Shown: piece by piece, positions 1 to 64,000 of the stretch
Numbering within the stretch: position 1 is the stretch's first letter
How the letters are laid out: the number at the start of each line of letters is the position of its first letter
Source of the DNA: Snodgrassella alvi wkB2
GTDB lineage: Bacteria; Pseudomonadota; Gammaproteobacteria; Burkholderiales; Neisseriaceae
DNA length: 64,000 nt
Assembly (NCBI RefSeq): GCF_000600005.1
Contig: NZ_CP007446.1
Location: 310,001 to 374,000 of the forward strand
Reading direction: 5' to 3'
The notes under the pieces: generated by a model
Seen by the model: the letters and a program-made list of their open reading frames with translations, nothing else
Told to the model about the DNA's origin: nothing
The model's database searches: none
Program-made: the position numbers and the translations under genes

Positions 1-38
1 CTGAAGCCAACAAAGCCTTCTCTCACTTCCGCTTCTAA
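1..38 (+). CDS. rpsG: 30S ribosomal protein S7, C-terminal end (partial)
   Basis: Only the last 11 codons and the TAA stop are in the window; the readable end is EANKAFSHFRF. This is a typical ending of bacterial S7, and the position directly before fusA is that of rpsG in the str operon (rpsL-rpsG-fusA-tuf). S7 binds the 3' major domain of 16S rRNA and nucleates 30S head assembly. The gene is cut by the window edge, not broken. Confidence 0.85.
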   Translation, partial: EANKAFSHFRF

Positions 39-56
39 TGCAGAAAGGCAATTATC

Positions 57-2159
57 GTGGCTCGTAAAACCCCTATTGAGCAATACCGCAATATCGGTAT
101 TTCTGCACATATTGATGCTGGTAAAACCACCACTTCAGAACGTATTCTGTTTTACACCGGCATGACTCACAAACTGGGTGAAGTACATGACGGTGCAGCC
201 ACCACCGACTGGATGGAGCAAGAACAGGAACGTGGTATTACCATTACCTCTGCTGCTGTTACCACCTTCTGGAAAGGTATGGCAGGTCAGTTTAAAGAAC
301 ACCGTTTAAATATTATTGATACCCCGGGACACGTAGACTTTACTGTTGAAGTAGAGCGTTCTATGCGTGTACTGGATGGTGCGGTAATGGTTTACTGTGC
401 TGTGGGTGGTGTACAGCCTCAGTCTGAAACTGTATGGCGTCAGGCCAATAAATACAAAGTGCCTCGTCTGGCTTTTGTAAATAAAATGGACCGTCAGGGT
501 GCCAACTTCTTCCGTGTGGTTGAACAGATGCAGACCCGTCTGCGTGCCAATCCGGTACCGGTTGTCATTCCGGTAGGAGCTGAAGACGGTTTCGAAGGCG
601 TGGTAGATTTGCTGAAGATGCAGGCTATCGTATGGGATGATGCAACTCAGGGTTTGAAATTTGAGTATGCTGATATTCCTGCTGACCTGAAAGACGTTGC
701 CGAAGAATGGCGCGAAAAAATGGTTGAAGCTGCAGCAGAAGCCAACGAAGAACTGATGGAAAAATACCTCGGCGGTGAAGAGCTGAGCGAGGAAGAAATC
801 GTTGCTGCCCTGCGTGCACGTACACTGGCTGGTGAAATTCAGCCGGTACTGTGCGGTTCAGCATTCAAGAATAAAGGTGTACAGCGTCTGCTGGATGCTG
901 TGGTTGAGTATCTGCCAAGCCCGACAGACATTCCGCCGGTAGCCGGTGAAAAACCGGATGGTGAAAAAGACAGCCGTAAAGCTAGCGACGATGAGAAATT
1001 CTCTGCGTTGGCATTTAAACTGATGAACGATAAATACGTTGGTCAGCTGACTTTCATCCGCGTGTATTCCGGCGTGGTGAAATCCGGTGATACTGTAGTG
1101 AACTCTGTTAAAGGCACTAAAGAACGTATTGGTCGTCTGGTACAGATGAAAGCCAATGATCGTGATGAAATCGAAGAAGTACGTGCCGGTGACATTGCAG
1201 CTGTAATTGGTTTGAAAGATGTAACTACTGGTGAAACGCTGTGTGATACTGACGCTCCGATTATTCTGGAACGTATGGAATTCCCTGAACCAGTTATTCA
1301 TGTAGCAGTTGAACCAAAAACTAAAGCTGACCAGGAAAAAATGGGTCTGGCTCTGAACCGTCTGGCTAAAGAAGACCCGTCTTTCCGTGTGAAAACAGAT
1401 GAAGAATCTGGTCAGACTATTATTTCCGGTATGGGTGAATTGCATCTGGAAATTATTGTAGACCGTATGAAACGTGAATTTGGTGTAGAAGCCAATGTGG
1501 GTGCACCACAGGTAGCTTATCGTGAAACCATCCGTAAATCAGTGGAATCCGAAGCCAAATACGTTAAGCAGTCTGGTGGTAAAGGTCAGTATGGTCATGT
1601 AGTGATCACTATGGAACCTTTGGAACCGGGTGGTGTAAACTACGAATTCATCGACGAAATTAAAGGTGGTGTGATTCCACGTGAATTTATTCCGTCTGTG
1701 GATAAAGGTATTCGTGATACCATGACTAATGGTATTCTGGCCGGTTATCCGGTTGTGGATATCCGTGTGCGTCTGACTTTCGGTTCATACCATGATGTGG
1801 ACTCTTCGCAAATCGCGTTTGAATTAGCCGGTTCTATGGCATTCAAAGACGGTATGCGCAAAGCTTCTCCGGCACTGCTGGAACCTATCATGGCGGTTGA
1901 AGTAGAAACACCGGAAGACTACATGGGTGATGTAATGGGCGACTTGAATCGTCGTCGTGGCATCGTGCTGGGTATGGATGATGATGGTATCGGCGGCAAG
2001 AAAGTTCGTGCCGAAGTACCACTGGCAGAAATGTTCGGTTACTCAACCGACCTACGCTCTGCTACTCAGGGACGTGCTACTTACTCCATGGAGTTCAAGA
2101 AATACGCTGAAGCACCAAATAATGTAGCCGAGCAGGTAATTGCTGCACGTAAAGGCTAA
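57..2159 (+). CDS. fusA: Elongation factor G
   Basis: Translocation GTPase that moves tRNA and mRNA through the ribosome and, with RRF, splits ribosomes after termination. The 700-residue length is normal. The G1 motif AHIDAGKTT lies at residues 17-25, switch II DTPGH at 88-92 and NKMD at 142-145, followed by EF-G domains II to V. The start is GTG at 57, preceded by a GAAAGG purine stretch at about 43-48; no in-frame ATG fits better. It is 18 nt after the rpsG stop, so it is co-transcribed in the str operon. Nothing is missing or unusual. Confidence 0.98.
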
Positions 2160-2169
2160 CTTATTTACC

Positions 2170-2203
2170 GATAACCTGAAAGTACCTGTACTTTCAGGTT
2201 ATC
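2170..2203 (+). repeat. Perfect 15-bp inverted repeat between fusA and tuf
   Basis: Arms 2170-2184 and 2189-2203 are exact reverse complements with a CCTG loop. No T-run follows at once, so it is not a standard intrinsic terminator. It may stabilise the processed fusA 3' end or partly attenuate read-through into tuf; both are inferences. Confidence 0.6.
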
Positions 2204-2242
2204 ATCGTTCTTTAATGATCTTTATTCAAGGAAACTTAGCTC

Positions 2243-3433
2243 ATGGCTAAAGAAAAATTCGAGCGGAGCAAACCGCACGTAAACGTTGGCACCATTGGTC
2301 ACGTTGACCATGGTAAAACCACTTTGACAGCTGCAATGTGTACCATTCTGTCCCAGAAATTCGGTGGTGCAGCCAAAGCTTATGATCAGATTGACAATGC
2401 CCCGGAAGAAAAAGCCCGTGGTATTACCATTAATACATCACACGTAGAATACGAAACTGCAGAACGTCACTATGCACACGTTGACTGCCCGGGACACGCT
2501 GACTACGTGAAAAACATGATTACCGGTGCAGCCCAGATGGACGGCGCGATTCTGGTGGTTTCTGCAGCTGACGGTCCGATGCCACAAACCCGTGAGCACA
2601 TCCTGTTAGCCCGTCAGGTAGGTGTACCTTACATTATCGTTTACATGAACAAATGTGACATGGTAGACGACGAAGAGTTGCTGGAACTGGTAGAAATGGA
2701 AATTCGTGACCTGTTGTCAAGCTACGAATTCCCGGGTGATGATGTTCCTTTGATTAAAGGTTCAGCTCTGAAAGCACTGGAAGGTGACCAGTCAGACATC
2801 GGTGAAGCTTCAATTATGGCTTTGGCAGATGCACTGGACAGCTACATTCCTACACCGGAACGTGCAGTAGACAAACCATTCCTGTTGCCGATTGAAGACG
2901 TATTCTCAATTTCAGGTCGTGGTACCGTGGTTACCGGTCGTGTAGAACGCGGTGTAATCAATGTGGGTGATGAAATTGAAATCGTTGGTTTGAAAGACAC
3001 CCAGAAAACCACATGTACTGGCGTTGAAATGTTCCGCAAATTGCTGGATCAGGGTCAGGCAGGTGATAACGTAGGTGTATTGCTGCGTGGTACCAAACGT
3101 GAAGAAGTAGAACGTGGTCAGGTACTGGCAAAACCGGGCAGCATCACTCCGCACACCAAATTCAAAGCAGAAGTATACGTACTGAGCAAAGAAGAAGGTG
3201 GTCGTCATACACCGTTCTTTGCGAACTACCGTCCGCAGTTCTATTTCCGTACAACAGACGTAACTGGCGCAGTAAGCCTGGCGGAAGGTGTGGAAATGGT
3301 AATGCCGGGAGAGAATGTAACGATAGACGTAGAACTGATTCATCCGATTGCGATGGAAGAAGGCTTACGCTTTGCGATTCGTGAAGGTGGCCGAACAGTT
3401 GGTGCCGGTGTGGTTGCTAAAGTTATCGCTTAA
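2243..3433 (+). CDS. tuf: Elongation factor Tu
   Basis: GTPase that delivers aminoacyl-tRNA to the ribosomal A site. It has the usual bacterial length of 396 residues, with GHVDHGKTT at residues 19-27, DCPGH at 81-85 and NKCD at 136-139, then the two beta-barrel domains. ATG at 2243 has an AAGGA Shine-Dalgarno about 12 nt upstream. It follows fusA with an 83-nt spacer that carries a strong hairpin, and rpsJ follows 17 nt later, so tuf and rpsJ are co-transcribed. Many Neisseriaceae carry two tuf copies; only this one is in the window. Confidence 0.98.
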
Positions 3434-3450
3434 TCAGGAAGAATATAGAT

Positions 3451-3762
3451 ATGAAAAACCAGAAAATCCGTATTCGTCTGAAAGCTTATGACTACGCTCT
3501 AATTGATCGTTCTGCTCAGGAAATCGTAGACACTGCCAAACGTACTGGCGCTGTGGTAAAAGGTCCGATTCCTCTGCCAACCAAAATCGAACGTTTTAAT
3601 CTGCTGCGTTCTCCTCACGTGAATAAAACTTCACGTGAACAGTTGGAAATTCGTACTCATCTGCGTCTGATGGACATTATCGACTGGACTGATAAAACCA
3701 CTGATGCATTGATGAAACTGGACTTGCCAGCTGGTGTTGATGTTGAAATTAAAGTTCAATAA
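3451..3762 (+). CDS. rpsJ: 30S ribosomal protein S10 (NusE)
   Basis: S10 is a 30S head protein and, as NusE, a partner of NusB in rRNA antitermination. The 103 residues cover the whole family, including the KGPIPLPTK loop and the conserved RTHLRLMDI segment. It lies 17 nt after tuf. In most beta-proteobacteria rpsJ opens the S10 operon (rplC, rplD and so on), but here an intrinsic terminator follows at once and the next gene is on the other strand. The remainder of the S10 cluster must therefore be elsewhere. Confidence 0.97.
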
Positions 3763-3776
3763 TTAATTGAATTACT

Positions 3777-3813
3777 AAAACGGACTGTATATTTTCCAGT
3801 CCGTTTTTTATTT
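3777..3813 (+). terminator. Intrinsic terminator after rpsJ
   Basis: An 11-bp stem (AAAACGGACTG with CAGTCCGTTTT) is followed by a T-rich tract. It closes the str operon directly after rpsJ. Confidence 0.9.
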
Positions 3814-4055
3814 ATTCTTAATTCGGGTAATTGAACAGGTTAGAATAACCAATTCAGAGTATTAAGCAATATCTGTGCTTTGACTGGTAAGGTAAATATT
3901 TTGCGGTTAATGATTTTTCCATTAATGCGGAATTTATTAGCCAGCTTGAATTGGTGTGAAGAGTATTTAGTTAATAGTTTAAGCTCTAAAAAAACAATAC
4001 TATACTGGGTATCGGCCGTGATGGGAAAAACAGATTAATGCAGTTTGCTAATATT

Positions 4056-5252
4056 TCACAGCAATTGTTGTTGAATGTGATGTTTAATTATATCTGCCAT
4101 TTTTTTTATCCCTGTATCGATTTTTTCTTCTGAAACAGTTACAAAAGCCAGCCTTAAACAATTATTTTTTTCACCGTGTACATAGAAAGTTTCACCGGGA
4201 GCAAAAACTATTTTTTGAGCAATGGTTTCTTTGAGTAATTCAGTAGCATTAATATATTCAGGTAATTCAACCCAGATAAACATACCTCCTTCAGGTTGAT
4301 TCCAGCTAACTTCTTTAGGCATATACTGTGCTAATGATTGCAACATATACTGGCAGCGGGCATTATAGAGCTGGCGGATTTTCGGAATATGATGATTGAG
4401 AAAATTATTTTTACTAAGAACCTGATAAGCAATGTACTGAGTCAGGCTAGGGGTATGTAAATCCGAAGCCTGTTTTAGCGGAAGCAGTTTACTGATGAAT
4501 TGCTTATTCGCAACCAAATATCCTAAGTGGAGTCCCGGCGCTAAAATTTTGGAAAAAGAACCTAAATAAACAGTGTTTTCTGGTGCCAGCGTATATAAAG
4601 CAGGCAAACGCTGACCCTGATAATCCAAATCGCCATAAGGATCATCTTCAATCAGCAATAAATTATTCTGTTTTGCTTTTGCGGCTAAAGCCTCTCGCCG
4701 GTGTAATGGTAACCGACGTCCGGTAGGGTTTTGAAAATTTGGAATGCTATATAGAAATTTTGCAGAGCTTGCCAGTTCATTATCTATAGTTTCAGGAATT
4801 AAGCCTTCATTATCACTGGCAATAGCTACATATTCGGGATTGTATTGATTAAAGGATTGTAATGCCCCAAGATAAGTCGGAGTTTCTACCAGTACTGTAT
4901 CGTTAGTATCAATTAGTGCTTTCCCGATTAAATCCAATGCCTGCTGTGAACCAGTTACTATCAGAATTTCATCACTACTGACTGATACATGATCACGTTC
5001 TGATAAATAATTAGCTATCCATTGCCGTAAAGGTGTATAGCCTTCACTTGGTCCGTATTGTAGTGCACCATAAATATCCTGGTTTTCCAGTAAGGCATTA
5101 GTTGCATCTTTGATTTCTGATAATGGAAATGTATCTGGAGCCGGTAAGCCGCCAGCAAATGAAATAACATCTGCCTGTTCGGTGACTTTAAGGATTTCTC
5201 TGATAGTTGAGCTTTTTAAATTTTGCGCACGTCGGGAAAATTTCCAGGGCAT
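4056..5252 (-). CDS. PLP-dependent aminotransferase, class I (LysN / 2-aminoadipate type)
   Basis: Fold-type I aminotransferase of the COG1167 group without the MocR DNA-binding domain (398 residues). The start PWKFSRRAQNLKSSTIREIL, the segment SFAGGLPAPDTFP, NPTGRR (175-180), the PLP-binding Asp region EDDPYGDL (202-209) and the Schiff-base Lys235 in GSFSKILAPG are visible. These enzymes transaminate aromatic or branched-chain amino acids or 2-aminoadipate with 2-oxoglutarate; the substrate cannot be told from sequence. One oddity: the family usually reads APGLRxGY, where the Arg holds the PLP phosphate, but here it is APGLHLGY. The gene stands alone, convergent with rpsJ. Confidence 0.85.
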   Translation of the reverse strand: MPWKFSRRAQNLKSSTIREILKVTEQADVISFAGGLPAPDTFPLSEIKDATNALLENQDIYGALQYGPSEGYTPLRQWIANYLSERDHVSVSSDEILIVTGSQQALDLIGKALIDTNDTVLVETPTYLGALQSFNQYNPEYVAIASDNEGLIPETIDNELASSAKFLYSIPNFQNPTGRRLPLHRREALAAKAKQNNLLLIEDDPYGDLDYQGQRLPALYTLAPENTVYLGSFSKILAPGLHLGYLVANKQFISKLLPLKQASDLHTPSLTQYIAYQVLSKNNFLNHHIPKIRQLYNARCQYMLQSLAQYMPKEVSWNQPEGGMFIWVELPEYINATELLKETIAQKIVFAPGETFYVHGEKNNCLRLAFVTVSEEKIDTGIKKMADIIKHHIQQQLL

Positions 5253-5511
5253 AAATCTGACCTTTTTAGATGATATTTGCTTAATTGTTAAAATATATTT
5301 ATCTTATTTGATTTTAAAATTATTTTTTAATTATGGTTTGGATAATGCAACGAATTTTTTATCGTACTTATAAAGCGTAATATCAGCCGGAGAATATTCA
5401 ATATCTGAAAAGCTTTTCGATGAGTAACATAAAATTAGTATAGCGCCTGTGCAAAAATACTGACAGATAACGCTATACTTGTACTTCATTATTACAATAA
5501 GTATGGATTAT

Positions 5512-6738
5512 TCATAAGCATGCTGTTTCGGTAGCCAACAGACTGTCAATTGTTTCTCGCTCTCGAATCAGATGATGTTCTGTACCATTAACCAATACCT
5601 CAGCGGCACGACAGCGAGTGTTATAGTTACTTGCCATACTGGAAGCATATGCCCCGGCACTTTGTATTAACAGTAAATCACCTGCTTTAGCTGCAATGGT
5701 TCGGTCTTTAGCCAGAAAATCTCCGGTTTCGCAAATTGGTCCGACGACATCAGCAACAAATTTATCTACTGTTGTCGGACTGGCGTTAATAATATTGTGA
5801 TAGGCCTGATATAGTGAAGGTCGCATCAGATCATTCATGGCCGCATCTACAATCACAAAGTTCTTTTCTTCACCTTGTTTAATGTATTCAACTGTAGTGA
5901 GCAAACTGCCAGTATTACCAATCAGACTGCGCCCGGGTTCCAGTATTAATGGCAGGTTACGCCCGGATAACAATTTGCTGACTGCTGCTGCATAAGCATT
6001 CAGATCAGGCACATTTTCGTTTTGATAAACAATACCTATGCCACCACCCAAATCAATATGCTCTATCCGGATTCCCAGTTCGTCTAGTTTGTCTACTAGT
6101 ACTAATAATCGTTGTAATGCTTCGATTAAAGGTGATAAATCAGTTAGTTGTGAGCCAATGTGACAGTCAATTCCTGTGATTTTTAAGTGCGGTAACGTAG
6201 CAGCAAGCTGATATGCTGCTAATGCATCCTGACTGGCAATTCCGAATTTATTGGCTTTTAACCCAGTAGAAATATATGGATGGGTATGAGCATCAACATC
6301 AGGATTAATACGCAATGATACCGGGGCAATTTTATTCAGACGCTGGGCAATACTATTAATACGTTCCAGCTCAGCCAGTGATTCAACATTAAAACAGCGA
6401 ATATTGTTTTTCAGGGCAAATTCAATTTCAGCACTGCTTTTGCCTACACCAGAAAAGATGATCTTGTCGGCAGCTCCGCCAGCCAGTAATACCCGCTCTA
6501 ATTCTCCGCCTGAAACGATATCAAAACCGCAGCCCAGACTGGCAAAATAGCGCAGAATAGATAAATTTCCATTGGCTTTGACTGCGTAACATATTAAAGG
6601 TTTTAAATCGGCAAAAGCCTGTTGATAAAGATTAAAAGCATCAGTTATTGCTTTCTGGCTATAAACATATAATGGTGTACCATACTGTGCAGCCAGTACA
6701 GAGTAGGGTACTTGTTCACATTTCAGGGAATTAGTCAT
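5512..6738 (-). CDS. lysA: Diaminopimelate decarboxylase
   Basis: PLP enzyme of the alanine-racemase fold that converts meso-diaminopimelate to lysine, the last step of lysine synthesis. It is 408 residues from ATG 6738. PLP Lys54 is in YAVKANGN; the glycine-rich phosphate loop DLGGGIGI and the active-site CETGDFLA segment follow. ATG 6738 overlaps the end of lptM (the start ATGACTAAT contains the lptM TAA), which implies translational coupling. An in-frame TTG at 6771 would add 11 residues inside lptM and is less likely. The cyaY / lptM-lysA arrangement is typical of Neisseria. Confidence 0.95.
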   Translation of the reverse strand: MTNSLKCEQVPYSVLAAQYGTPLYVYSQKAITDAFNLYQQAFADLKPLICYAVKANGNLSILRYFASLGCGFDIVSGGELERVLLAGGAADKIIFSGVGKSSAEIEFALKNNIRCFNVESLAELERINSIAQRLNKIAPVSLRINPDVDAHTHPYISTGLKANKFGIASQDALAAYQLAATLPHLKITGIDCHIGSQLTDLSPLIEALQRLLVLVDKLDELGIRIEHIDLGGGIGIVYQNENVPDLNAYAAAVSKLLSGRNLPLILEPGRSLIGNTGSLLTTVEYIKQGEEKNFVIVDAAMNDLMRPSLYQAYHNIINASPTTVDKFVADVVGPICETGDFLAKDRTIAAKAGDLLLIQSAGAYASSMASNYNTRCRAAEVLVNGTEHHLIRERETIDSLLATETACL

Positions 6739-6901
6739 GTTTAGGTAAATTTTTCTGATCAATCGGATCAATAGTCAGTCCGGTTTGTACAGGTCCGTAT
6801 TTGGCTTTATCTCCCTCTTTTGGCAAATAAAGATCACCCTTATAACCACAGGCCGCTAAACAACTGGTTGCAATTACAGTTAAAAAGAAGAAACGAAACA
6901 T
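6731..6901 (-). CDS. lptM: Small lipoprotein LptM (YifL/LppL family)
   Basis: A 56-residue lipoprotein found by translating the lysA upstream region. It begins MFRFFFLTVIATSCLAAC, with lipobox LAAC and Cys18 as the lipidated residue, followed by GYKGDLYLPKE, the hallmark of the YifL/LptM family. In E. coli LptM binds the LptDE translocon and promotes LptD disulfide maturation; the same role here is inferred from the family. It ends inside the lysA start, so the two are coupled, and it is divergent from cyaY. Confidence 0.88.
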   Translation of the reverse strand: MFRFFFLTVIATSCLAACGYKGDLYLPKEGDKAKYGPVQTGLTIDPIDQKNLPKHD

Positions 6902-7033
6902 TAATCTGACCTATTGTAGTTAAGCTGGCAGTGAACAGCTGTACTGCCAGAACGGATAAAACTAGGATTTAAACATATTATATGGCAAGATAACAGTGTG
7001 AATGTAATAAAATGCAGGGGTATGGTAAGTAAG

Positions 7034-7357
7034 ATGACCGAAAGTGAATTTTTACAATATAGTGATGATTTGTTTGGCTATATTGAGGAAAAAATAGATG
7101 AAGGCGGTTGGGATCTCGATTGTGAAGCTGGCGGAAATGTACTCACAATTGAAGCAGAAAGCGGAGAGCAGATTATTGTAAACCGGCATGCTGCTACTCA
7201 GGAATTATGGATAGCAGCAAAAAGTGGTGGTTATCATTTTGCCTGTAAGAACGGTCAATGGCTTTCAGCACGGGATGGCAGTGAATTTTTTGCGGTCTTA
7301 AATCAGGTACTGTCTGCCGCCTGTGACGATGACATATCTATTCCGGTTTTGAGCTGA
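7034..7357 (+). CDS. cyaY: Iron-sulfur cluster assembly protein CyaY (frataxin)
   Basis: Bacterial frataxin binds iron through an acidic first helix and modulates the IscS/IscU assembly machine. Visible are an acidic N-terminal helix ([23 protein letters not shown]), the beta-sheet core GNVLTIE...IIVNR and the sequence [14 protein letters not shown] typical of CyaY. From ATG 7034 the protein has 107 residues, as in E. coli (106). In-frame ATGs at 6998 and 7022 would give extensions absent from the family. It is divergent from lptM-lysA and is followed 20 nt later by a LysR-type regulator. Confidence 0.93.
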
Positions 7358-7379
7358 TTTCTGATAAGGGGAAATAGTG

Positions 7380-8279
7380 ATGTTGCATACCTTGATTAAA
7401 CATGATTTGAAGGCTTTACAGGCATTTGTGGCCATTGTTGAATGTCAGGGTGTGACTGCTGCACAGAAACGGCTGAATATGTCACAATCGGCAATCAGTA
7501 TGCATTTGGCGCATCTGGAAGAAAGTCTGGGGGTGATATTATGCCGACGCGGTCGTTCCGGTTTCGGGCTGACTAAAGCCGGGCATCAATTATATGAAGC
7601 ATGTACATTACTTTTACAGGCAACCTCTGAGTTTCATCGGGAAGTACAGAATATTAAATGGCATCGTTCTGTGCTTTCCGGTAAGTTGCGAATTGGCTTA
7701 GTTGAGTACTTACCACCTGATTTTCAGCATATTTTTAATCAGGTAATTGCCAGTGCCTATCAGCATTATCCGGAGCTGCGTCTGACTATTGATATTTGTG
7801 CGCCACATGATATCGAAACCGCTATTGCCAATAATCAGATGGATTTTGGTATCGGCTATTACTATAGTCTGCTGAAAAATTTGCAATATCAGATAGTTTT
7901 CGAGCAGCGTGAGCATGTTTATTGTCATGCAGAACATCCGGCTGCAAAAGTTAAAGATTTAACATTAAATCAGCTTGCTGAAGAATATCACTGGGTAAAA
8001 CGTACCTATGCTGATTTTCCGGCTAATGCCGGCTTTTCTGCCGGAGTAACTACGGCTACTGCAGATAAAGAGCGGGCAACATTGTTGTTTATTCTCGCAG
8101 GCAGCCATCTTGGTTTTTTATCACAAGATATGGCTGAGCCTTACGTTCGTACAGGTGAACTGGTGCCATTACTGGCACAGCAGGCGACTAATATAGTAAA
8201 TCATTTTGCTGTTACCCGTCCTACGCCTGATCCACGGGTAAACTGGTTTCTGGGAGAGTTAAGCGGTCTGTTGCCTTAA
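7380..8279 (+). CDS. LysR-family transcriptional regulator
   Basis: A regulator of about 299 residues with an N-terminal winged helix-turn-helix (FVAIVECQGVTAAQKRLNMS, then QSAISMHLAHLEESLG) and a C-terminal periplasmic-binding-protein-like effector domain (RIGLVEYLP...). An AAGGGGA Shine-Dalgarno at 7366-7372 serves either GTG 7377 or the adjacent ATG 7380. It sits just after cyaY on the same strand. LysR regulators often control a divergent neighbour, but there is no divergent gene here, so the target is unknown. Confidence 0.85.
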   Translation: MLHTLIKHDLKALQAFVAIVECQGVTAAQKRLNMSQSAISMHLAHLEESLGVILCRRGRSGFGLTKAGHQLYEACTLLLQATSEFHREVQNIKWHRSVLSGKLRIGLVEYLPPDFQHIFNQVIASAYQHYPELRLTIDICAPHDIETAIANNQMDFGIGYYYSLLKNLQYQIVFEQREHVYCHAEHPAAKVKDLTLNQLAEEYHWVKRTYADFPANAGFSAGVTTATADKERATLLFILAGSHLGFLSQDMAEPYVRTGELVPLLAQQATNIVNHFAVTRPTPDPRVNWFLGELSGLLP

Positions 8280-8523
8280 AGCAGTTAAGAACGAAGTATC
8301 CCTTTAAATTAGATAGCTAGCCGAAAAAATTACAAATCAATAAATAATAAGTAAATTTTTATTTAAAGTAAGTATTTAAACAAAAATAGAAGACTGATAA
8401 ACGCTAAACCAATAATATGTATAACTTCTAAAAAAGATAAACATTTTTATAGGTTAAATGGGATTAAAAACGAATTATGTATGGTTTTTATCCTAGGAAA
8501 AAATATTTATCTCTTTATAGATT

Positions 8524-9939
8524 TTATTTACTATTGATCATGTTTTCAATTAATGAACATACTAATTTAATATCTTCAATAGTAGTTCGCCAGTTTACAA
8601 ATGCTGCACGAATGCCTTTTTCATGATTAAAAGTGGTTGGTGTCATAAATACAAGGCCGGTTTTATTTAATTTTTGCAGAAATTCAGCGGTATCGCAGGC
8701 GGCAGCAACTTTAAAGCAGACAATATTTAAACGTACTTCAGCCAATAATTCAAAATAGCTGCTTTTACGTATATAGTTACCAAATTCTTGAGCCAGCTCA
8801 ATAGAATTATCCACAATATACCGATACCCTTCTCTGCCATAGGCCAACAGGCTGAACAATACTGGTAATGCTTTTAGTCTTCTTGAATTTTCCGGCAAGA
8901 TATTCATAAAGTTAAAATTTTCCAGTTGATTTTCCAGATATGGAGCACTGCTGTTTTTAAACTGGTTAAACTGTAAGCTGAAATGCTCTTTTCGTATAAA
9001 AAAGCAGGCGTTTTCATAAGGTACGTTTAACCATTTATGGCAATCTATGGCAATGCTGTCAGCCATTTCCCAACCATTGAGTAAATGTGGATAGTGTGAA
9101 GAGCAGGCGGCAAATGCTCCAAAGGCGGCATCAATATGTATCCAACAGTTATAGCTATGCTTCAACTCCATAATTTCCGCAATAGCATCAAAATCAGCTG
9201 TATTGGCTGTACCCGCATTTAAAACCAGAATAAATGGCTGATGTTTGAAACGATCTTCAATAAACAGTTTTAATTCGGCTACATTAATGGCTTCACGCTG
9301 ATTTGAAAGAGTAGGAATGGTAATTAAGTTATTTCTGCCTAAACCAAGCATAGCTAATGATTTTAATACTGATGAATGAGGGGTAGCCGATATAACTGGC
9401 AGTGACAGATTTATTAAACCATCAGCAGCAATATCCTGTTTAAACTGAGTGCCATACCATTGTCTGGCCACAGCCAGCGCAGAAAAATTTGCCATGGTCG
9501 TGCCGGTGACAAATCCGCCGGTAAATTCTCTTGGCAGATTGAATAAATCCAGTAATAAATCAGTTGTCTGAGTTTCAATACGTGCAGATACATCCCCCTC
9601 GCCGCTGATAGCCTGAGTATTCTGATCGTAAATAGTGGCCAGAATATCGCCTATTATTGCAGCCGGTGTACTGCCTCCGGTTACATACCCCCAATATCTG
9701 GGACCGCCTGAAGCAACAATAAACTCTTTAAACTGAGTATTAAATTGATTTAAGGCCGCTAATCCGCCATAACCTTGTTCGGGTAGATTTAGTTGCGGCA
9801 AACTATTTTGCTGTTGCTGAGTTAATTGGCAACATGTTGGCATACTGTCGAGGTTGTTTAGAAAGTCGATAGATTGATGAAAAGTATTTTCTAAAAGCTC
9901 ATGGATGGCAGTTAAATCGTTTTTTAATGTTTTATTCAT
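8524..9939 (-). CDS. Group II PLP-dependent decarboxylase (Gad/DDC family)
   Basis: Fold-type I PLP enzyme of 471 residues. The region around VASGGPRYWGYVTGGSTPAA is typical of the group II amino-acid decarboxylase branch. FVTGTTMANFSAL holds the phosphate-binding turn, Asp270 is in WIHIDAAFGA and the Schiff-base Lys302 is in IDCHKWLNVPY. Possible substrates in this family are aromatic amino acids, glutamate, 2,4-diaminobutyrate or cysteine-type compounds; the sequence alone does not decide. It is monocistronic, with no amino-acid/amine antiporter next to it, which argues against a dedicated acid-resistance system. Confidence 0.85.
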   Translation of the reverse strand: MNKTLKNDLTAIHELLENTFHQSIDFLNNLDSMPTCCQLTQQQQNSLPQLNLPEQGYGGLAALNQFNTQFKEFIVASGGPRYWGYVTGGSTPAAIIGDILATIYDQNTQAISGEGDVSARIETQTTDLLLDLFNLPREFTGGFVTGTTMANFSALAVARQWYGTQFKQDIAADGLINLSLPVISATPHSSVLKSLAMLGLGRNNLITIPTLSNQREAINVAELKLFIEDRFKHQPFILVLNAGTANTADFDAIAEIMELKHSYNCWIHIDAAFGAFAACSSHYPHLLNGWEMADSIAIDCHKWLNVPYENACFFIRKEHFSLQFNQFKNSSAPYLENQLENFNFMNILPENSRRLKALPVLFSLLAYGREGYRYIVDNSIELAQEFGNYIRKSSYFELLAEVRLNIVCFKVAAACDTAEFLQKLNKTGLVFMTPTTFNHEKGIRAAFVNWRTTIEDIKLVCSLIENMINSK

Positions 9940-10138
9940 ATATATTTATTGTATTGGATTTATCTAGAATTGATTGTATAACTTTTTAATTATTGGAGAA
10001 ATTTATTTTAAATCTAAGCAATGATATCTTTAGATAAGGCAATAAACTCTGCCTGGTTATGGTAATAGGCTTTTCTGGAAAGATTCAGGCAGACATCTTA
10101 AAATCTGAATCTGATTTGTATTCTAAAGTCTGTCTATC

Positions 10139-11101
10139 GTGAATGAATTTGATTTTATTCGTCAATATTTATATCGTCAGCAGCAGGATGAGCAACTTAT
10201 TCTGGGTATTGGGGATGATGCCGCTATTATAAGACCTCGTAGTGGCTATGATCTGCATTTCAGTACTGATATGCTGATAGGCGGAACACATTTTTTTCCG
10301 GATGTTGCTCCGGGGGATTTGGCGCATAAAATACTGGCTGTTAATTTGTCGGATATGGCTGCTATGGGAGCCAGTCCGCGCTGGGCATTGCTTAGTGTGG
10401 CGCTGCCTGAGCTAAATAAAGAATGGTTAGCAGCGTTTTGTGATGCTTTGTTTGCTCTTGCTGCGCGCTTTGGGGTAACACTGATTGGTGGTGATACCAC
10501 TAAAGGTAACTGGATATTTAATGTTAATATTATTGGTGAAACACCTAGAGGACAGGCTTTGCGGCGTGATGTTGCAAAAATCGGTGATGATATCTGGGTG
10601 TCCGGTCAGTTGGGGTTGGCTGCCGCTGCATTGGATATGCACTGGGGAAAAGTAAAATTACCCGTAGATGTATATAAGACGTGTGAACAGAAACGTCTGC
10701 GTCCGGAACCGCGGGTTGCACTAGGAAGACAGCTGCTCTCCCTTGCGCATGCTGCGCAGGATATTTCTGATGGTCTGGCTCAGGATCTCGGACATATTCT
10801 GGCTGCGAGTAAGGTGGGCGCACAGTTGAATGTCGATGCTATTCCCGGCTTACAGACTTTACGGCAGATATCTGATGATGAGCAGCAATTAAGGCAATGG
10901 ATGCTGGCCGGAGGTGATGATTATGAACTGGTGTTTACTGCATCTCCTGTACAACGTGAAGCAATTTTAACAGCAGCTCAGACTACTGTTACACCAGTAA
11001 CACGGATTGGTGCTATTACTGCATCAGGACTATTGCAGTTAAAAGATAATGCGGGCAATATTATCAGCTTATCTAAACAAGGATTTGACCATTTTGGCTG
11101 A
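10139..11101 (+). CDS. thiL: Thiamine-monophosphate kinase
   Basis: ThiL phosphorylates thiamine monophosphate with ATP to thiamine diphosphate, the cofactor form. Its 320 residues belong to the PurM/SelD superfamily. Motifs seen are EFDFIRQYL at the N-terminus, GIGDDAAII, STDMLIGGTHF, NLSDMAAMGA, GGDTTKG and ISDGLAQDLGHI. The start is GTG 10139; no in-frame ATG lies nearby. The 3' end overlaps the pgpA start by 8 nt, a linkage (thiL-pgpA) common in Proteobacteria. Confidence 0.95.
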   Translation: MNEFDFIRQYLYRQQQDEQLILGIGDDAAIIRPRSGYDLHFSTDMLIGGTHFFPDVAPGDLAHKILAVNLSDMAAMGASPRWALLSVALPELNKEWLAAFCDALFALAARFGVTLIGGDTTKGNWIFNVNIIGETPRGQALRRDVAKIGDDIWVSGQLGLAAAALDMHWGKVKLPVDVYKTCEQKRLRPEPRVALGRQLLSLAHAAQDISDGLAQDLGHILAASKVGAQLNVDAIPGLQTLRQISDDEQQLRQWMLAGGDDYELVFTASPVQREAILTAAQTTVTPVTRIGAITASGLLQLKDNAGNIISLSKQGFDHFG

Positions 11102-11636
11102 ACAAGATTTGACTACTGCACCGGTAACACCTACCTGGCGCTGGTTGTGCCGGCATCCGGTATGCTGGCTGGGTTTTGGTTTTGGTACGGGATTAGCGCC
11201 GAAAGCACCCGGAACATTCGGGACGCTACCAGCCATTCCATTGGCCGCATTATGGCTTATGCTGGGATTACCCCTGTGGCTGAATATCATTTTTGCTTTG
11301 TCGCTGTTTCTGGTTGGTATATTTATTTGTGATTATACTGAACAAGCATTGCGCCGGCAGGATTATGGAGGCATCGTCTGGGATGAAATTGCTGCTATGA
11401 TGCTGATTTTATTTTGTATCCCGGCAGGCTGGATATGGTGGCTGGCTGCTTTTGTTATTTTCCGTTTTTTCGATGCTGTAAAACCATGGCCTATTCGCTG
11501 GTTTGACGCCCGGGTACACGGCGGTTTCGGTATTATGCTGGATGATTTGATTGCGGCAATTTTTAGTTTACTGGTGTTATTACTGGCCGGATACTGTATA
11601 TCATCTTATGATTCAATCTTGAATATATTCAGATAA
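11094..11636 (+). CDS. pgpA: Phosphatidylglycerophosphatase A
   Basis: PgpA removes the phosphate from phosphatidylglycerol phosphate to give phosphatidylglycerol. Signature segments are GFGTGLAPKAPGTFGTLPA, VWDEIAAMM and FFDAVKPWPIRWFD, together with about four membrane helices. I take TTG 11094 as the start (180 residues), overlapping thiL by 8 nt with a CAAGGA Shine-Dalgarno about 10 nt upstream. An ATG at 11049 would add 15 residues buried in thiL. The Asp and Glu residues of the active site are present. Confidence 0.92.
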   Translation: MAEQDLTTAPVTPTWRWLCRHPVCWLGFGFGTGLAPKAPGTFGTLPAIPLAALWLMLGLPLWLNIIFALSLFLVGIFICDYTEQALRRQDYGGIVWDEIAAMMLILFCIPAGWIWWLAAFVIFRFFDAVKPWPIRWFDARVHGGFGIMLDDLIAAIFSLLVLLLAGYCISSYDSILNIFR

Positions 11637-11767
11637 AATTGCATAAAACAGTTAAATCTTTAATCAATAATAATCCGGAATGCGTTATGCTATGCTAACC
11701 ATAATGATAAAGTAATCTGCATGGGGCTGATGTCAGATATGATATTCAACAGGAAAAGGAAAACAGC

Positions 11768-12319
11768 ATGAGTGGTCAGATTTGGTTGTATGTATTAATT
11801 GCTGCAATAATCGGTTTGGTGCTTGGTATGGGGCTGATGTGGCTGTTATTGCGGCGCAGTAGTCAGAATCAGCAATATCAGTCAGTTAAAGCCAGCTTTG
11901 ACAGTTATCGTCAGCAGGTAGACCAGCATTTTATTCATACGGCCAGTGCTGTAGATGAGCTAAACCGCTGCTATGAAAAAGTATTGCAACAACTCAATAT
12001 TGATGCAAAGCAATTGATGGAAAAAAATACTTTGCAGGAACTGCTACAGAAACGTGCTGATAAAAGTGTCACTTTGGCATTTATGACCAGTTCAGAAAAT
12101 AAAAATCCGCAAACGGATGCGGATTCGACCTTGCCTTATACTGATGTGATGCAAGCGGCCGTCATCCCAATTAACGGCATGCCGGATCAGGTACCTGATC
12201 GTATCGGTCCTAACGTGATACATAGCCATGAGCAGCTGACACATCCTAAAAGCAAAAATGTTACACGTGACGGTGGATCAACAGAAAAATCAGTTGATTT
12301 ACAACAGAGTAAATCCTGA
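11768..12319 (+). CDS. zapG: YhcB/ZapG-like membrane-anchored protein (DUF1043)
   Basis: The 183-residue protein has an N-terminal transmembrane helix (residues 4-28, IWLYVLIAAIIGLVLGMGLM), then a coiled-coil region FDSYRQQVDQHFIHTASAVDEL typical of the YhcB/ZapG family, and a long, low-complexity polar tail. E. coli ZapG/YhcB interacts with divisome and envelope-synthesis proteins; a related role is inferred. Its own promoter must lie in the 130-nt spacer after pgpA, and a strong bidirectional terminator follows. The tail after about residue 105 is not recognised. Confidence 0.8.
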   Translation: MSGQIWLYVLIAAIIGLVLGMGLMWLLLRRSSQNQQYQSVKASFDSYRQQVDQHFIHTASAVDELNRCYEKVLQQLNIDAKQLMEKNTLQELLQKRADKSVTLAFMTSSENKNPQTDADSTLPYTDVMQAAVIPINGMPDQVPDRIGPNVIHSHEQLTHPKSKNVTRDGGSTEKSVDLQQSKS

Positions 12320-12337
12320 TTAGGGTTTAATGCATTA

Positions 12338-12384
12338 AAAAATCAGGCTGTAGCAAAATTTTTGCTACAGCCTGATTTTTATTT
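12338..12384. terminator. Bidirectional terminator between zapG and the exonuclease gene
   Basis: A perfect 20-bp stem (12338-12357 with 12361-12380) with a 3-nt loop is flanked by A-runs and T-runs. It can serve both the zapG-like gene (+) and the convergent exonuclease gene (-). Confidence 0.9.
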
Positions 12385-12387
12385 TAA

Positions 12388-13806
12388 TTAGCGTATAAAT
12401 TCGATATTTTCCGGTTTTTTCAATCTCTGTTTAAGTAGTTTAGGTAAAAGAGGATGAAAATACCAGTGCTGGTCATCCAGCCGGATACAGCCTGCCTGAG
12501 CCTCAATCGTCACATTCGTATCAGTTACGGTATCTGTGTCAGTAACACGTATCTGATGCCATTTGCCCCAGTCGCAAACCGGTAACAATGGCGCATATTG
12601 GATAACTTTGTCATTTTGTTCATCCATAGCTGTTTCTTTACGACAGTGACCATCACATAAATGAGCAGCCTGTTTCGGACATGGCTCATGAATGCTGATG
12701 CTTTGCGGCAGAATATCCAGTACCGCTGGGCACAGATCATAGCGGCGTGCCCAGTCAGATAATGCACGTTTTGCTGCACGCGGATGAGCAAATAATCCGT
12801 AAGGCGGATGTCGCAATATTTCTTCCTGTAGCCGAATAATTCTTGCCTGTAATTGTCCGCGCTGATTGGCTACAAAAGAAACCGTATACCAGTTAGCAGG
12901 TGAGGAAGATTTGGATAAATGTGTCTGTGTTTGTGGGTGCAACTGATAGTAACCATATAGCCATAATGCATGCAAAGAGCTGACAGCGGGAATAAAATTA
13001 ATTTCTGTAGTATTTTTCCAGTAGCTTTGTGTATTTTGGCGCTGAAACTGTATACATATATCGGTAAAAGCCCGTTCCACTATCATTAAAGATTCAGGCT
13101 GATTCGGAGTATGTTGTAACAGAAGTCCGGAGCTGTCTGGCAGAGCATATAATTGCTGACGTAATTCAGGTTTAAGCCATGCAGGGAAATAACCCGGTTT
13201 AATCATTGCCCGCCACTGAGACTGCCAAAGGGCATTATCATGCTCACGCAAGCTGCGCTGTAAAAACTCAGTTAAAGCAAGAACGTCACCCATGGCACGA
13301 TGGCGGTCGGCTGCGTTCAGATCAATCTCGAAACGAGCAATAATGGCATCCAGATTATGTTTGAAATGCTGCGGGTATAATTTTCGTGAAAAGGGGACTG
13401 TATCAAGTGTTGGTGCTGCAAAATTAATATTATTGCGTGCAAAAGCATGACGCAAAAAAGTGTAATCAAAGCGACTATTATGTGCGACCAGAAGGTGCCC
13501 GCGCAGTAAAGGTAGAAGCTCGCCAGCAATGTCGGTAAAGCTCGGTGCATCCTGCACCATTTCATTGCTGATACCTGTTAATTTAGTAATAAAATCACTG
13601 ATTGGCTGCTGCGGATTAACCAGCCATTGATGTCGGCTGATACAACCCTGATGAAAACGTAAAATAGCGATTTCAGTAATCCGGTCCTGAGCGAAATGGC
13701 CACCGGTGGTTTCAAGATCGACTATGGCAACAGGCAGAGGCAGCGTACAAAAAACCGCTGCCAGCTCGGCAAATGCAGCGGCGTCATCGTTGGTAACAAT
13801 ACTCAT
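12388..13806 (-). CDS. DnaQ-like 3'-5' exonuclease fused to a degenerate UvrC/Cho-like domain
   Basis: A 472-residue fusion. Residues about 25-190 form a DEDDh exonuclease: Exo I DLETTGG (Asp30, Glu32), Exo II VAHNSRFDYTFL, Exo III HRAMGDVLALTEF. After about residue 215 the order of segments follows UvrC/Cho: LPDSSGLLL, EINFIPAVSSLHALWL, HPPYGLFAHPRAAKRAL, YDLCPAVL, then PCPKQAAHLCDGHC. The GIY and YIG residues and the catalytic Glu of the nuclease motif are not recognisable, so this half probably binds DNA without cutting. The active exonuclease suggests a repair or editing role. It is a lone gene, and the fused architecture is found in other Proteobacteria to my knowledge. Confidence 0.82.
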   Translation of the reverse strand: MSIVTNDDAAAFAELAAVFCTLPLPVAIVDLETTGGHFAQDRITEIAILRFHQGCISRHQWLVNPQQPISDFITKLTGISNEMVQDAPSFTDIAGELLPLLRGHLLVAHNSRFDYTFLRHAFARNNINFAAPTLDTVPFSRKLYPQHFKHNLDAIIARFEIDLNAADRHRAMGDVLALTEFLQRSLREHDNALWQSQWRAMIKPGYFPAWLKPELRQQLYALPDSSGLLLQHTPNQPESLMIVERAFTDICIQFQRQNTQSYWKNTTEINFIPAVSSLHALWLYGYYQLHPQTQTHLSKSSSPANWYTVSFVANQRGQLQARIIRLQEEILRHPPYGLFAHPRAAKRALSDWARRYDLCPAVLDILPQSISIHEPCPKQAAHLCDGHCRKETAMDEQNDKVIQYAPLLPVCDWGKWHQIRVTDTDTVTDTNVTIEAQAGCIRLDDQHWYFHPLLPKLLKQRLKKPENIEFIR

Positions 13807-14043
13807 GACGCAAATAACTAACGCTTAAAAAATAGTCATTCTATACTAAAATGCAGGTTATGGAATAATGCCTTTATACTAAGAAGTTTAATGAATTTAT
13901 ATAAACACTATCTATACAGGTCTCCAGAATTTAAATATGAATTTATCTGTCGATAAAACAGTATATTGCTTAATATTGCCATTTTTTAATTATGACTGGT
14001 CTTGACAGTAATGCCGATGTTACCTATACTGCACATCTTTCTC

Positions 14044-14120
14044 GCACCCGTAGCTCAGTTGGATAGAGTATCTGGCTACGAACCAGAGGGTCGGGCGTTC
14101 GAATCGCTCCGGGTGCACCA
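14044..14120 (+). tRNA. tRNA-Arg (anticodon ACG)
   Basis: 77 nt with a 7-bp acceptor stem (GCACCCG with CGGGTGC), D-arm GCTCAGTTGGATAGAGT, anticodon loop CTACGAA reading ACG (A34 becomes inosine), T-loop TTCGAAT and encoded CCA. It is followed 7 nt later by tRNA-Glu, so the two are co-transcribed. Confidence 0.97.
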
Positions 14121-14127
14121 AGTTTCC

Positions 14128-14202
14128 GCGCCCATCGTCTAGCGGTTAGGACATCGCCCTTTCACGGCGGTAACCGGGGTTCGATTCCCCGTGGGCGTGC
14201 CA
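14128..14202 (+). tRNA. tRNA-Glu (anticodon TTC)
   Basis: 75 nt with acceptor GCGCCCA paired to TGGGCGT (one G-T pair), anticodon loop CTTTCAC reading TTC, T-loop TTCGATT and encoded CCA. It is the second gene of a two-tRNA transcript that ends at the hairpin just downstream. Confidence 0.97.
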
Positions 14203-14209
14203 GTTAATA

Positions 14210-14244
14210 AGAAAAGCCAGCTTTTTAAGCTGGCTTTTCTTTTA
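14210..14244 (+). terminator. Intrinsic terminator of the tRNA-Arg/tRNA-Glu transcript
   Basis: A 14-bp stem, 14210-14223 with 14227-14240, has a TTT loop and a T-rich tail. Confidence 0.9.
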
Positions 14245-14307
14245 TCCAGATTTCTGTTCAGAATTCATAAATTTATTAAACTAATTTAAGTAAGAGTGAC
14301 TGGTTTT

Positions 14308-15036
14308 TTATTCAGGTAGTCCGGTTATCTGAATTTTTCCATTAATGTTTAATGTGAGGCGAGTTTCACCGGCTGCAATATCCTGAACCGGAGCAGAGCC
14401 GGCTGTACGGCTTAGCATCATAGGTTGAACATAGGCTGCATAATTCTGGGTAGCTTGGCTATTGCCTAAATTTATATTCACTATTTTGTATCCATGACCG
14501 CCTAGTTCATAAGTAATTTGTGTTGCACGCTCCTGAAAACGGGCAATGGCCTGTCGGGTTAATTTTGTTTCATAGTTTTTCAGTGTTGTATCCGCAACCT
14601 GATAATTTATAGCTTCAATGGTTGCCAGACGCTGTACTGTAGCAGCGAACTGATTTAAAGCCGCTAAATTTGTACTTTTAATCTGTATCAGAGCACTGTC
14701 CTGCCAGCCATTATCGATGCGTTTATCTTTTTGATAATCAAATCTTGGCTCAACCGCACGCGTTAATTGTGTGGTATTAAAATCAGCATGCCGGTGTGCA
14801 TTAGCCAGAATCTGATTCAGTTGACTGGTAACTTTATTGCTGATCTGCTGTCTGTCCGCTCCCTGTTGCTGAATCTTTAATACCAGCACCATTTCATCCC
14901 GAGTAACGGTTTGCGACGCCTGTGTACTCAGCTCTACTACACCATAATTTAATTTTATTTCTTCTGCCAGACTGCTACTTGTTGAATATACAGATAGTAA
15001 TACTATGAAGATATATGAAATAAAGCGGCGGTTCAT
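14308..15036 (-). CDS. SIMPL-domain (DUF541) periplasmic protein
   Basis: From ATG 15036 the protein has 242 residues, with a signal peptide (NRRFISYIFIVLLSVYS..., likely cleaved after SSLA, before EEIKLNYG). The mature part is one SIMPL/DUF541 domain, recognisable by ELSTQASQTVTRDEMVLVL near its start, the central IEAINYQV segment and AIARFQERATQITYELG. The family forms multimeric periplasmic or surface proteins of poorly known function; E. coli YggE is linked to oxidative stress. An upstream in-frame ATG at 15078 would spoil the signal peptide. No operon partner is seen. Confidence 0.85.
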   Translation of the reverse strand: MNRRFISYIFIVLLSVYSTSSSLAEEIKLNYGVVELSTQASQTVTRDEMVLVLKIQQQGADRQQISNKVTSQLNQILANAHRHADFNTTQLTRAVEPRFDYQKDKRIDNGWQDSALIQIKSTNLAALNQFAATVQRLATIEAINYQVADTTLKNYETKLTRQAIARFQERATQITYELGGHGYKIVNINLGNSQATQNYAAYVQPMMLSRTAGSAPVQDIAAGETRLTLNINGKIQITGLPE

Positions 15037-15154
15037 TGTACAAACCTTTGTCACAATATAATGAAAGCAGATTAGCAAGGTGACAGATTAAATACAATAA
15101 TTATTTGATAATAATGGGAAAAGATGAGGAATATACAGAGAATTTAGAAATGAA

Positions 15155-15256
15155 GGTGGCGAGCCAAACCCCCGGCACTGGTCGCTTTAAGATGGGCTGC
15201 TTGCTTCCGCACCTGACCCGTTGTCCTAAATAACCATGCGGGGAGACCCGCCACAG
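15155..15256 (-). ncRNA. ffs: 4.5S signal recognition particle RNA
   Basis: Read on the minus strand, the conserved SRP core appears: GGTCAGGTGCGGAAGCAAGC with its GGAA tetraloop and both symmetric and asymmetric bulges, and the ends GTGGCGGGTC and GGCTCGCCAC pair. With Ffh this RNA targets membrane proteins to FtsY and SecYEG. Ends are approximate (by the terminal helix and the promoter). A TATAAT -10 box precedes it. Confidence 0.92.
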
Positions 15257-15262
15257 CGCGGT

Positions 15263-15268
15263 ATTATA
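15263..15268 (-). promoter_or_regulatory. -10 box of the ffs promoter
   Basis: A perfect TATAAT on the minus strand is placed 7-8 nt before the predicted 5' end of 4.5S RNA. The -35 region is less clear. Confidence 0.7.
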
Positions 15269-15314
15269 CCGGTAGTTGGACTAATTCCCAACTGTTTTCT
15301 TAATTTTAATACAA

Positions 15315-15348
15315 ACAAAAATAGCTATTGTTAAAACAATAGCTATTT
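15315..15348 (-). terminator. Terminator after rhlE
   Basis: A 14-bp AT-rich stem (15319-15332 with 15335-15348) is followed on the minus strand by TTTTTGTTTG. It ends the rhlE transcript ahead of ffs. Confidence 0.8.
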
Positions 15349-15368
15349 CAAATAATTAATCGCAAAAA

Positions 15369-16784
15369 TTAAAGGCTGATTTTGGTTTTACGTACACCAT
15401 AATCCGGTTGAAGCAGAGCGCATTGCGGATGATTATGACGGCTGAAACGACGCGCACGTCCCGGAATTTGCTGACAGCTGACACTTACGTCATTACTATC
15501 CTGAGTTCTGCCTGTCTGATTATTTGCATTAGCCTGATTGGCTTTAGCTGCTCGTTCGCGTTGACGCGGTTTATCACTCTCAACTTTAACCGAAGAAGTC
15601 TGTGACGCTTTATTTTCAGCGGGTGCCTGTTCCCACCAGCGCGGTTCAAAGCCTTCAATGCGTTCAATTTGCAGGTTATTCTGAGTTAATTCTTTTATTG
15701 CATTAAATACCTTTTGTTCCTGCTCATCCATCAGGGAAATAGCTACCCCTTCAGCGCCGGCACGGCCGGTACGCCCGATACGATGTACATAATCTTCGGC
15801 ATTCAAAGGTAGCTCATAATTGATTACAAACGGAAGTTCAGCAATATCCAGACCGCGTGCCGCTACATCCGTGGCCACCAGAACACGCAAACTGCCTTCC
15901 TTGAATTGTGCCAGTGTTTCCAGACGTGTTTGCTGGGACTTATCGCCATGAATAGCTTGTGCACTTATCCCGCGGCGGTTTAATTCGCGATTAACCTGAT
16001 CAACACTTTGCTTAGTATTACAGAATACAATTACCTGATTCATATTCAGATCACAGATCAGCCGCTGCAGAAGTGAACGCTTGCGTCCGTTATCCAGTGC
16101 AATAATATGCTGTTCCACATTGGCAGAAGTGGTATTTTGTGCTGCTACCTGAATTTTTTCCGGATTATGCATAAAATCCTGAGCGAGCCGCTGAATGGCC
16201 GGTGCAAAAGTTGCTGAAAACAGTAAAGTCTGACGCTGTGATGGCAGCATTTGCATGATTTTGCGGATATCGTCAATAAAGCCCATATCGAGCATTCGGT
16301 CTGCTTCATCCAGAACCACAATTTCCACTTTGTTTAGCTGGATATTTTTTTGTTGTACGTGGTCAAGCAAACGTCCTACTGTAGCAATAACAATCTCGCA
16401 GCCCTGACGTAAATCCTGTTTCTGAATCTCCATATTCATCCCGCCAAACAGCACGGTCTGGCGTAAAGAAAGATTTTTCAGATAACCCTGTACATTCTGA
16501 TCAATCTGGTCAGCCAGCTCACGGGTTGGCGTCAGTACCAGCATACGCACAGGATGCATTGCCGGAGATGTACTGGTATTAGCATAGCGTTTCAGTCTTT
16601 CCAGACTGGGCAGCATAAAGGCTGCAGTTTTTCCTGTACCTGTTTGTGCGGCAGCAAGTAAATCCATACCTGCCAGCGCTTTCGGAATAGCCGCATACTG
16701 TATAGGTGTAGGTTCGTGATAACCCTGTTCTGTTAGCGCAGAAACAATTTCCTGAGATAAACCCAGGCTGGCAAAAGCATTCAT
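15369..16784 (-). CDS. rhlE: DEAD-box ATP-dependent RNA helicase RhlE
   Basis: The 471-residue RNA helicase has a Q motif (GYHEPTPIQ), motif I AQTGTGKT, Ia PTRELADQ, DEAD box VLDEADRMLDMGF, SAT, ARGLDI and HRIGRTGRAG. The C-terminal tail from about residue 385 is polar and rich in Lys, Arg, Asn and Gln, as expected for an RNA-binding extension. RhlE-type enzymes act in ribosome maturation and RNA turnover. It is monocistronic, transcribed away from recA, with its own terminator. Confidence 0.92.
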   Translation of the reverse strand: MNAFASLGLSQEIVSALTEQGYHEPTPIQYAAIPKALAGMDLLAAAQTGTGKTAAFMLPSLERLKRYANTSTSPAMHPVRMLVLTPTRELADQIDQNVQGYLKNLSLRQTVLFGGMNMEIQKQDLRQGCEIVIATVGRLLDHVQQKNIQLNKVEIVVLDEADRMLDMGFIDDIRKIMQMLPSQRQTLLFSATFAPAIQRLAQDFMHNPEKIQVAAQNTTSANVEQHIIALDNGRKRSLLQRLICDLNMNQVIVFCNTKQSVDQVNRELNRRGISAQAIHGDKSQQTRLETLAQFKEGSLRVLVATDVAARGLDIAELPFVINYELPLNAEDYVHRIGRTGRAGAEGVAISLMDEQEQKVFNAIKELTQNNLQIERIEGFEPRWWEQAPAENKASQTSSVKVESDKPRQRERAAKANQANANNQTGRTQDSNDVSVSCQQIPGRARRFSRHNHPQCALLQPDYGVRKTKISL

Positions 16785-17214
16785 TTTGACAACCTCCAGT
16801 TGTTGTCTGCATATACATACAACTGTTACGAATTGGATAGAATAGATGACTGTTCAAATATCATTATTTTTAGAAAAGCACCATAACGGCAGATGGTAAT
16901 CATTGATGTTATGGTTATTGTGACAAAATAGTCACTAATGTAAACCAATAGTGTATCATCTTTATCAACCCGTTATAAACCTGACTGCTATCTGGCTAAA
17001 ATTAAATAAAAATTCGTAAATTAGCATTTGAATGAAGTCATTACAGCTTTGTATAACCTTTTGCAGACGGGCATTCAGCTACTAAGTAACAGATAACAAA
17101 ATCGTATAATTCAAATAGATAGCATAAATAAGCTTTTGCTAAACATCTAATCATAGGCTTATGAGATAATTAACTTTATTAAGTTAATCATACAGTACAA
17201 GCGAGCATATCAAT
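16785..17214. other. 430-nt intergenic region between rhlE and recA
   Basis: This AT-rich region holds the divergent promoters of rhlE and recA. I see no gene and no LexA-type box that I would trust. A weak promoter-like pair (TTGCTA, 17 nt, TTATGA) lies about 60 nt before the recA ATG. Confidence 0.5.
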
Positions 17215-18264
17215 ATGTCAGATGAAAAAAGCAAGGCTTTGGCTGCGGCACTGGCGCAGATAGAAAAGAATTTTGGTAAAGGTTCCATCATGAAAATGGA
17301 TGGCAGCCATACCGATGAAAATCTCGAAGTAATCTCTACCGGTTCACTCGGACTGGATCTGGCTCTGGGTGTGGGTGGTTTACCACGTGGTCGTATCGTA
17401 GAAATCTACGGACCGGAATCTTCCGGTAAAACAACGCTGTGTCTGGAAGCCATAGCACAGTGTCAGAAAGATGGTGGTGTATGTGCATTTATCGATGCCG
17501 AGAATGCCTTTGACCCGATTTACGCCCGTAAACTTGGGGTAAAAGTTGAAGAATTACTGGTATCACAACCTGACACCGGCGAACAGGCTCTGGAAATTTG
17601 TGACATGCTGGTTCGCAGTGGCGGGGTGGACATGGTTGTTGTTGACTCGGTTGCAGCTTTGGTACCCAAGGCTGAAATTGAGGGCGAAATGGGTGACAGT
17701 CATGTCGGCTTGCAGGCTCGTCTGATGAGTCAGGCTTTGCGTAAACTAACTGGTAACATCAAAAAAACCAATACTCTGGTTATTTTCATTAATCAGATTC
17801 GTATGAAAATCGGTGTCATGTTTGGTAATCCTGAAACCACTACTGGTGGTAATGCACTGAAATTCTACTCATCTGTACGTCTGGATATCCGTAAAATCGG
17901 CCAGATTAAAAAAGGTGATGATGTTATTGGTAATGAAACACGCGTTAAAGTAATCAAAAACAAAGTAGCTCCGCCATTTAAACAGGCTGAGTTCGATATT
18001 TTGTATGGCGAAGGTATCAGCTGGGAAGGTGAGTTGATTGATATCGGCGTTAAGCTAGGCATTGTTGAAAAATCAGGTGCATGGTACAGCTACAATGGCA
18101 GCAAAATAGGTCAGGGTAAAGACAATGTACGTCAATGGTTGAAAGATAATCAGGAAATAGCCGACGAAATTAATCTTAAAATTCGCAATAAAGTAGGTAT
18201 CACTGCTCAGAATACCGAAGGGCAGTTGGATGATACTGATGGTGAAATGCCTGCCGAAGACTAA
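17215..18264 (+). CDS. recA: Recombinase RecA
   Basis: RecA forms the ATP-dependent strand-exchange filament. It has 349 residues with Walker A GPESSGKT (67-74), Walker [10 protein letters not shown], the L1 loop [12 protein letters not shown], the L2 loop [20 protein letters not shown] and the C-terminal DNA-gating domain with an acidic tail. One substitution stands out: the segment normally read as FIDAEHA is FIDAENA (Asn97, codon at 17513-17515), directly after the catalytic Glu96. recX does not follow; a terminator does. Confidence 0.97.
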
Positions 18265-18277
18265 ACGGGTCTGTTTT

Positions 18278-18314
18278 AAAAAGCTGCTTAGCTACACTAA
18301 GCAGCTTTTTTATT
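18278..18314 (+). terminator. Intrinsic terminator after recA
   Basis: A 14-bp stem (18278-18291 with 18297-18310) is followed by a T-rich tail. Confidence 0.9.
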
Positions 18315-18574
18315 AGCTTATATGAGTTAAAAATCGACTGGAAAATTCTGGATAGTATATAGTTAAAAGAAAGGTAATTGCTTATGGAATAAGCAATACC
18401 ATTGATAATACGGAAATGAGTTGCAGAGTCAGAGACCATTCCATTACTTCATGTATACATCTGATAAATGCTTTTAAAGCGGATTTAAGTTATGATATTG
18501 AAAAGGAAAATAGTACTATTTGTAAAAATTTCCAATCAGAAACCACACCTTTTAAACAACACCAAGCATAAATC
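18315..18574. other. Intergenic region between recA and trpE
   Basis: About 260 nt. No gene, leader peptide with tandem Trp codons, or clear terminator-antiterminator pair was seen, so trp attenuation is not supported here. Confidence 0.5.
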
Positions 18575-20050
18575 ATGATCACTTTAGCTGAATATCAGCA
18601 ACAAATGACTGCCGGCTATACTCATATTCCATTAGTACAGGAAGTGCTGGCAGATATGGATACACCATTGTCACTTTACCTGAAACTGGCAAATAAACCA
18701 TTCAGCTATTTGCTGGAGTCGGTAGTAAATGGTGAGCGTTTTGGTCGATATTCTTTTATCGGTTTGCCCTGTGATACCTATATTAAAATATCCGGACAAA
18801 ACACAAGGGTATACCAGAAAAATCAGCTAATAGAAACGCATCAGGGTAATCCGCTGGAATTCATTAAAACATTTCAGAACAGATATAAAACTCCTGATAT
18901 TCCTGACTTGCCAAGATTTACAGGCGGATTGGTAGGTTATTTCGGATATGAAACCATTTATCATTTTGAACAAATAGCCCACCGGCTGAAGCAGGCAGAC
19001 AAACCTAATCCGATTGGTGTGCCTGATATTTTTCTGCTGCTTTCCTTAGAGCTGGCGGTTGTGGATAATTTATCAGGCAAAATTTATCTGATTGTTTATG
19101 CCGATACCAGTAAAAAAGATGGTTATCAGCAGGCCAGAGCACGTTTAGAAGAGTTACGCACCGCGCTGCGTCAGAGTGTGCAGTTACCATTGTCACTTGG
19201 CAGTGAATTAACTGAGCCTGTGGCAGAAACTGGCGAAGAACAATATAAAAATTATGTTAAACAAGTAAAAGAGTACATTCTCAATGGCGATTGTATGCAG
19301 GTTGTCCCCAGTCAGCGCCTCAGCATGCCTTTTTACGATAATCCATTGAGTCTGTACCGTGCTCTGCGTACTTTGAATCCTTCCCCTTATTTATTTTATT
19401 ATCATTTTGACGACTTCTATGTGGTGGGGTCTTCTCCGGAAATTCTGGTAAGACGTGAACAAAGCAGCGTTACCGTACGTCCTATTGCCGGAACGCGTCC
19501 TCGGGGCAGAACACCAGACGAAGATCAGGCACTGGCACAGGATCTGATAAATGATCCCAAAGAAGTGGCCGAGCATGTCATGCTAATTGATCTTGGACGC
19601 AATGATGTCGGACGCATTAGTAAAATCGGTCAGGTAAAAGTTACCGATAAAATGATTATCGAACGCTATTCTCATGTAATGCATCTGGTATCCAATGTTG
19701 AAGGTGAATTACAGGATGGAACATCGAATCTGGATGTACTGGCTGCCACCTTTCCGGCTGGTACGCTTTCAGGCGCACCAAAAATGCGTGCTCTGGAAAT
19801 CATCGAAGAACTGGAGCCAAACAAACGTGGTGTTTATGGCGGAGCAGCCGGTTATCTGAGTTTTTCCGGAGATATGGATTTATGTATCGCTATTCGTACT
19901 GGTGTTGTCAGAAACAATACACTATATGTACAAAGTGGTGGCGGTATCGTCTTTGATTCAGATGAAGAGCTGGAATGGCAGGAAACTCAAAATAAAGCCA
20001 GAGCAGTAATCAGAGCGGCGCATATGGTGCAGCAGGGTCTGGATAAGTAA
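18575..20050 (+). CDS. trpE: Anthranilate synthase component I
   Basis: TrpE converts chorismate to anthranilate with ammonia from TrpG, the first step of tryptophan synthesis. The 491 residues show the N-terminal feedback region ([18 protein letters not shown]), then the chorismate-binding domain with [36 protein letters not shown] and [11 protein letters not shown]. The Ser of LLES, which in TrpE contributes to tryptophan binding, is present. The gene stands alone; trpG and the rest of the pathway are not adjacent, as in Neisseria. Confidence 0.95.
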
Positions 20051-20072
20051 AGCAGATAATTAGTTACTTAGA

Positions 20073-20127
20073 ATTAACTATGGTTGATGCACTATTATTT
20101 ATAACTATTCCATCAACCATAGTTAAT
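20073..20127. repeat. 17-bp perfect inverted repeat between trpE and the modD-like gene
   Basis: Arms 20073-20089 and 20111-20127 are exact reverse complements around a 21-nt AT-rich loop. It lies between convergent genes and could be a shared terminator, but it lacks a T-run on either side. Confidence 0.6.
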
Positions 20128-20185
20128 GTCGTCGCCAATACTATGCAGTAAACCATCAGCTAATCATTTAAAACACAAATTAGCA

Positions 20186-21031
20186 TTAAACAGGTTTCAA
20201 TTTCACTTTAATATCTGCCGGCGGAGCATAATAGGGCGCAGAGGTAACCAGTAATTGCGCTCCCGCACGAACATATTCCGCTATATTTAATAAAGTAACG
20301 CCACCGGCAGCAGACAATAAACTCATTGGCGCTAATATTTGCTGTTTTGCCAACACCATTGCAAATTCTTCCGGCGTAAATTTATCCAGCTGTACAATAT
20401 CTGCCTGTGCTGCCAGTGCTGCGAAAGCCTCTTCGATATTATCTGCTTCGACAATAATTTTCTTTTCCGGCGCAGCATACTTTAAACGCGTTACCATAGC
20501 AGCCCAATCATCCGGCTGTGCATAAAAATGGCGGTGATTGGCAAACAGCAAAACAGACTCAGCTGTGCCGGCACGATGTAATATTCCTCCGCCATCTATT
20601 ACAGCCGCAATAGCCAGAGATTTCGTACCGGGAATACTCTTACGCGTGCAGGCAATTTGTACCAGCGGATTAATCTCATGTGCACTAGCCAGCATTTGCG
20701 CCATATATTGTGCTACACCACTGCACCATTCCAGTACATTCTGTGCCACCTTCCAGCCCTGATGCAGATTTTCAGCTTGACCAAAAGCGGTTAACAGCAC
20801 GGTTTCAGCATTAACATCAGCACCATCTTGTTCTTGTATCATTACTTCCAGCCCAAGTTTCTGCAATAGCCTGGCCGCAATGGCCACACCACTAACCCTG
20901 CCAGCTTTCTGGCGACAGAATGTCATTTTTCCAGCCTGCCGGCCAAAACCTAAAGCACGGGTGGTTAAATCACCATAAGCGATATCATCGAGTAATAGTT
21001 TATCCAGCTCAGCATCAGATAAATAAAACAT
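20186..21031 (-). CDS. modD: ModD-like phosphoribosyltransferase (NadC paralogue)
   Basis: 281 residues of the quinolinate phosphoribosyltransferase fold. MFYLSDAELDKLLLDDIAYGDLTTRAL and TRKSIPGTKSLAIAAVIDGGG...HRAGTAESVLLFANHRHF match the ModD branch; NadC would read differently after TRKT (PGLR, then a KYAV segment). ModD proteins are found near molybdate transporters, but their reaction is not established. Here no mod genes are near; instead two ABC half-transporters lie 97 nt upstream on the same strand. A role linked to metal or siderophore handling is therefore possible but unproven. Confidence 0.75.
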   Translation of the reverse strand: MFYLSDAELDKLLLDDIAYGDLTTRALGFGRQAGKMTFCRQKAGRVSGVAIAARLLQKLGLEVMIQEQDGADVNAETVLLTAFGQAENLHQGWKVAQNVLEWCSGVAQYMAQMLASAHEINPLVQIACTRKSIPGTKSLAIAAVIDGGGILHRAGTAESVLLFANHRHFYAQPDDWAAMVTRLKYAAPEKKIIVEADNIEEAFAALAAQADIVQLDKFTPEEFAMVLAKQQILAPMSLLSAAGGVTLLNIAEYVRAGAQLLVTSAPYYAPPADIKVKLKPV

Positions 21032-21128
21032 GGTATTTCCCCGTTAAATGAATGACTGCAACCTGCGCCTGTTTCTTATCAGTTATGTCGCTATAGCATG
21101 TACCGATAATTATGAGAAAAATAATTAA

Positions 21129-22862
21129 TCAATAATTAACAGATAATGCTTGTTTTTGAAAACTATAGAGCTTAGTAAATAAACCATTATTGTCCATCAA
21201 GTCTTGGTAATTACCTTGTTCCGCAATTGAGCCTTTATCCAGAACAATAATATTATCCGCACCGATAATCGTTTTTAAACGATGAGCAATAACGATTACA
21301 GTCCTGTCTTTGACCAGACTGGCGATTGCTTCCTGAATATAAATCTCATTTTCAGGATCCAATGAGGCGGTAGCCTCATCAAGCAAAATAATAGGAGCAT
21401 TTTTTAATAATGCTCTGGCAATTGAGATTCGTTGCCTTTCACCGCCCGATAATTTACTGCCGTTTTCACCTATTAAGGTATTCCAGCCATCAGGTAATCG
21501 GGCAATTAGTTCATCACATCTGGCTATTTTAGCGGCAAGTTTGACTTCTTCATCAGATGCATTATGCCTTCCGATGCGAATATTGTTCATAATCGTATCA
21601 TCAAACAATACCACCTGTTGGAAAACAAAAGCCATTGAATGCATCAAGGTTTCAGGGTCAATTTGCTTAATATCGAGATTACCAATGGTAATCCTCCCCG
21701 AATTTACATCCCAAAAGCGCGCAATCAATTGTAATAAAGTACTTTTACCACTACCTGATGGTCCAACTAATGCTGTCATTTTTCCTTCCGGAATAGTGCA
21801 GCTTAAATTATTAATAACGTTTATTTGATTGTAGGAAAAATTAACATGATCAATATTGATAGTATGATTAGCAAAAGTCACATCTTCTTTTCCTTCCATA
21901 ATAGACTCAGTTTGTAAACTCCTCATTCTATCGATTGAAACAAGCATATAAAACAGCTCGGGTAATAATGTCAAAATAGAAATCAGAGGGCTATAAATTC
22001 GTGAACTGATAATAACAAAGGCAATAAAAGTAATTGGATTTAAGCTGCCAGAAACCATCAGCGAAACACCGAGTAAAACCACTATGCCTAAACCGACTTG
22101 TAATGTCATAGTAGACAAAGTGACAATAATTCCTCCTATTCCTTCAAACTTAATTGATGCCCACATCATTTTTTTAAGGGCTTTATCCAGACGTTGGAAT
22201 TTTTTACCACTTATTCCGTAACCTTTGATAATTTTAATACCATCCAGATATTCCTGAACTTCGTCGGAAACAATTAATTTAGCCTGAACATGTTTTTCAC
22301 CAAATTTTTGTTCAAGTCTTTTACCAATAACAACAATAATAATAGAAATCGGCAGAGTACAAAAAATAGCACCAGCCATCCGCCAATCATAAAATGCCAA
22401 TAAACAACAAGTTATCAGACTGCTGATTGAATAACCGATTAATTGAGGTATCACATGGCTAAGCATGTTTTCAATAACGGCACAATCACCCATAATATTA
22501 GCCGTAAGTTCAGAAAGATCTTTTCGGTTGAAAAAACTAAGCGGTAGTTTGCGGATTTTTTCAGCAACTTCAATTCGGGTATTGGCAGCCAGACTAACAG
22601 CATTAGCGTAAGTTTTTTCATATTCTCTTTTATAACAAAATAAGAATAATAAGGCTGAAACTACGCCTGCTCCCGCCATAATCCATAAGTAATTTATATT
22701 TACAGGAATTTGGTCAGTTAATGGCTTAATTAGCAGGATAATTATCTGTAATAAAATGACAAACGGTAACATTAATGTCAAATTAGAGATGATACAGGCG
22801 ATAATAGCTTGATTAAGATTTTTATTCTCTGCATCAGACAACATCAATAATTTTTTAAACAT
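21129..22862 (-). CDS. ABC half-transporter, ATP-binding/permease (YbtQ/IrtB-like)
   Basis: About 577 residues from ATG 22862 (a longer start at 22877 is possible). An N-terminal exporter-type membrane domain with about six helices is followed by an ATPase with Walker A GPSGSGKST, Q-loop FVFQQVVLF, signature LSGGERQRISIARALL and Walker B IILLDEATASLD. It overlaps the preceding ABC gene by 8 nt, so the two products most likely form a heterodimer. Pairs of this kind (YbtP/YbtQ, IrtA/IrtB) import iron-siderophore complexes despite their exporter fold. The Fur box before the operon supports an iron role. Confidence 0.82.
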   Translation of the reverse strand: MFKKLLMLSDAENKNLNQAIIACIISNLTLMLPFVILLQIIILLIKPLTDQIPVNINYLWIMAGAGVVSALLFLFCYKREYEKTYANAVSLAANTRIEVAEKIRKLPLSFFNRKDLSELTANIMGDCAVIENMLSHVIPQLIGYSISSLITCCLLAFYDWRMAGAIFCTLPISIIIVVIGKRLEQKFGEKHVQAKLIVSDEVQEYLDGIKIIKGYGISGKKFQRLDKALKKMMWASIKFEGIGGIIVTLSTMTLQVGLGIVVLLGVSLMVSGSLNPITFIAFVIISSRIYSPLISILTLLPELFYMLVSIDRMRSLQTESIMEGKEDVTFANHTINIDHVNFSYNQINVINNLSCTIPEGKMTALVGPSGSGKSTLLQLIARFWDVNSGRITIGNLDIKQIDPETLMHSMAFVFQQVVLFDDTIMNNIRIGRHNASDEEVKLAAKIARCDELIARLPDGWNTLIGENGSKLSGGERQRISIARALLKNAPIILLDEATASLDPENEIYIQEAIASLVKDRTVIVIAHRLKTIIGADNIIVLDKGSIAEQGNYQDLMDNNGLFTKLYSFQKQALSVNY

Positions 22863-24687
22863 ATGCCACCTCATCATCTTGACCAGACTGATACATTTGC
22901 CAATTTAATGTTTGCTTATAGTATTGCCACATTTTGTAATAGGTATGATGCTTATCAATTAGCTGCTCATGCGTTCCTTTTTCAACAATTCGACCTTTAT
23001 CTAATACCACAATTTGATTTGCATCTTTTATTGTTGATAAACGATGAGCAATCATAATAACGGTTTTACCCTGCATCAAAACTTTCAAGGCAAGCTGAAT
23101 TTTGTATTCATTTTCAGGATCAGCAAAAGAAGTGGCTTCATCAAGAATTAAAATAGGTGAGTTTTTTAATAATGCGCGGGCGATTGCTAAACGTTGCATT
23201 TCACCGCCTGAAAGATGCAGTCCTTTAGTACCTATTACCGACTGATAGCCGTCTGGCAGCTTTTCAATAAATTCGTGACATTGTGCAGCTTTAGAGGCGG
23301 CAATAACTTCATCTAACCGGGCATCGGGTTTGCCGATTTTAATATTATCTAAAATAGTTTGTTTAAAGAGAAAAACATCCTGAAACACAAAACTCACTAA
23401 CGACAATAAATACTCACTTTTCATTTGCTTAATATCTACACCACCAATCGTTATCGAACCTTCATCAGGATCAAAGAAGCGAGGAATAAGCAATGAAACT
23501 GTACTTTTACCACTGCCGGAAAGCCCAACCAGAGCAGTAGTTGTTCCTTGTTTTGCCGTAAACGAAATGTGATTTAGCGCATTATTTTCTGAAGCCTCGC
23601 TACCCTGAATCTTATTGTAGGCAAAAGTGACATCATTAAAACCAATATCATAATGATTTACTTCTAAACCGAATTCGGGTTCAGCTAAAGGTTTTACGTT
23701 TAAAACACTATCCATATTTTCAACGCTTTTAACTGCTTTTTGAAGGCCCTGAGAAACATACATCAGTTTTAAAAAAGGCGCTGGTAACGCCAGTGAGAAA
23801 ATTAAATAAAAAATAGAAGCTAAGATAAAATTTGCATAATTATCTACAGAACCGAGTAAGAAAATTATTACCGGGAGAATAAAAAGATAGATGTTATTTA
23901 ATATCAGTAGAAAAAATGCCATATGATATTTAAAACAATCAGTAAACTTAAGGCAAAATACTTGATACGCTTTGATTGACTCATAAAAGCGTTTAAATGA
24001 GAAAAAAGTTTGATTGAAAGCTTTTACAACAGCAATACCACGAATATATTCAACTGAAGCATTACTCATATCAATGAGTCGATTTTGAAACTCCTGCATA
24101 TGGTTTTTAATATCTTTACGACGGTAGCCGCTTATCAAAACAATATAAGCCAAAATAATGGGTACTAGCGTTGCCAACCCTAAACGCCAGTCAAAAACAG
24201 CTAAAATAATTAAAATGATAATCGGAGTCGCAAACGAACCAACCATATCAGGGAGTTGATGAGCAATAAAAATTTCTATCTTTTCAATATCATCATCAAC
24301 GATTTTTCGTAACTCTCCACTCGAATGTTCAGTATAAAATCCTAATGGTAAATATGATAAATACCGAACGAAATTATATTTCAAATAGTAAAGCGTTTTA
24401 AACGCAGCAATATGCGAGAAGCAGAGTGCAAGGAAATTAAAAAATAGCGACAATGCAGCCGCAATAAAAGCCAGCCAACCATAATGAATAATAAGCCCGT
24501 TATTTAATACGTCCTTATTGGCTAAACTCATTATTAATTCGTAAACAATATAATAAACCGAAATAAAAGGGATAAAAGCAGTAGCAACACTTAAAACTGA
24601 AAATAAACAAGATAAAATAATTAAAATTTTATTTTTAAAGGTGAGTTGCCAAAGTCGAAAAGCAGGACTGTTATTACACGGTTTCAT
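22855..24687 (-). CDS. ABC half-transporter, ATP-binding/permease (YbtP/IrtA-like)
   Basis: 610 residues: membrane domain with about six helices, then an ATPase with Walker A GLSGSGKST, Q-loop FVFQDVFLF, signature LSGGEMQRLAIARALL and Walker B LILDEATSFADPENE (SFAD rather than SALD, often seen in this subgroup). The coupling segment SSGELRKIVDDDIEKIEIFIAH resembles YbtP/IrtA-type proteins. It is the first gene of the unit; the start ATG 24687 lies about 20 nt from a Fur box overlapping the promoter. The substrate (siderophore, haem-like or other metallophore) is not visible; no receptor or biosynthesis gene is nearby. Base composition is more AT-rich than the flanks. Confidence 0.82.
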   Translation of the reverse strand: MKPCNNSPAFRLWQLTFKNKILIILSCLFSVLSVATAFIPFISVYYIVYELIMSLANKDVLNNGLIIHYGWLAFIAAALSLFFNFLALCFSHIAAFKTLYYLKYNFVRYLSYLPLGFYTEHSSGELRKIVDDDIEKIEIFIAHQLPDMVGSFATPIIILIILAVFDWRLGLATLVPIILAYIVLISGYRRKDIKNHMQEFQNRLIDMSNASVEYIRGIAVVKAFNQTFFSFKRFYESIKAYQVFCLKFTDCFKYHMAFFLLILNNIYLFILPVIIFLLGSVDNYANFILASIFYLIFSLALPAPFLKLMYVSQGLQKAVKSVENMDSVLNVKPLAEPEFGLEVNHYDIGFNDVTFAYNKIQGSEASENNALNHISFTAKQGTTTALVGLSGSGKSTVSLLIPRFFDPDEGSITIGGVDIKQMKSEYLLSLVSFVFQDVFLFKQTILDNIKIGKPDARLDEVIAASKAAQCHEFIEKLPDGYQSVIGTKGLHLSGGEMQRLAIARALLKNSPILILDEATSFADPENEYKIQLALKVLMQGKTVIMIAHRLSTIKDANQIVVLDKGRIVEKGTHEQLIDKHHTYYKMWQYYKQTLNWQMYQSGQDDEVAYV

Positions 24688-24706
24688 TAAATGAGTACCT
24701 TATTAA

Positions 24707-24725
24707 AGTAATAATAATCATTATC
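24707..24725 (-). promoter_or_regulatory. Fur box at the ABC-transporter promoter
   Basis: These 19 bases match 16 of 19 positions of the classical Fur consensus GATAATGATAATCATTATC. On the minus strand a TTGTTA -35, 17-nt spacer and GATAAT -10 overlap it, so Fur-Fe(II) would block RNA polymerase. This predicts induction of the ABC pair under iron limitation. Confidence 0.75.
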
Positions 24726-24739
24726 ATCTATAATGTATA

Positions 24740-25230
24740 AAATAACAATTCTTTTTATAAAACAAACAATATTATGGAGTGTGTTAATAAAATCGCAGGC
24801 CTTTAGTGCAACAAATTTTGCACTGGGTCATGATTTTGAGCTGATACGTGACCACAATGGAAAAGATTGCTCGACTTCTTAAAACTATCTTAATGACGAA
24901 CAGTTGATTAAATAATTAACTCAGTTAAATTATCGAGCAGAGTTATTTATTGCATTATGAGAATTTATTTTTGATTCCGTTCTAAAATAGATTTCTGACT
25001 GAAACGAGAGGATATATTAAAAATTGTTCTACGATATTCAATGAACTCTATTTGATTGATTCATGACAATTTATTTTGCTTTTAGTTGTCAATAATTCCT
25101 AATAAAGATAACAGATTGTCAGTGATGTTCTCATTTCATAAGCTATATCTATCTGAATGAAATTCAGGTACAAAAAATGTAAGCTAAAACAGTTAATACT
25201 CAAAGTATTATTTCAATAGCTGTAGAAAAA
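24740..25230. other. AT-rich spacer with no intact gene, possible gene remnant
   Basis: About 490 nt between the ABC operon and the LepA-like gene. A short open stretch near 24798-24880 reads ATNFALGHDFELIRDHNGKD and then hits stops in all frames. It looks like decayed coding sequence, but I cannot assign a family. Confidence 0.35.
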
Positions 25231-25263
25231 CTAAGAGGGTATAGAAAAAGCATACCCTCTTAG
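25231..25263 (-). terminator. Terminator of the LepA-like gene
   Basis: A 12-bp stem, 25231-25242 with 25252-25263, is followed on the minus strand by TTTTTCTAC. It lies 28 nt after the stop codon. Confidence 0.88.
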
Positions 25264-25290
25264 CTTTAAATTGATAGAGATAAACATTTA

Positions 25291-27087
25291 TCAGCTAATA
25301 TCCAGCACTGCATGGAATGCAGCTTGAGGAATATCTACACCGCCAAATTTACGTTGTCTGACTTTATTATCCTTTATATTTTTAGCAATTTTTCTCTTTT
25401 TGGATAGAGAGCCGGAATATCCTTTTCCGGTTACGCTTTTTCGTAAGGGCGGAATATCCTCACGCGCAATAACTCTGTTTTCAACCACAGACTGAACTGG
25501 CATGGGATATAACTTGCGCGGAATCACATGCTTCATTTTCAGAGCTATTTGCTTACCGCGTTCATAACTACTGCTGCGCGGTAAAATAAATGAAAATGCA
25601 TCTACTATTTCATCATTCAGCCAGATATCCATTTTCACAAGATCAGACGCAATATAACATCTGTCGCGGTAATCAACTGAAGCATAACCATGCGTGATGG
25701 ATTTTAGTGAATTGAAAAAAGTATAGGCAATTTCAGAAATCGGCAGCTTAAAAAATAGTTCCGCCATTTTATTATTGAGGTAGGTCATATCAACGAATAT
25801 GCCTCGCTTTTCCTGGCACAGATTCATAATTTCGCCAATATTTTCCACAGGAATAATAATGGCTGACTCAATAAAGGGTTCTTCAATGGAAGCTATTTTT
25901 TCAAAACTCGGTAACAATGTCGGATTATTTACCGTTATTATCTGGCCATTCGTAAGCGTTACTCGATACTCAACACTGGGAAACGTAGAAATAATTTCAA
26001 TACCATGCTCCCGTTCAAGTCTTTCCTGAATAATTTCCATGTGCAAAATGCCTAGAAAGCCACATCGAAAGCCACTGCCAAGTGCCAGAGAATTTTCCTG
26101 TTGATAAACAAAGGCCGAATCATTCAGAGCCAGTTTTTCTATCGCATCGCGCAGCTTTTCCTGTTCCTCATTTTTAATAGGAAACAAGCCTGCATATACC
26201 ATGGGTTTAACATCTTTATATCCGGGTACGGGCGGAGTGTCTGGTGCATTAATATCAATTAATGTATCACCAACTTTCACATTGGACACCACCTTTATAT
26301 TAGTAGAAATATAACCTACCTCGCCCGCAACAAGCGTTTCAACAGACCTCATTTCAGGCAGAAATACACCAATCTGTAATGCTTCAAACTCCAGTTCACT
26401 TTTGATCATTTTAATTTTCTGACCATTAGTCACCGAACCATTGAAGATACGGACATGCAGAACTACACCACGATACATATCGTAATGCGAATCAAAAATT
26501 AAAGCTTGAAGAGGACGATTCTGCTCACCACTAGGTGCCGGTATTTCTTTAACAATAGCATTCAGAATATTATCGACTCCGGCCCCTGTTCTGGCCGAAG
26601 CCAATATAATATTATCCAGATTAATCCCATCCAGCTCTTCGAGCTCTTTGGTAACACGTTCTACATCCGCATTTGGCATATCAATCTTATTGATAACCGG
26701 AATAATCGTTAAATTCTGTTCCTGCGCTAATTTTAAATTAGCAATAGTCTGAGCCTGCACTCCCTGTGTGGCATCAATCACCAATAATGCCCCTTCACAA
26801 GCGGCTAAACTGCGGGAAACTTCATAGGCAAAGTCAGTATGACCGGGTGTATCAATCAAATTAAGTTCATACTCAGCCTGATCTTCGGCCTGATAATACA
26901 TGCGCACAGTCTGGAGCTTAATAGTAATACCGCGCTCTCTTTCAAGCTCCATATTATCTAATAATTGCTCTTTCATTTCTCTTTCGCTGACCGTTTTTGT
27001 CATTTCAATTAACCTGTCAGCCAGCGTAGATTTACCATGATCAATATGAGCAATAATACAAAAATTTCTAATATTATTTAGGTTCAT
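25291..27087 (-). CDS. LepA/EF4-like translational GTPase, divergent accessory copy
   Basis: 598 residues with complete LepA architecture: G1 AHIDHGKST (13-21), RERGIT (50-55), DTPGH (79-83), NKID (133-136), domain II, domains III/V and the EF4-specific C-terminal domain. EF4 back-translocates or rescues stalled ribosomes. Several stretches (REMKEQLLDNMELERERGIT, PLQALIFDSHYDMYRGVV) look more like Firmicutes LepA than neisserial LepA. The C-terminal tail reads GYSGSLSKKRKIAKN where canonical LepA has CYGGDITRKKKLLEK. lepB does not follow, unlike the usual lepA-lepB operon. A MerR regulator is divergent. I infer a second, regulated, horizontally acquired LepA; the housekeeping copy would be elsewhere. 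Confidence 0.82.
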   Translation of the reverse strand: MNLNNIRNFCIIAHIDHGKSTLADRLIEMTKTVSEREMKEQLLDNMELERERGITIKLQTVRMYYQAEDQAEYELNLIDTPGHTDFAYEVSRSLAACEGALLVIDATQGVQAQTIANLKLAQEQNLTIIPVINKIDMPNADVERVTKELEELDGINLDNIILASARTGAGVDNILNAIVKEIPAPSGEQNRPLQALIFDSHYDMYRGVVLHVRIFNGSVTNGQKIKMIKSELEFEALQIGVFLPEMRSVETLVAGEVGYISTNIKVVSNVKVGDTLIDINAPDTPPVPGYKDVKPMVYAGLFPIKNEEQEKLRDAIEKLALNDSAFVYQQENSLALGSGFRCGFLGILHMEIIQERLEREHGIEIISTFPSVEYRVTLTNGQIITVNNPTLLPSFEKIASIEEPFIESAIIIPVENIGEIMNLCQEKRGIFVDMTYLNNKMAELFFKLPISEIAYTFFNSLKSITHGYASVDYRDRCYIASDLVKMDIWLNDEIVDAFSFILPRSSSYERGKQIALKMKHVIPRKLYPMPVQSVVENRVIAREDIPPLRKSVTGKGYSGSLSKKRKIAKNIKDNKVRQRKFGGVDIPQAAFHAVLDIS

Positions 27088-27127
27088 ATTCCCATTCTTT
27101 CAGATTTTATTCATTTAATAGGCATTA

Positions 27128-27160
27128 AATGTAATAATTAGAGTAACTCGAAGTCAAGCT
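27128..27160 (-). promoter_or_regulatory. MerR-type promoter/operator of the LepA-like gene
   Basis: On the minus strand TTGACT (27157-27152) is followed by an 18-nt spacer to TACATT. The spacer contains an imperfect dyad, TTCGAGT/TACTCTAA, centred on GAGTAACTC (27141-27149). A long spacer with a dyad between -35 and -10 is the hallmark of MerR-activated promoters. It faces the LepA-like gene. Confidence 0.7.
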
Positions 27161-27221
27161 TAATATCCCGTCTTTACTAATTGTGATATTTTGTTGATTT
27201 ATAAAACTAAAGAGGTAAAAA

Positions 27222-27659
27222 ATGGTGGATTTACAGGATTGTATTTTATCAATAGCCAATAATGGGCAGTTAAGCCTCAAACCCAAATATTCCGTAACCG
27301 AAGCGGCTCAAATTCTTGGATTATCAGCACATACTCTGCGCTATTACGATTCCCTTAATCTATTCCCGTTCTTACAGAGAGATCTGTATGACAAAAGATT
27401 TTTTTCAGATGCAGATTTACAATGGGCTAAATTAATCGAGTGTTTACGCAACGCCAATATGTCCATAAAAGATGTTCAACACTATGTAGAGCTCTGTTTG
27501 CAAGGAGACAAAACACTGGATCAGCGGCTGAATATAATTAGCCAGCAAGAACAAAAGCTGTTCGACACCATGGAAACATTAAAAAAGCAAATAGCATTGT
27601 TGAGATTTAAAAAAGAATACTATGAAAATGCTAAACTCAAAAAAGACCTTGATAAATAG
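27222..27659 (+). CDS. MerR-family transcriptional regulator
   Basis: 145 residues: winged helix-turn-helix YSVTEAAQILGLSAHTLRYYDSLNLFPF (about 23-50), the wing with DKRFFSDADLQW, a linker with CLRNANMSIKDVQHYVELC, then a dimerisation coiled coil to the C-terminus (QQEQKLFDTMETLKKQIALLRFKKEYYENAK). It has no Cys-rich metal site, so it is closer to the BmrR/AdhR-like branch. Divergent from the LepA-like gene across a MerR-style promoter; it most likely activates that gene. The effector is unknown. Confidence 0.87.
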   Translation: MVDLQDCILSIANNGQLSLKPKYSVTEAAQILGLSAHTLRYYDSLNLFPFLQRDLYDKRFFSDADLQWAKLIECLRNANMSIKDVQHYVELCLQGDKTLDQRLNIISQQEQKLFDTMETLKKQIALLRFKKEYYENAKLKKDLDK

Positions 27660-27831
27660 TACTGTCATCTAATCACAAGTAAAAGGAAATAGAGGCTATA
27701 AACAAGTCAACATCCTTATCAGCAGATAGTGGAGTCAAATAAAACCGCAAAGACTGAGTCAAAGGCGCCAAAAATAAACTTAGTAAAAACAGTTGAATGA
27801 GAAGAAAGTCAAAAATAAATGCAGGCAGGAG

Positions 27832-27860
27832 TTGACAGGGGATTTGTGGAGGCGTATAGT
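27832..27860 (+). promoter_or_regulatory. rrn operon promoter
   Basis: Consensus TTGACA (27832-27837), 17-nt spacer, TATAGT (27855-27860). It stands about 220 nt before 16S. A second promoter upstream is possible but not evident. Confidence 0.85.
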
Positions 27861-27929
27861 TCGCCTTCTTCGCTGATGACGCGACACGAAACAAACGAAC
27901 AGTTTAAAGTAGAACGCAGTCGAAAGCAA

Positions 27930-27941
27930 CGCTCTTTAACA
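27930..27941 (+). promoter_or_regulatory. boxA antitermination site in the rrn leader
   Basis: CGCTCTTTAACA matches the rrn boxA core (TGCTCTTTAACA), the binding site of NusB-NusE (S10). A similar GATCTTTAACAAATT lies at about 29955-29969 in the 16S-23S spacer. Confidence 0.75.
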
Positions 27942-27950
27942 GAACAGATT

Positions 27951-27969
27951 ACCGATAAGTGTGAGTGCC
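27951..27969 (+). other. 5' strand of the pre-16S RNase III processing stem
   Basis: Positions 27951-27969 pair with 29645-29663 after 16S (18 Watson-Crick pairs and one G-U). The two halves bracket 16S and form the RNase III stem of the precursor. Confidence 0.75.
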
Positions 27970-28081
27970 AAGCGGCCTCACACTGATTCAGAGAGACAAG
28001 ATAAAAACATTTCTTGTCAATAACTTTGAAGCAGACCAGTGAAACCGAAGGGGACTTCGGGATTACAAAAAAGCTAAGATT

Positions 28082-29624
<1,543 letters not shown>

Positions 29625-29698
29625 GAGAAAAGAAGGGGCTGATTGGCATTCACACTTATCGGTAAACTGAAAAGATGCGAGAAGAGACTGAATAAACT

Positions 29699-29775
<77 letters not shown>

Positions 29776-29791
29776 CTTATTTAAGGACAGA

Positions 29792-29867
29792 GGGGGCATA
29801 GCTCAGTTGGTAGAGCACCTGCTTTGCAAGCAGGGGGTCATCGGTTCGATCCCGTTTGCCTCCACCA
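29792..29867 (+). tRNA. tRNA-Ala (anticodon TGC)
   Basis: 76 nt with acceptor GGGGGCA, anticodon loop reading TGC, T-loop TTCGATC and CCA. Second tRNA of the spacer. Confidence 0.97.
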
Positions 29868-30193
29868 CCACTCTGAGGAGGTTGGGTTCAGTAAAATACT
29901 TTGGAAATTAAAGGCAGTTCAGAGAGCTGATTTTAATTTGCGAAGTAACGCATCGATCTTTAACAAATTGGAAAGCCGAAATCAACAAACAAAGATTGGA
30001 GCATAGAACTGATTCTGGAGACAGAAGAAGAGAAGTGCTGCAAGAATTGGGTGATGATTGTATCGCTGAACAACGAGCACAAAAGGCGTTGTTCAGACAA
30101 CCAAAGCAGTAAGCTTTATGAGAGTAAAGGCCTTAAGTCAGAGATACTAGTCAACGGTATGCTGACGAAGTCAGGAGGTTCTTGAAATGATAG
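29868..30193 (+). other. 16S-23S spacer, distal part
   Basis: The spacer holds a second boxA-like site (29955-29969) and, at its end, the 5' strand of the pre-23S processing stem: 30185-30200 pairs perfectly with 33075-33090. No further genes are present. Confidence 0.7.
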
Positions 30194-33083
<2,890 letters not shown>

Positions 33084-33187
33084 ATCATTTGAAGGACTTC
33101 GTGCAGTAAATGCACAGAGAATGATAAAGCTTACTGATGAATACACATCATCACCGAGATTAAGGCTTTCTGATTTGACAGTTTAAT

Positions 33188-33303
33188 GTCTGGCGGCCAT
33201 AGCGGGTTGGTCCCACGCCTTCCCATCCCGAACAGGACCGTGAAACGACCTAGCGCCGATGATAGTATGGATTGCCCATGTGAAAGTAGGACACCGCCAG
33301 ACT
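33188..33303 (+). rRNA. rrf: 5S ribosomal RNA
   Basis: About 116 nt. Ends TGTCTGGCGGCC and ACCGCCAGACT pair; internal CCCATCCCGAACAGGACCGT and GTGAAAGTAGGACACC are typical of beta-proteobacterial 5S. Confidence 0.96.
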
Positions 33304-33311
33304 CCCCATAG

Positions 33312-33346
33312 AAGAACCCGGTTGATTAGTCAACCGGGTTTCTTAC
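33312..33346 (+). terminator. rrn operon terminator
   Basis: GAACCCGGTTGA and TCAACCGGGTTTC form a GC-rich stem followed by TTCTTACTTT. Confidence 0.88.
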
Positions 33347-33416
33347 TTTAAGTACTGAGAAGTACCACAGAAGAAAAAACAATACCGCAGCAGCCTGATG
33401 GCTGCTGTTGCTGTAT

Positions 33417-33899
33417 CTAGGCCAGAGAGGGGAAGGACTGCTGACGCAGTGCTTCGTAGAGAACGATGGCGGCGGCGTTGGACAGGTTCAGTGAGCGGAT
33501 GTGCTCTGACTGCGGAATACGCAGACATTGCTCGGCGCGAGCCTGTGCGAATGCCCGGGGCAATCCGGTGGTTTCGCGACCAAAGAGAAAGTAGATTTGC
33601 TGATTGGGGTCGCTGTAGTCGAACTGAGTGTAGTTGCGTGTGCCGTAGGTTTCTATCAGGTAGACTTGTGCATTAGTTTGAGTTTCAGTCATGCCGATGA
33701 ATGCTTCCAGACTGTCATGATAATGAATATCTACATGAGGCCAGTAATCCAGACCAGCACGCTTAAGCATCTTGTCATCTGTAGAGAAACCTAAAGGATG
33801 GATTAAATGCAGACTGGTATGTGTTCCGGCACAAGTACGGGCGATATTGCCGGTATTAGCAGGAATTTGGGGTTGATACAGAGCTATGTGCAGACTCAT
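33417..33899 (-). CDS. trmL: tRNA (cytidine(34)-2'-O)-methyltransferase
   Basis: The 160-residue SPOUT (trefoil-knot) methyltransferase methylates the 2'-OH of the wobble base of tRNA-Leu isoacceptors. Motifs: LYQPQIPANTGNIARTC (motif 1), LFGRETTGLP (motif 2) and RSLNLSNAAAIVLYEALRQ (motif 3, knot region). Length equals E. coli TrmL. The gene is convergent with the rrn operon and monocistronic. Confidence 0.94.
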   Translation of the reverse strand: MSLHIALYQPQIPANTGNIARTCAGTHTSLHLIHPLGFSTDDKMLKRAGLDYWPHVDIHYHDSLEAFIGMTETQTNAQVYLIETYGTRNYTQFDYSDPNQQIYFLFGRETTGLPRAFAQARAEQCLRIPQSEHIRSLNLSNAAAIVLYEALRQQSFPSLA

Positions 33900-34093
33900 C
33901 TGATTAGTTTTTTATTGATACAAAAAAGATGATTAGTATAATCTATATTGAAAATTTAAGTGACTATTGCTTCGAATGAAGAATGTGACAGATATATCGC
34001 TTATTCGCTTAACTGTTTATAGATAGAAAATTTCTATACCATTTTAATTTAACATAGATTAATCTTATTTTTATCATTAAATCTACAGATATT

Positions 34094-34501
34094 TCATTTA
34101 AACAATAAAGTAATAATCCAGATTAGCCAGAGTAGAGCACAGCTTATTAAGGAATATTTGAGTTGCTTCAGTGCTCCCTGATATCTTTGTTCCAAAGTAA
34201 AATCTTGCAGTTTTTGTTTTTGCCAAATAGAAGTAAGAATAATACCAGCCTGCCGGTTATTTTCCTGAGTGAGTTCAGAAAAATAATGATTATCCAGCCA
34301 TAGCCGCCAGCATTGATAAATAACCATACCGGCCCCAGCTGTGATCAGTGATCGTATTAAGCCGGCAGGTGCGCAAAATATTGCCCATAATAAAGGTATT
34401 AATGCCATCAATAACAAAAAGCGCCAGCTTGCTAATGTGTGGCTGACTAACACTTTACTAAGTTTATGTTCATTGGATTCTGGGTTATGCTGATATGCCA
34501 T
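34094..34501 (-). CDS. Small integral membrane protein at the end of the ynb-like operon
   Basis: 135 residues, not recognised. Three hydrophobic helices are seen: FLLLMALIPLLWAIFCAPAG (about 28-47), SLITAGAGMVIYQCW and, at the C-terminus, YSLISCALLWLIWIITLLF. The start overlaps the end of the YnbD-like gene by 55 nt; a shorter start is possible. Position makes it the last gene of the lipid operon, so a function in the same membrane process is likely but not shown. Confidence 0.65.
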   Translation of the reverse strand: MAYQHNPESNEHKLSKVLVSHTLASWRFLLLMALIPLLWAIFCAPAGLIRSLITAGAGMVIYQCWRLWLDNHYFSELTQENNRQAGIILTSIWQKQKLQDFTLEQRYQGALKQLKYSLISCALLWLIWIITLLFK

Positions 34502-35769
34502 TGCTCAAGGAGTTCCATATGTTTGGAGCCTAGTACAATTTGCGGGCGTTGTTGCTGCACAAATGTACAGGCCTGTTCTACAGTTTTAAAATTATCAAAA
34601 GCCAGCAGCCATGCTACTACTACAATGGCACTACGTGATAGTCCCAATGAGCAATGGATTAAAACACTATTGTGCTGTGTACGTAATTTTTCTAATTCAC
34701 TGACAGCTTGTTGCAATTGCAACATACTGGGGCAAACCAGATCCAGCATCGGTATACATCTATACACACGATTATATGTAGATTGGGCGCGTGGAAATTC
34801 GAATGTTAAATCCAGAATGGCTTTTTGTTTAACACTGCTGCAAGGATAACTACCCATAAAAATGTGCTCATTGATTGGGCTGATAGCAGGAATTTTACGG
34901 GTATACAGCCATCTGGAAATAGTCATCAGACATCGCCAGGGAAATAACAGAATATAAGTAGCCGCTGAATATTTGCCATGCTGTGATTTATATATTGTAT
35001 TAACACCAAAATGATATGAACAACTGACAATAAATAAAGATAATGCCAGCCATAATAACCACGGAGTAGAATAAATTCCAAAACATAAGCACACAAGCGC
35101 TGCTGTTGCATAATACTTAGTCAGCTTTTTTGACTGTGTACACGGTATATGAATATGGGTTTTTGGTATTTTTTTAACCGGTATTAGCCAGTCAATAAAC
35201 ATACCAATAGCGACGCCGATGATTACATCAATAAAATGATGTTGCCATGTCGTCAATACAGAAATACTAATTAACAGAAACCAGCAATGAATCAGCCAGC
35301 GCAGACGTTTAGGAGTATGTTGTAAAAAGTGTTGCCACAGCAGCCAGCTTAGGATGATATAGAGTATTGAAGACTGATTATAAGATAAATTAAACTGCTC
35401 CAGCTGATAAAACCACCAGCCGGTAAAACCTTCAACTTTGGGACGGATAAAGCTAAAACGAAGAGGAAATAGTAAAAAACTGATACAGGCTATTGTAGAA
35501 GCTAATACTAACCGGCAGGCCTGACGAGTCTGTTCAGATACAGAGCGACACAAAAATAAAGATATACTATAAAGCAAAGCCAGACTACAGTAAGGAATAA
35601 TGGTGAGTGGAATAAACGGGATGTATTGTTCCCAGCTATATACCACACTATTAATATCAGCTCGTGTGGCAGTAAACTGATTAACCAGTTCATACATTAC
35701 CAAGAAAAACGGCGCCAGAATGATTAACCAGCCTACTGCCAGACAGTTTAATTGACTACGCAAATTCAT
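34447..35769 (-). CDS. ynbD: YnbD-like membrane phosphatase: PAP2-type domain plus dual-specificity phosphatase
   Basis: 440 residues from ATG 35769, which overlaps the preceding stop as ATGA. The N-terminal part has about eight helices and a PAP2/Aur1-like core (FNLSYNQSSILYIILSWLL, then TWQHHFIDVIIGVAIGM). The C-terminal cytosolic domain has the Cys-phosphatase loop HCSLGLSRS with nucleophile Cys373. The architecture and gene order equal E. coli YnbD. PAP2 domains remove phosphate from lipid phosphates and DSP-type domains act on phosphotyrosine or phosphoinositide-like substrates; the real substrate is unknown. Confidence 0.8.
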   Translation of the reverse strand: MNLRSQLNCLAVGWLIILAPFFLVMYELVNQFTATRADINSVVYSWEQYIPFIPLTIIPYCSLALLYSISLFLCRSVSEQTRQACRLVLASTIACISFLLFPLRFSFIRPKVEGFTGWWFYQLEQFNLSYNQSSILYIILSWLLWQHFLQHTPKRLRWLIHCWFLLISISVLTTWQHHFIDVIIGVAIGMFIDWLIPVKKIPKTHIHIPCTQSKKLTKYYATAALVCLCFGIYSTPWLLWLALSLFIVSCSYHFGVNTIYKSQHGKYSAATYILLFPWRCLMTISRWLYTRKIPAISPINEHIFMGSYPCSSVKQKAILDLTFEFPRAQSTYNRVYRCIPMLDLVCPSMLQLQQAVSELEKLRTQHNSVLIHCSLGLSRSAIVVVAWLLAFDNFKTVEQACTFVQQQRPQIVLGSKHMELLEQWHISITQNPMNINLVKC

Positions 35770-37526
35770 GATGCACGGCGAATTGCCATGGATACGCTGA
35801 AAATCCCCCATTCATCAATAATTTGTGCACATTTATCAAAACCGGCTGCACTTACCAGAGCATCCATTTCACCTTGAGAACGATTACGCATAATCCACGG
35901 CTGACCCTGACGATGGCTGGTTAAAGACCATGCAATGGTTTTCAATTGTGGGTGCCAGGGTTGATTGGTGTAAATCAGGATACCACCGGCAGGGATAGCA
36001 GCTGCTAAACCATTTAGTGAATTGCGTAACAGAGAGTTATCCGGAAAAAGTTCATACAGTCCGGAAACAATACCCAGTGTCGGCTGAGGTGTAAGTGCTG
36101 CGAGTTGTTCCTGATTGAAGGCATCACCAATTTCAAATCGCGCTTTATTGCTTAAACCATAATCAGCAATCATCTGCTGACCTTTGCTGACATTAAGTTC
36201 ACTGTAGTCGCGTAATAAAATTTCTTCAACTACATTGATATTAGATAATGCTTCAATAACATACCTGCCATGACCGGCAGCAATATCAACAACCCGAACC
36301 GGAAGATTTTCTTCCTGTAGTTTTGATACAGCTTGTTTAATCATATATTCCAGATTAATTTTGCGTTGCCGGATACCTCGCCAGCCAATGCTATTGAGAT
36401 AGGCTTTGTCAAATTGTTTTCCCAGCCAGTTTTGACCCTGAGGCTGATTCTGATAAACATAATCCAGTGTACTGCCGGAATCAAAGCCAGTTTCACAACC
36501 CAGTTTAATGCCATTAGAAAGTTTACCAAGGGTTGTCATACCTTTATGTAAGGCACGATAACTGAAGGCACTGAAAGAAAGCGGAACCGGTCCGCCGCTT
36601 AATTCACGCCAGTTATCTGCACTCGGGCTCCAGCGATCTTCATGCTGATAATTAAAAGCGGCTACTGGCTGCTGATATAAGGTATCGATAAAGCTGCGAA
36701 TTTTTGTAAAAGCTTCTTCTCGGTTAAGTTCGCCCAATGTGTCGTGATAAAAACCGGGCAGAATGTGCATTTCTTTGAGCGGATTGCGAATACGCTGATA
36801 GAAATCCAGTTGTGGTTGCCTGTGCACTACATAATCCTGACCGGATATCAGCAGTTGTGTAGGTAAAGTAATAGCAGCGGCATCTTCGATGACGCGGTCG
36901 GCTGTACGGTATAAATCCAGTAAAATATTTACTGCAATTGCACGGGTAATCAGCGGATCGTTATTAAAACTGTTAACACGTTCAGGATCATGGGTCAGAT
37001 ACTTGCCTTTGACATAGGAATTAACAAAGAACAGACCTTTCACATATTGTCCGAAACTAAGCAATGGCCGGGCAAACGGCACGTACAGTTTTACTTTAAA
37101 TGCAGGAGAGGCTAATACAAGTCCGCGAATTTTCGGGGCATAATCATGTGCCCATGTTGCTGCCAGTACCGCTCCCACACTCTGGGCAATCACTATGATA
37201 TTCGAAAGGGGAGTTTGGCTGTCTGCGGCAACAAAATGCATAAATTCATCCACATCCTGTACAGAACGAGCCAGAGACGGGCTGTAACCGCGAGGGCCGG
37301 GAGAGTGGCCATGCCCGCGGGCATCCCATGCATAAAAATCCGTATCCGGCATGTTCAGCTCATCCACAATGTGCTGCAAACGACCAGAATGTTCATGTCC
37401 GCGGTGAAACAATACAATAACTTTACGTATTGTGCCGGAGGTAATTGCAGGCCAGTGTCGATAAAATAATTCTTGTTTATCGCTGGTATAAAATGTACTT
37501 TCTTTTGCTTGGCGTTGTTCAGTCAT
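35766..37526 (-). CDS. ynbC: YnbC-like bifunctional alpha/beta-hydrolase and SAM methyltransferase
   Basis: 586 residues, two domains. Residues about 10-285 are a lysophospholipase-type alpha/beta-hydrolase: DARGHGHSPG (68-77), nucleophile Ser116 in IAQSVGA, Asp231 in SGQD and His261 in FYHD. Residues about 340-586 are a class I methyltransferase with SAM motif I VDIAAGHGR (413-421). E. coli YnbC has the same length and fusion. It overlaps the PlsC-like gene by 8 nt and the YnbD-like gene by 4 nt. A function in deacylating and methylating a lipid is inferred. Confidence 0.82.
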   Translation of the reverse strand: MTEQRQAKESTFYTSDKQELFYRHWPAITSGTIRKVIVLFHRGHEHSGRLQHIVDELNMPDTDFYAWDARGHGHSPGPRGYSPSLARSVQDVDEFMHFVAADSQTPLSNIIVIAQSVGAVLAATWAHDYAPKIRGLVLASPAFKVKLYVPFARPLLSFGQYVKGLFFVNSYVKGKYLTHDPERVNSFNNDPLITRAIAVNILLDLYRTADRVIEDAAAITLPTQLLISGQDYVVHRQPQLDFYQRIRNPLKEMHILPGFYHDTLGELNREEAFTKIRSFIDTLYQQPVAAFNYQHEDRWSPSADNWRELSGGPVPLSFSAFSYRALHKGMTTLGKLSNGIKLGCETGFDSGSTLDYVYQNQPQGQNWLGKQFDKAYLNSIGWRGIRQRKINLEYMIKQAVSKLQEENLPVRVVDIAAGHGRYVIEALSNINVVEEILLRDYSELNVSKGQQMIADYGLSNKARFEIGDAFNQEQLAALTPQPTLGIVSGLYELFPDNSLLRNSLNGLAAAIPAGGILIYTNQPWHPQLKTIAWSLTSHRQGQPWIMRNRSQGEMDALVSAAGFDKCAQIIDEWGIFSVSMAIRRAS

Positions 37527-38163
37527 CAGAATCTCTTTTCGTATATTGCGGACGCAATGCGAGTAAATTATTTAATAAATCTGCTTTAAACTGGTCCTTA
37601 TCCGGCTGGTAATACATGGCACTACCAATATTAATGTCTATAAATAGGGGCAGCGGAATACGATTACCTTTAGCCATAATCTGTTCAGTTCCCTGTAGCC
37701 ATACCGGAATGATGGGTACAGTTGGCATAGCAGCGCTTAAATACCAGATACCTGATTTGAGCGGTTGCATTTTTCCGGGTTCGCCACGAGAGCCTTCTGG
37801 AAATAGGATAAGGATTTTGTTTTGACGTAAGGCTTCTTCACAGCCCTGAAGCGGATTGTTCTGACCGCCATTCTGACGGGTAACCGGAATAATGTTGAGA
37901 ATATTAATTGCAAACCAGGCCAGCCATTTATTACTCAGAAAGTAATCTGCTGCAGCTACCGGATGAATCTGATTTTGCTGTAAAGGTGAGTATAGACCCA
38001 TCAGTGCAAATACATCCATGTGGCTATTATGATTAGCAACAATGATTGCCGGACCCTGTTTAGGCAGATTGTGATGCTGATGAATACGCAAACCCAGCCA
38101 GAAACGCATAAACGGCCATTCTATACATAATGCAAATAAGGGTTTGAGTAATGATTTAAGCAT
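37519..38163 (-). CDS. PlsC-like 1-acyl-sn-glycerol-3-phosphate acyltransferase
   Basis: 214 residues of the LPLAT family. The catalytic HX4D motif is NHNSHMD, the substrate-binding motif is FPEGSRGEPG, and VPIIPVWLQGTE is also seen. The N-terminal stretch is amphipathic/hydrophobic. The family transfers an acyl chain to lysophosphatidate or a related lyso-lipid. It lies 3 nt after the YnbB-like gene and overlaps the YnbC-like gene, so it is an integral member of the operon; the E. coli ynb cluster lacks it to my knowledge. Confidence 0.85.
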   Translation of the reverse strand: MLKSLLKPLFALCIEWPFMRFWLGLRIHQHHNLPKQGPAIIVANHNSHMDVFALMGLYSPLQQNQIHPVAAADYFLSNKWLAWFAINILNIIPVTRQNGGQNNPLQGCEEALRQNKILILFPEGSRGEPGKMQPLKSGIWYLSAAMPTVPIIPVWLQGTEQIMAKGNRIPLPLFIDINIGSAMYYQPDKDQFKADLLNNLLALRPQYTKRDSDD

Positions 38164-38166
38164 GAT

Positions 38167-39081
38167 TTAGTAGTAAAAATAGCGAACGAAATGAAAAAAT
38201 ACCGGTGCAGTAAAAATCAATGAGTCCAGACGATCAAGAATACCTCCGTGACCGGGTAATATCGTGCCGCTGTCTTTAATACCAATATCCCGCTTGATTG
38301 CAGACATGACAATATCACCACAGAATCCGCTTATACTGATGATCAGACCGGCAAGTAAGGACATTTCCCAGCTCAGAGGTGTCAGTATAGGACCCAGCAG
38401 CATGGCTGCAATTGTCGTGCTGGCTATGCCGCCAAGTAGTCCGGCCAGAGTTTTGTTCGGGCTGACTTTAGGTGTTATTTTGATTTTACCCAGAGATTTA
38501 CCCCACAAGTATTGAGTAATATCATTGAATTCTGTTAAACCCACAAGGAACAGTACCAATAGTGCACCAGTTTGCTGATGATCATTCGGCAGTACCAGCA
38601 AACTGGCAACATGGCTGAAAGCAAATACAGTGGTCATCAAACCCCACTGCAATTGAGACACTGTACGCAGAAAATGTTTGGTATCACCAGCAATAACCAT
38701 TCGTGCCGGTAAAAACAGGAACATATATACCGGAATAAATATAATAAAAAAACCGTACCAGTTACTGCCAATAAACCAGTAATTAATCGGAATAGTGATA
38801 AACATCCACAGGATAGGCATACGGTCTGCATGGCGTGCCGGTACCAGCGTTAAATATTCTTTTAACGCCATAAAGCTGACCAGAGCAAAAAAACATATCC
38901 CTAACCAGGATGGACTGATTAATGCCAGAGAAAACAGTATAATAATAATCCACCACGTTCGAATACGCAGTGTGAGTTCATGCCAGTCTTTATCCCGTTT
39001 CAGGCACACTAATAAGCCATTGATAACTGTAGCCAGTAATAAAAGGCTGAAAATGACCAGTAAGGATTTTTGCAACAGCAT
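38167..39081 (-). CDS. ynbB: YnbB-like phosphatidate cytidylyltransferase (CdsA family)
   Basis: 304 residues with about eight helices. The CdsA signature SAIKRDIGIKDSGTILPGHG, continuing GILDRLDS, is complete at the C-terminal end (about 262-288). The enzyme converts phosphatidate and CTP to CDP-diacylglycerol. It is probably not the housekeeping cdsA, which in Neisseria lies with dxr and uppS. The start ATG 39081 is 1 nt after the YnbA-like stop codon, so translation is coupled. Confidence 0.85.
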   Translation of the reverse strand: MLLQKSLLVIFSLLLLATVINGLLVCLKRDKDWHELTLRIRTWWIIIILFSLALISPSWLGICFFALVSFMALKEYLTLVPARHADRMPILWMFITIPINYWFIGSNWYGFFIIFIPVYMFLFLPARMVIAGDTKHFLRTVSQLQWGLMTTVFAFSHVASLLVLPNDHQQTGALLVLFLVGLTEFNDITQYLWGKSLGKIKITPKVSPNKTLAGLLGGIASTTIAAMLLGPILTPLSWEMSLLAGLIISISGFCGDIVMSAIKRDIGIKDSGTILPGHGGILDRLDSLIFTAPVFFHFVRYFYY

Positions 39082-39082
39082 A

Positions 39083-39682
39083 TCAGTGTTCTCCGATCAG
39101 TGCACTGCGACAACGGTTAACACAAGTCCAGACCAGTAAGACAATTGATATACACCACAGCAAATTGTTCCATGATGTTAATTCTGGCCAGATAGCCAGT
39201 AATAAAGACCATGTACCGAAAATCAGGGCACGATCACTTTTACCCATGGGACCCGCATAGCTGCGGATGCCATTAATTGTTTGAGCAAGAATGCCGCAGA
39301 ATTCCGTAAGTACTGCACAAAAGAGCATTACTAGTACCACAGTTGTATTACTGCCCGGTAACAGAATGAACGGCACATATAAGGCAATATCAGATAAGAC
39401 ATCACCCAATTCATTTAAGACAGCACCAAGCCGGCTTTGCTGGTTACATTCACGAGCAAGCATGCCATCCAGTGCATTGAGCGCCATTCTGATAAATAAT
39501 GTAATCGGTAGCAGCCAGAATAATCCCGGATGCGGAAAAATAGCCAGTATGACACCGATTAATACAGAAAGACCAATTGCAGAAAGGGTAATGTGGTTTG
39601 CTGTAACGCCTTTTCGATACAGCCAGAACATGAGCGGGCGTAATAATTTTTGAAAAGCAGGTTTGATACTGTAAAGAGTCAT
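39083..39682 (-). CDS. ynbA: YnbA-like CDP-alcohol phosphatidyltransferase, atypical motif
   Basis: 199 residues with about six helices. The CDP-alcohol signature is present but altered: NALDGMLAR, eight residues, GAVLNELGD. The consensus D-x2-DG-x2-AR-x8-G-x3-D-x3-D thus has Asn at Asp1 and Asp3, while Asp2 and Asp4 remain. Family members join CDP-diacylglycerol to glycerol phosphate, serine, inositol phosphate or similar alcohols; the acceptor here is unknown. First gene of a five- or six-gene minus-strand operon. Confidence 0.82.
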   Translation of the reverse strand: MTLYSIKPAFQKLLRPLMFWLYRKGVTANHITLSAIGLSVLIGVILAIFPHPGLFWLLPITLFIRMALNALDGMLARECNQQSRLGAVLNELGDVLSDIALYVPFILLPGSNTTVVLVMLFCAVLTEFCGILAQTINGIRSYAGPMGKSDRALIFGTWSLLLAIWPELTSWNNLLWCISIVLLVWTCVNRCRSALIGEH

Positions 39683-39967
39683 GCTTTTATAAATTAAGTT
39701 ATGTAATTTCTATATTATAAAATGTATTTAAAACTTTTGTTTTGTTATTTTTATTAAACATGTTAGGCTGCTGTACTGCTTTATTGAGCCATACTGCAAA
39801 ACACGCGTTAATAAATATTACAGTGCGGGATTTATTTTCAGTGTTTTGATTAATAATTAGTGATCTGCTTATACGTTTTTAAATTTTTACTGTTACATGA
39901 TGAATTTATAGATGAATTGCCGGTAATGCGTGATAGTATTACCGGCAATTTTCAGGATGAGATAGGT
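39683..39967. other. Spacer between metQ-like and ynbA-like genes
   Basis: 285 nt, AT-rich. It should hold the promoter of the lipid operon. A GCCGGTAAT...ATTACCGGC hairpin (about 39920-39950) lies just after the metQ-like stop on the minus-strand side and may terminate that gene. Confidence 0.5.
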
Positions 39968-40798
39968 TTATTCACCTTGTGGGAGTGCCCACATCTGATT
40001 TTGATTGTATTTCTGCATAAATTGTTTAAATTCTGGTGATTGATAGGCTGCTTTTAAGTCTTTTGCCCACTGGGTATCTTTATTTTTTTCATTAATGGTA
40101 ACCACCATTTCCATTTCCGGAATTACTTTTTCACGAAGTACGGCTTTTTTCGGATCAAGTTTAGACTGGTAAGCAATTCCACCGGAGGCGAAACCGAAAT
40201 CTACTTCACCCAGTGTGCGCGGAATCATGACTGAATCCATTTCTTTAATTTTCAATTGTTTTGGATTGCTGACAATGTCTCTGGATGTTGCCAGTATCGG
40301 GTTAGTGCCGGATTTGAGCTGAATGAAATGATTATCGGTCAGAATGCGCAATGCACGTGAAGTATTGGCCGGATCACTGGGAATCAGCACAGTAGCACCA
40401 TTAGGCGCCTGCTGAAAGGATGTGTATTTGTCTGAGTAAATGGCAGCCGGTATGGTAGGGATATGTACCAAAGGATACAGATGTGTACCTTTTTCACGGT
40501 TAAAGACATTAAGATAGGCAGTATGCTGATCCAGATTAAAATCAACCTGACCATTATTAACAGATTGATTATTCACTTCCAGCGTGGAAAAATTCATGGT
40601 TTTAATGGTGTAGCCCTGTTTTTCCAGAATAGGTTTAATGCCTTGTTCAAATACTGTGCTGTAAGGCATAGCAGAGGCACCAAAAACCAGCTCTTTTTTG
40701 GTCGTACTGTCTGCTGTGGAATCTTGCTGAGTTTTAGAGCAGGCAATAAGACCTGTTGTCACGAGACAGAATAAAACGAAATAGATAATTTTGTTCAT
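39968..40798 (-). CDS. metQ: MetQ/NlpA-family substrate-binding lipoprotein
   Basis: 276 residues with a lipoprotein signal peptide (lipobox LIAC, Cys20) and a type II periplasmic-binding fold. LVFGASAMPYSTVFEQGIKPILEKQG, VDFNLDQHTAYLNVFN and PSDPANTSRALRIL are typical of the NlpA/MetQ family, which binds D/L-methionine for MetNI. No metN or metI is adjacent, so this is an orphan that either serves an unlinked MetNI or has another ligand. Confidence 0.85.
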   Translation of the reverse strand: MNKIIYFVLFCLVTTGLIACSKTQQDSTADSTTKKELVFGASAMPYSTVFEQGIKPILEKQGYTIKTMNFSTLEVNNQSVNNGQVDFNLDQHTAYLNVFNREKGTHLYPLVHIPTIPAAIYSDKYTSFQQAPNGATVLIPSDPANTSRALRILTDNHFIQLKSGTNPILATSRDIVSNPKQLKIKEMDSVMIPRTLGEVDFGFASGGIAYQSKLDPKKAVLREKVIPEMEMVVTINEKNKDTQWAKDLKAAYQSPEFKQFMQKYNQNQMWALPQGE

Positions 40799-40931
40799 AA
40801 TGTGCCTGCTAAAAATTTAATATGGAATTTAAGTATATAATTGGAATTAGTTTGTAAATATACTGATTTTAAATAACTTTACTACTAAAAAGAATATGGG
40901 TTTATGCTATTTACCTATTGTTTGAATTGTT

Positions 40932-43064
40932 ATGCTTACTGATTTAGAAAAAAACGCCATACGTGATCATTACCAAAGTATTGCCAGAAGTTTGCCTAAT
41001 TTCCGGCCCCGGCAGGCACAGCGGGAAATGATTGCAGCTGTTGCCAATGCATTTTCACGCACTCAGCAACAGCAGGATGGTGAGGATGCACCGGAGCGCA
41101 ATGGTGAGTCTATCGTTGTAGTAGAGGGGCCGACAGGAGTGGGTAAAAGTCTGGCATATTTACTTGCCGGCGGAATTATGGCGCAGACGCGCGGCAAAAT
41201 ACTGGTAGTAAGCAGTGCGACTGTTGCCTTGCAGGAACAACTGGTCGGGCGTGATTTACCGTTTGTAGTCAGACACAGCGGACTGAGTCTTAGTTTTGCT
41301 CTGGCTAAAGGACGCGGACGTTATTTATGTCCCTATAAACTGTATCAATTAACCCAATTAAACGCACAGGACAGTTTGCAGGGTTTTGAACCACAAATGG
41401 TACTCTGGGAGCGGAAGCCTAAAAAAGAAGAATTGGCAGTATTGCGTAATATGGCAGATCAGTTTGCTGCCCGTACTTTTAATGGAGACCGGGATACATG
41501 GCCGGAACAAATTGACGACGGTTTATGGCAGAAAGTAACTAATGATCGCCATGGTTGTTTGAAATCCGGGTGCCCGAACCGCGCCGAGTGTCCTTTTTTT
41601 CTGGCGCGGGAGACGCTGGAAACGGTGAATGTTGTGGTAGCCAATCATGATTTACTGCTGGCTGATATCGGCATGGGCGGTGGTGTAATTTTGCCGGCAC
41701 CGGCCAACAGTTTTTATTGTATCGATGAAGCGCACCATTTACCGCATAAAGCTTTACAGCAATTTGCGGCTGAACATAGTTTGAATCAGACATTATGGTT
41801 TTTAGACCGGATTGGTAATATTGTAGATAAAGTAGCTGGTGTGCTGGATAAAAGTGAACTTGCAGTGCTGGCTGTTGAAGCTGCATCGGGTTTGCAGGAA
41901 AGTTTGCAGGAATGGCTGATTTGTCTGGCTGATGAACCCAGTCTGGCAGTACAGGACGGTATCGAAGAAAGCAGCTGGCTGTGGCCGGATGGTGAAATAC
42001 CATCGAGTTTGAATATGCTGGTAAATAATACCGCTATCGCCGCACGAATGCTGCTGAAACATTTAAATGGTATGAATGAGGCATTATCTGCCTCCAGACG
42101 GGATAAGAATAAGGATAACAGCCTGCTTGATCAGCTCAGTACGGATTTGGGCATGCTGCTGGCGCGAACTGAACAGGTCGTGGATGTATGGGATTTAATG
42201 TCCATGGAAAAAGTTGAAGGCGAAGCACCACTGGCTAAATGGATTACCCGGATAGCTAAAGATAAGGTTGACTACAACTTTCATGCCTCTCCCATTACCA
42301 GTGCCAGTAAGCTGGCCAGTGGTTTGTGGCGGCGGGCAGCAGGGGCATTGCTGACTTCGGCCACACTGCGCTCACTGGGTACATTTGATTTACTGTTAAA
42401 ACAAACAGGCCTGAGCTGGCTGCCTGATACTACTATGCTGGCACTGGACAGCCCGTTTCATTTTGCAGAACAGGGTGAGCTGTATATACCGGCACTGACA
42501 GCCAGCCCGAAAGATGCGGCAGCGCATACCAGTGAAATTGTTAATTGGCTGCCGAAGCTGATTAATGAAAGCGAACCTATTGGGACGCTGGTATTATTTT
42601 CTTCACGGCGGCAAATGCAGGAGGTCGCGCTGAAATTGCCGGATAGTCATTTGCCCTTATTGCTGGTGCAGGGAGAAATACCTAAACAGATATTATTAGA
42701 GCGCCATCATGAGGCAATTGCTGCCGGTCGTCCAAGTATTATTTTCGGTCTGGACAGTTTCGCTGAAGGTCTGGATTTACCCGGTGAGATGTGTGTGCAG
42801 GTCATTATTGCCAAGCTGCCGTTTGCTATGCCGGATAATCCGATTGAGAAAACCCGCAATCAGTGGATAGAGGCACGCGGCGGTAACCCGTTTATGGAGA
42901 TTACTGTGCCGGAAGCCAGTATCAAGCTGATTCAGGCTGTAGGGCGGCTGATTCGGACTGAAACGGATTACGGCCGGGTTACTATTCTGGATAATCGTAT
43001 TCTGACTGCGCGATATGGTAAACAGTTACTGGCGTGTTTACCACCTTTCAGACGTATCGGCTGA
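40932..43064 (+). CDS. dinG: ATP-dependent 5'-3' DNA helicase DinG
   Basis: 710 residues of the XPD/DinG superfamily 2 helicases. Walker A GPTGVGKS, the Fe-S cluster cysteines (YLCPYKL, then HGCLKSGCPNRAECPFF), the DEAH box CIDEAHHLP and C-terminal motifs SATLRSLG, GLDSFAEGLDLPG and QAVGRLIRTETDYG are visible. DinG resolves R-loops and replication-transcription conflicts. It is monocistronic, divergent from the metQ-like gene, and ends 144 nt before rplM. Confidence 0.93.
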   Translation: MLTDLEKNAIRDHYQSIARSLPNFRPRQAQREMIAAVANAFSRTQQQQDGEDAPERNGESIVVVEGPTGVGKSLAYLLAGGIMAQTRGKILVVSSATVALQEQLVGRDLPFVVRHSGLSLSFALAKGRGRYLCPYKLYQLTQLNAQDSLQGFEPQMVLWERKPKKEELAVLRNMADQFAARTFNGDRDTWPEQIDDGLWQKVTNDRHGCLKSGCPNRAECPFFLARETLETVNVVVANHDLLLADIGMGGGVILPAPANSFYCIDEAHHLPHKALQQFAAEHSLNQTLWFLDRIGNIVDKVAGVLDKSELAVLAVEAASGLQESLQEWLICLADEPSLAVQDGIEESSWLWPDGEIPSSLNMLVNNTAIAARMLLKHLNGMNEALSASRRDKNKDNSLLDQLSTDLGMLLARTEQVVDVWDLMSMEKVEGEAPLAKWITRIAKDKVDYNFHASPITSASKLASGLWRRAAGALLTSATLRSLGTFDLLLKQTGLSWLPDTTMLALDSPFHFAEQGELYIPALTASPKDAAAHTSEIVNWLPKLINESEPIGTLVLFSSRRQMQEVALKLPDSHLPLLLVQGEIPKQILLERHHEAIAAGRPSIIFGLDSFAEGLDLPGEMCVQVIIAKLPFAMPDNPIEKTRNQWIEARGGNPFMEITVPEASIKLIQAVGRLIRTETDYGRVTILDNRILTARYGKQLLACLPPFRRIG

Positions 43065-43144
43065 ATATGACTACAGATGTAATCATCAATGCAACTGTAT
43101 CCTGCTCAGTACAGGGAAATTGTCATACAAACCCTGTACAGCAA

Positions 43145-43173
43145 TTGACAATCAATTGATTAATCTTTAATAT
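43145..43173 (+). promoter_or_regulatory. Promoter of rplM-rpsI
   Basis: Consensus TTGACA (43145-43150), 17-nt spacer, TAATAT (43168-43173), 36 nt before the rplM ATG. Confidence 0.8.
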
Positions 43174-43208
43174 TAGAAGCTTTCGTATATTTATCTGGAT
43201 TAGCTTTT

Positions 43209-43637
43209 ATGAAAACCTTTTCAGCTAAGCCCCATGAGGTGAAGCGCGATTGGTATGTGGTTGATGCTCAAGACAAAGTTCTGGGTCGTCTGGCTGCTGA
43301 AATCGCCCGCCGTCTGCGTGGCAAACATAAGCCAGAATACACGCCACATGTTGATACTGGTGATTACATTATTGTAATTAACGCTGACAAACTGCGTGTG
43401 ACTGGTCAGAAACAGACTGACAAAAAATACTATCGCCACTCAGGTTTTCCTGGTGGTATTTATGAGCGCACTTTTGCTGAAATGCAAAACCAGTTTCCTG
43501 GCCGTGCGCTGGAAAAAGCCGTTAAAGGTATGTTACCTAAAGGCCCGCTGGGCTATGCCATGATTAAAAAACTGAAAGTATATGCTACTGCAGAACATGG
43601 TCATGCTGCTCAACAACCTAAAGTTTTGGATATCTAA
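43209..43637 (+). CDS. rplM: 50S ribosomal protein L13
   Basis: 142 residues, full length. [18 protein letters not shown] at the start and [19 protein letters not shown] near the end are typical of L13, an early 50S assembly protein that binds 23S domain II. It is 9 nt upstream of rpsI in the conserved rplM-rpsI operon and is driven by a near-consensus promoter. Confidence 0.97.
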
Positions 43638-43646
43638 GGACACGCA

Positions 43647-44039
43647 ATGAACGGTAAATATTACTACGGCACGGGTCGCCGCAAAAGTTCAGTGGCTCGT
43701 GTTTTCCTGCAAAAGGGTAGCGGTCAGATTATTGTAAATGGTCGTCCGCTGGATGAATTTTTCGGTCGCGAAACCGGCCGCATGATTGTTCGTCAGCCTC
43801 TGGTACTGACTGAAAATCTCGAAGCTTTCGATATTAAAGTAAATGTAGTAGGCGGCGGTGAAACCGGTCAGTCTGGTGCAATTCGTCATGGCATTACCCG
43901 TGCACTGATTGATTACGATGCAGCTCTGAAACCAACTCTGTCTGCTGCTGGTCTGGTTACTCGTGATGCACGTGAAGTTGAACGTAAAAAATTCGGTCTC
44001 CGCAAAGCACGCCGTGCAAAACAGTTCTCAAAACGTTAA
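43647..44039 (+). CDS. rpsI: 30S ribosomal protein S9
   Basis: 130 residues. [16 protein letters not shown] at the N-terminus and the basic C-terminal tail [11 protein letters not shown], which reaches the decoding P site, are intact. It follows rplM by 9 nt and is closed by a terminator. Confidence 0.97.
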
Positions 44040-44074
44040 TCTGTATTGCCACTACCAAAACAGTTTATATATTC

Positions 44075-44106
44075 AAAAAAGAGCCTTTATTGGCTCTTTT
44101 TTTTTT
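44075..44106 (+). terminator. Terminator of rplM-rpsI
   Basis: AAAAAAGAGCC, loop TTTAT, GGCTCTTTTTT and a run of ten or more T. Confidence 0.92.
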
Positions 44107-44145
44107 GTGAATAGGTCAATAAAGATATATTGTAAATTCTGAAAC

Positions 44146-44423
44146 AGATTACTGGTATATTATCCGCAGGAGCAATCTATTGCTTAGCAGCTAGATGGCG
44201 CAGTAAGCCGGCAGTTCTAGTACAGGCTGTTAAAATTGCTGCTGGTTATGAGTATGATGAAATTAATCTGAACTGCGGCTGCCTCAGCACTAGCTCGCGG
44301 GTACGGCAAGGTGCTTTTGGTATCTGTCTGATGCGTGGTTGAACTGGTAGCACAATGCTTAATGCTATGCAGGAAACGGTTAATATTCCGGTTACGATTA
44401 AGCATCGCATCGGTCTGGATTAA
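44146..44423 (+). pseudogene. dusA: dusA-like tRNA-dihydrouridine synthase remnant
   Basis: Fragments of DusA can be read in order. RLLVYYPQEQSIA is followed by a stop and QLDGA; then, after a frameshift near 44217, come GYEYDEINLNCGC, SSRVRQGAFGICLM, a stop, and MLNAMQETVNIPVTIKHRIGLD. Intact DusA (about 330 residues, FMN enzyme reducing uridine in the tRNA D-loop) has these segments without interruption. Both ends, including the N-terminus and the whole C-terminal half, are gone. At least three stops and one frameshift make it non-functional. Confidence 0.85.
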
Positions 44424-44801
44424 GTCGAGTTTTACGGGCAAATATAAAAGCAAAAAATTACAAGTTATATAATTTAATAAAAATAAAACAAATCATAATT
44501 AGATAATTGTTTAATATTTTTGCTAAACAAATTATTTATACTTTTGGTATTAATTTTAAGATTAATATATCTGTTTTATTAATAATAATTAATGATTTGT
44601 ATCTAGTAGAAATTAATCTATATAATTTTATTTAATCTAATTTCAGATCATACTCGATAAATATTTATTAAATTGATATGACGATTTTTAATTAAATAAT
44701 GTATTAAATAATTTCCGAATAATTATAATTTAAGGATAATTCTTCTGTGATTTCTATATTGTTTGTATAAGATATAGTTTGCTAATTTTTTGATGATTTT
44801 T
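44424..44801. other. Extremely AT-rich spacer, no gene seen
   Basis: About 380 nt of nearly pure A/T with many stops in every frame. It continues the decayed dusA region and most likely represents eroded sequence. Confidence 0.6.
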
Positions 44802-45674
44802 TTAGGTAGCAGGTCTGTTTTTACGCCATTTGTACCGGTTATAGCCAAACAGGTACTGGCTTGGGAAACGTGTTACCCATTTTTCAACATTATTATTAAT
44901 AATCTGTGCATCATGCTCGCGGTTGCCGTTGAGTGTGCCTTCAAGCGGTGCGATATGAAGGGCAAAGCCGCGACCGTGCGGCAGGCGTTCGCCGCAGAAG
45001 AACAGGGGGGTTACTTCAGGCATGATAGCCAGACGGGAGGCCAGGGTCATGGTGTAGGCAGGCTGACCAAAAAAGGTTGCCCATACACCTTCTCCTTCGC
45101 CGGGTACCTGATCGGGCAGTACAATGGTAGCCTGCTTATTTTTTAATGCACGTACAATCTGTTTTACCCCCAGCATATTGGCAGGAGCGGTATAGCCGTT
45201 ATCACGCACACGTCCGCTATTCATAACGTTTTCCAGCCAGCTTATTTTAGGCGGGCGGTACATGGCAGTAAGCGGAAAAGGCAGTTTTTCGCTCAGAAAA
45301 CGGCCAGCAAGATCATAATTGCCCAGATGTGGTGTAATTAAAAGCAAACCTTCGTTGCGTTCAATAGCGGCTTCTATGTACTCCCAGCCGTGTACTTCTT
45401 TAAATAATGAGACGATATGCTTGCTTGAGCGGGTCCAGGCTATGGATAACTCAAGCCCGCTTTTGGCTGTTTCTGCAAAAATAGATTTAACCAGTTTTTC
45501 TGATTCTTGGTCGTTGGCGGCAAGTTTGCTAAAATGCAGATTTTTAGTTGTGCGTTTACGTTCACTGGTGGCGAAGTAAAAGCCAAGGCGCCCCAGTACG
45601 GAACCTAAACCCTGTAAAACAGGTAAGGGGATTAATGCCAACAGGAAAAATATGAAATAAACCAGCTTTTGCAT
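44802..45674 (-). CDS. lpxL: Lipid A biosynthesis lauroyl/acyl transferase (LpxL/HtrB)
   Basis: 290 residues of the LpxL/LpxM/HtrB family: one N-terminal membrane anchor (LVYFIFFLLALIPLPVLQGL), the catalytic HX4D-type motif TPHLGNYDLAG, and IVLPDQVPGEGEGVWATFFGQPAYT. It adds a secondary acyl chain to Kdo2-lipid IVA or a lipid A precursor on the inner face of the cytoplasmic membrane. It is divergent from metK, an arrangement also seen in Neisseria. A second paralogue lies at 52865-53755. Confidence 0.9.
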   Translation of the reverse strand: MQKLVYFIFFLLALIPLPVLQGLGSVLGRLGFYFATSERKRTTKNLHFSKLAANDQESEKLVKSIFAETAKSGLELSIAWTRSSKHIVSLFKEVHGWEYIEAAIERNEGLLLITPHLGNYDLAGRFLSEKLPFPLTAMYRPPKISWLENVMNSGRVRDNGYTAPANMLGVKQIVRALKNKQATIVLPDQVPGEGEGVWATFFGQPAYTMTLASRLAIMPEVTPLFFCGERLPHGRGFALHIAPLEGTLNGNREHDAQIINNNVEKWVTRFPSQYLFGYNRYKWRKNRPAT

Positions 45675-45777
45675 CCGTTCTGTATCTCAAACTCGAAAAT
45701 TTGGGCGACATTGTAACAAAAGCATTTATAACTGCCCATCATAATGCTTGATTAGCATCAGAAAGTATCCGCCAATT

Positions 45778-46947
45778 ATGAGTGAATTTCTGTTTACTTC
45801 CGAGTCGGTATCCGAAGGTCATCCGGATAAAGTTGCCGACCAGATTTCCGATTCTATTTTAGACGCTATCCTGACTCAGGATCCTACTGCACGTGTTGCA
45901 GCTGAAACTCTGGTAAATACCGGTTTGTGTGTTCTGGCCGGTGAAGTTTCTACACGTGCGCATATTAATTATATACAGGTTGCACGCGATACAATTAAAC
46001 GTATCGGTTATAACTCATCAGAACTGGGGTTTGATGCCAGTGGCTGTGCGGTGATGGTGTGTTATGACGAGCAGTCTCCTGATATTGCTCAGGGGGTTAA
46101 TGAAGGGGAAGGGCTTGACCTGGACATGGGTGCAGGCGATCAGGGACTGATGTTCGGTTATGCCTGTGATGAAACGCCAACACTGATGCCGTTTGCAATT
46201 TATTATGCACACCGTCTGATGCAGCGTCAGAGTGAAGTGCGTAAAAGTGGTGAACTGCCGTGGCTGCGTCCTGATGCCAAGGCACAGTTAACCTGTGTGT
46301 ATGACAGTGAAACCGGAAAGGTAAAACGCATTGATACTGTGGTGCTGTCTACGCAGCATGAGCCGGATATCGAACGTGATGAATTGGTTGCAGCTGTTAA
46401 GGAATATATTATTGAGCCGGTGTTACCTGCTGATATGCTGACTGAAGAAACGCAATATCTGATTAATCCGACCGGGCGTTTTGTCATTGGTGGTCCGCAA
46501 GGCGACTGTGGTCTTACTGGTCGCAAAATTATTGTGGATACTTATGGTGGGGCAGCTCCTCATGGCGGTGGTGCTTTTTCCGGTAAAGATCCTACCAAGG
46601 TTGACCGCTCTGCTGCTTATGCCTGCCGTTATGTGGCGAAGAATATTGTTGCCGCTGGTCTGGCCAGTCAGTGTCAGATTCAGATTTCCTATGCTATCGG
46701 TATTGCACAGCCTACTTCGATTGCGATTGATACTTTCGGTACTGGCAAGATCGATGAAAACAAGCTGATTGAAATTGTGCAGGAACATTTTGATCTGCGT
46801 CCGAAAGGTATTATTAAAATGCTGGATTTGCAGCGACCGATTTATGCGAAAACAGCGGCGTATGGTCATTTCGGGCGTGAAGAGCCTGAATTTACCTGGG
46901 AACGTACGGATAAAGCGCAACTGCTGCGTGAAGCCGCAGGTATTTAA
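45778..46947 (+). CDS. metK: S-adenosylmethionine synthetase
   Basis: 389 residues from ATG 45778 (an upstream in-frame start at 45748 would extend beyond the family). MetK makes SAM from methionine and ATP. Motifs: [53 protein letters not shown] and [16 protein letters not shown]. All catalytic His, Asp and Lys residues expected in these motifs are present. The leader (45702-45758) shows overlapping short pairings (see findings). Confidence 0.97.
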
Positions 46948-46961
46948 TTCTGGTTATGTAG

Positions 46962-46994
46962 AAACAGGCTGCTTTTGACGCAGCCTGTTTTTTT
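46962..46994 (+). terminator. Terminator after metK
   Basis: 11-bp stem (46962-46972 with 46980-46990), loop TTTTGAC, T-run. Confidence 0.92.
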
Positions 46995-47680
46995 GCTGAT
47001 GCGGCAGTTAGTCAGGATATGTATATATTGTGATGGTGTTGTATCGGTAGATTGTCTGTGGAATAAGCTGAATATGCTGCTTATGTCGTTATTGGTAATG
47101 TATTTGCTAAGAAAATTGCAGTTTTGTACAGAGTGGAAGATGCAATTTTGTTTAAGGCTGGTGTCAAAGGTTGTTGTGGAGAAGCTGGTAAAACAGGTAT
47201 CTGGTTAATAAGGCGTAAAAAAATTCAAAATGTCTCTATATTTAATCTGTTATTAAATATAATTATGCTCTTAACACATAAGTATGGTTTTGAGTTGTTA
47301 CTTTATGGTTTGTATAGAAAAATAATTATGTTTATGGTCTTTGCAGTCAATTATTAACAAGTTTGGATGATGGTTTGTCTGAGTTGAAAACCGGTTAACC
47401 GGTATTGCTGAATGCTGTCCGGGTTGTTTCATTTCTGCAACGACGGATGATGCGTTAAAGCAATTTGCTGTTCTGGTCTGTAGAGTCTGTTTCCAGTAAT
47501 TGTATTTGACAGGTGATAGATGCGGGCTGGAAAAAACGATAACGGTATAGGGTATTTACTGTTACCGGCAATGTGCAGATATACAGATAGATAAGAGGGC
47601 TTTTCAAAAAATTTGCTAAGGTAGTGACTATTTTAGGGATGGAATATTTTCAGCTAAATAATAAGCTTCATTTATAATAA
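46995..47680. other. Non-coding region of about 690 nt with possible decayed sequence
   Basis: Only short interrupted reading frames are present (for example one near 47085-47205 with AYVVIGNVFAKKIAVLYRVE and one near 47390-47490). Base composition resembles coding DNA more than a spacer, so one or two degraded genes are likely, but I recognise no family. Confidence 0.4.
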
Positions 47681-47731
47681 GTGGTATGGTTATTAAAATG
47701 GTTTATTTTTTGGATTTTGAGGTGTTCTAAG

Positions 47732-48226
47732 ATGGGTTTTTCTCTTCCTGCTACCGAACTGGAAGCTACTTTAGGGGTGCTGGCAGTGAAAATGCCAAGC
47801 ATGAATGTTCAGTTGGTGATGCTCAGCCGGTTAATCCGTCTGGTACATACGTCGATTCACGGTGAGCTGAATGAACGTTTACACAAGCACCATTTATCAG
47901 AAAGTCTGTGGCATGCATTGCTGGCAGTGTATTCACGACCGAATCATGAGATTTTACCATCAGAACTGAGCAGTATCCTGAATCTGACTCGTACCAGTGC
48001 AACGCGTTTATCGGATGATCTGGTGCTTAATGGCTGGGCTACGCGCTCTACTCATCCTTATGACCGGCGCAAAATTACGCTGAAACTAACTAAAGCCGGT
48101 GAGAATCTGATTCAAACGGTTAGTCCGGAAACCAATGAGGTACACCGGCAGGTATGGTCAGCCCTGAGTGAACCGGAATATGAACAATTACAGCAGCTGT
48201 TAACTAAGTTATTAACCGCTGCTTAA
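47732..48226 (+). CDS. MarR-family regulator of the efflux operon (EmrR/FarR-like)
   Basis: 164 residues from ATG 47732. The winged helix-turn-helix reads ILPSELSSILNLTRTSATRLSDDLVLNGW, with the wing TRSTHPYDRRKITLKLTKAG. It lies 18 nt before the outer-membrane channel gene and opens the EmrAB/FarAB-type operon, so it most likely represses it and is released by an amphipathic ligand such as a fatty acid. The ligand is inferred from EmrR and FarR. Confidence 0.85.
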   Translation: MGFSLPATELEATLGVLAVKMPSMNVQLVMLSRLIRLVHTSIHGELNERLHKHHLSESLWHALLAVYSRPNHEILPSELSSILNLTRTSATRLSDDLVLNGWATRSTHPYDRRKITLKLTKAGENLIQTVSPETNEVHRQVWSALSEPEYEQLQQLLTKLLTAA

Positions 48227-48244
48227 CTTTTTGCTGAGATTTGC

Positions 48245-49690
48245 ATGAAATTAACTGTATCTGCGCCCCGATTACGTCAGCTGGCTCTTGTTAGCCCTGT
48301 TGCTTTGCTGCTGTTATCTGCTTGTGCCAATTTTGGCAAACAGCCTGAGTTAGAAAATCCACAGGATGCCGGTCAGCTGCAATTGCCGGCAGGGCAGACT
48401 GTAGCAGTGAAACAAAACTGGTGGCTTGGGCTGAATCAGCCATTGTTAAACAGATTAGTGGAAACCGGCTTGTCCAATGCGCCGGATTTACGTATTGCGG
48501 CTGCGCGTATTGCAGAAGCTGAGGCTCAATGGCGTGGTGCCAGAGGCGAAGCTGGTGTTCAGGTCGGGGTACAGGCTAATGGTGTGGCCGCCTATCTGAA
48601 TCCGAAGCCTGACTCAAATCGGGACGGTGATAACCCGAATCATGTTTTCAGTAATGAAATGGCTGCGGTAGCGGTTAATTATACTTTTGATTTCTGGGGC
48701 AGACAGCGTAATCTGATTAAGGCTGCGCTGGGTTCCCGTCTTGCAGCTTCTTATCAGCAGGAACAGGCACGGCTGGTACTGAGCCAGAGTATTGTGTCGC
48801 AATATACGCAATGGCAGCAGTTACAGGAACAGTCGGATATTCTGAAACAGCGTATTGCAGTGAATCAGCAGTTGCAGAAGCTGGTTGCAAACCGGATTCG
48901 CGCAGGTTTGCAGCCGGCAAGTGATGAGTATGCTTTTACGCAGACTGTGCTGAATTTGCAAAGCGCTTTACGTCAGACACAGGCGGATATTGAACGTACC
49001 CGTCATGGTATTGCGGCACTGGTCGGATTATCGCCGACCCAGTTGCCGGAAGCGGTACCGCAGCCATTGGGTAAGGTGCCGGCAGTTGCGACTGATGGTT
49101 TGCGGGCGGATATTTTAGGGCAGCGGCCTGATATTGCTGCACAGCGGGCGTTGTTACAGTCAAATTATTTTGGTGTAAAGGCGGCTGAGGCTGCTTTTTA
49201 TCCTAATATTGAAATTAAGGGTCTGGCAGGTCTTGCGCATGTCGATGCGTTTGATCTGGTGCACTCTTCTTCACGGATGCTGGGCGTTGTTCCAGCCATT
49301 ACTCTGCCGTTATTCACTTCAGGCAGTTTACAGGCGGCATTATCCGGTAAACGCTCTGCTTATAATGAACAGGTAGCTCAATATGATAAAACCGTATTGA
49401 CTGCCTTGCAGCAGGCAGCTGATGCAATTAGTGATTATCAGCACAGTACTGTGGCACTGCCATTACAGCAGCAGGCATGGCAGGTGGCACAGAAAAATGC
49501 GGCTGCCAGCAGTAAGCGTCAGGCAGCCGGTCTGGACAATGCTATTACCAGACTACAGCGTGAAGACGCTGCTCTGAGTGCACGGGCTGATTTGGTTAAA
49601 ACCATTGCCTGGCAGCAGCAAAGCTGGAATAGTCTGCATGCTTCTCTGGGCGGCGGTTTCCAGATGTCAGATGCTGAGGTTACTCGTTAA
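48245..49690 (+). CDS. Outer-membrane efflux channel lipoprotein (TolC/NodT family)
   Basis: 481 residues with a lipoprotein signal (lipobox LSAC, Cys27) and two OEP repeats: WWLGLNQPLLNRLVETGLSN, RIAAARIAEAEAQWRGARGE, then GQRPDIAAQRALLQSNYFGV and AFYPNIEIKGLAGL. It would form the outer-membrane tunnel for the adjacent EmrA/EmrB-type pump. In Neisseria FarAB uses the unlinked MtrE, so a dedicated channel inside the operon is a difference. Confidence 0.88.
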   Translation: MKLTVSAPRLRQLALVSPVALLLLSACANFGKQPELENPQDAGQLQLPAGQTVAVKQNWWLGLNQPLLNRLVETGLSNAPDLRIAAARIAEAEAQWRGARGEAGVQVGVQANGVAAYLNPKPDSNRDGDNPNHVFSNEMAAVAVNYTFDFWGRQRNLIKAALGSRLAASYQQEQARLVLSQSIVSQYTQWQQLQEQSDILKQRIAVNQQLQKLVANRIRAGLQPASDEYAFTQTVLNLQSALRQTQADIERTRHGIAALVGLSPTQLPEAVPQPLGKVPAVATDGLRADILGQRPDIAAQRALLQSNYFGVKAAEAAFYPNIEIKGLAGLAHVDAFDLVHSSSRMLGVVPAITLPLFTSGSLQAALSGKRSAYNEQVAQYDKTVLTALQQAADAISDYQHSTVALPLQQQAWQVAQKNAAASSKRQAAGLDNAITRLQREDAALSARADLVKTIAWQQQSWNSLHASLGGGFQMSDAEVTR

Positions 49691-49728
49691 TTTACTGTTA
49701 TTTTTAAATTTTATTGAGCTATTTTCGT

Positions 49729-50925
49729 ATGAGTGAACAAAAGCAAACTAACGAGGCGGTAACCACCTCACAACCGGCGGTTCAGCCGCAGTCAGAACGT
49801 GTACCGGCCGGCCGCAAACGTAAACTCGTGTTGCTGACCGTGATTTTTCTGCTGATTGCACTGGGTTGTCTGCTGATGTATCTGCTGGTTTGGCAGCATA
49901 AAGAATCTACCGATGATGCGTATGTAAATGGTCATCTGGTACAGATAACTCCGCAAATTACCGGTACGGTACAAAAGGTAAATGTGGATGATACGCAAAC
50001 TGTGAAAGCCGGTCAGGTGCTGGTAGAGCTGGATAATAGTGATATGCAGCTGGCGTTTGAACGGGCACATGATGAGTTGATTAATGCGATTCGTCAGAAT
50101 CAGCAGCAGACTGCTCAATCACGTCAGGCCAGTGCACAGGTTGCAGCGCAACAGGCACAGTTAAAACGTTTGCAGGCTGACTTACAGCGCCGCCAGAGTC
50201 TGGCCGGTACAGATGCCATCTCTGCTGAGGAGCTGAGTCATGCGCGTGATGCAGTACAGGAAGCACAGGCTAATCTGAAAGCTATGCAGGGACAGGAAAG
50301 CGCGGCCAAAGCTGTATTGGGTCACAATGTTCCGCTGCGTCAGCAGCCGGCAGTGATGACTGCTGTCAGTCATCTGAAGAGTGCATGGCTGGATTTGCAA
50401 CGTACTCAGATTAAGGCTCCGGTTGACGGGCAGGTTGCCAAGCGTAATGTACAGGTAGGGCAGAAGGTAGCAACCGGTGCTGCACTGATGGCGGTTGTAC
50501 CATTGAATAATGTGTGGGTGGATGCAAACTTTAAGGAAAGTCAGCTGGCTAAAATCCGTATTGGTCAGCCGGTGGAAATCAGTGCCGATGTATATGGCAG
50601 TAAGGTGACTTATCACGGTAAGGTAGCCGGTCTGTCAGCAGGTACGGGAGCTGCGTTCTCACTGTTGCCGGCACAAAATGCAACCGGTAACTGGATTAAG
50701 GTGGTACAGCGTGTGCCGGTGCGGATTGCTCTGGATCCGAAAGAGCTGGCTGCACATCCGCTGCGGGTAGGTTTGTCAATGGATGTTGAAGTGAATACGC
50801 GCAACCAGAATGGTCAGGATTTAACTGCGGCTAATGCGATTCCCACTAATGGAAATATGGCTGCAATTGACTGGACTCCAATCAATAATATGATTGAGGA
50901 AATTTTTGCTCAATATGCACCCTGA
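49729..50925 (+). CDS. farA: EmrA/FarA-type membrane-fusion protein
   Basis: 398 residues from ATG 49729: cytoplasmic N-tail, one helix (LVLLTVIFLLIALGCLLMYLL, about 35-55), the biotinyl-lipoyl-like half motif STDDAYVNGHLVQITPQITG, a long helical hairpin rich in Gln and Ala (about 115-215), then the second half IKAPVDGQVAKRNVQVGQKV and a beta-barrel. It bridges the inner-membrane pump and the outer-membrane channel. emrA is an equally good name. Confidence 0.88.
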   Translation: MSEQKQTNEAVTTSQPAVQPQSERVPAGRKRKLVLLTVIFLLIALGCLLMYLLVWQHKESTDDAYVNGHLVQITPQITGTVQKVNVDDTQTVKAGQVLVELDNSDMQLAFERAHDELINAIRQNQQQTAQSRQASAQVAAQQAQLKRLQADLQRRQSLAGTDAISAEELSHARDAVQEAQANLKAMQGQESAAKAVLGHNVPLRQQPAVMTAVSHLKSAWLDLQRTQIKAPVDGQVAKRNVQVGQKVATGAALMAVVPLNNVWVDANFKESQLAKIRIGQPVEISADVYGSKVTYHGKVAGLSAGTGAAFSLLPAQNATGNWIKVVQRVPVRIALDPKELAAHPLRVGLSMDVEVNTRNQNGQDLTAANAIPTNGNMAAIDWTPINNMIEEIFAQYAP

Positions 50926-51133
50926 TTGAGTTAATGCTGAACCATAATCCGACGGCTGCTAAAGCAGAAGGGCATATTCTGCCGCCAGCAGCCATTATTC
51001 ATGGTAATGATTTTGCCTGATTTTTTTGTTATTCCGGAAGTATCGTCTTTGTGAATAGTATTGACTGTACTTGTAAGTACAGCTATCCGGATATGCTGCA
51101 GATAAAAAATATTTCTGCGATAAGGCTGCTTGA

Positions 51134-52663
51134 ATGACGCATTCTCCTTTAAAAGGTCCGGCACTTGCTCTGGTTACGGTGGCTCTGTCACTGGCCGTTT
51201 TTATGCAGGTGCTGGATTCAACTATTGCCAATGTGGCATTACCGACTATTACCGGTAATCTGGGTGCAGCCAACAGTCAGGGTACATGGGTAATTACGGC
51301 GTTTGCTGTGGCAAATGCTATTTCTGTACCGCTTACTGGCTGGCTGGCACGCCGTTTTGGTGAAGTAAAAGTATTTGTCGTGGCTACACTGTCCTTTGTG
51401 CTGGCCTCATTTTTATGTGGTATTGCCCCCAGTCTGGCATTGCTGGTGTTTTTCCGTGTATTGCAGGGGGCTGTGGCCGGTCCGATGATTCCGCTGTCAC
51501 AAAGTCTGCTGATGGCAGCTTATCCGCCGGAAAAGCGCCCGATGGCGCTGGCTATGTGGTCAATGGTGATTATTGTGGCACCGATTTTCGGCCCGATTCT
51601 TGGTGGGATTATCAGTGACAATTGGCATTGGGGCTGGATTTTCTTTATTAATGTGCCAATCGGGTTGCTGGCCGCGGGTATCTCATGGCAGATGCTGAAA
51701 AAACGCGAAACTGAAACCGAAAACCAGCCAATCGACCGGATGGGGCTGTCCCTGATGGTTGTAGGTGTGGGTGCCTTACAGATGATGCTCGACCGTGGTC
51801 ATGAGCTGGATTGGTTCTCATCCAATGAAATCATTATATTAGCGGTTATTGCCACAGTATGTCTGAGCTATTTTGTTATCTGGGAATGGTATGCAAAATA
51901 TCCAATTGTGGATTTACGCCTGTTTAAAGACCGTAATTTTACCGTAGGTGTGATTACGCTTAGTACCGCCTATATGACCTATATGGGCGCAATTGTATTA
52001 TTGCCGATGCTGTTACAGATGCAGTTGGGCTATACCGCTACCTGGGCAGGGCTGGCAACGGCACCTATCGGTATTTTCCCGGTATTGTTGTCGCCATTGA
52101 TTGGTAAGTTTGGTAACAGGCTGGATATGCGGGTGCTGGTAACCATCAGCTTTACTGTATATGCCATCTGTTTCTTCTGGCGTACCAATTTTAATGCCGG
52201 TATGAGTTTTATGGATGTATTCTGGCCGCAGTTTGTGCAGGGGATTGGTATGGCTATGTTCTTTATGCCGCTAACCCAGATTACTTTGTCCAATATGTCC
52301 GGTTCACAGATTGCCAGTGCTTCAAGTATTTCCAATTTTGTGCGTATTCTGGCCGGCGGTATTGGTACTTCAATGGTCAATGTGTTATGGGATAAACGTG
52401 AGGCTTTGCATCATACACAACTGGTAGAAAACATTCATCCTTATAACAGTACAATGAATGAATCAATTCAGGGGATGAACCAGCTCGGTTTAAGTGGTAC
52501 TCAGCCACTGGGCTCGATTGAGCAGACCATAGGGCAGCAGGCTCATATTATGGGTGCCAATGATCTGTTCTGGCTGTATGGGATGACATTCCTGATTCTG
52601 ATTGTACTGGTGTGGTTTGCCAGACCACCGTTTGGCAGTGGCGGTGGCGGCGGGGCACATTAG
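51134..52663 (+). CDS. farB: EmrB/FarB-type MFS drug/fatty-acid exporter (DHA2, 14 TMS)
   Basis: 509 residues with 14 predicted helices. Motif C region GPILGGIISDNWHWGWIFFINVPIG and motif A RRFGEVK, plus the N-terminal LDSTIANVALPTI, are characteristic of the EmrB/QacA (DHA2) family. It exports hydrophobic compounds with proton antiport, together with the membrane-fusion and channel proteins upstream. A 208-nt gap separates it from farA; co-transcription is still likely. Confidence 0.9.
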   Translation: MTHSPLKGPALALVTVALSLAVFMQVLDSTIANVALPTITGNLGAANSQGTWVITAFAVANAISVPLTGWLARRFGEVKVFVVATLSFVLASFLCGIAPSLALLVFFRVLQGAVAGPMIPLSQSLLMAAYPPEKRPMALAMWSMVIIVAPIFGPILGGIISDNWHWGWIFFINVPIGLLAAGISWQMLKKRETETENQPIDRMGLSLMVVGVGALQMMLDRGHELDWFSSNEIIILAVIATVCLSYFVIWEWYAKYPIVDLRLFKDRNFTVGVITLSTAYMTYMGAIVLLPMLLQMQLGYTATWAGLATAPIGIFPVLLSPLIGKFGNRLDMRVLVTISFTVYAICFFWRTNFNAGMSFMDVFWPQFVQGIGMAMFFMPLTQITLSNMSGSQIASASSISNFVRILAGGIGTSMVNVLWDKREALHHTQLVENIHPYNSTMNESIQGMNQLGLSGTQPLGSIEQTIGQQAHIMGANDLFWLYGMTFLILIVLVWFARPPFGSGGGGGAH

Positions 52664-52864
52664 TTTGTCTGTAATCCGGTTCATACGGTCTGTGTCTTTG
52701 CAGGCCGTATTTATTTTTATCCGGAGTATTTTGCCTGTCACCACTTGCTCTGGTGTTATTGCAATAAGTTATATACAACAGTGAATGTAAAGTGACCGCA
52801 GCTTGTGTACAATAGAGCGCAGTTAATGATAGAGCTGGCGATAATCAGTTAGGTAACAATAGTA

Positions 52865-53755
52865 ATGATGATGAAATTGGCGTTTGCTTTTTTGTATGTG
52901 CTGCAATTACTGCCATTATGTATGATTCATGCGCTGGCACGCTGTGTAGGCTGGGTAAGTTATTATGCGGTAGCACCAAGACGACGTATTGGTCTGATTA
53001 ATTTGCGTCACTGTTTTCCTGAATGGACAGAACAGCAGCGGCGCAAAATACTGCGTGAACATTTCTACCATATGGCCATGTTATTACTGGAATATGGTTT
53101 GTACTGGTATGGAGATGCCGGCCGGTTGAAAAAGCTGGTGCGTTATCAGGATAAACATTATCTTGATGAAGCTCTCGCCGCGGGTGAAAAGGTAATTTTA
53201 CTTTATCCGCATTTTACTGCTTTTGAAGCAGCTGTCTATGCTCTTAATCAGGATGTACCTCTGATTAGTGTTTACTCACATCAGAAAAATAAACAGATGG
53301 ATGAGCAGATACTTAAGGGACGTCATCGTTATCATAATGTTTTTCTGATTGGGCGAACGGAAGGGCTGCGTGCAATTATCAAGAAAATCAAAACCAGTAC
53401 CGCTCCGTTTCTTTATCTGCCCGATCAGGATTTTGGCCGGCGTGAATCAATTTTTGTGAATTTTTTCGGAATTCCAACTGCTACAATCGCCGGTCTGAGC
53501 CGGATTGCCGCTCTGACTAAGGCAAAGGTGATTCCTGCTATTCCAACCCGCGAGGCTGATGGTACAGTAACTCTGCGCTTTTATCCGCAGTGGGAACATT
53601 TCCCCAGTGAAGATATGGTTGCCGATACTCAGCGCATGAACGATTTTATTGAAGCAAGAATACGTGAACAGCCGGCACAATATTACTGGCTGCATAAACG
53701 CTTTAAAACCCGTCCGGAGGGTGAAGCGTCGTTTTATCGAAAAATCCGCAAATAA
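52865..53755 (+). CDS. LpxL/LpxM-family acyltransferase, second copy
   Basis: 296 residues: membrane anchor (LAFAFLYVLQLLPLCMIHAL), catalytic HX4E/D-type site YPHFTAFEAA (H-F-T-A-F-E), LYLPDQDFGRRESIFVNFFG and a C-terminal QYYWLHKRFKTRP typical of lipid A late acyltransferases. Glu in place of the Asp is common in the LpxL/LpxM group. It probably adds the other secondary acyl chain. It lies about 200 nt after the efflux operon and may have its own promoter. Confidence 0.85.
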   Translation: MMMKLAFAFLYVLQLLPLCMIHALARCVGWVSYYAVAPRRRIGLINLRHCFPEWTEQQRRKILREHFYHMAMLLLEYGLYWYGDAGRLKKLVRYQDKHYLDEALAAGEKVILLYPHFTAFEAAVYALNQDVPLISVYSHQKNKQMDEQILKGRHRYHNVFLIGRTEGLRAIIKKIKTSTAPFLYLPDQDFGRRESIFVNFFGIPTATIAGLSRIAALTKAKVIPAIPTREADGTVTLRFYPQWEHFPSEDMVADTQRMNDFIEARIREQPAQYYWLHKRFKTRPEGEASFYRKIRK

Positions 53756-53815
53756 CAAATCGTCTGCCTGCTACAGCAGACAGACGGTCAGATTTATCTT
53801 ATAGCAATTATTTAT

Positions 53816-54445
53816 TCAGACGCCGGATAATGCGACAGATTGTCCGATATAAGCATCATTGTGCAGTGCTTTCAGCATAAAATGTGCCACATCTGCGCGG
53901 GCTATACGACCACTTCCTGCTGGTACACCCTGTGCTGTTTCAAGATAATGAGCCGAAAGCGCATCATTAGTTAAGCCAAGCGGGCGCACAATGGTTGCAG
54001 ACAGACCGGCTGCCTGAATGATTCCGATTGCCGCCCGATGGTCTGCCAGCGGATAACGTAAAAATTCCATTGCAGCCTGACCGCGCTCTCCTTCAAGTTC
54101 ATTATCCACGCCGGCAGAGGCGCAATACACAATACGTTTAATGCCATGTTTCTGTAATTGTGTAACGATGTTGTCAAGCATGCGCTGCAAATCATCACCC
54201 GGTTTAACTCCCTGATTGGTATTCAGAGCAGAAGCGACAGCATCATACTGGCTGTTACCGCTAAATAGTGCCGCTACATCAGTAGCGTTAAATGCATCAC
54301 AGTGGCGAATATGTAATTTAGGATGCTGTAAATCAAATTTTTCCGGTGAACGTAGTGCAGCAGTTACTTCATCTCCGCTGTCTAATGCCTGCTCAACCAA
54401 TGCTCTGCCAACGCCGCCACTGGCACCAAAAATCAGAATATGCAT
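53816..54445 (-). CDS. NAD(P)-binding atypical SDR family protein
   Basis: 209 residues with the N-terminal Rossmann motif FGASGGVGRALVEQAL, then DAFNATDVAALFSG and IVYCASAGVDNE. It is of the NmrA/YwnB-like, NAD(P)H-binding group. The catalytic YxxxK is not clear, so it may be a redox sensor or a flavin/quinone reductase. Substrate unknown. Confidence 0.75.
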   Translation of the reverse strand: MHILIFGASGGVGRALVEQALDSGDEVTAALRSPEKFDLQHPKLHIRHCDAFNATDVAALFSGNSQYDAVASALNTNQGVKPGDDLQRMLDNIVTQLQKHGIKRIVYCASAGVDNELEGERGQAAMEFLRYPLADHRAAIGIIQAAGLSATIVRPLGLTNDALSAHYLETAQGVPAGSGRIARADVAHFMLKALHNDAYIGQSVALSGV

Positions 54446-54472
54446 AAAAATTCCCCCGCTGAATAGTTAAAA

Positions 54473-55066
54473 TTAATTCAATAACCCAATGTTAGCAAAA
54501 TAATCACGATAAATTGCTGCCTTGCGTTCCAGTGCAAGCGGATAAGCGCGCGATGAAGAAGGCAGTCTGGATAAAGTTAAATGCCGGCTGTCCAGTATAG
54601 TGTGACTGGGATGGCCGATAGTCGGTACAGGCGTATCTGCTGGTAATAGTTGTAATAATGTGCTGGTAGCTTTGTCTCCGGTAGTCATAATATGCTGACA
54701 GTGCGTAATCTGAGTCAGTACTGCCGATAAGTTTACCGGTGTAACAACTTCGAGGAATTTGTCGGCTGCATTATTTTGTAAACGTCTGATCTGATAAGCA
54801 GCGTCATTAATGGCTATACCGCGTTCTGATAAAAAAGTACGGATGAGTTTCTCGTTGAATGCTTTATTGTTATCAGTAAAAAAGTAATCTTTGTCCTGAA
54901 AAAATACCAGCCCGAAAATACGCCACATATCATTTTGCAGATTCGGGTAATAAAAATTCATTTTCCATCGTCCGGCAGGCGGAGGGAATGACCCGAGCAT
55001 CAGCAGCCGCGCATTTGCAGGTAAAAAAGGTTTCAGCGGGTGTGTTTCAACAATAATTTCAGCCAT
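54473..55066 (-). CDS. Uracil-DNA glycosylase superfamily protein
   Basis: 197 residues. LMLGSFPPPAGRWKMNFYYPN is the family motif 1 region (family proteins carry LGSxPGxxS-like sequence), MWRIFGLVFF follows, and the C-terminal HPSHTILDSRHLTLSRLPSSSRAYP corresponds to the second motif. A base-excision repair role is inferred; the substrate base is not determined. The catalytic Asp/Asn of motif 1 is not obvious. Confidence 0.72.
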   Translation of the reverse strand: MAEIIVETHPLKPFLPANARLLMLGSFPPPAGRWKMNFYYPNLQNDMWRIFGLVFFQDKDYFFTDNNKAFNEKLIRTFLSERGIAINDAAYQIRRLQNNAADKFLEVVTPVNLSAVLTQITHCQHIMTTGDKATSTLLQLLPADTPVPTIGHPSHTILDSRHLTLSRLPSSSRAYPLALERKAAIYRDYFANIGLLN

Positions 55067-55093
55067 AAGTATCTATAATATAACCCGTACTTA

Positions 55094-55300
55094 CTAGCAG
55101 CGACCAAACAGACAGGCTACCATATGAGCCTGTTCATCTGTATAACCCGCTTCTCCCAGCCGTGCAGCCATTACCCATTCACTGGAAAAGCCTTGCTGAC
55201 TACTGTATTCCTGCCATAAACGCAGTTGTTCGGTTTTATTACCATTTTTTTTGGCAAGTTGCAGACGTTGCCTGATTTCCGGTGGTATAGATTCATCCAT
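55094..55300 (-). CDS. Small conserved-looking protein of 68 residues
   Basis: Sequence is mostly helical and charged: DESIPPEIRQRLQLAKKNGN... and ends LFGRC. There is no signal peptide or membrane helix. It is 17 nt after the MFS exporter stop, on the same strand, and 27 nt before the UDG-like gene, so it is probably co-transcribed. Function not recognised. Confidence 0.6.
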   Translation of the reverse strand: MDESIPPEIRQRLQLAKKNGNKTEQLRLWQEYSSQQGFSSEWVMAARLGEAGYTDEQAHMVACLFGRC

Positions 55301-55317
55301 TATTATTTCCTTATAGT

Positions 55318-56478
55318 TCAGATATCCTGTCCCAGATTTTCATAGCGACGGTGAAACCACAACAGGCAGGCACAACCAATTAATGTCAGTGGCACCCCGA
55401 GTAATGCCGGATATTGATACCCCCAGTGATGGCTGATCGCCAGCCCACCATTATAAGAACCAATGGCATTACCCAGATTAAATGCCATCTGTACACTGGC
55501 GGCTCCAAGCAAGGCACCGCCCGGAGAGTGACGCAGTAATAACAATTGCTGTGGTGCGGATACGGCAAACAGACAGAATGTACATACACACATCAGTATG
55601 GCTGATAACCAGCTATTCGAAGCAAACAGGAAAATCAGTAATAGTGCTGCGGCTGCCAGTCCCTGTAAGCCGGCTGCGACCTGACCCGGTGTATAACGGT
55701 CGGCCAGACGGCCACCGCACCAGTTACCGGCGACCATACCGGCGCCGGCCAGTACCATCAGTAAGCTGACCTGATTACCACTGAAACCGGATACCTGTGT
55801 GAGTAAGGGGCTAATATAGCTGAACCAGCAGAAAATCCCGCCGTTACCAAACATGGTGGCAGCCAGTATCAGCCATGGTGCAGCAGATTTCAGAAAACGG
55901 AATTGTCCCAGAATACCGGTATCGGGTAAACGATCCATTTGCGGGATAAAACGCCGTAAAGTGAATACCAGTATGATGGCCACTACAGCCACCAGAGTAA
56001 ATACCAGACGCCAGCTTAAATGCAAACTCAGCCATGTACCTACTGGTACACCAATCAGATTGGCTACTGTCATTCCGGCAATCATCAGTGCTACAGCCTG
56101 CGCAGAACGTCCCGGCGGAGCAAGTTTGGTAGCAACAATGGAGCCGATACCGAAGTATGCGCCATGCGGCAGACCGGAAATAAAACGTGCTACCAGTAAA
56201 GTCATATAGCCCGGAGATAATGCAGCCAGTATATTACCAATGGCAATCAATGCCGATAATGACAATAAAATAGTTTTGGGTGGCAGACGGTAACTTAATA
56301 CCAGCAGCCATGCACCGCAGCAGACACCGATTGCATAAGCAGCAATAAAATGTCCGGCCTGAGCGATACTGATATTCAGTGAAACCGCTACATCCGGCAG
56401 AATACCCATCATGCTGAATTCTGCCATACCCAGTGCAAATGTGCCTAACGATAATGAAAGTAAACTTTTCAGTAGCAT
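55318..56478 (-). CDS. MFS exporter, AraJ/YdhP-like
   Basis: 386 residues with 12 predicted helices. FALGMAEFSMMGILPDVA and RFISGLPHGAYFGIGSIVA are typical of the AraJ/YdhP branch of sugar/drug exporters. The substrate is unknown. It is the first gene of a likely MFS - 68-residue protein - UDG-like unit. Confidence 0.85.
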   Translation of the reverse strand: MLLKSLLSLSLGTFALGMAEFSMMGILPDVAVSLNISIAQAGHFIAAYAIGVCCGAWLLVLSYRLPPKTILLSLSALIAIGNILAALSPGYMTLLVARFISGLPHGAYFGIGSIVATKLAPPGRSAQAVALMIAGMTVANLIGVPVGTWLSLHLSWRLVFTLVAVVAIILVFTLRRFIPQMDRLPDTGILGQFRFLKSAAPWLILAATMFGNGGIFCWFSYISPLLTQVSGFSGNQVSLLMVLAGAGMVAGNWCGGRLADRYTPGQVAAGLQGLAAAALLLIFLFASNSWLSAILMCVCTFCLFAVSAPQQLLLLRHSPGGALLGAASVQMAFNLGNAIGSYNGGLAISHHWGYQYPALLGVPLTLIGCACLLWFHRRYENLGQDI

Positions 56479-56589
56479 AATAATTTACAGCTATAGTTTG
56501 TTCAGCAATTAGCGATAAGTTTAGACGCAGCTTGCCGGCTTGTCACTTTTCGCACTGGTAAATACCAGAATCATATAAACAAATTTTGT

Positions 56590-56913
56590 TTAGCCACGCG
56601 GAGCAAGCAAAATGATTGCAGCACCAAGCAGGCATACCAGTGCACCACTGATATCCCATTTATCCGGTACAGATCCTTCTACCAGCCAAGACCACAGCAA
56701 CGAACAGCAGATATAAATACCACCGTAAACGGCATATGCCCGTCCGGCAATATTGCTTTCCACCAGCGTCAGCAACCATGCAAACAACAACAGTGACAGT
56801 GTGCCGGGTAATAGCCAGAGTACTGATTTGCCCATGCGTTGCCAGACCCAGAAAGAAAAACAGCCGCTGATTTCAGCAACAGCAGCCAGAAAATAATAAA
56901 CAAAAGATTTCAT
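56590..56913 (-). CDS. ynfA: YnfA-family inner-membrane protein
   Basis: 107 residues from ATG 56913; the E. coli protein has 108. Four helices, with [19 protein letters not shown] and [19 protein letters not shown] typical of the UPF0060/YnfA family, a relative of small multidrug transporters. Upstream in-frame codons extend the reading frame but are not part of the family. Monocistronic. Confidence 0.9.
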
Positions 56914-57271
56914 GGTGAGTTTTCGAATCAGTCTGATTGATTGTGGCCACCTGCCTTGCAGATGCAGAAATAAAGAGAACCGCTTATACCATAATAGTCT
57001 TACCTGCACCGGACAATCTGATTTCAGCAGGATATCTGCCAAAGGTGAGTGCTGTTGCCAGTGTAACTGCAATACAAAACCTGATTCAAACCTTGCTGTT
57101 CTGAATTTAAATACATTATCAAAATAATTAATTGATTCTGCTGATGTCCGGTTATTTATTGGTATTAAATTGACCAGCAATAACCATATAAACATTGTTT
57201 ATTCAATAAATTTTTATTTTAGAGTATATTAATATGTAAATAAAATTTATTGTCTATTCTCGGAGCAAAAA
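56914..57271. other. Divergent intergenic region between ynfA and budA
   Basis: 358 nt holding both promoters. No additional gene is supported; the readable frame antisense here is only an upstream extension of ynfA. Confidence 0.5.
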
Positions 57272-57973
57272 ATGAAAAAAGCAATTGTCCAGTTTTCAAC
57301 CATTAATGCATTGATGGCAGGGTTGTTTGATGGAGTATTTAGTGTGGGAGAAGCAAAAAAATATGGTGATTTTGGTTTAGGCTGTTCTCATGCGCTGGCC
57401 GGTGAGGTAATTGTTGACCATGATTTTCTGGAGGCCGACGGTGATAAGGCGGTTAAGGTAATGGGAGATAATGAGCTGTTGCCGTTCGTACAGGTTACAA
57501 CATTTCAGCCTGATAAAGTTGTGGATATAACTGATGTCTGTAAAAGCAATTTGTATGCGCATCTGGCGCACTATCTGCCTCTGGATAATGTATTCGTGGC
57601 AGTAAGAATCAGCGGACAGTTTGATGAGCTGAAGATTCGTCGTCCGTTTGCTCAGCATAAACCTTATCCGTCTGTTGTTAAAGTTTTTGAACAGCAAGTC
57701 GTGGATACGGTAGAGAAGGTCACTGGCACATTAATCGGTTTCTGGACGCCAGAGTTTTTCAAAGAATTATCTGTAGCCGGTTTTCATCTGCATTTTATTG
57801 ATACTACACGTAAACTTGGTGGTCATGTTATAGATTTTTCTGCAAGTAATGCTGAGCTGGCATATGAGTGCAAACAATCGATTCAAATTGCTTTACCTGA
57901 AAGTGAAGAATATTTACGCAAGAATCTGAAAATGGATAATTTAAATAAAGTTATTAAGCAAGTAGAAAATTAA
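57272..57973 (+). CDS. budA: Alpha-acetolactate decarboxylase
   Basis: 233 residues. The enzyme converts 2-acetolactate to acetoin and CO2, moving fermentation products toward neutral compounds or relieving acetolactate build-up. Signature segments are FSTINALMAGLFDGVFS, GTLIGFWTPEFF and GFHLHFIDTTRKLGGHVIDF, which carry the three zinc-binding His residues. GGAG precedes the ATG. budB and budC are not adjacent, so acetolactate would come from an unlinked synthase. Confidence 0.92.
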   Translation: MKKAIVQFSTINALMAGLFDGVFSVGEAKKYGDFGLGCSHALAGEVIVDHDFLEADGDKAVKVMGDNELLPFVQVTTFQPDKVVDITDVCKSNLYAHLAHYLPLDNVFVAVRISGQFDELKIRRPFAQHKPYPSVVKVFEQQVVDTVEKVTGTLIGFWTPEFFKELSVAGFHLHFIDTTRKLGGHVIDFSASNAELAYECKQSIQIALPESEEYLRKNLKMDNLNKVIKQVEN

Positions 57974-58085
57974 TCAGCGCGTGTTACACTATTATTGATT
58001 ATCTGGAGTAAATTAAGGGGAGAGGACAAAATTTTCCGGTATTACCGGATAACTCCTGCCTGTATCTGCTCTGAAAGTGTCAGCC

Positions 58086-58523
58086 ATGAAAAAAATAATT
58101 GCGCTATTCTGTTTGTGCTTATTGGCAGCCTGTAACCGGCAGCCGGAAGAATCTGGTGCAGCTTCTGCAGAAGCTGCCAGTAAACCTCGGCATATGCCTC
58201 TGGCTATTGATCCGGTATTGACTACGTCTGTAGATCAGCAATTGCTGGCATTACAGAAGAAACTGCCACAGCAACACAAACAGAATCTGTTTACAGCAGC
58301 TGTACGGCACAATCAGACTATTTATTATTCGTATACCATGCTGGACAGTAAGCGAAATCAGGCTAATTTCAATCCGGCATCAGTGAAAAAAGATTTAGAG
58401 CAGGCGTGCCGTCAGCCTCTGACGCGGCGTATGTTACTGGGGGGATTTAATTTTGTGTATGTTTATACTTTTCAGGATCATTCACAGGTAAGTGTGCCGT
58501 TGTCTGGCAAAGATTGTCGCTAA
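58086..58523 (+). CDS. Putative lipoprotein, unknown function
   Basis: 145 residues from ATG 58086 (GTG 58077 is possible). Lipobox LAAC with Cys16, then an Ala/Ser-rich linker and a small domain with ACRQPLTRRMLLGGFNFVYVYT. The two Cys residues near the end (ACRQP and KDCR) could form a disulfide. It follows budA by 112 nt. No family recognised. Confidence 0.65.
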   Translation: MKKIIALFCLCLLAACNRQPEESGAASAEAASKPRHMPLAIDPVLTTSVDQQLLALQKKLPQQHKQNLFTAAVRHNQTIYYSYTMLDSKRNQANFNPASVKKDLEQACRQPLTRRMLLGGFNFVYVYTFQDHSQVSVPLSGKDCR

Positions 58524-58547
58524 GATACTATATGCAGGCTGTTTAAT

Positions 58548-58574
58548 GAAAAAAAGGGGCAGAGATGCCCCTTT
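58548..58574 (-). terminator. Terminator of tex
   Basis: AAAGGGGC and GCCCCTTT form an 8-bp GC-rich stem; on the minus strand a T-run follows. It could also serve the plus-strand lipoprotein gene. Confidence 0.75.
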
Positions 58575-58589
58575 ATAGCGGTCTTTTGT

Positions 58590-60869
58590 CTATTGCTGTT
58601 TTAACCGGGCAAATGCTGCCGCCATAGCATTATCTGTGCCGGATACATTTTGTGTTTTACCATTTTGCCGGCGTGGTCGTTCGTGTTGGCGGGATGCAGG
58701 CTGAGCATCGTCGTTCAGACGCATCGACAGAGCAATACGTTTACGCGCTATATCAACATCGATAACCTTCACTTTAACCACATCGCCGGTTTTAACAATA
58801 TCACGTGGGTCAGCAATATAGCGGTCAGCTAAGGCAGAAACATGTACCAGTCCGTCCTGATGCACACCAATATCGACAAAAGCACCAAATGCGGCCACAT
58901 TACTGACTACGCCTTCAAGAACCATGCCGGGTTTAAGGTCGCTGATGTCTTCGATACCATCAGCAAATGTTGCGGTCTGGAATTCACCGCGCGGGTCACG
59001 ACCGGGCTTTTCCAATTCAGCCAGAATGTCGTTAATCGTAGGTAAACCAACAGTAGCATCGATGTAATCTGTGGGTTTAAGTGTTTTGAGCACGCTGTGG
59101 TTGCCAATCAGCTGGTCAGCACGCAGCTGAGCCGTTTTGAGCATTCTAGCAACGATAGGATAGCTTTCCGGATGGACTGCACTGGCATCCAGAGGTTCAT
59201 CACCGCCCTGAATACGCAGAAAGCCGGCTGCCTGTTCAAAAGTTTTACTGCCCAGACGCGGTACTTTAAGCAGAGTTTTGCGATTGGCAAAAGCGCCATT
59301 CTGGTCACGATAACTGACAATATTCTGTGCCAGTGTACTATTAAGACCGGAAATACGCGCCAAAAGGGCGACTGATGCGGTATTCACATCCACTCCGACA
59401 GCGTTTACACAATCTTCCACAACTGCATCCAGACTTTTGGCTAGCTGGCTCTGGTTAACATCATGCTGATATTGACCAACACCAATTGATTTAGGGTCGA
59501 TTTTCACCAGTTCTGCCAGCGGGTCTTGCAGGCGGCGGGCGATAGAAACAGCACCGCGCAGACTGACATCCAGCTCAGGAAATTCTTTGGCTGCTAAAGC
59601 AGAAGCGGAGTAAACAGAGGCACCAGCTTCAGAAACAACGATTTTTTGCAAATGATAATCAGGCAGGGCACGAATCAGTTCACCGGCCAGCTTGTCGGTT
59701 TCACGACTGGCCGTACCGTTACCAATAGCAATCAGCCGGACTTTATATTGTTTTACCAGATGCATCAGTGCAGTCAGAGCACCTTTCCAGTCGTTACGCG
59801 GCTGGTGCGGATAGATAGTAGCTGTTTCCAGTAGCTTACCGGTATCATCCACTACCGCTACTTTTACTCCGGTACGGATACCGGGATCCAGCCCGATAGT
59901 GGTAAGACGGCCGGCCGGAGCTGCAAGCAGCAAATCTTTCAGATTTTGGGCAAATACACTGATGGCAGCCTGATCAGCATTTTCTTTAAGTCGGTTGAGG
60001 GCTTCAAGTTCTAATGAAAGAAAAATTTTGGCACGCCAGCTTAAGCGCACTGTGTCACGTAACCAGCGGTCAGCAGCACGTCCGATATCTGCGATACCAA
60101 ACTGTTGTGCAATCAGTTGCTCATAAATACTCTGTTCGCCGGCAGGTGTATCATCAGGCTGGTATTTCAGACTGAGCGACAATATACCTTCATTACGACC
60201 GCGCAGTATGGCCAGAGCACGATGGCTGGGCATGCTGTGAATCGGTTCACGGTGATTAAAGTAATCTTTGAATTTCTCACCGGCACTTTCCTGACCTTCG
60301 ATTACCGTGGCATGGATTTCACCTTCACGCCACAATTTCTCGCGCAAACGTCCTATCAGACCGGCTTCTTCGGCAAATTGTTCCATCAGAATCGCGCGCG
60401 CTCCGTCCAGAGCGGCTTTACTGTCAGCGACATTGTCGTTTAAATAATTTTGTGAGGTAATTTCCGGATCCAGATCTGGCTGAGTAAGCAGTGATTCAGC
60501 TAATGGTGCCAGCCCGTACTCGCGTGCAATTTGTGCCTTGGTACGGCGTTTGGGTTTATAAGGAAGATAGATATCTTCGAGTGCAGTTTTATTATCAGCG
60601 TTTTCTATGCTCTGGCGCAGCTCATCAGTCAGTTTGCCCTGTTCTTCGATGCTGGATAATACAGTTTGTTTGCGTTCCTGTAATTCACGCAGATATTGTA
60701 ATCGTTCAGCCAGCGTCCGCAGCTGAGTATCATCCAGTCCGCCTGTGGCTTCTTTACGGTAACGTGCCACAAACGGTACCGTAGCGCCATCATCCAGCAG
60801 GTCAATCGCTGCCTGAATTCGTGCGGAAGCAACATTCAGCTCCGAAGCAATTTTCTCAGTGATGTTCAT
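58590..60869 (-). CDS. tex: Transcription accessory protein Tex (S1 RNA-binding)
   Basis: 759 residues: N-terminal helical region, YqgF/RuvC-like domain ([17 protein letters not shown], about 325), helix-hairpin-helix region ([20 protein letters not shown]), and the S1 domain [20 protein letters not shown] (about 650). Tex is an essential or stress-related protein in Bordetella and other species, affecting transcription and RNA. It is monocistronic. The C-terminus is basic and Gln-rich. Confidence 0.94.
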
Positions 60870-60990
60870 AACAGTCTAATAAGCAATAAAAAGGCAAGCA
60901 TAGCCGGCTGAAGTGGCTTTGTCACCTGTTCATGTCAGTTAAAAAGCCAGTTAGTTATACCAAATGCTGAATAAGATGAGCGGTATCGAT

Positions 60991-61025
60991 AAAAAAGCTA
61001 TTTGTCTGAGACAAATAGCTTTTAA
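60991..61025 (-). terminator. Terminator of lldD
   Basis: A 14-bp stem with a 3-nt loop (60993-61006, 61010-61023), with TTTTTT on the minus strand. Confidence 0.85.
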
Positions 61026-61047
61026 ATATCCTTAGAATCAGGCAGAT

Positions 61048-62217
61048 TTAACCGGCTACCGGATAGGTGCCCGGTATCAGAATATCTTTATTAACGGTTT
61101 TGATATCAGTGTGACCGGTAAAGGCCATGCTGATATCCATTTCGTTATAAATAATTTCCAGTGCACGTGTTACACCATCCTCACCATATGCACCCAGACC
61201 ATACAGGAATGCGCGGCCAATTAGTGTACCCTTGGCTCCCATAGCAATAGCTTTGAGAACATCCTGTCCGCTGCGGATACCACTATCCAGCCAGACTTCA
61301 ATATTATTGCCTACAGCAGAAATAATATTGGGTAATGCATGGATGGTCGAAGGAGCACCATCCAGCTGGCGACCACCATGATTAGACACTATAATTGCAT
61401 CTGCGCCGGATTTCACAGCCATTTCTGCGTCTTCGGCATCAAGAATGCCTTTAATAATCAATTTTCCGCCCCATAGATTCTTGATTTCTTCAATGTCTTT
61501 CCAGCTGAGGCGCGGATCAAACTGTTCAGATGTCCATGAAGACAGTGATGTCATGTCGGCAACGCCTTTGGTATGTCCGACAATATTACGGAAAGTGCGA
61601 CGCTGTGTATTCAGCATAGCCAGACACCATTCCGGCTTAGTAGCCAGATTCATCCAGTTGCGCAGTGTGGGTTTAGGCGGAGTGGATAGCCCGTTTTTAA
61701 TATCTTTATGTCTTTGTCCCAGAACCTGTAAATCAGCAGTAACCACCAATGCTGAGCATTTGGCTTCCTGAGCACGGCGAATCAGATCGCGCATGAATTC
61801 GCGGTCACGCATAACATATAATTGAAACCAGAACGGAGCGCTGGTATTTTCGGCCACGTCTTCAATAGAACATATAGACATAGTAGACAGCGTAAACGGC
61901 ACACCGAATTTTTCGGCCGCACGTGCAGCCAGAATTTCTCCGTCGGCATGCTGCATACCGGTTAATCCGGTAGGTGCCAGTGCCACCGGCATTTTTACTG
62001 TCTGACCTGCCATTGTTGTTTCCAGTGTACGGCCGGTCATATCGGTCAATACACGCTGGCGTAATTTAATTTCCTGAAAATCATTACTATTGGCATGATA
62101 GGTAGATTCAGTCCACGAACCAGTATCAGCATAATCATAAAACATCTTAGGTACTTTGCGTTTGGCAACTTTACGCAAATCTTCGATACAGGTTATTTTG
62201 CTTAATTTGTTTTGCAT
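61048..62217 (-). CDS. lldD: L-lactate dehydrogenase (FMN, quinone-dependent)
   Basis: 389 residues of the alpha-hydroxy-acid oxidase family. It oxidises L-lactate to pyruvate and feeds electrons to the quinone pool. FMN and active-site motifs: PVALAPTGLTGMQHADGE, LSTMSICSIEDVAE, FQLYVMRDREF, LIIKGILDAEDA, VSNHGGRQLDGAPST (catalytic His) and LDSGIRSGQDVLKAIAMGA. Lactate use would fit a gut-associated lifestyle. No lctP or lldR is adjacent. Confidence 0.93.
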   Translation of the reverse strand: MQNKLSKITCIEDLRKVAKRKVPKMFYDYADTGSWTESTYHANSNDFQEIKLRQRVLTDMTGRTLETTMAGQTVKMPVALAPTGLTGMQHADGEILAARAAEKFGVPFTLSTMSICSIEDVAENTSAPFWFQLYVMRDREFMRDLIRRAQEAKCSALVVTADLQVLGQRHKDIKNGLSTPPKPTLRNWMNLATKPEWCLAMLNTQRRTFRNIVGHTKGVADMTSLSSWTSEQFDPRLSWKDIEEIKNLWGGKLIIKGILDAEDAEMAVKSGADAIIVSNHGGRQLDGAPSTIHALPNIISAVGNNIEVWLDSGIRSGQDVLKAIAMGAKGTLIGRAFLYGLGAYGEDGVTRALEIIYNEMDISMAFTGHTDIKTVNKDILIPGTYPVAG

Positions 62218-62388
62218 GTGGATACCTATTTTTCAAATTTTCTTTGAAGAAAACAGTCTTAGCTAGAGAAGATAATGTTATACATCAATTTTATTCGGTT
62301 GTAATCACCATCATTGATTTCCAACTGATTCTTAAATAGTTATTCATCTGCCGGAATCAGAATGAAGCTGGCAGACAGGAATCAGAAT
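62218..62388. other. Spacer upstream of lldD
   Basis: About 170 nt with the lldD promoter. Nothing else recognised. Confidence 0.45.
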
Positions 62389-62556
62389 TCAGACAACGCG
62401 CGATAGTTTATATATCATCACCATAATCAGAATTAGCAGGCAGCTAATGCCAACCAGCATAGTCCATGGTCCCCAGCGTTGTGAGCGTCCGCAAAATCCG
62501 GCAGTTAGTATGGCACAACAGACACCAAGTAAAATCAGTAAAATATAAAAATCCAT
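62389..62556 (-). CDS. Small membrane protein, 55 residues
   Basis: Starts MDFYILLILLGVCCAILTAG, then FCGRSQRWGP, a second helix MLVGISCLLILIMVMIY and a basic end KLSRVV: two transmembrane helices with a short polar loop. GGAG lies 7 nt before the ATG, which supports translation. No family recognised; not part of an evident operon. Confidence 0.6.
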   Translation of the reverse strand: MDFYILLILLGVCCAILTAGFCGRSQRWGPWTMLVGISCLLILIMVMIYKLSRVV

Positions 62557-62796
62557 CTTTCGCTCCAGTTGTATTTCTTTATTGTAAATAATCGCTACGA
62601 TTATTGTAACGGTCAGTTTGCCAATATGTCTGTTTTTTTACAGGACATTAAATATTCACAATTTCTGCTTATTGATATTTTTATCTGTATAAATGATTAT
62701 AAACTGGTAATAATAATAAAATCAGAAATTTTGCGGCAGAAATGACAGATATAAATGGTATTTTTTAGTCTGCAAAGCAATGGCAAGATAAAATAA
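62557..62796. other. Spacer between the small membrane protein and dnaK
   Basis: 240 nt, AT-rich; presumably the promoter of the small gene. No other feature seen. Confidence 0.4.
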
Positions 62797-62818
62797 AACC
62801 CCGCTTGGAAGCGGGGTT
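62797..62818 (-). terminator. Terminator of dnaK
   Basis: A 10-bp GC-rich stem (AACCCCGCTT with AAGCGGGGTT) and, on the minus strand, a T-rich tail. Confidence 0.88.
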
Positions 62819-62837
62819 AAATAGTATCAGGAAAAAA

Positions 62838-64000
62838 TTAGTCTTTTTTCTCTTTATCTTTTACTTCTTCAAATTCAGCGTCTACAACATCATCGCTGCC
62901 TTTGCTTTGCGACTGTTCAGTCTGGGCACCAGCTTGCTGACCTTCGGCCTGTGCCTGAGCATACATCATTTCGCCCAGTTTCTGGCTGGCTGTACCTAAA
63001 GCCTCGGCTTTAGCATCAATTGCAGCTTTATCTTCGCCTTTAACAGCTTCTTCAGCTTCCTTGATGGCTGCTTCAATTTTTTCTTTTTCAGCAGCATCCA
63101 GTTTGTCGCCATATTCAGTCAAGGATTTCTGTACTGAATGAATCAAAGCTTCAGCCTGATTGCGACTGCTTACCAGTTCGGATAGTTTGCGATCTTCCTC
63201 AGCATTAGCTTCTGCATCTTTTACCATGCGTTCGATTTCTTCTTCGCTCAGACCGGAAGAAGCCTGAATGGTGATGTTGGCTTCTTTGCCAGTACCTTTG
63301 TCTTTTGCAGATACATGCAAAATACCGTTGGCGTCGATATCAAAAGTTACTTCTACCTGAGGCACACCACGGGGTGCAGGAGGAATATCACCCAGATTAA
63401 ACTGTCCCAGACTCTTATTAGCAGAAGCACGTTCACGTTCACCCTGTAATACATGGATGGTTACCGCACTTTGATTATCTTCAGCTGTAGAGAATGTTTG
63501 AGTTGCTTTAGTCGGAATGGTAGTGTTTTTGTTGATGAGTTTAGTCATCACACCGCCCATGGTTTCAATACCCAGAGACAAAGGTGTTACATCAAGTAAC
63601 AGCACGTCGTTACGGTCACCGGCCAGTACGGCACCCTGAATAGCAGCACCTACAGCAACAGCTTCATCAGGATTAACATCACGGCGCGGTTCTTTACCGA
63701 AGAAATCTTTAACAGCTTCCTGTACTTTTGGCATACGGCTTTGACCGCCTACCAAAATAACATCATTAATATCATTTACGCTCAGACCGGCATCTTTAAT
63801 TGCAGTGCGGCAAGGTTCGATCGAGCGGGTAATCAGATCTTCTACCAGACTTTCAAACTTGGCACGGGTAATTTTCATCGCCAGATGTTTCGGGCCGGAA
63901 GCGTCCATGGTGATGTAAGGCAGATTGATTTCTGTCTGCTGACCACTGGAAAGTTCGATTTTCGCTTTTTCGGCAGCTTCTTTCAGACGTTGCAGAGCCA
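62838..64000 (-). CDS. dnaK: Chaperone DnaK (Hsp70), C-terminal part
   Basis: The gene runs off the right edge; about 387 codons are visible, from the end of the nucleotide-binding domain to the C-terminus. Visible segments: [35 protein letters not shown], the substrate-binding domain [19 protein letters not shown] and the lid helices, ending in an acidic stretch [17 protein letters not shown], as in bacterial DnaK. A methionine at 63908 is internal, not the start. dnaJ does not follow. Confidence 0.97.

Follow-up and report, generated by a model that had tools for sequence, protein, structure and literature searches.

The role of LepA (EF4) is disputed. The protein is near-universal and usually encoded by a single-copy gene, only one of 191 surveyed genomes carrying two (PMC1780047), its C-terminal domain reaches the peptidyl transferase centre (PMC4339808), and deletion of lepA from E. 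coli causes no obvious growth defect (PMC4245954). Among regulators, members of the MerR family typically act on promoters with a spacer of 19-20 bp (PMC9909328), and two of them, NmlR of Haemophilus influenzae and AdhR of Bacillus subtilis, carry the sensor-type cysteines Cys54 and Cys52, respectively (PMC4776306). Table 2 of Cornet et al. 2022 lists a 598-aa LepA (GC_00001818) as specific to Snodgrassella alvi and stars it as a possible transfer (PMC9239279); given the same length and what we take to be the same species, this is very probably the gene described below, and the gene itself is thus not new. In that table the entry is named LepA only, with no mention of a second copy, a regulator or a subfamily, and the S. 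alvi-specific list that includes it does not include a 145-aa MerR. Neither the pairing of merR with lepA nor a second class of LepA turned up among the CC-licensed PMC papers searched, and passages of PMC4494060 and PMC5599536 say nothing of a second lepA.

The window analysed here is a 64,000-nt stretch of the bee-gut bacterium S. alvi wkB2 (NZ_CP007446.1, forward-strand positions 310,001 to 374,000), to which all coordinates refer unless another contig is named. The gene at 25291..27087 (minus strand) is complete and encodes a protein of 598 aa, for which we propose the label LepA2. The full set of LepA domains and G motifs claimed for it in the first-pass annotation was borne out: the product scored 853 bits in a search with the curated model TIGR01393 (cut-off 533.9), which is likewise exceeded by LepA2 from all four lineages, the domains GTP_EFTU, GTP_EFTU_D2, EFG_C and LepA_C all passed the Pfam thresholds, and the G1, G3 and G4 motifs are present. 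Domain III (EFG_III) stayed below threshold (21.5 against 27), and the predicted fold agrees with EF4 structures. The catalytic histidine of DTPGH is kept as His83 (codon 26839..26841, minus strand), the equivalent by alignment of His81 of E. coli EF4 (PMC4339808). By curated score and domain set, LepA2 is a member of LepA/EF4. The comparison with tetracycline ribosome-protection proteins of the TetM class, which are likewise mobile and regulated translational GTPases, concerns the manner of working only, since LepA2 is a LepA in sequence and domains and scored 169 bits against the tet_protect model with a cut-off of 775.

Although LepA2 shares its domain set, G motifs, catalytic-type histidine and predicted fold with ordinary LepA, it differs in being 46-47% identical to the other copy of its own genome, in the absence of an adjoining lepB, as had been noted at first reading, in the MerR gene that faces it, and in its C-terminal part. 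The other copy, a lepA of housekeeping type whose existence elsewhere in the genome had been inferred, was found at G000:C1:1259420-1261201 (G000 being the S. alvi genome); it scored 997 bits with TIGR01393 and adjoins a signal-peptidase-like ORF, named by eye. The genome search and the trees together dispose of the simple view that lepA2 is the genome's only lepA and groups with the neisserial ones. GC3 is 0.34 for lepA2 and 0.37 for the other copy, a difference uninformative on recent transfer, and composition was set aside as an argument for it.

The departure of the C-terminal tail, also pointed out in the first-pass annotation, is real. Residues 551-575 (25363..25437, minus strand) replace the AKCYGGDxTRKKKLLEKQKxGKK of other LepAs, the stretch CYGGDxTRKKKLLEK giving way to GYSGSLSKKRKIAKN in LepA2 of the window; Tyr557 is retained, and Ser takes the place of the first Gly in the Gly-Gly linker (alignment; PMC4339808). 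CYGGD is missing from all 10 Snodgrassella/Orbaceae copies and from 24 of 24 complete LepA2 loci, which represent 12 distinct genes because loci repeat, five further LepA2 loci ending before the C-terminus. Other LepAs carry CYGGD in 161 loci and LYGGD or CYCGD in 8 more, with 1 not recovered. The YGGD linker and the following basic helix, a near-universal trait of LepA that stands outside its curated definition, are thus lacking in LepA2. Common to the LepA2 rows, and found in none of the other LepAs tallied, are the absence of CYGGD and the signatures LYPxPxQ and IARxD[IV]PPLRK, which read in the window LYPMPVQ (residues 526-532, 25492..25512, minus strand) and IAREDIPPLRK (residues 540-550, 25438..25470, minus strand). 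A DNA pattern of the signatures had 26 matches among 222 loci, each in a LepA2 locus, the pattern having been designed from LepA2 sequences themselves. In a 36-row panel, 129 columns are conserved at 95% or more; LepA2 of Snodgrassella and Orbaceae departs from 7 of them, including four at residues 567-571; the panel included two plasmid LepA2 rows, and the 7 columns therefore mark the Snodgrassella/Orbaceae branch of the subfamily. As read from these alignments, the C-terminal domain of LepA2 is rebuilt.

LepA2 is rare: it was found in S. alvi, in 9 of 44 Orbaceae genomes, on a Rhizobium conjugative plasmid and on plasmids of Nicoliella and Leuconostoc, the Orbaceae proteins being 83-85% identical to that of S. 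alvi. In two trees, including one rooted with TypA, seven LepA2 rows separated from the 31 rows of other LepAs with support of 100/99, and the split held at 96/90 when the C-terminal domain was removed and a site-heterogeneous model applied; the 38 rows hold no housekeeping LepA of Lactobacillaceae or Rhizobiaceae, and some of the 31 come from records filed as plasmid or phage. The branches within the group are long (1.2-1.5 for Leuconostoc), making the inner branching order unsure, and with 5 changes per column separating the TypA root, the depth of the split is unsure as well. At the level of sequence, LepA2 stands established as a distinct group of LepA with plasmid-borne cousins, and it is highly probable that the group is a real separate subfamily. 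The transfer suspected in the first-pass annotation agrees with this distribution, the second LepA having moved between lineages, while the proposed likeness to Firmicutes was not borne out: LepA2 is 53% identical to Paenibacillus LepA but equally to Saprospiraceae LepA (46% to its own other copy), and the trees place it outside the LepAs of both Firmicutes and Proteobacteria and lend a Firmicutes origin no support. A LepA2 profile run over 398 genomes, with three candidates scored per genome, matched 379 at E<=1e-200 and left 19 without a match; it gave 1119 bits for this gene and at most 820 bits in any other genome, and only the S. alvi genome had two matches, which argues against a wide spread of LepA2 in Pseudomonadota. 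As to phages, the signature pattern had no exact match in viral_contigs, and carriage by phages was dropped as a candidate; of the 118 phage records that gave a match, one stood in the 60-80% identity band, with a match that covers little, and the rest were below 60%.

The divergent regulator is encoded by merR at 27222..27659 (plus strand, 145 aa, MerR_1 56 bits with Pfam), as the first reading had it. It resembles NmlR and AdhR in being short, in an aligned cysteine and in its closest solved structure, the best relative being the NmlR chains of H. influenzae (PDB 5E01, 5D8C and 5D90; E 2.6e-27). All 10 aligned orthologues, the window protein included, have Cys7, Cys74 and Cys92, and Cys74 (codon 27441..27443, plus strand) aligns with a cysteine of the NmlR chains; from chain offsets we infer that it would be the same residue as NmlR Cys54. 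In contrast to NmlR and AdhR, the regulator has about 18 extra N-terminal residues, its best NCBIfam model, NmlR (NF041849), gave 76.5 bits, far under the cut-off of 175, so that the inducer may differ, and its neighbour is lepA2 in all 10 loci instead of adhC or estD, the adhC/adhA neighbour of the NmlR type being absent there. By eye, no glyoxalase or adhC was recognised beside the Snodgrassella/Orbaceae pair, the family search covering the ABC exporter pair of the window.

The gap between the two genes measures 134 nt, as first reported, and holds a predicted lepA2 promoter with the -35 box TTGACT (27152..27157, minus strand), a consensus match identical in 10 of 10 loci, and the -10 box TACATT (27128..27133, minus strand), which is TATAGT in the Orbaceae loci. 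The presumed MerR operator is a 7-1-7 dyad, TTCGAGT-T-ACTCTAA (27138..27152, minus strand), with one mismatched pair in the window and perfect in the nine Orbaceae loci. Two traits of the MerR family are thereby present, the MerR helix-turn-helix domain in the protein and a dyad lying between the -35 and -10 boxes. Spacers of promoters normally range within 17+/-1 bp. The predicted spacer is 18 bp in the window and in its relatives, inside this range and short of the 19-20 bp that MerR promoters usually have; the boxes and the dyad of the first-pass annotation stand, but its long spacer does not. The centre of the dyad is 7 nt away from the -35 box, a distance shared with other sites of the MerR family (PMC5045206). 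The window contains a single TTGAC box with such a dyad, against a mean of 0.26 in 50 mononucleotide shuffles; the dyad alone is accordingly weak, and it is the conservation in 10 of 10 loci that carries the operator claim. Each of the 7 LepA2 genomes searched, out of 10 known, contained one site with zero mismatch and no other within 3 mismatches, and this single site speaks against a global regulator; no site was found in G007, which retains only a decayed piece of lepA2.

A search for conserved MerR and LepA neighbourhoods recovered this pair in Orbaceae, Gilliamella among them: in 10 of 10 Snodgrassella/Orbaceae loci the gene facing lepA2 is this merR, and merR and lepA2 are the sole gene clusters common to all nine Orbaceae loci, whose flanks differ. 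In four Orbaceae pairs, dN was 0.03-0.07 at dS 0.57-1.96 for lepA2 and 0.05-0.11 at dS 0.57-1.56 for merR, these counts omitting the near-identical pair L042/L177 (dN 0.005, dS 0.10) and two saturated Snodgrassella pairs; by these estimates, purifying selection acts on both genes. A MerR-family gene is also annotated, in convergent orientation, beside the ordinary lepA of Listeria, and a MerR near lepA is thus not special by itself. Regulation of lepA2 by this MerR, as judged from promoter, dyad and conserved arrangement, may be called well supported, and a second EF4 under regulation is in all likelihood what the locus encodes.

The explanation that we tentatively prefer takes lepA2-merR as a transferable module in which a specialised second EF4 would be under an NmlR/AdhR-like regulator, that is, a mobile EF4 perhaps inducible by electrophiles. 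MerR would sit on the promoter spacer and keep lepA2 low; Cys74 would react with a thiol-reactive electrophile (an aldehyde, methylglyoxal or a quinone), and the reacted MerR would distort the promoter and turn lepA2 on. LepA2 would then, like EF4, bind at the A site of the ribosome, hydrolyse GTP through His83 and, acting in addition to the other LepA, use its altered C-terminal part to read or remodel the peptidyl-tRNA or peptidyl transferase region of stress-stalled or damaged ribosomes. In this scheme we infer the conditional nature of the switch as well as its inducer and the ribosome role; a thiol or electrophile inducer is conceivable at somewhat less than an even chance, and a function different from that of ordinary LepA is rather probable. 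The thiol link draws on the NmlR-like regulator with its conserved Cys74 and on the neighbours of a separate Leuconostoc plasmid lepA, namely two thioredoxins, a regulator of the HxlR family (RrpB as best model, below cut-off), a rhodanese-domain oxidoreductase (best model CoA-disulfide reductase, below cut-off) and a CsoR-type repressor domain. The zinc alcohol dehydrogenase that adjoins Nicoliella lepA2 counts, if anything, against it. A bolder form, which we consider speculative and rather unlikely, would make LepA2 a horizontally spread EF4 class, switched on by thiol sensors and rescuing electrophile-damaged ribosomes via its rebuilt C-terminal domain; the electrophiles might, on this equally doubtful footing, be methylglyoxal or plant quinones of the bee diet and garlic or mustard compounds of kimchi, and the damaged targets, just as doubtfully, nascent chains, tRNA ends or the peptidyl transferase region. 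If true, it would mean that electrophile stress has a translation GTPase of its own.

The retained G motifs and His83, the TIGR01393 scores above cut-off in all four lineages and the predicted EF4-like fold would also suit a LepA2 that does the ordinary job of LepA, merely as a switchable extra dose for stress such as cold, salt or acid, yet the shared changes at near-invariant C-terminal positions of a gene under purifying selection make this reading unlikely. The position of those changes, in the part of EF4 that extends to the peptidyl transferase centre (PMC4339808), would also suit a LepA2 that is induced to protect the ribosome from, or confer tolerance to, an inhibitor of the peptidyl transferase site, for instance the antibiotic of a neighbour, working by TetM-like logic via the EF4 C-terminal domain, with regulators that sense the drug or its stress. 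This fits the plasmid-borne relatives and the Rhizobium copy, whose neighbours, an RND efflux pump and a MarR with MprA as its best model (below cut-off), point to drugs more than to thiol stress; the NmlR-like and HxlR-family regulators elsewhere are, however, of the thiol-stress type, and no resistance gene was recognised by eye beside the Snodgrassella/Orbaceae pair, although the window has the ABC exporter pair downstream. PADLOC gave no match for LepA2 and two weak ones for MerR, a result that counts against protection only so far as it bears on phage defence, and on which an anti-phage role was discarded; taken together, a drug-tolerance factor appears a somewhat remote prospect. That the subfamily is itself an artefact, with fast copies attracting each other, motifs convergent and the Snodgrassella copy derived from an unsampled housekeeping LepA by a single ancient transfer, would accord with the long branches and the composition of the 38-row tree; it is quite improbable, since two motifs and the loss of a third are common to the LepA2 lineages and absent from the other LepAs tallied, and the split persists without the C-terminal domain under the site-heterogeneous model.

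A natural second EF4 that faces its own regulator, has relatives on plasmids of distant bacteria and is altered mainly in the domain towards the peptidyl transferase centre would link the activity of EF4 to a condition that can be defined. The relatives on plasmids of unrelated bacteria, which in one group adjoin genes that deal with reactive chemicals, offer a new handle on EF4 function. In the same window, the 16S gene starts at 28082.

The complete LepA ORF at 25291-27087 on the minus strand (hereafter lepA2, a label also used for the proposed LepA/EF4 subfamily of its product) faces the ORF of a MerR protein at 27222-27659 on the plus strand, and a 16S gene starts at 28082. A housekeeping-type lepA elsewhere had been supposed by the first-pass annotation, and a search of the own genome (2,527,978 bases, in which the window is G000:C1:310001-374000) bore this out: another complete LepA, 47% identical to LepA2, is encoded at 1259420-1261201, next to a signal-peptidase-like ORF (assigned by eye), and scores 997 bits against TIGR01393 vs 853 for the window copy. 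The window gene is therefore an extra copy. LepA itself is a known protein, and a LepA of 598 aa, the length of LepA2, is already tabulated as S. alvi-specific (PMC9239279, Table 2); second copies are described as rare, in one of 191 genomes (PMC1780047). In CC-licensed papers, no mention was found of the merR-lepA2 pairing, the operator or the LepA2 subfamily.

In a first tree, LepA2 stood apart from ordinary LepAs, near two plasmid LepAs of Rhizobium and Nicoliella. With Leuconostoc added, 7 LepA2 rows were split with support of 100/99 (96/90 without the C-terminal domain) from 31 other LepAs, which were taken as housekeeping, although part of them derive from entries classed as plasmid or phage. 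After rooting with TypA, LepA2 formed one clade (100/99) near Bacteroidota (80/91), outside both Firmicutes and Proteobacteria, and the Firmicutes-like affinity proposed before was thus abandoned. LepA2 proteins have in common the C-terminal motifs LYPxPxQ and IARxD[IV]PPLRK and lack CYGGD. In a tally with Leuconostoc outside the set, both motifs without CYGGD were found in 24 LepA2 loci (12 genes, as loci repeat), 5 LepA2 loci ending before the C-terminus, and CYGGD with neither motif in 161 other loci; 8 more carry LYGGD or CYCGD, and one was not recovered. When the second motif was written as a DNA pattern, with these same sequences as its source, it matched 26 of 222 loci, all LepA2 and Leuconostoc among them, and gave no match in viral_contigs.

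Intact lepA2 is present in only one of 14 genus genomes, that of the window, which is also the only one of 83 family genomes to pass E 1e-203. A degraded remnant of the gene persists in two further genus genomes, G007 and G013. The G007 remnant contains stops; over 90 residues its identity is 59% to LepA2 vs 31% to the other LepA. It lies in the same place as the window gene, between a nadC/modD-like gene (assigned by eye) and the rrn operon; lepA2 was therefore probably in this place before those Snodgrassella species split. Two ABC exporter genes stand between the nadC/modD-like gene and lepA2 in the window (21129-24687); in G007 (locus L175) they are lacking, and about 0.7 kb separates the nadC/modD-like gene from the rrn match. 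A LepA2 scan of genome_contigs gave, among the best 80 of 204 relatives, four Gilliamella matches at 84-85%, the next being 53%, and LepA2 was found at 83-85% identity in 9 of 44 Orbaceae genomes, each with an ordinary copy as well. No further member emerged when 398 Pseudomonadota genomes were searched with a profile (1119 bits for the window gene, at most 820 elsewhere). Between Snodgrassella and Gilliamella, LepA2 is 83.8% identical and the ordinary LepAs 68.7%, an excess as would be expected for transfer; since synonymous sites are saturated, any such transfer is not recent.

The divergent MerR, described from the window, was recovered in all 10 Snodgrassella and Orbaceae loci, a conserved MerR-LepA neighbourhood of the kind that the first-pass annotation had suggested searching for. 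Near other LepA loci (Listeria L197 outside the set), the window-type MerR had no match at E 1e-5 within flanks up to 5 kb; the Listeria record carries an annotated MerR-family gene just downstream of its ordinary lepA, on the opposite strand. Only merR and lepA2 are common to all 9 Orbaceae loci (L042-L045, L176-L180), with a mukB-like neighbour in 4, a transporter pair in 4 others (both by eye) and neither in L176, as if there had been more than one insertion spot. In four Orbaceae pairs, dN is 0.03-0.07 at dS 0.57-1.96 for lepA2 and 0.05-0.11 at dS 0.57-1.56 for merR; both genes are under purifying selection. The most conserved intergenic stretch is CTTGACTTAGAGT-T-ACTCTAACxATTATAGTT, with a centre A in genome G066 and a few deviations in the window. 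The dyad is centred 7 nt away from the -35 box, a distance shared with MerR-family sites (PMC5045206). The spacer of 18 bp is shorter than the 19-20 bp of MerR promoters (PMC9909328), and the description of a long-spacer promoter could not be kept. With up to 3 mismatches, the 26-nt site occurred once per genome, always at lepA2, in the 7 of 10 LepA2 genomes searched, which points to MerR as most likely a dedicated local regulator of lepA2; at this threshold it was absent from G007.

The closest solved relatives of MerR are H. influenzae NmlR chains (E 2.6e-27). With a score of only 76.5 bits against the NmlR model, of which the cut-off is 175, MerR is NmlR-like and not NmlR. Its Cys74 falls in the same alignment column as the LLQCLKN cysteine of these chains and would be the same residue as NmlR Cys54/AdhR Cys52, the chain numbers being off by 1-2 presumably owing to tags; that cysteine is reported as absolutely conserved and required for the formaldehyde response (PMC4776306). 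Cys7, Cys74 and Cys92 are present in 10/10 MerR, and a paralogue in the own genome (L172) is without the cysteine at position 74. This paralogue (G000:C1:2292956-2293348, 34% identical) adjoins flavodoxin-fold and GNAT proteins.

In the proposed mechanism, the trigger of the regulator would lead to the production of LepA2. Thiol-reactive stress is our first choice here, since regulators of a thiol type accompany lepA2 in two separate lineages, NmlR-like in Snodgrassella/Orbaceae and HxlR-family in Leuconostoc. Leuconostoc plasmid lepA, found by search with the Nicoliella protein in 14 records (kimchi source for 10 of 13 listed), neighbours genes for an HxlR-family regulator, an NAD(P)-binding protein, two thioredoxins, an oxidoreductase-rhodanese fusion, a CsoR-type repressor and an MBL protein (L213, L214, L215, L220). 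The lepA of a Nicoliella plasmid from a stingless-bee isolate lies beside a zinc alcohol dehydrogenase. On the Rhizobium conjugative plasmid (L201), however, a MarR gene overlaps lepA with its end, and RND pump genes are divergent from lepA; these neighbours argue for drugs rather than thiol stress, and the thiol-reactive trigger is for this reason given slightly less than an even chance. The best models, RrpB for the Leuconostoc HxlR, MprA for the Rhizobium MarR and CoA-disulfide reductase for the Leuconostoc fusion, all scored below their own cut-offs. The lepA match is in two pieces in 8 of the 13 Leuconostoc records listed; in L215 and L220, the two of these 8 that were inspected, it is annotated as two ORFs.

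LepA2 has intact G motifs and His83, and its predicted model adopts the EF4 fold (mean pLDDT 81.6; below 50 at residues 551-561 and 569-581), the ten best PDB matches all being LepA/EF4. Snodgrassella/Orbaceae LepA2 deviates at 7 of 129 columns that are 95% conserved in a 36-row panel, 4 of them at 567-571; since the panel held the Rhizobium and Nicoliella copies, these columns describe the Snodgrassella/Orbaceae branch only. As Snodgrassella LepA2 keeps the Tyr and has an altered linker and helix, we infer an EF4 still working on the ribosome and meeting the peptidyl-tRNA end differently. The sequence DTPGHTDF is found in 10/10 Snodgrassella/Orbaceae LepA2; its second Thr (window 26836-26838) is replaced by Val in the 36-row panel, as in the Leuconostoc plasmid copy.
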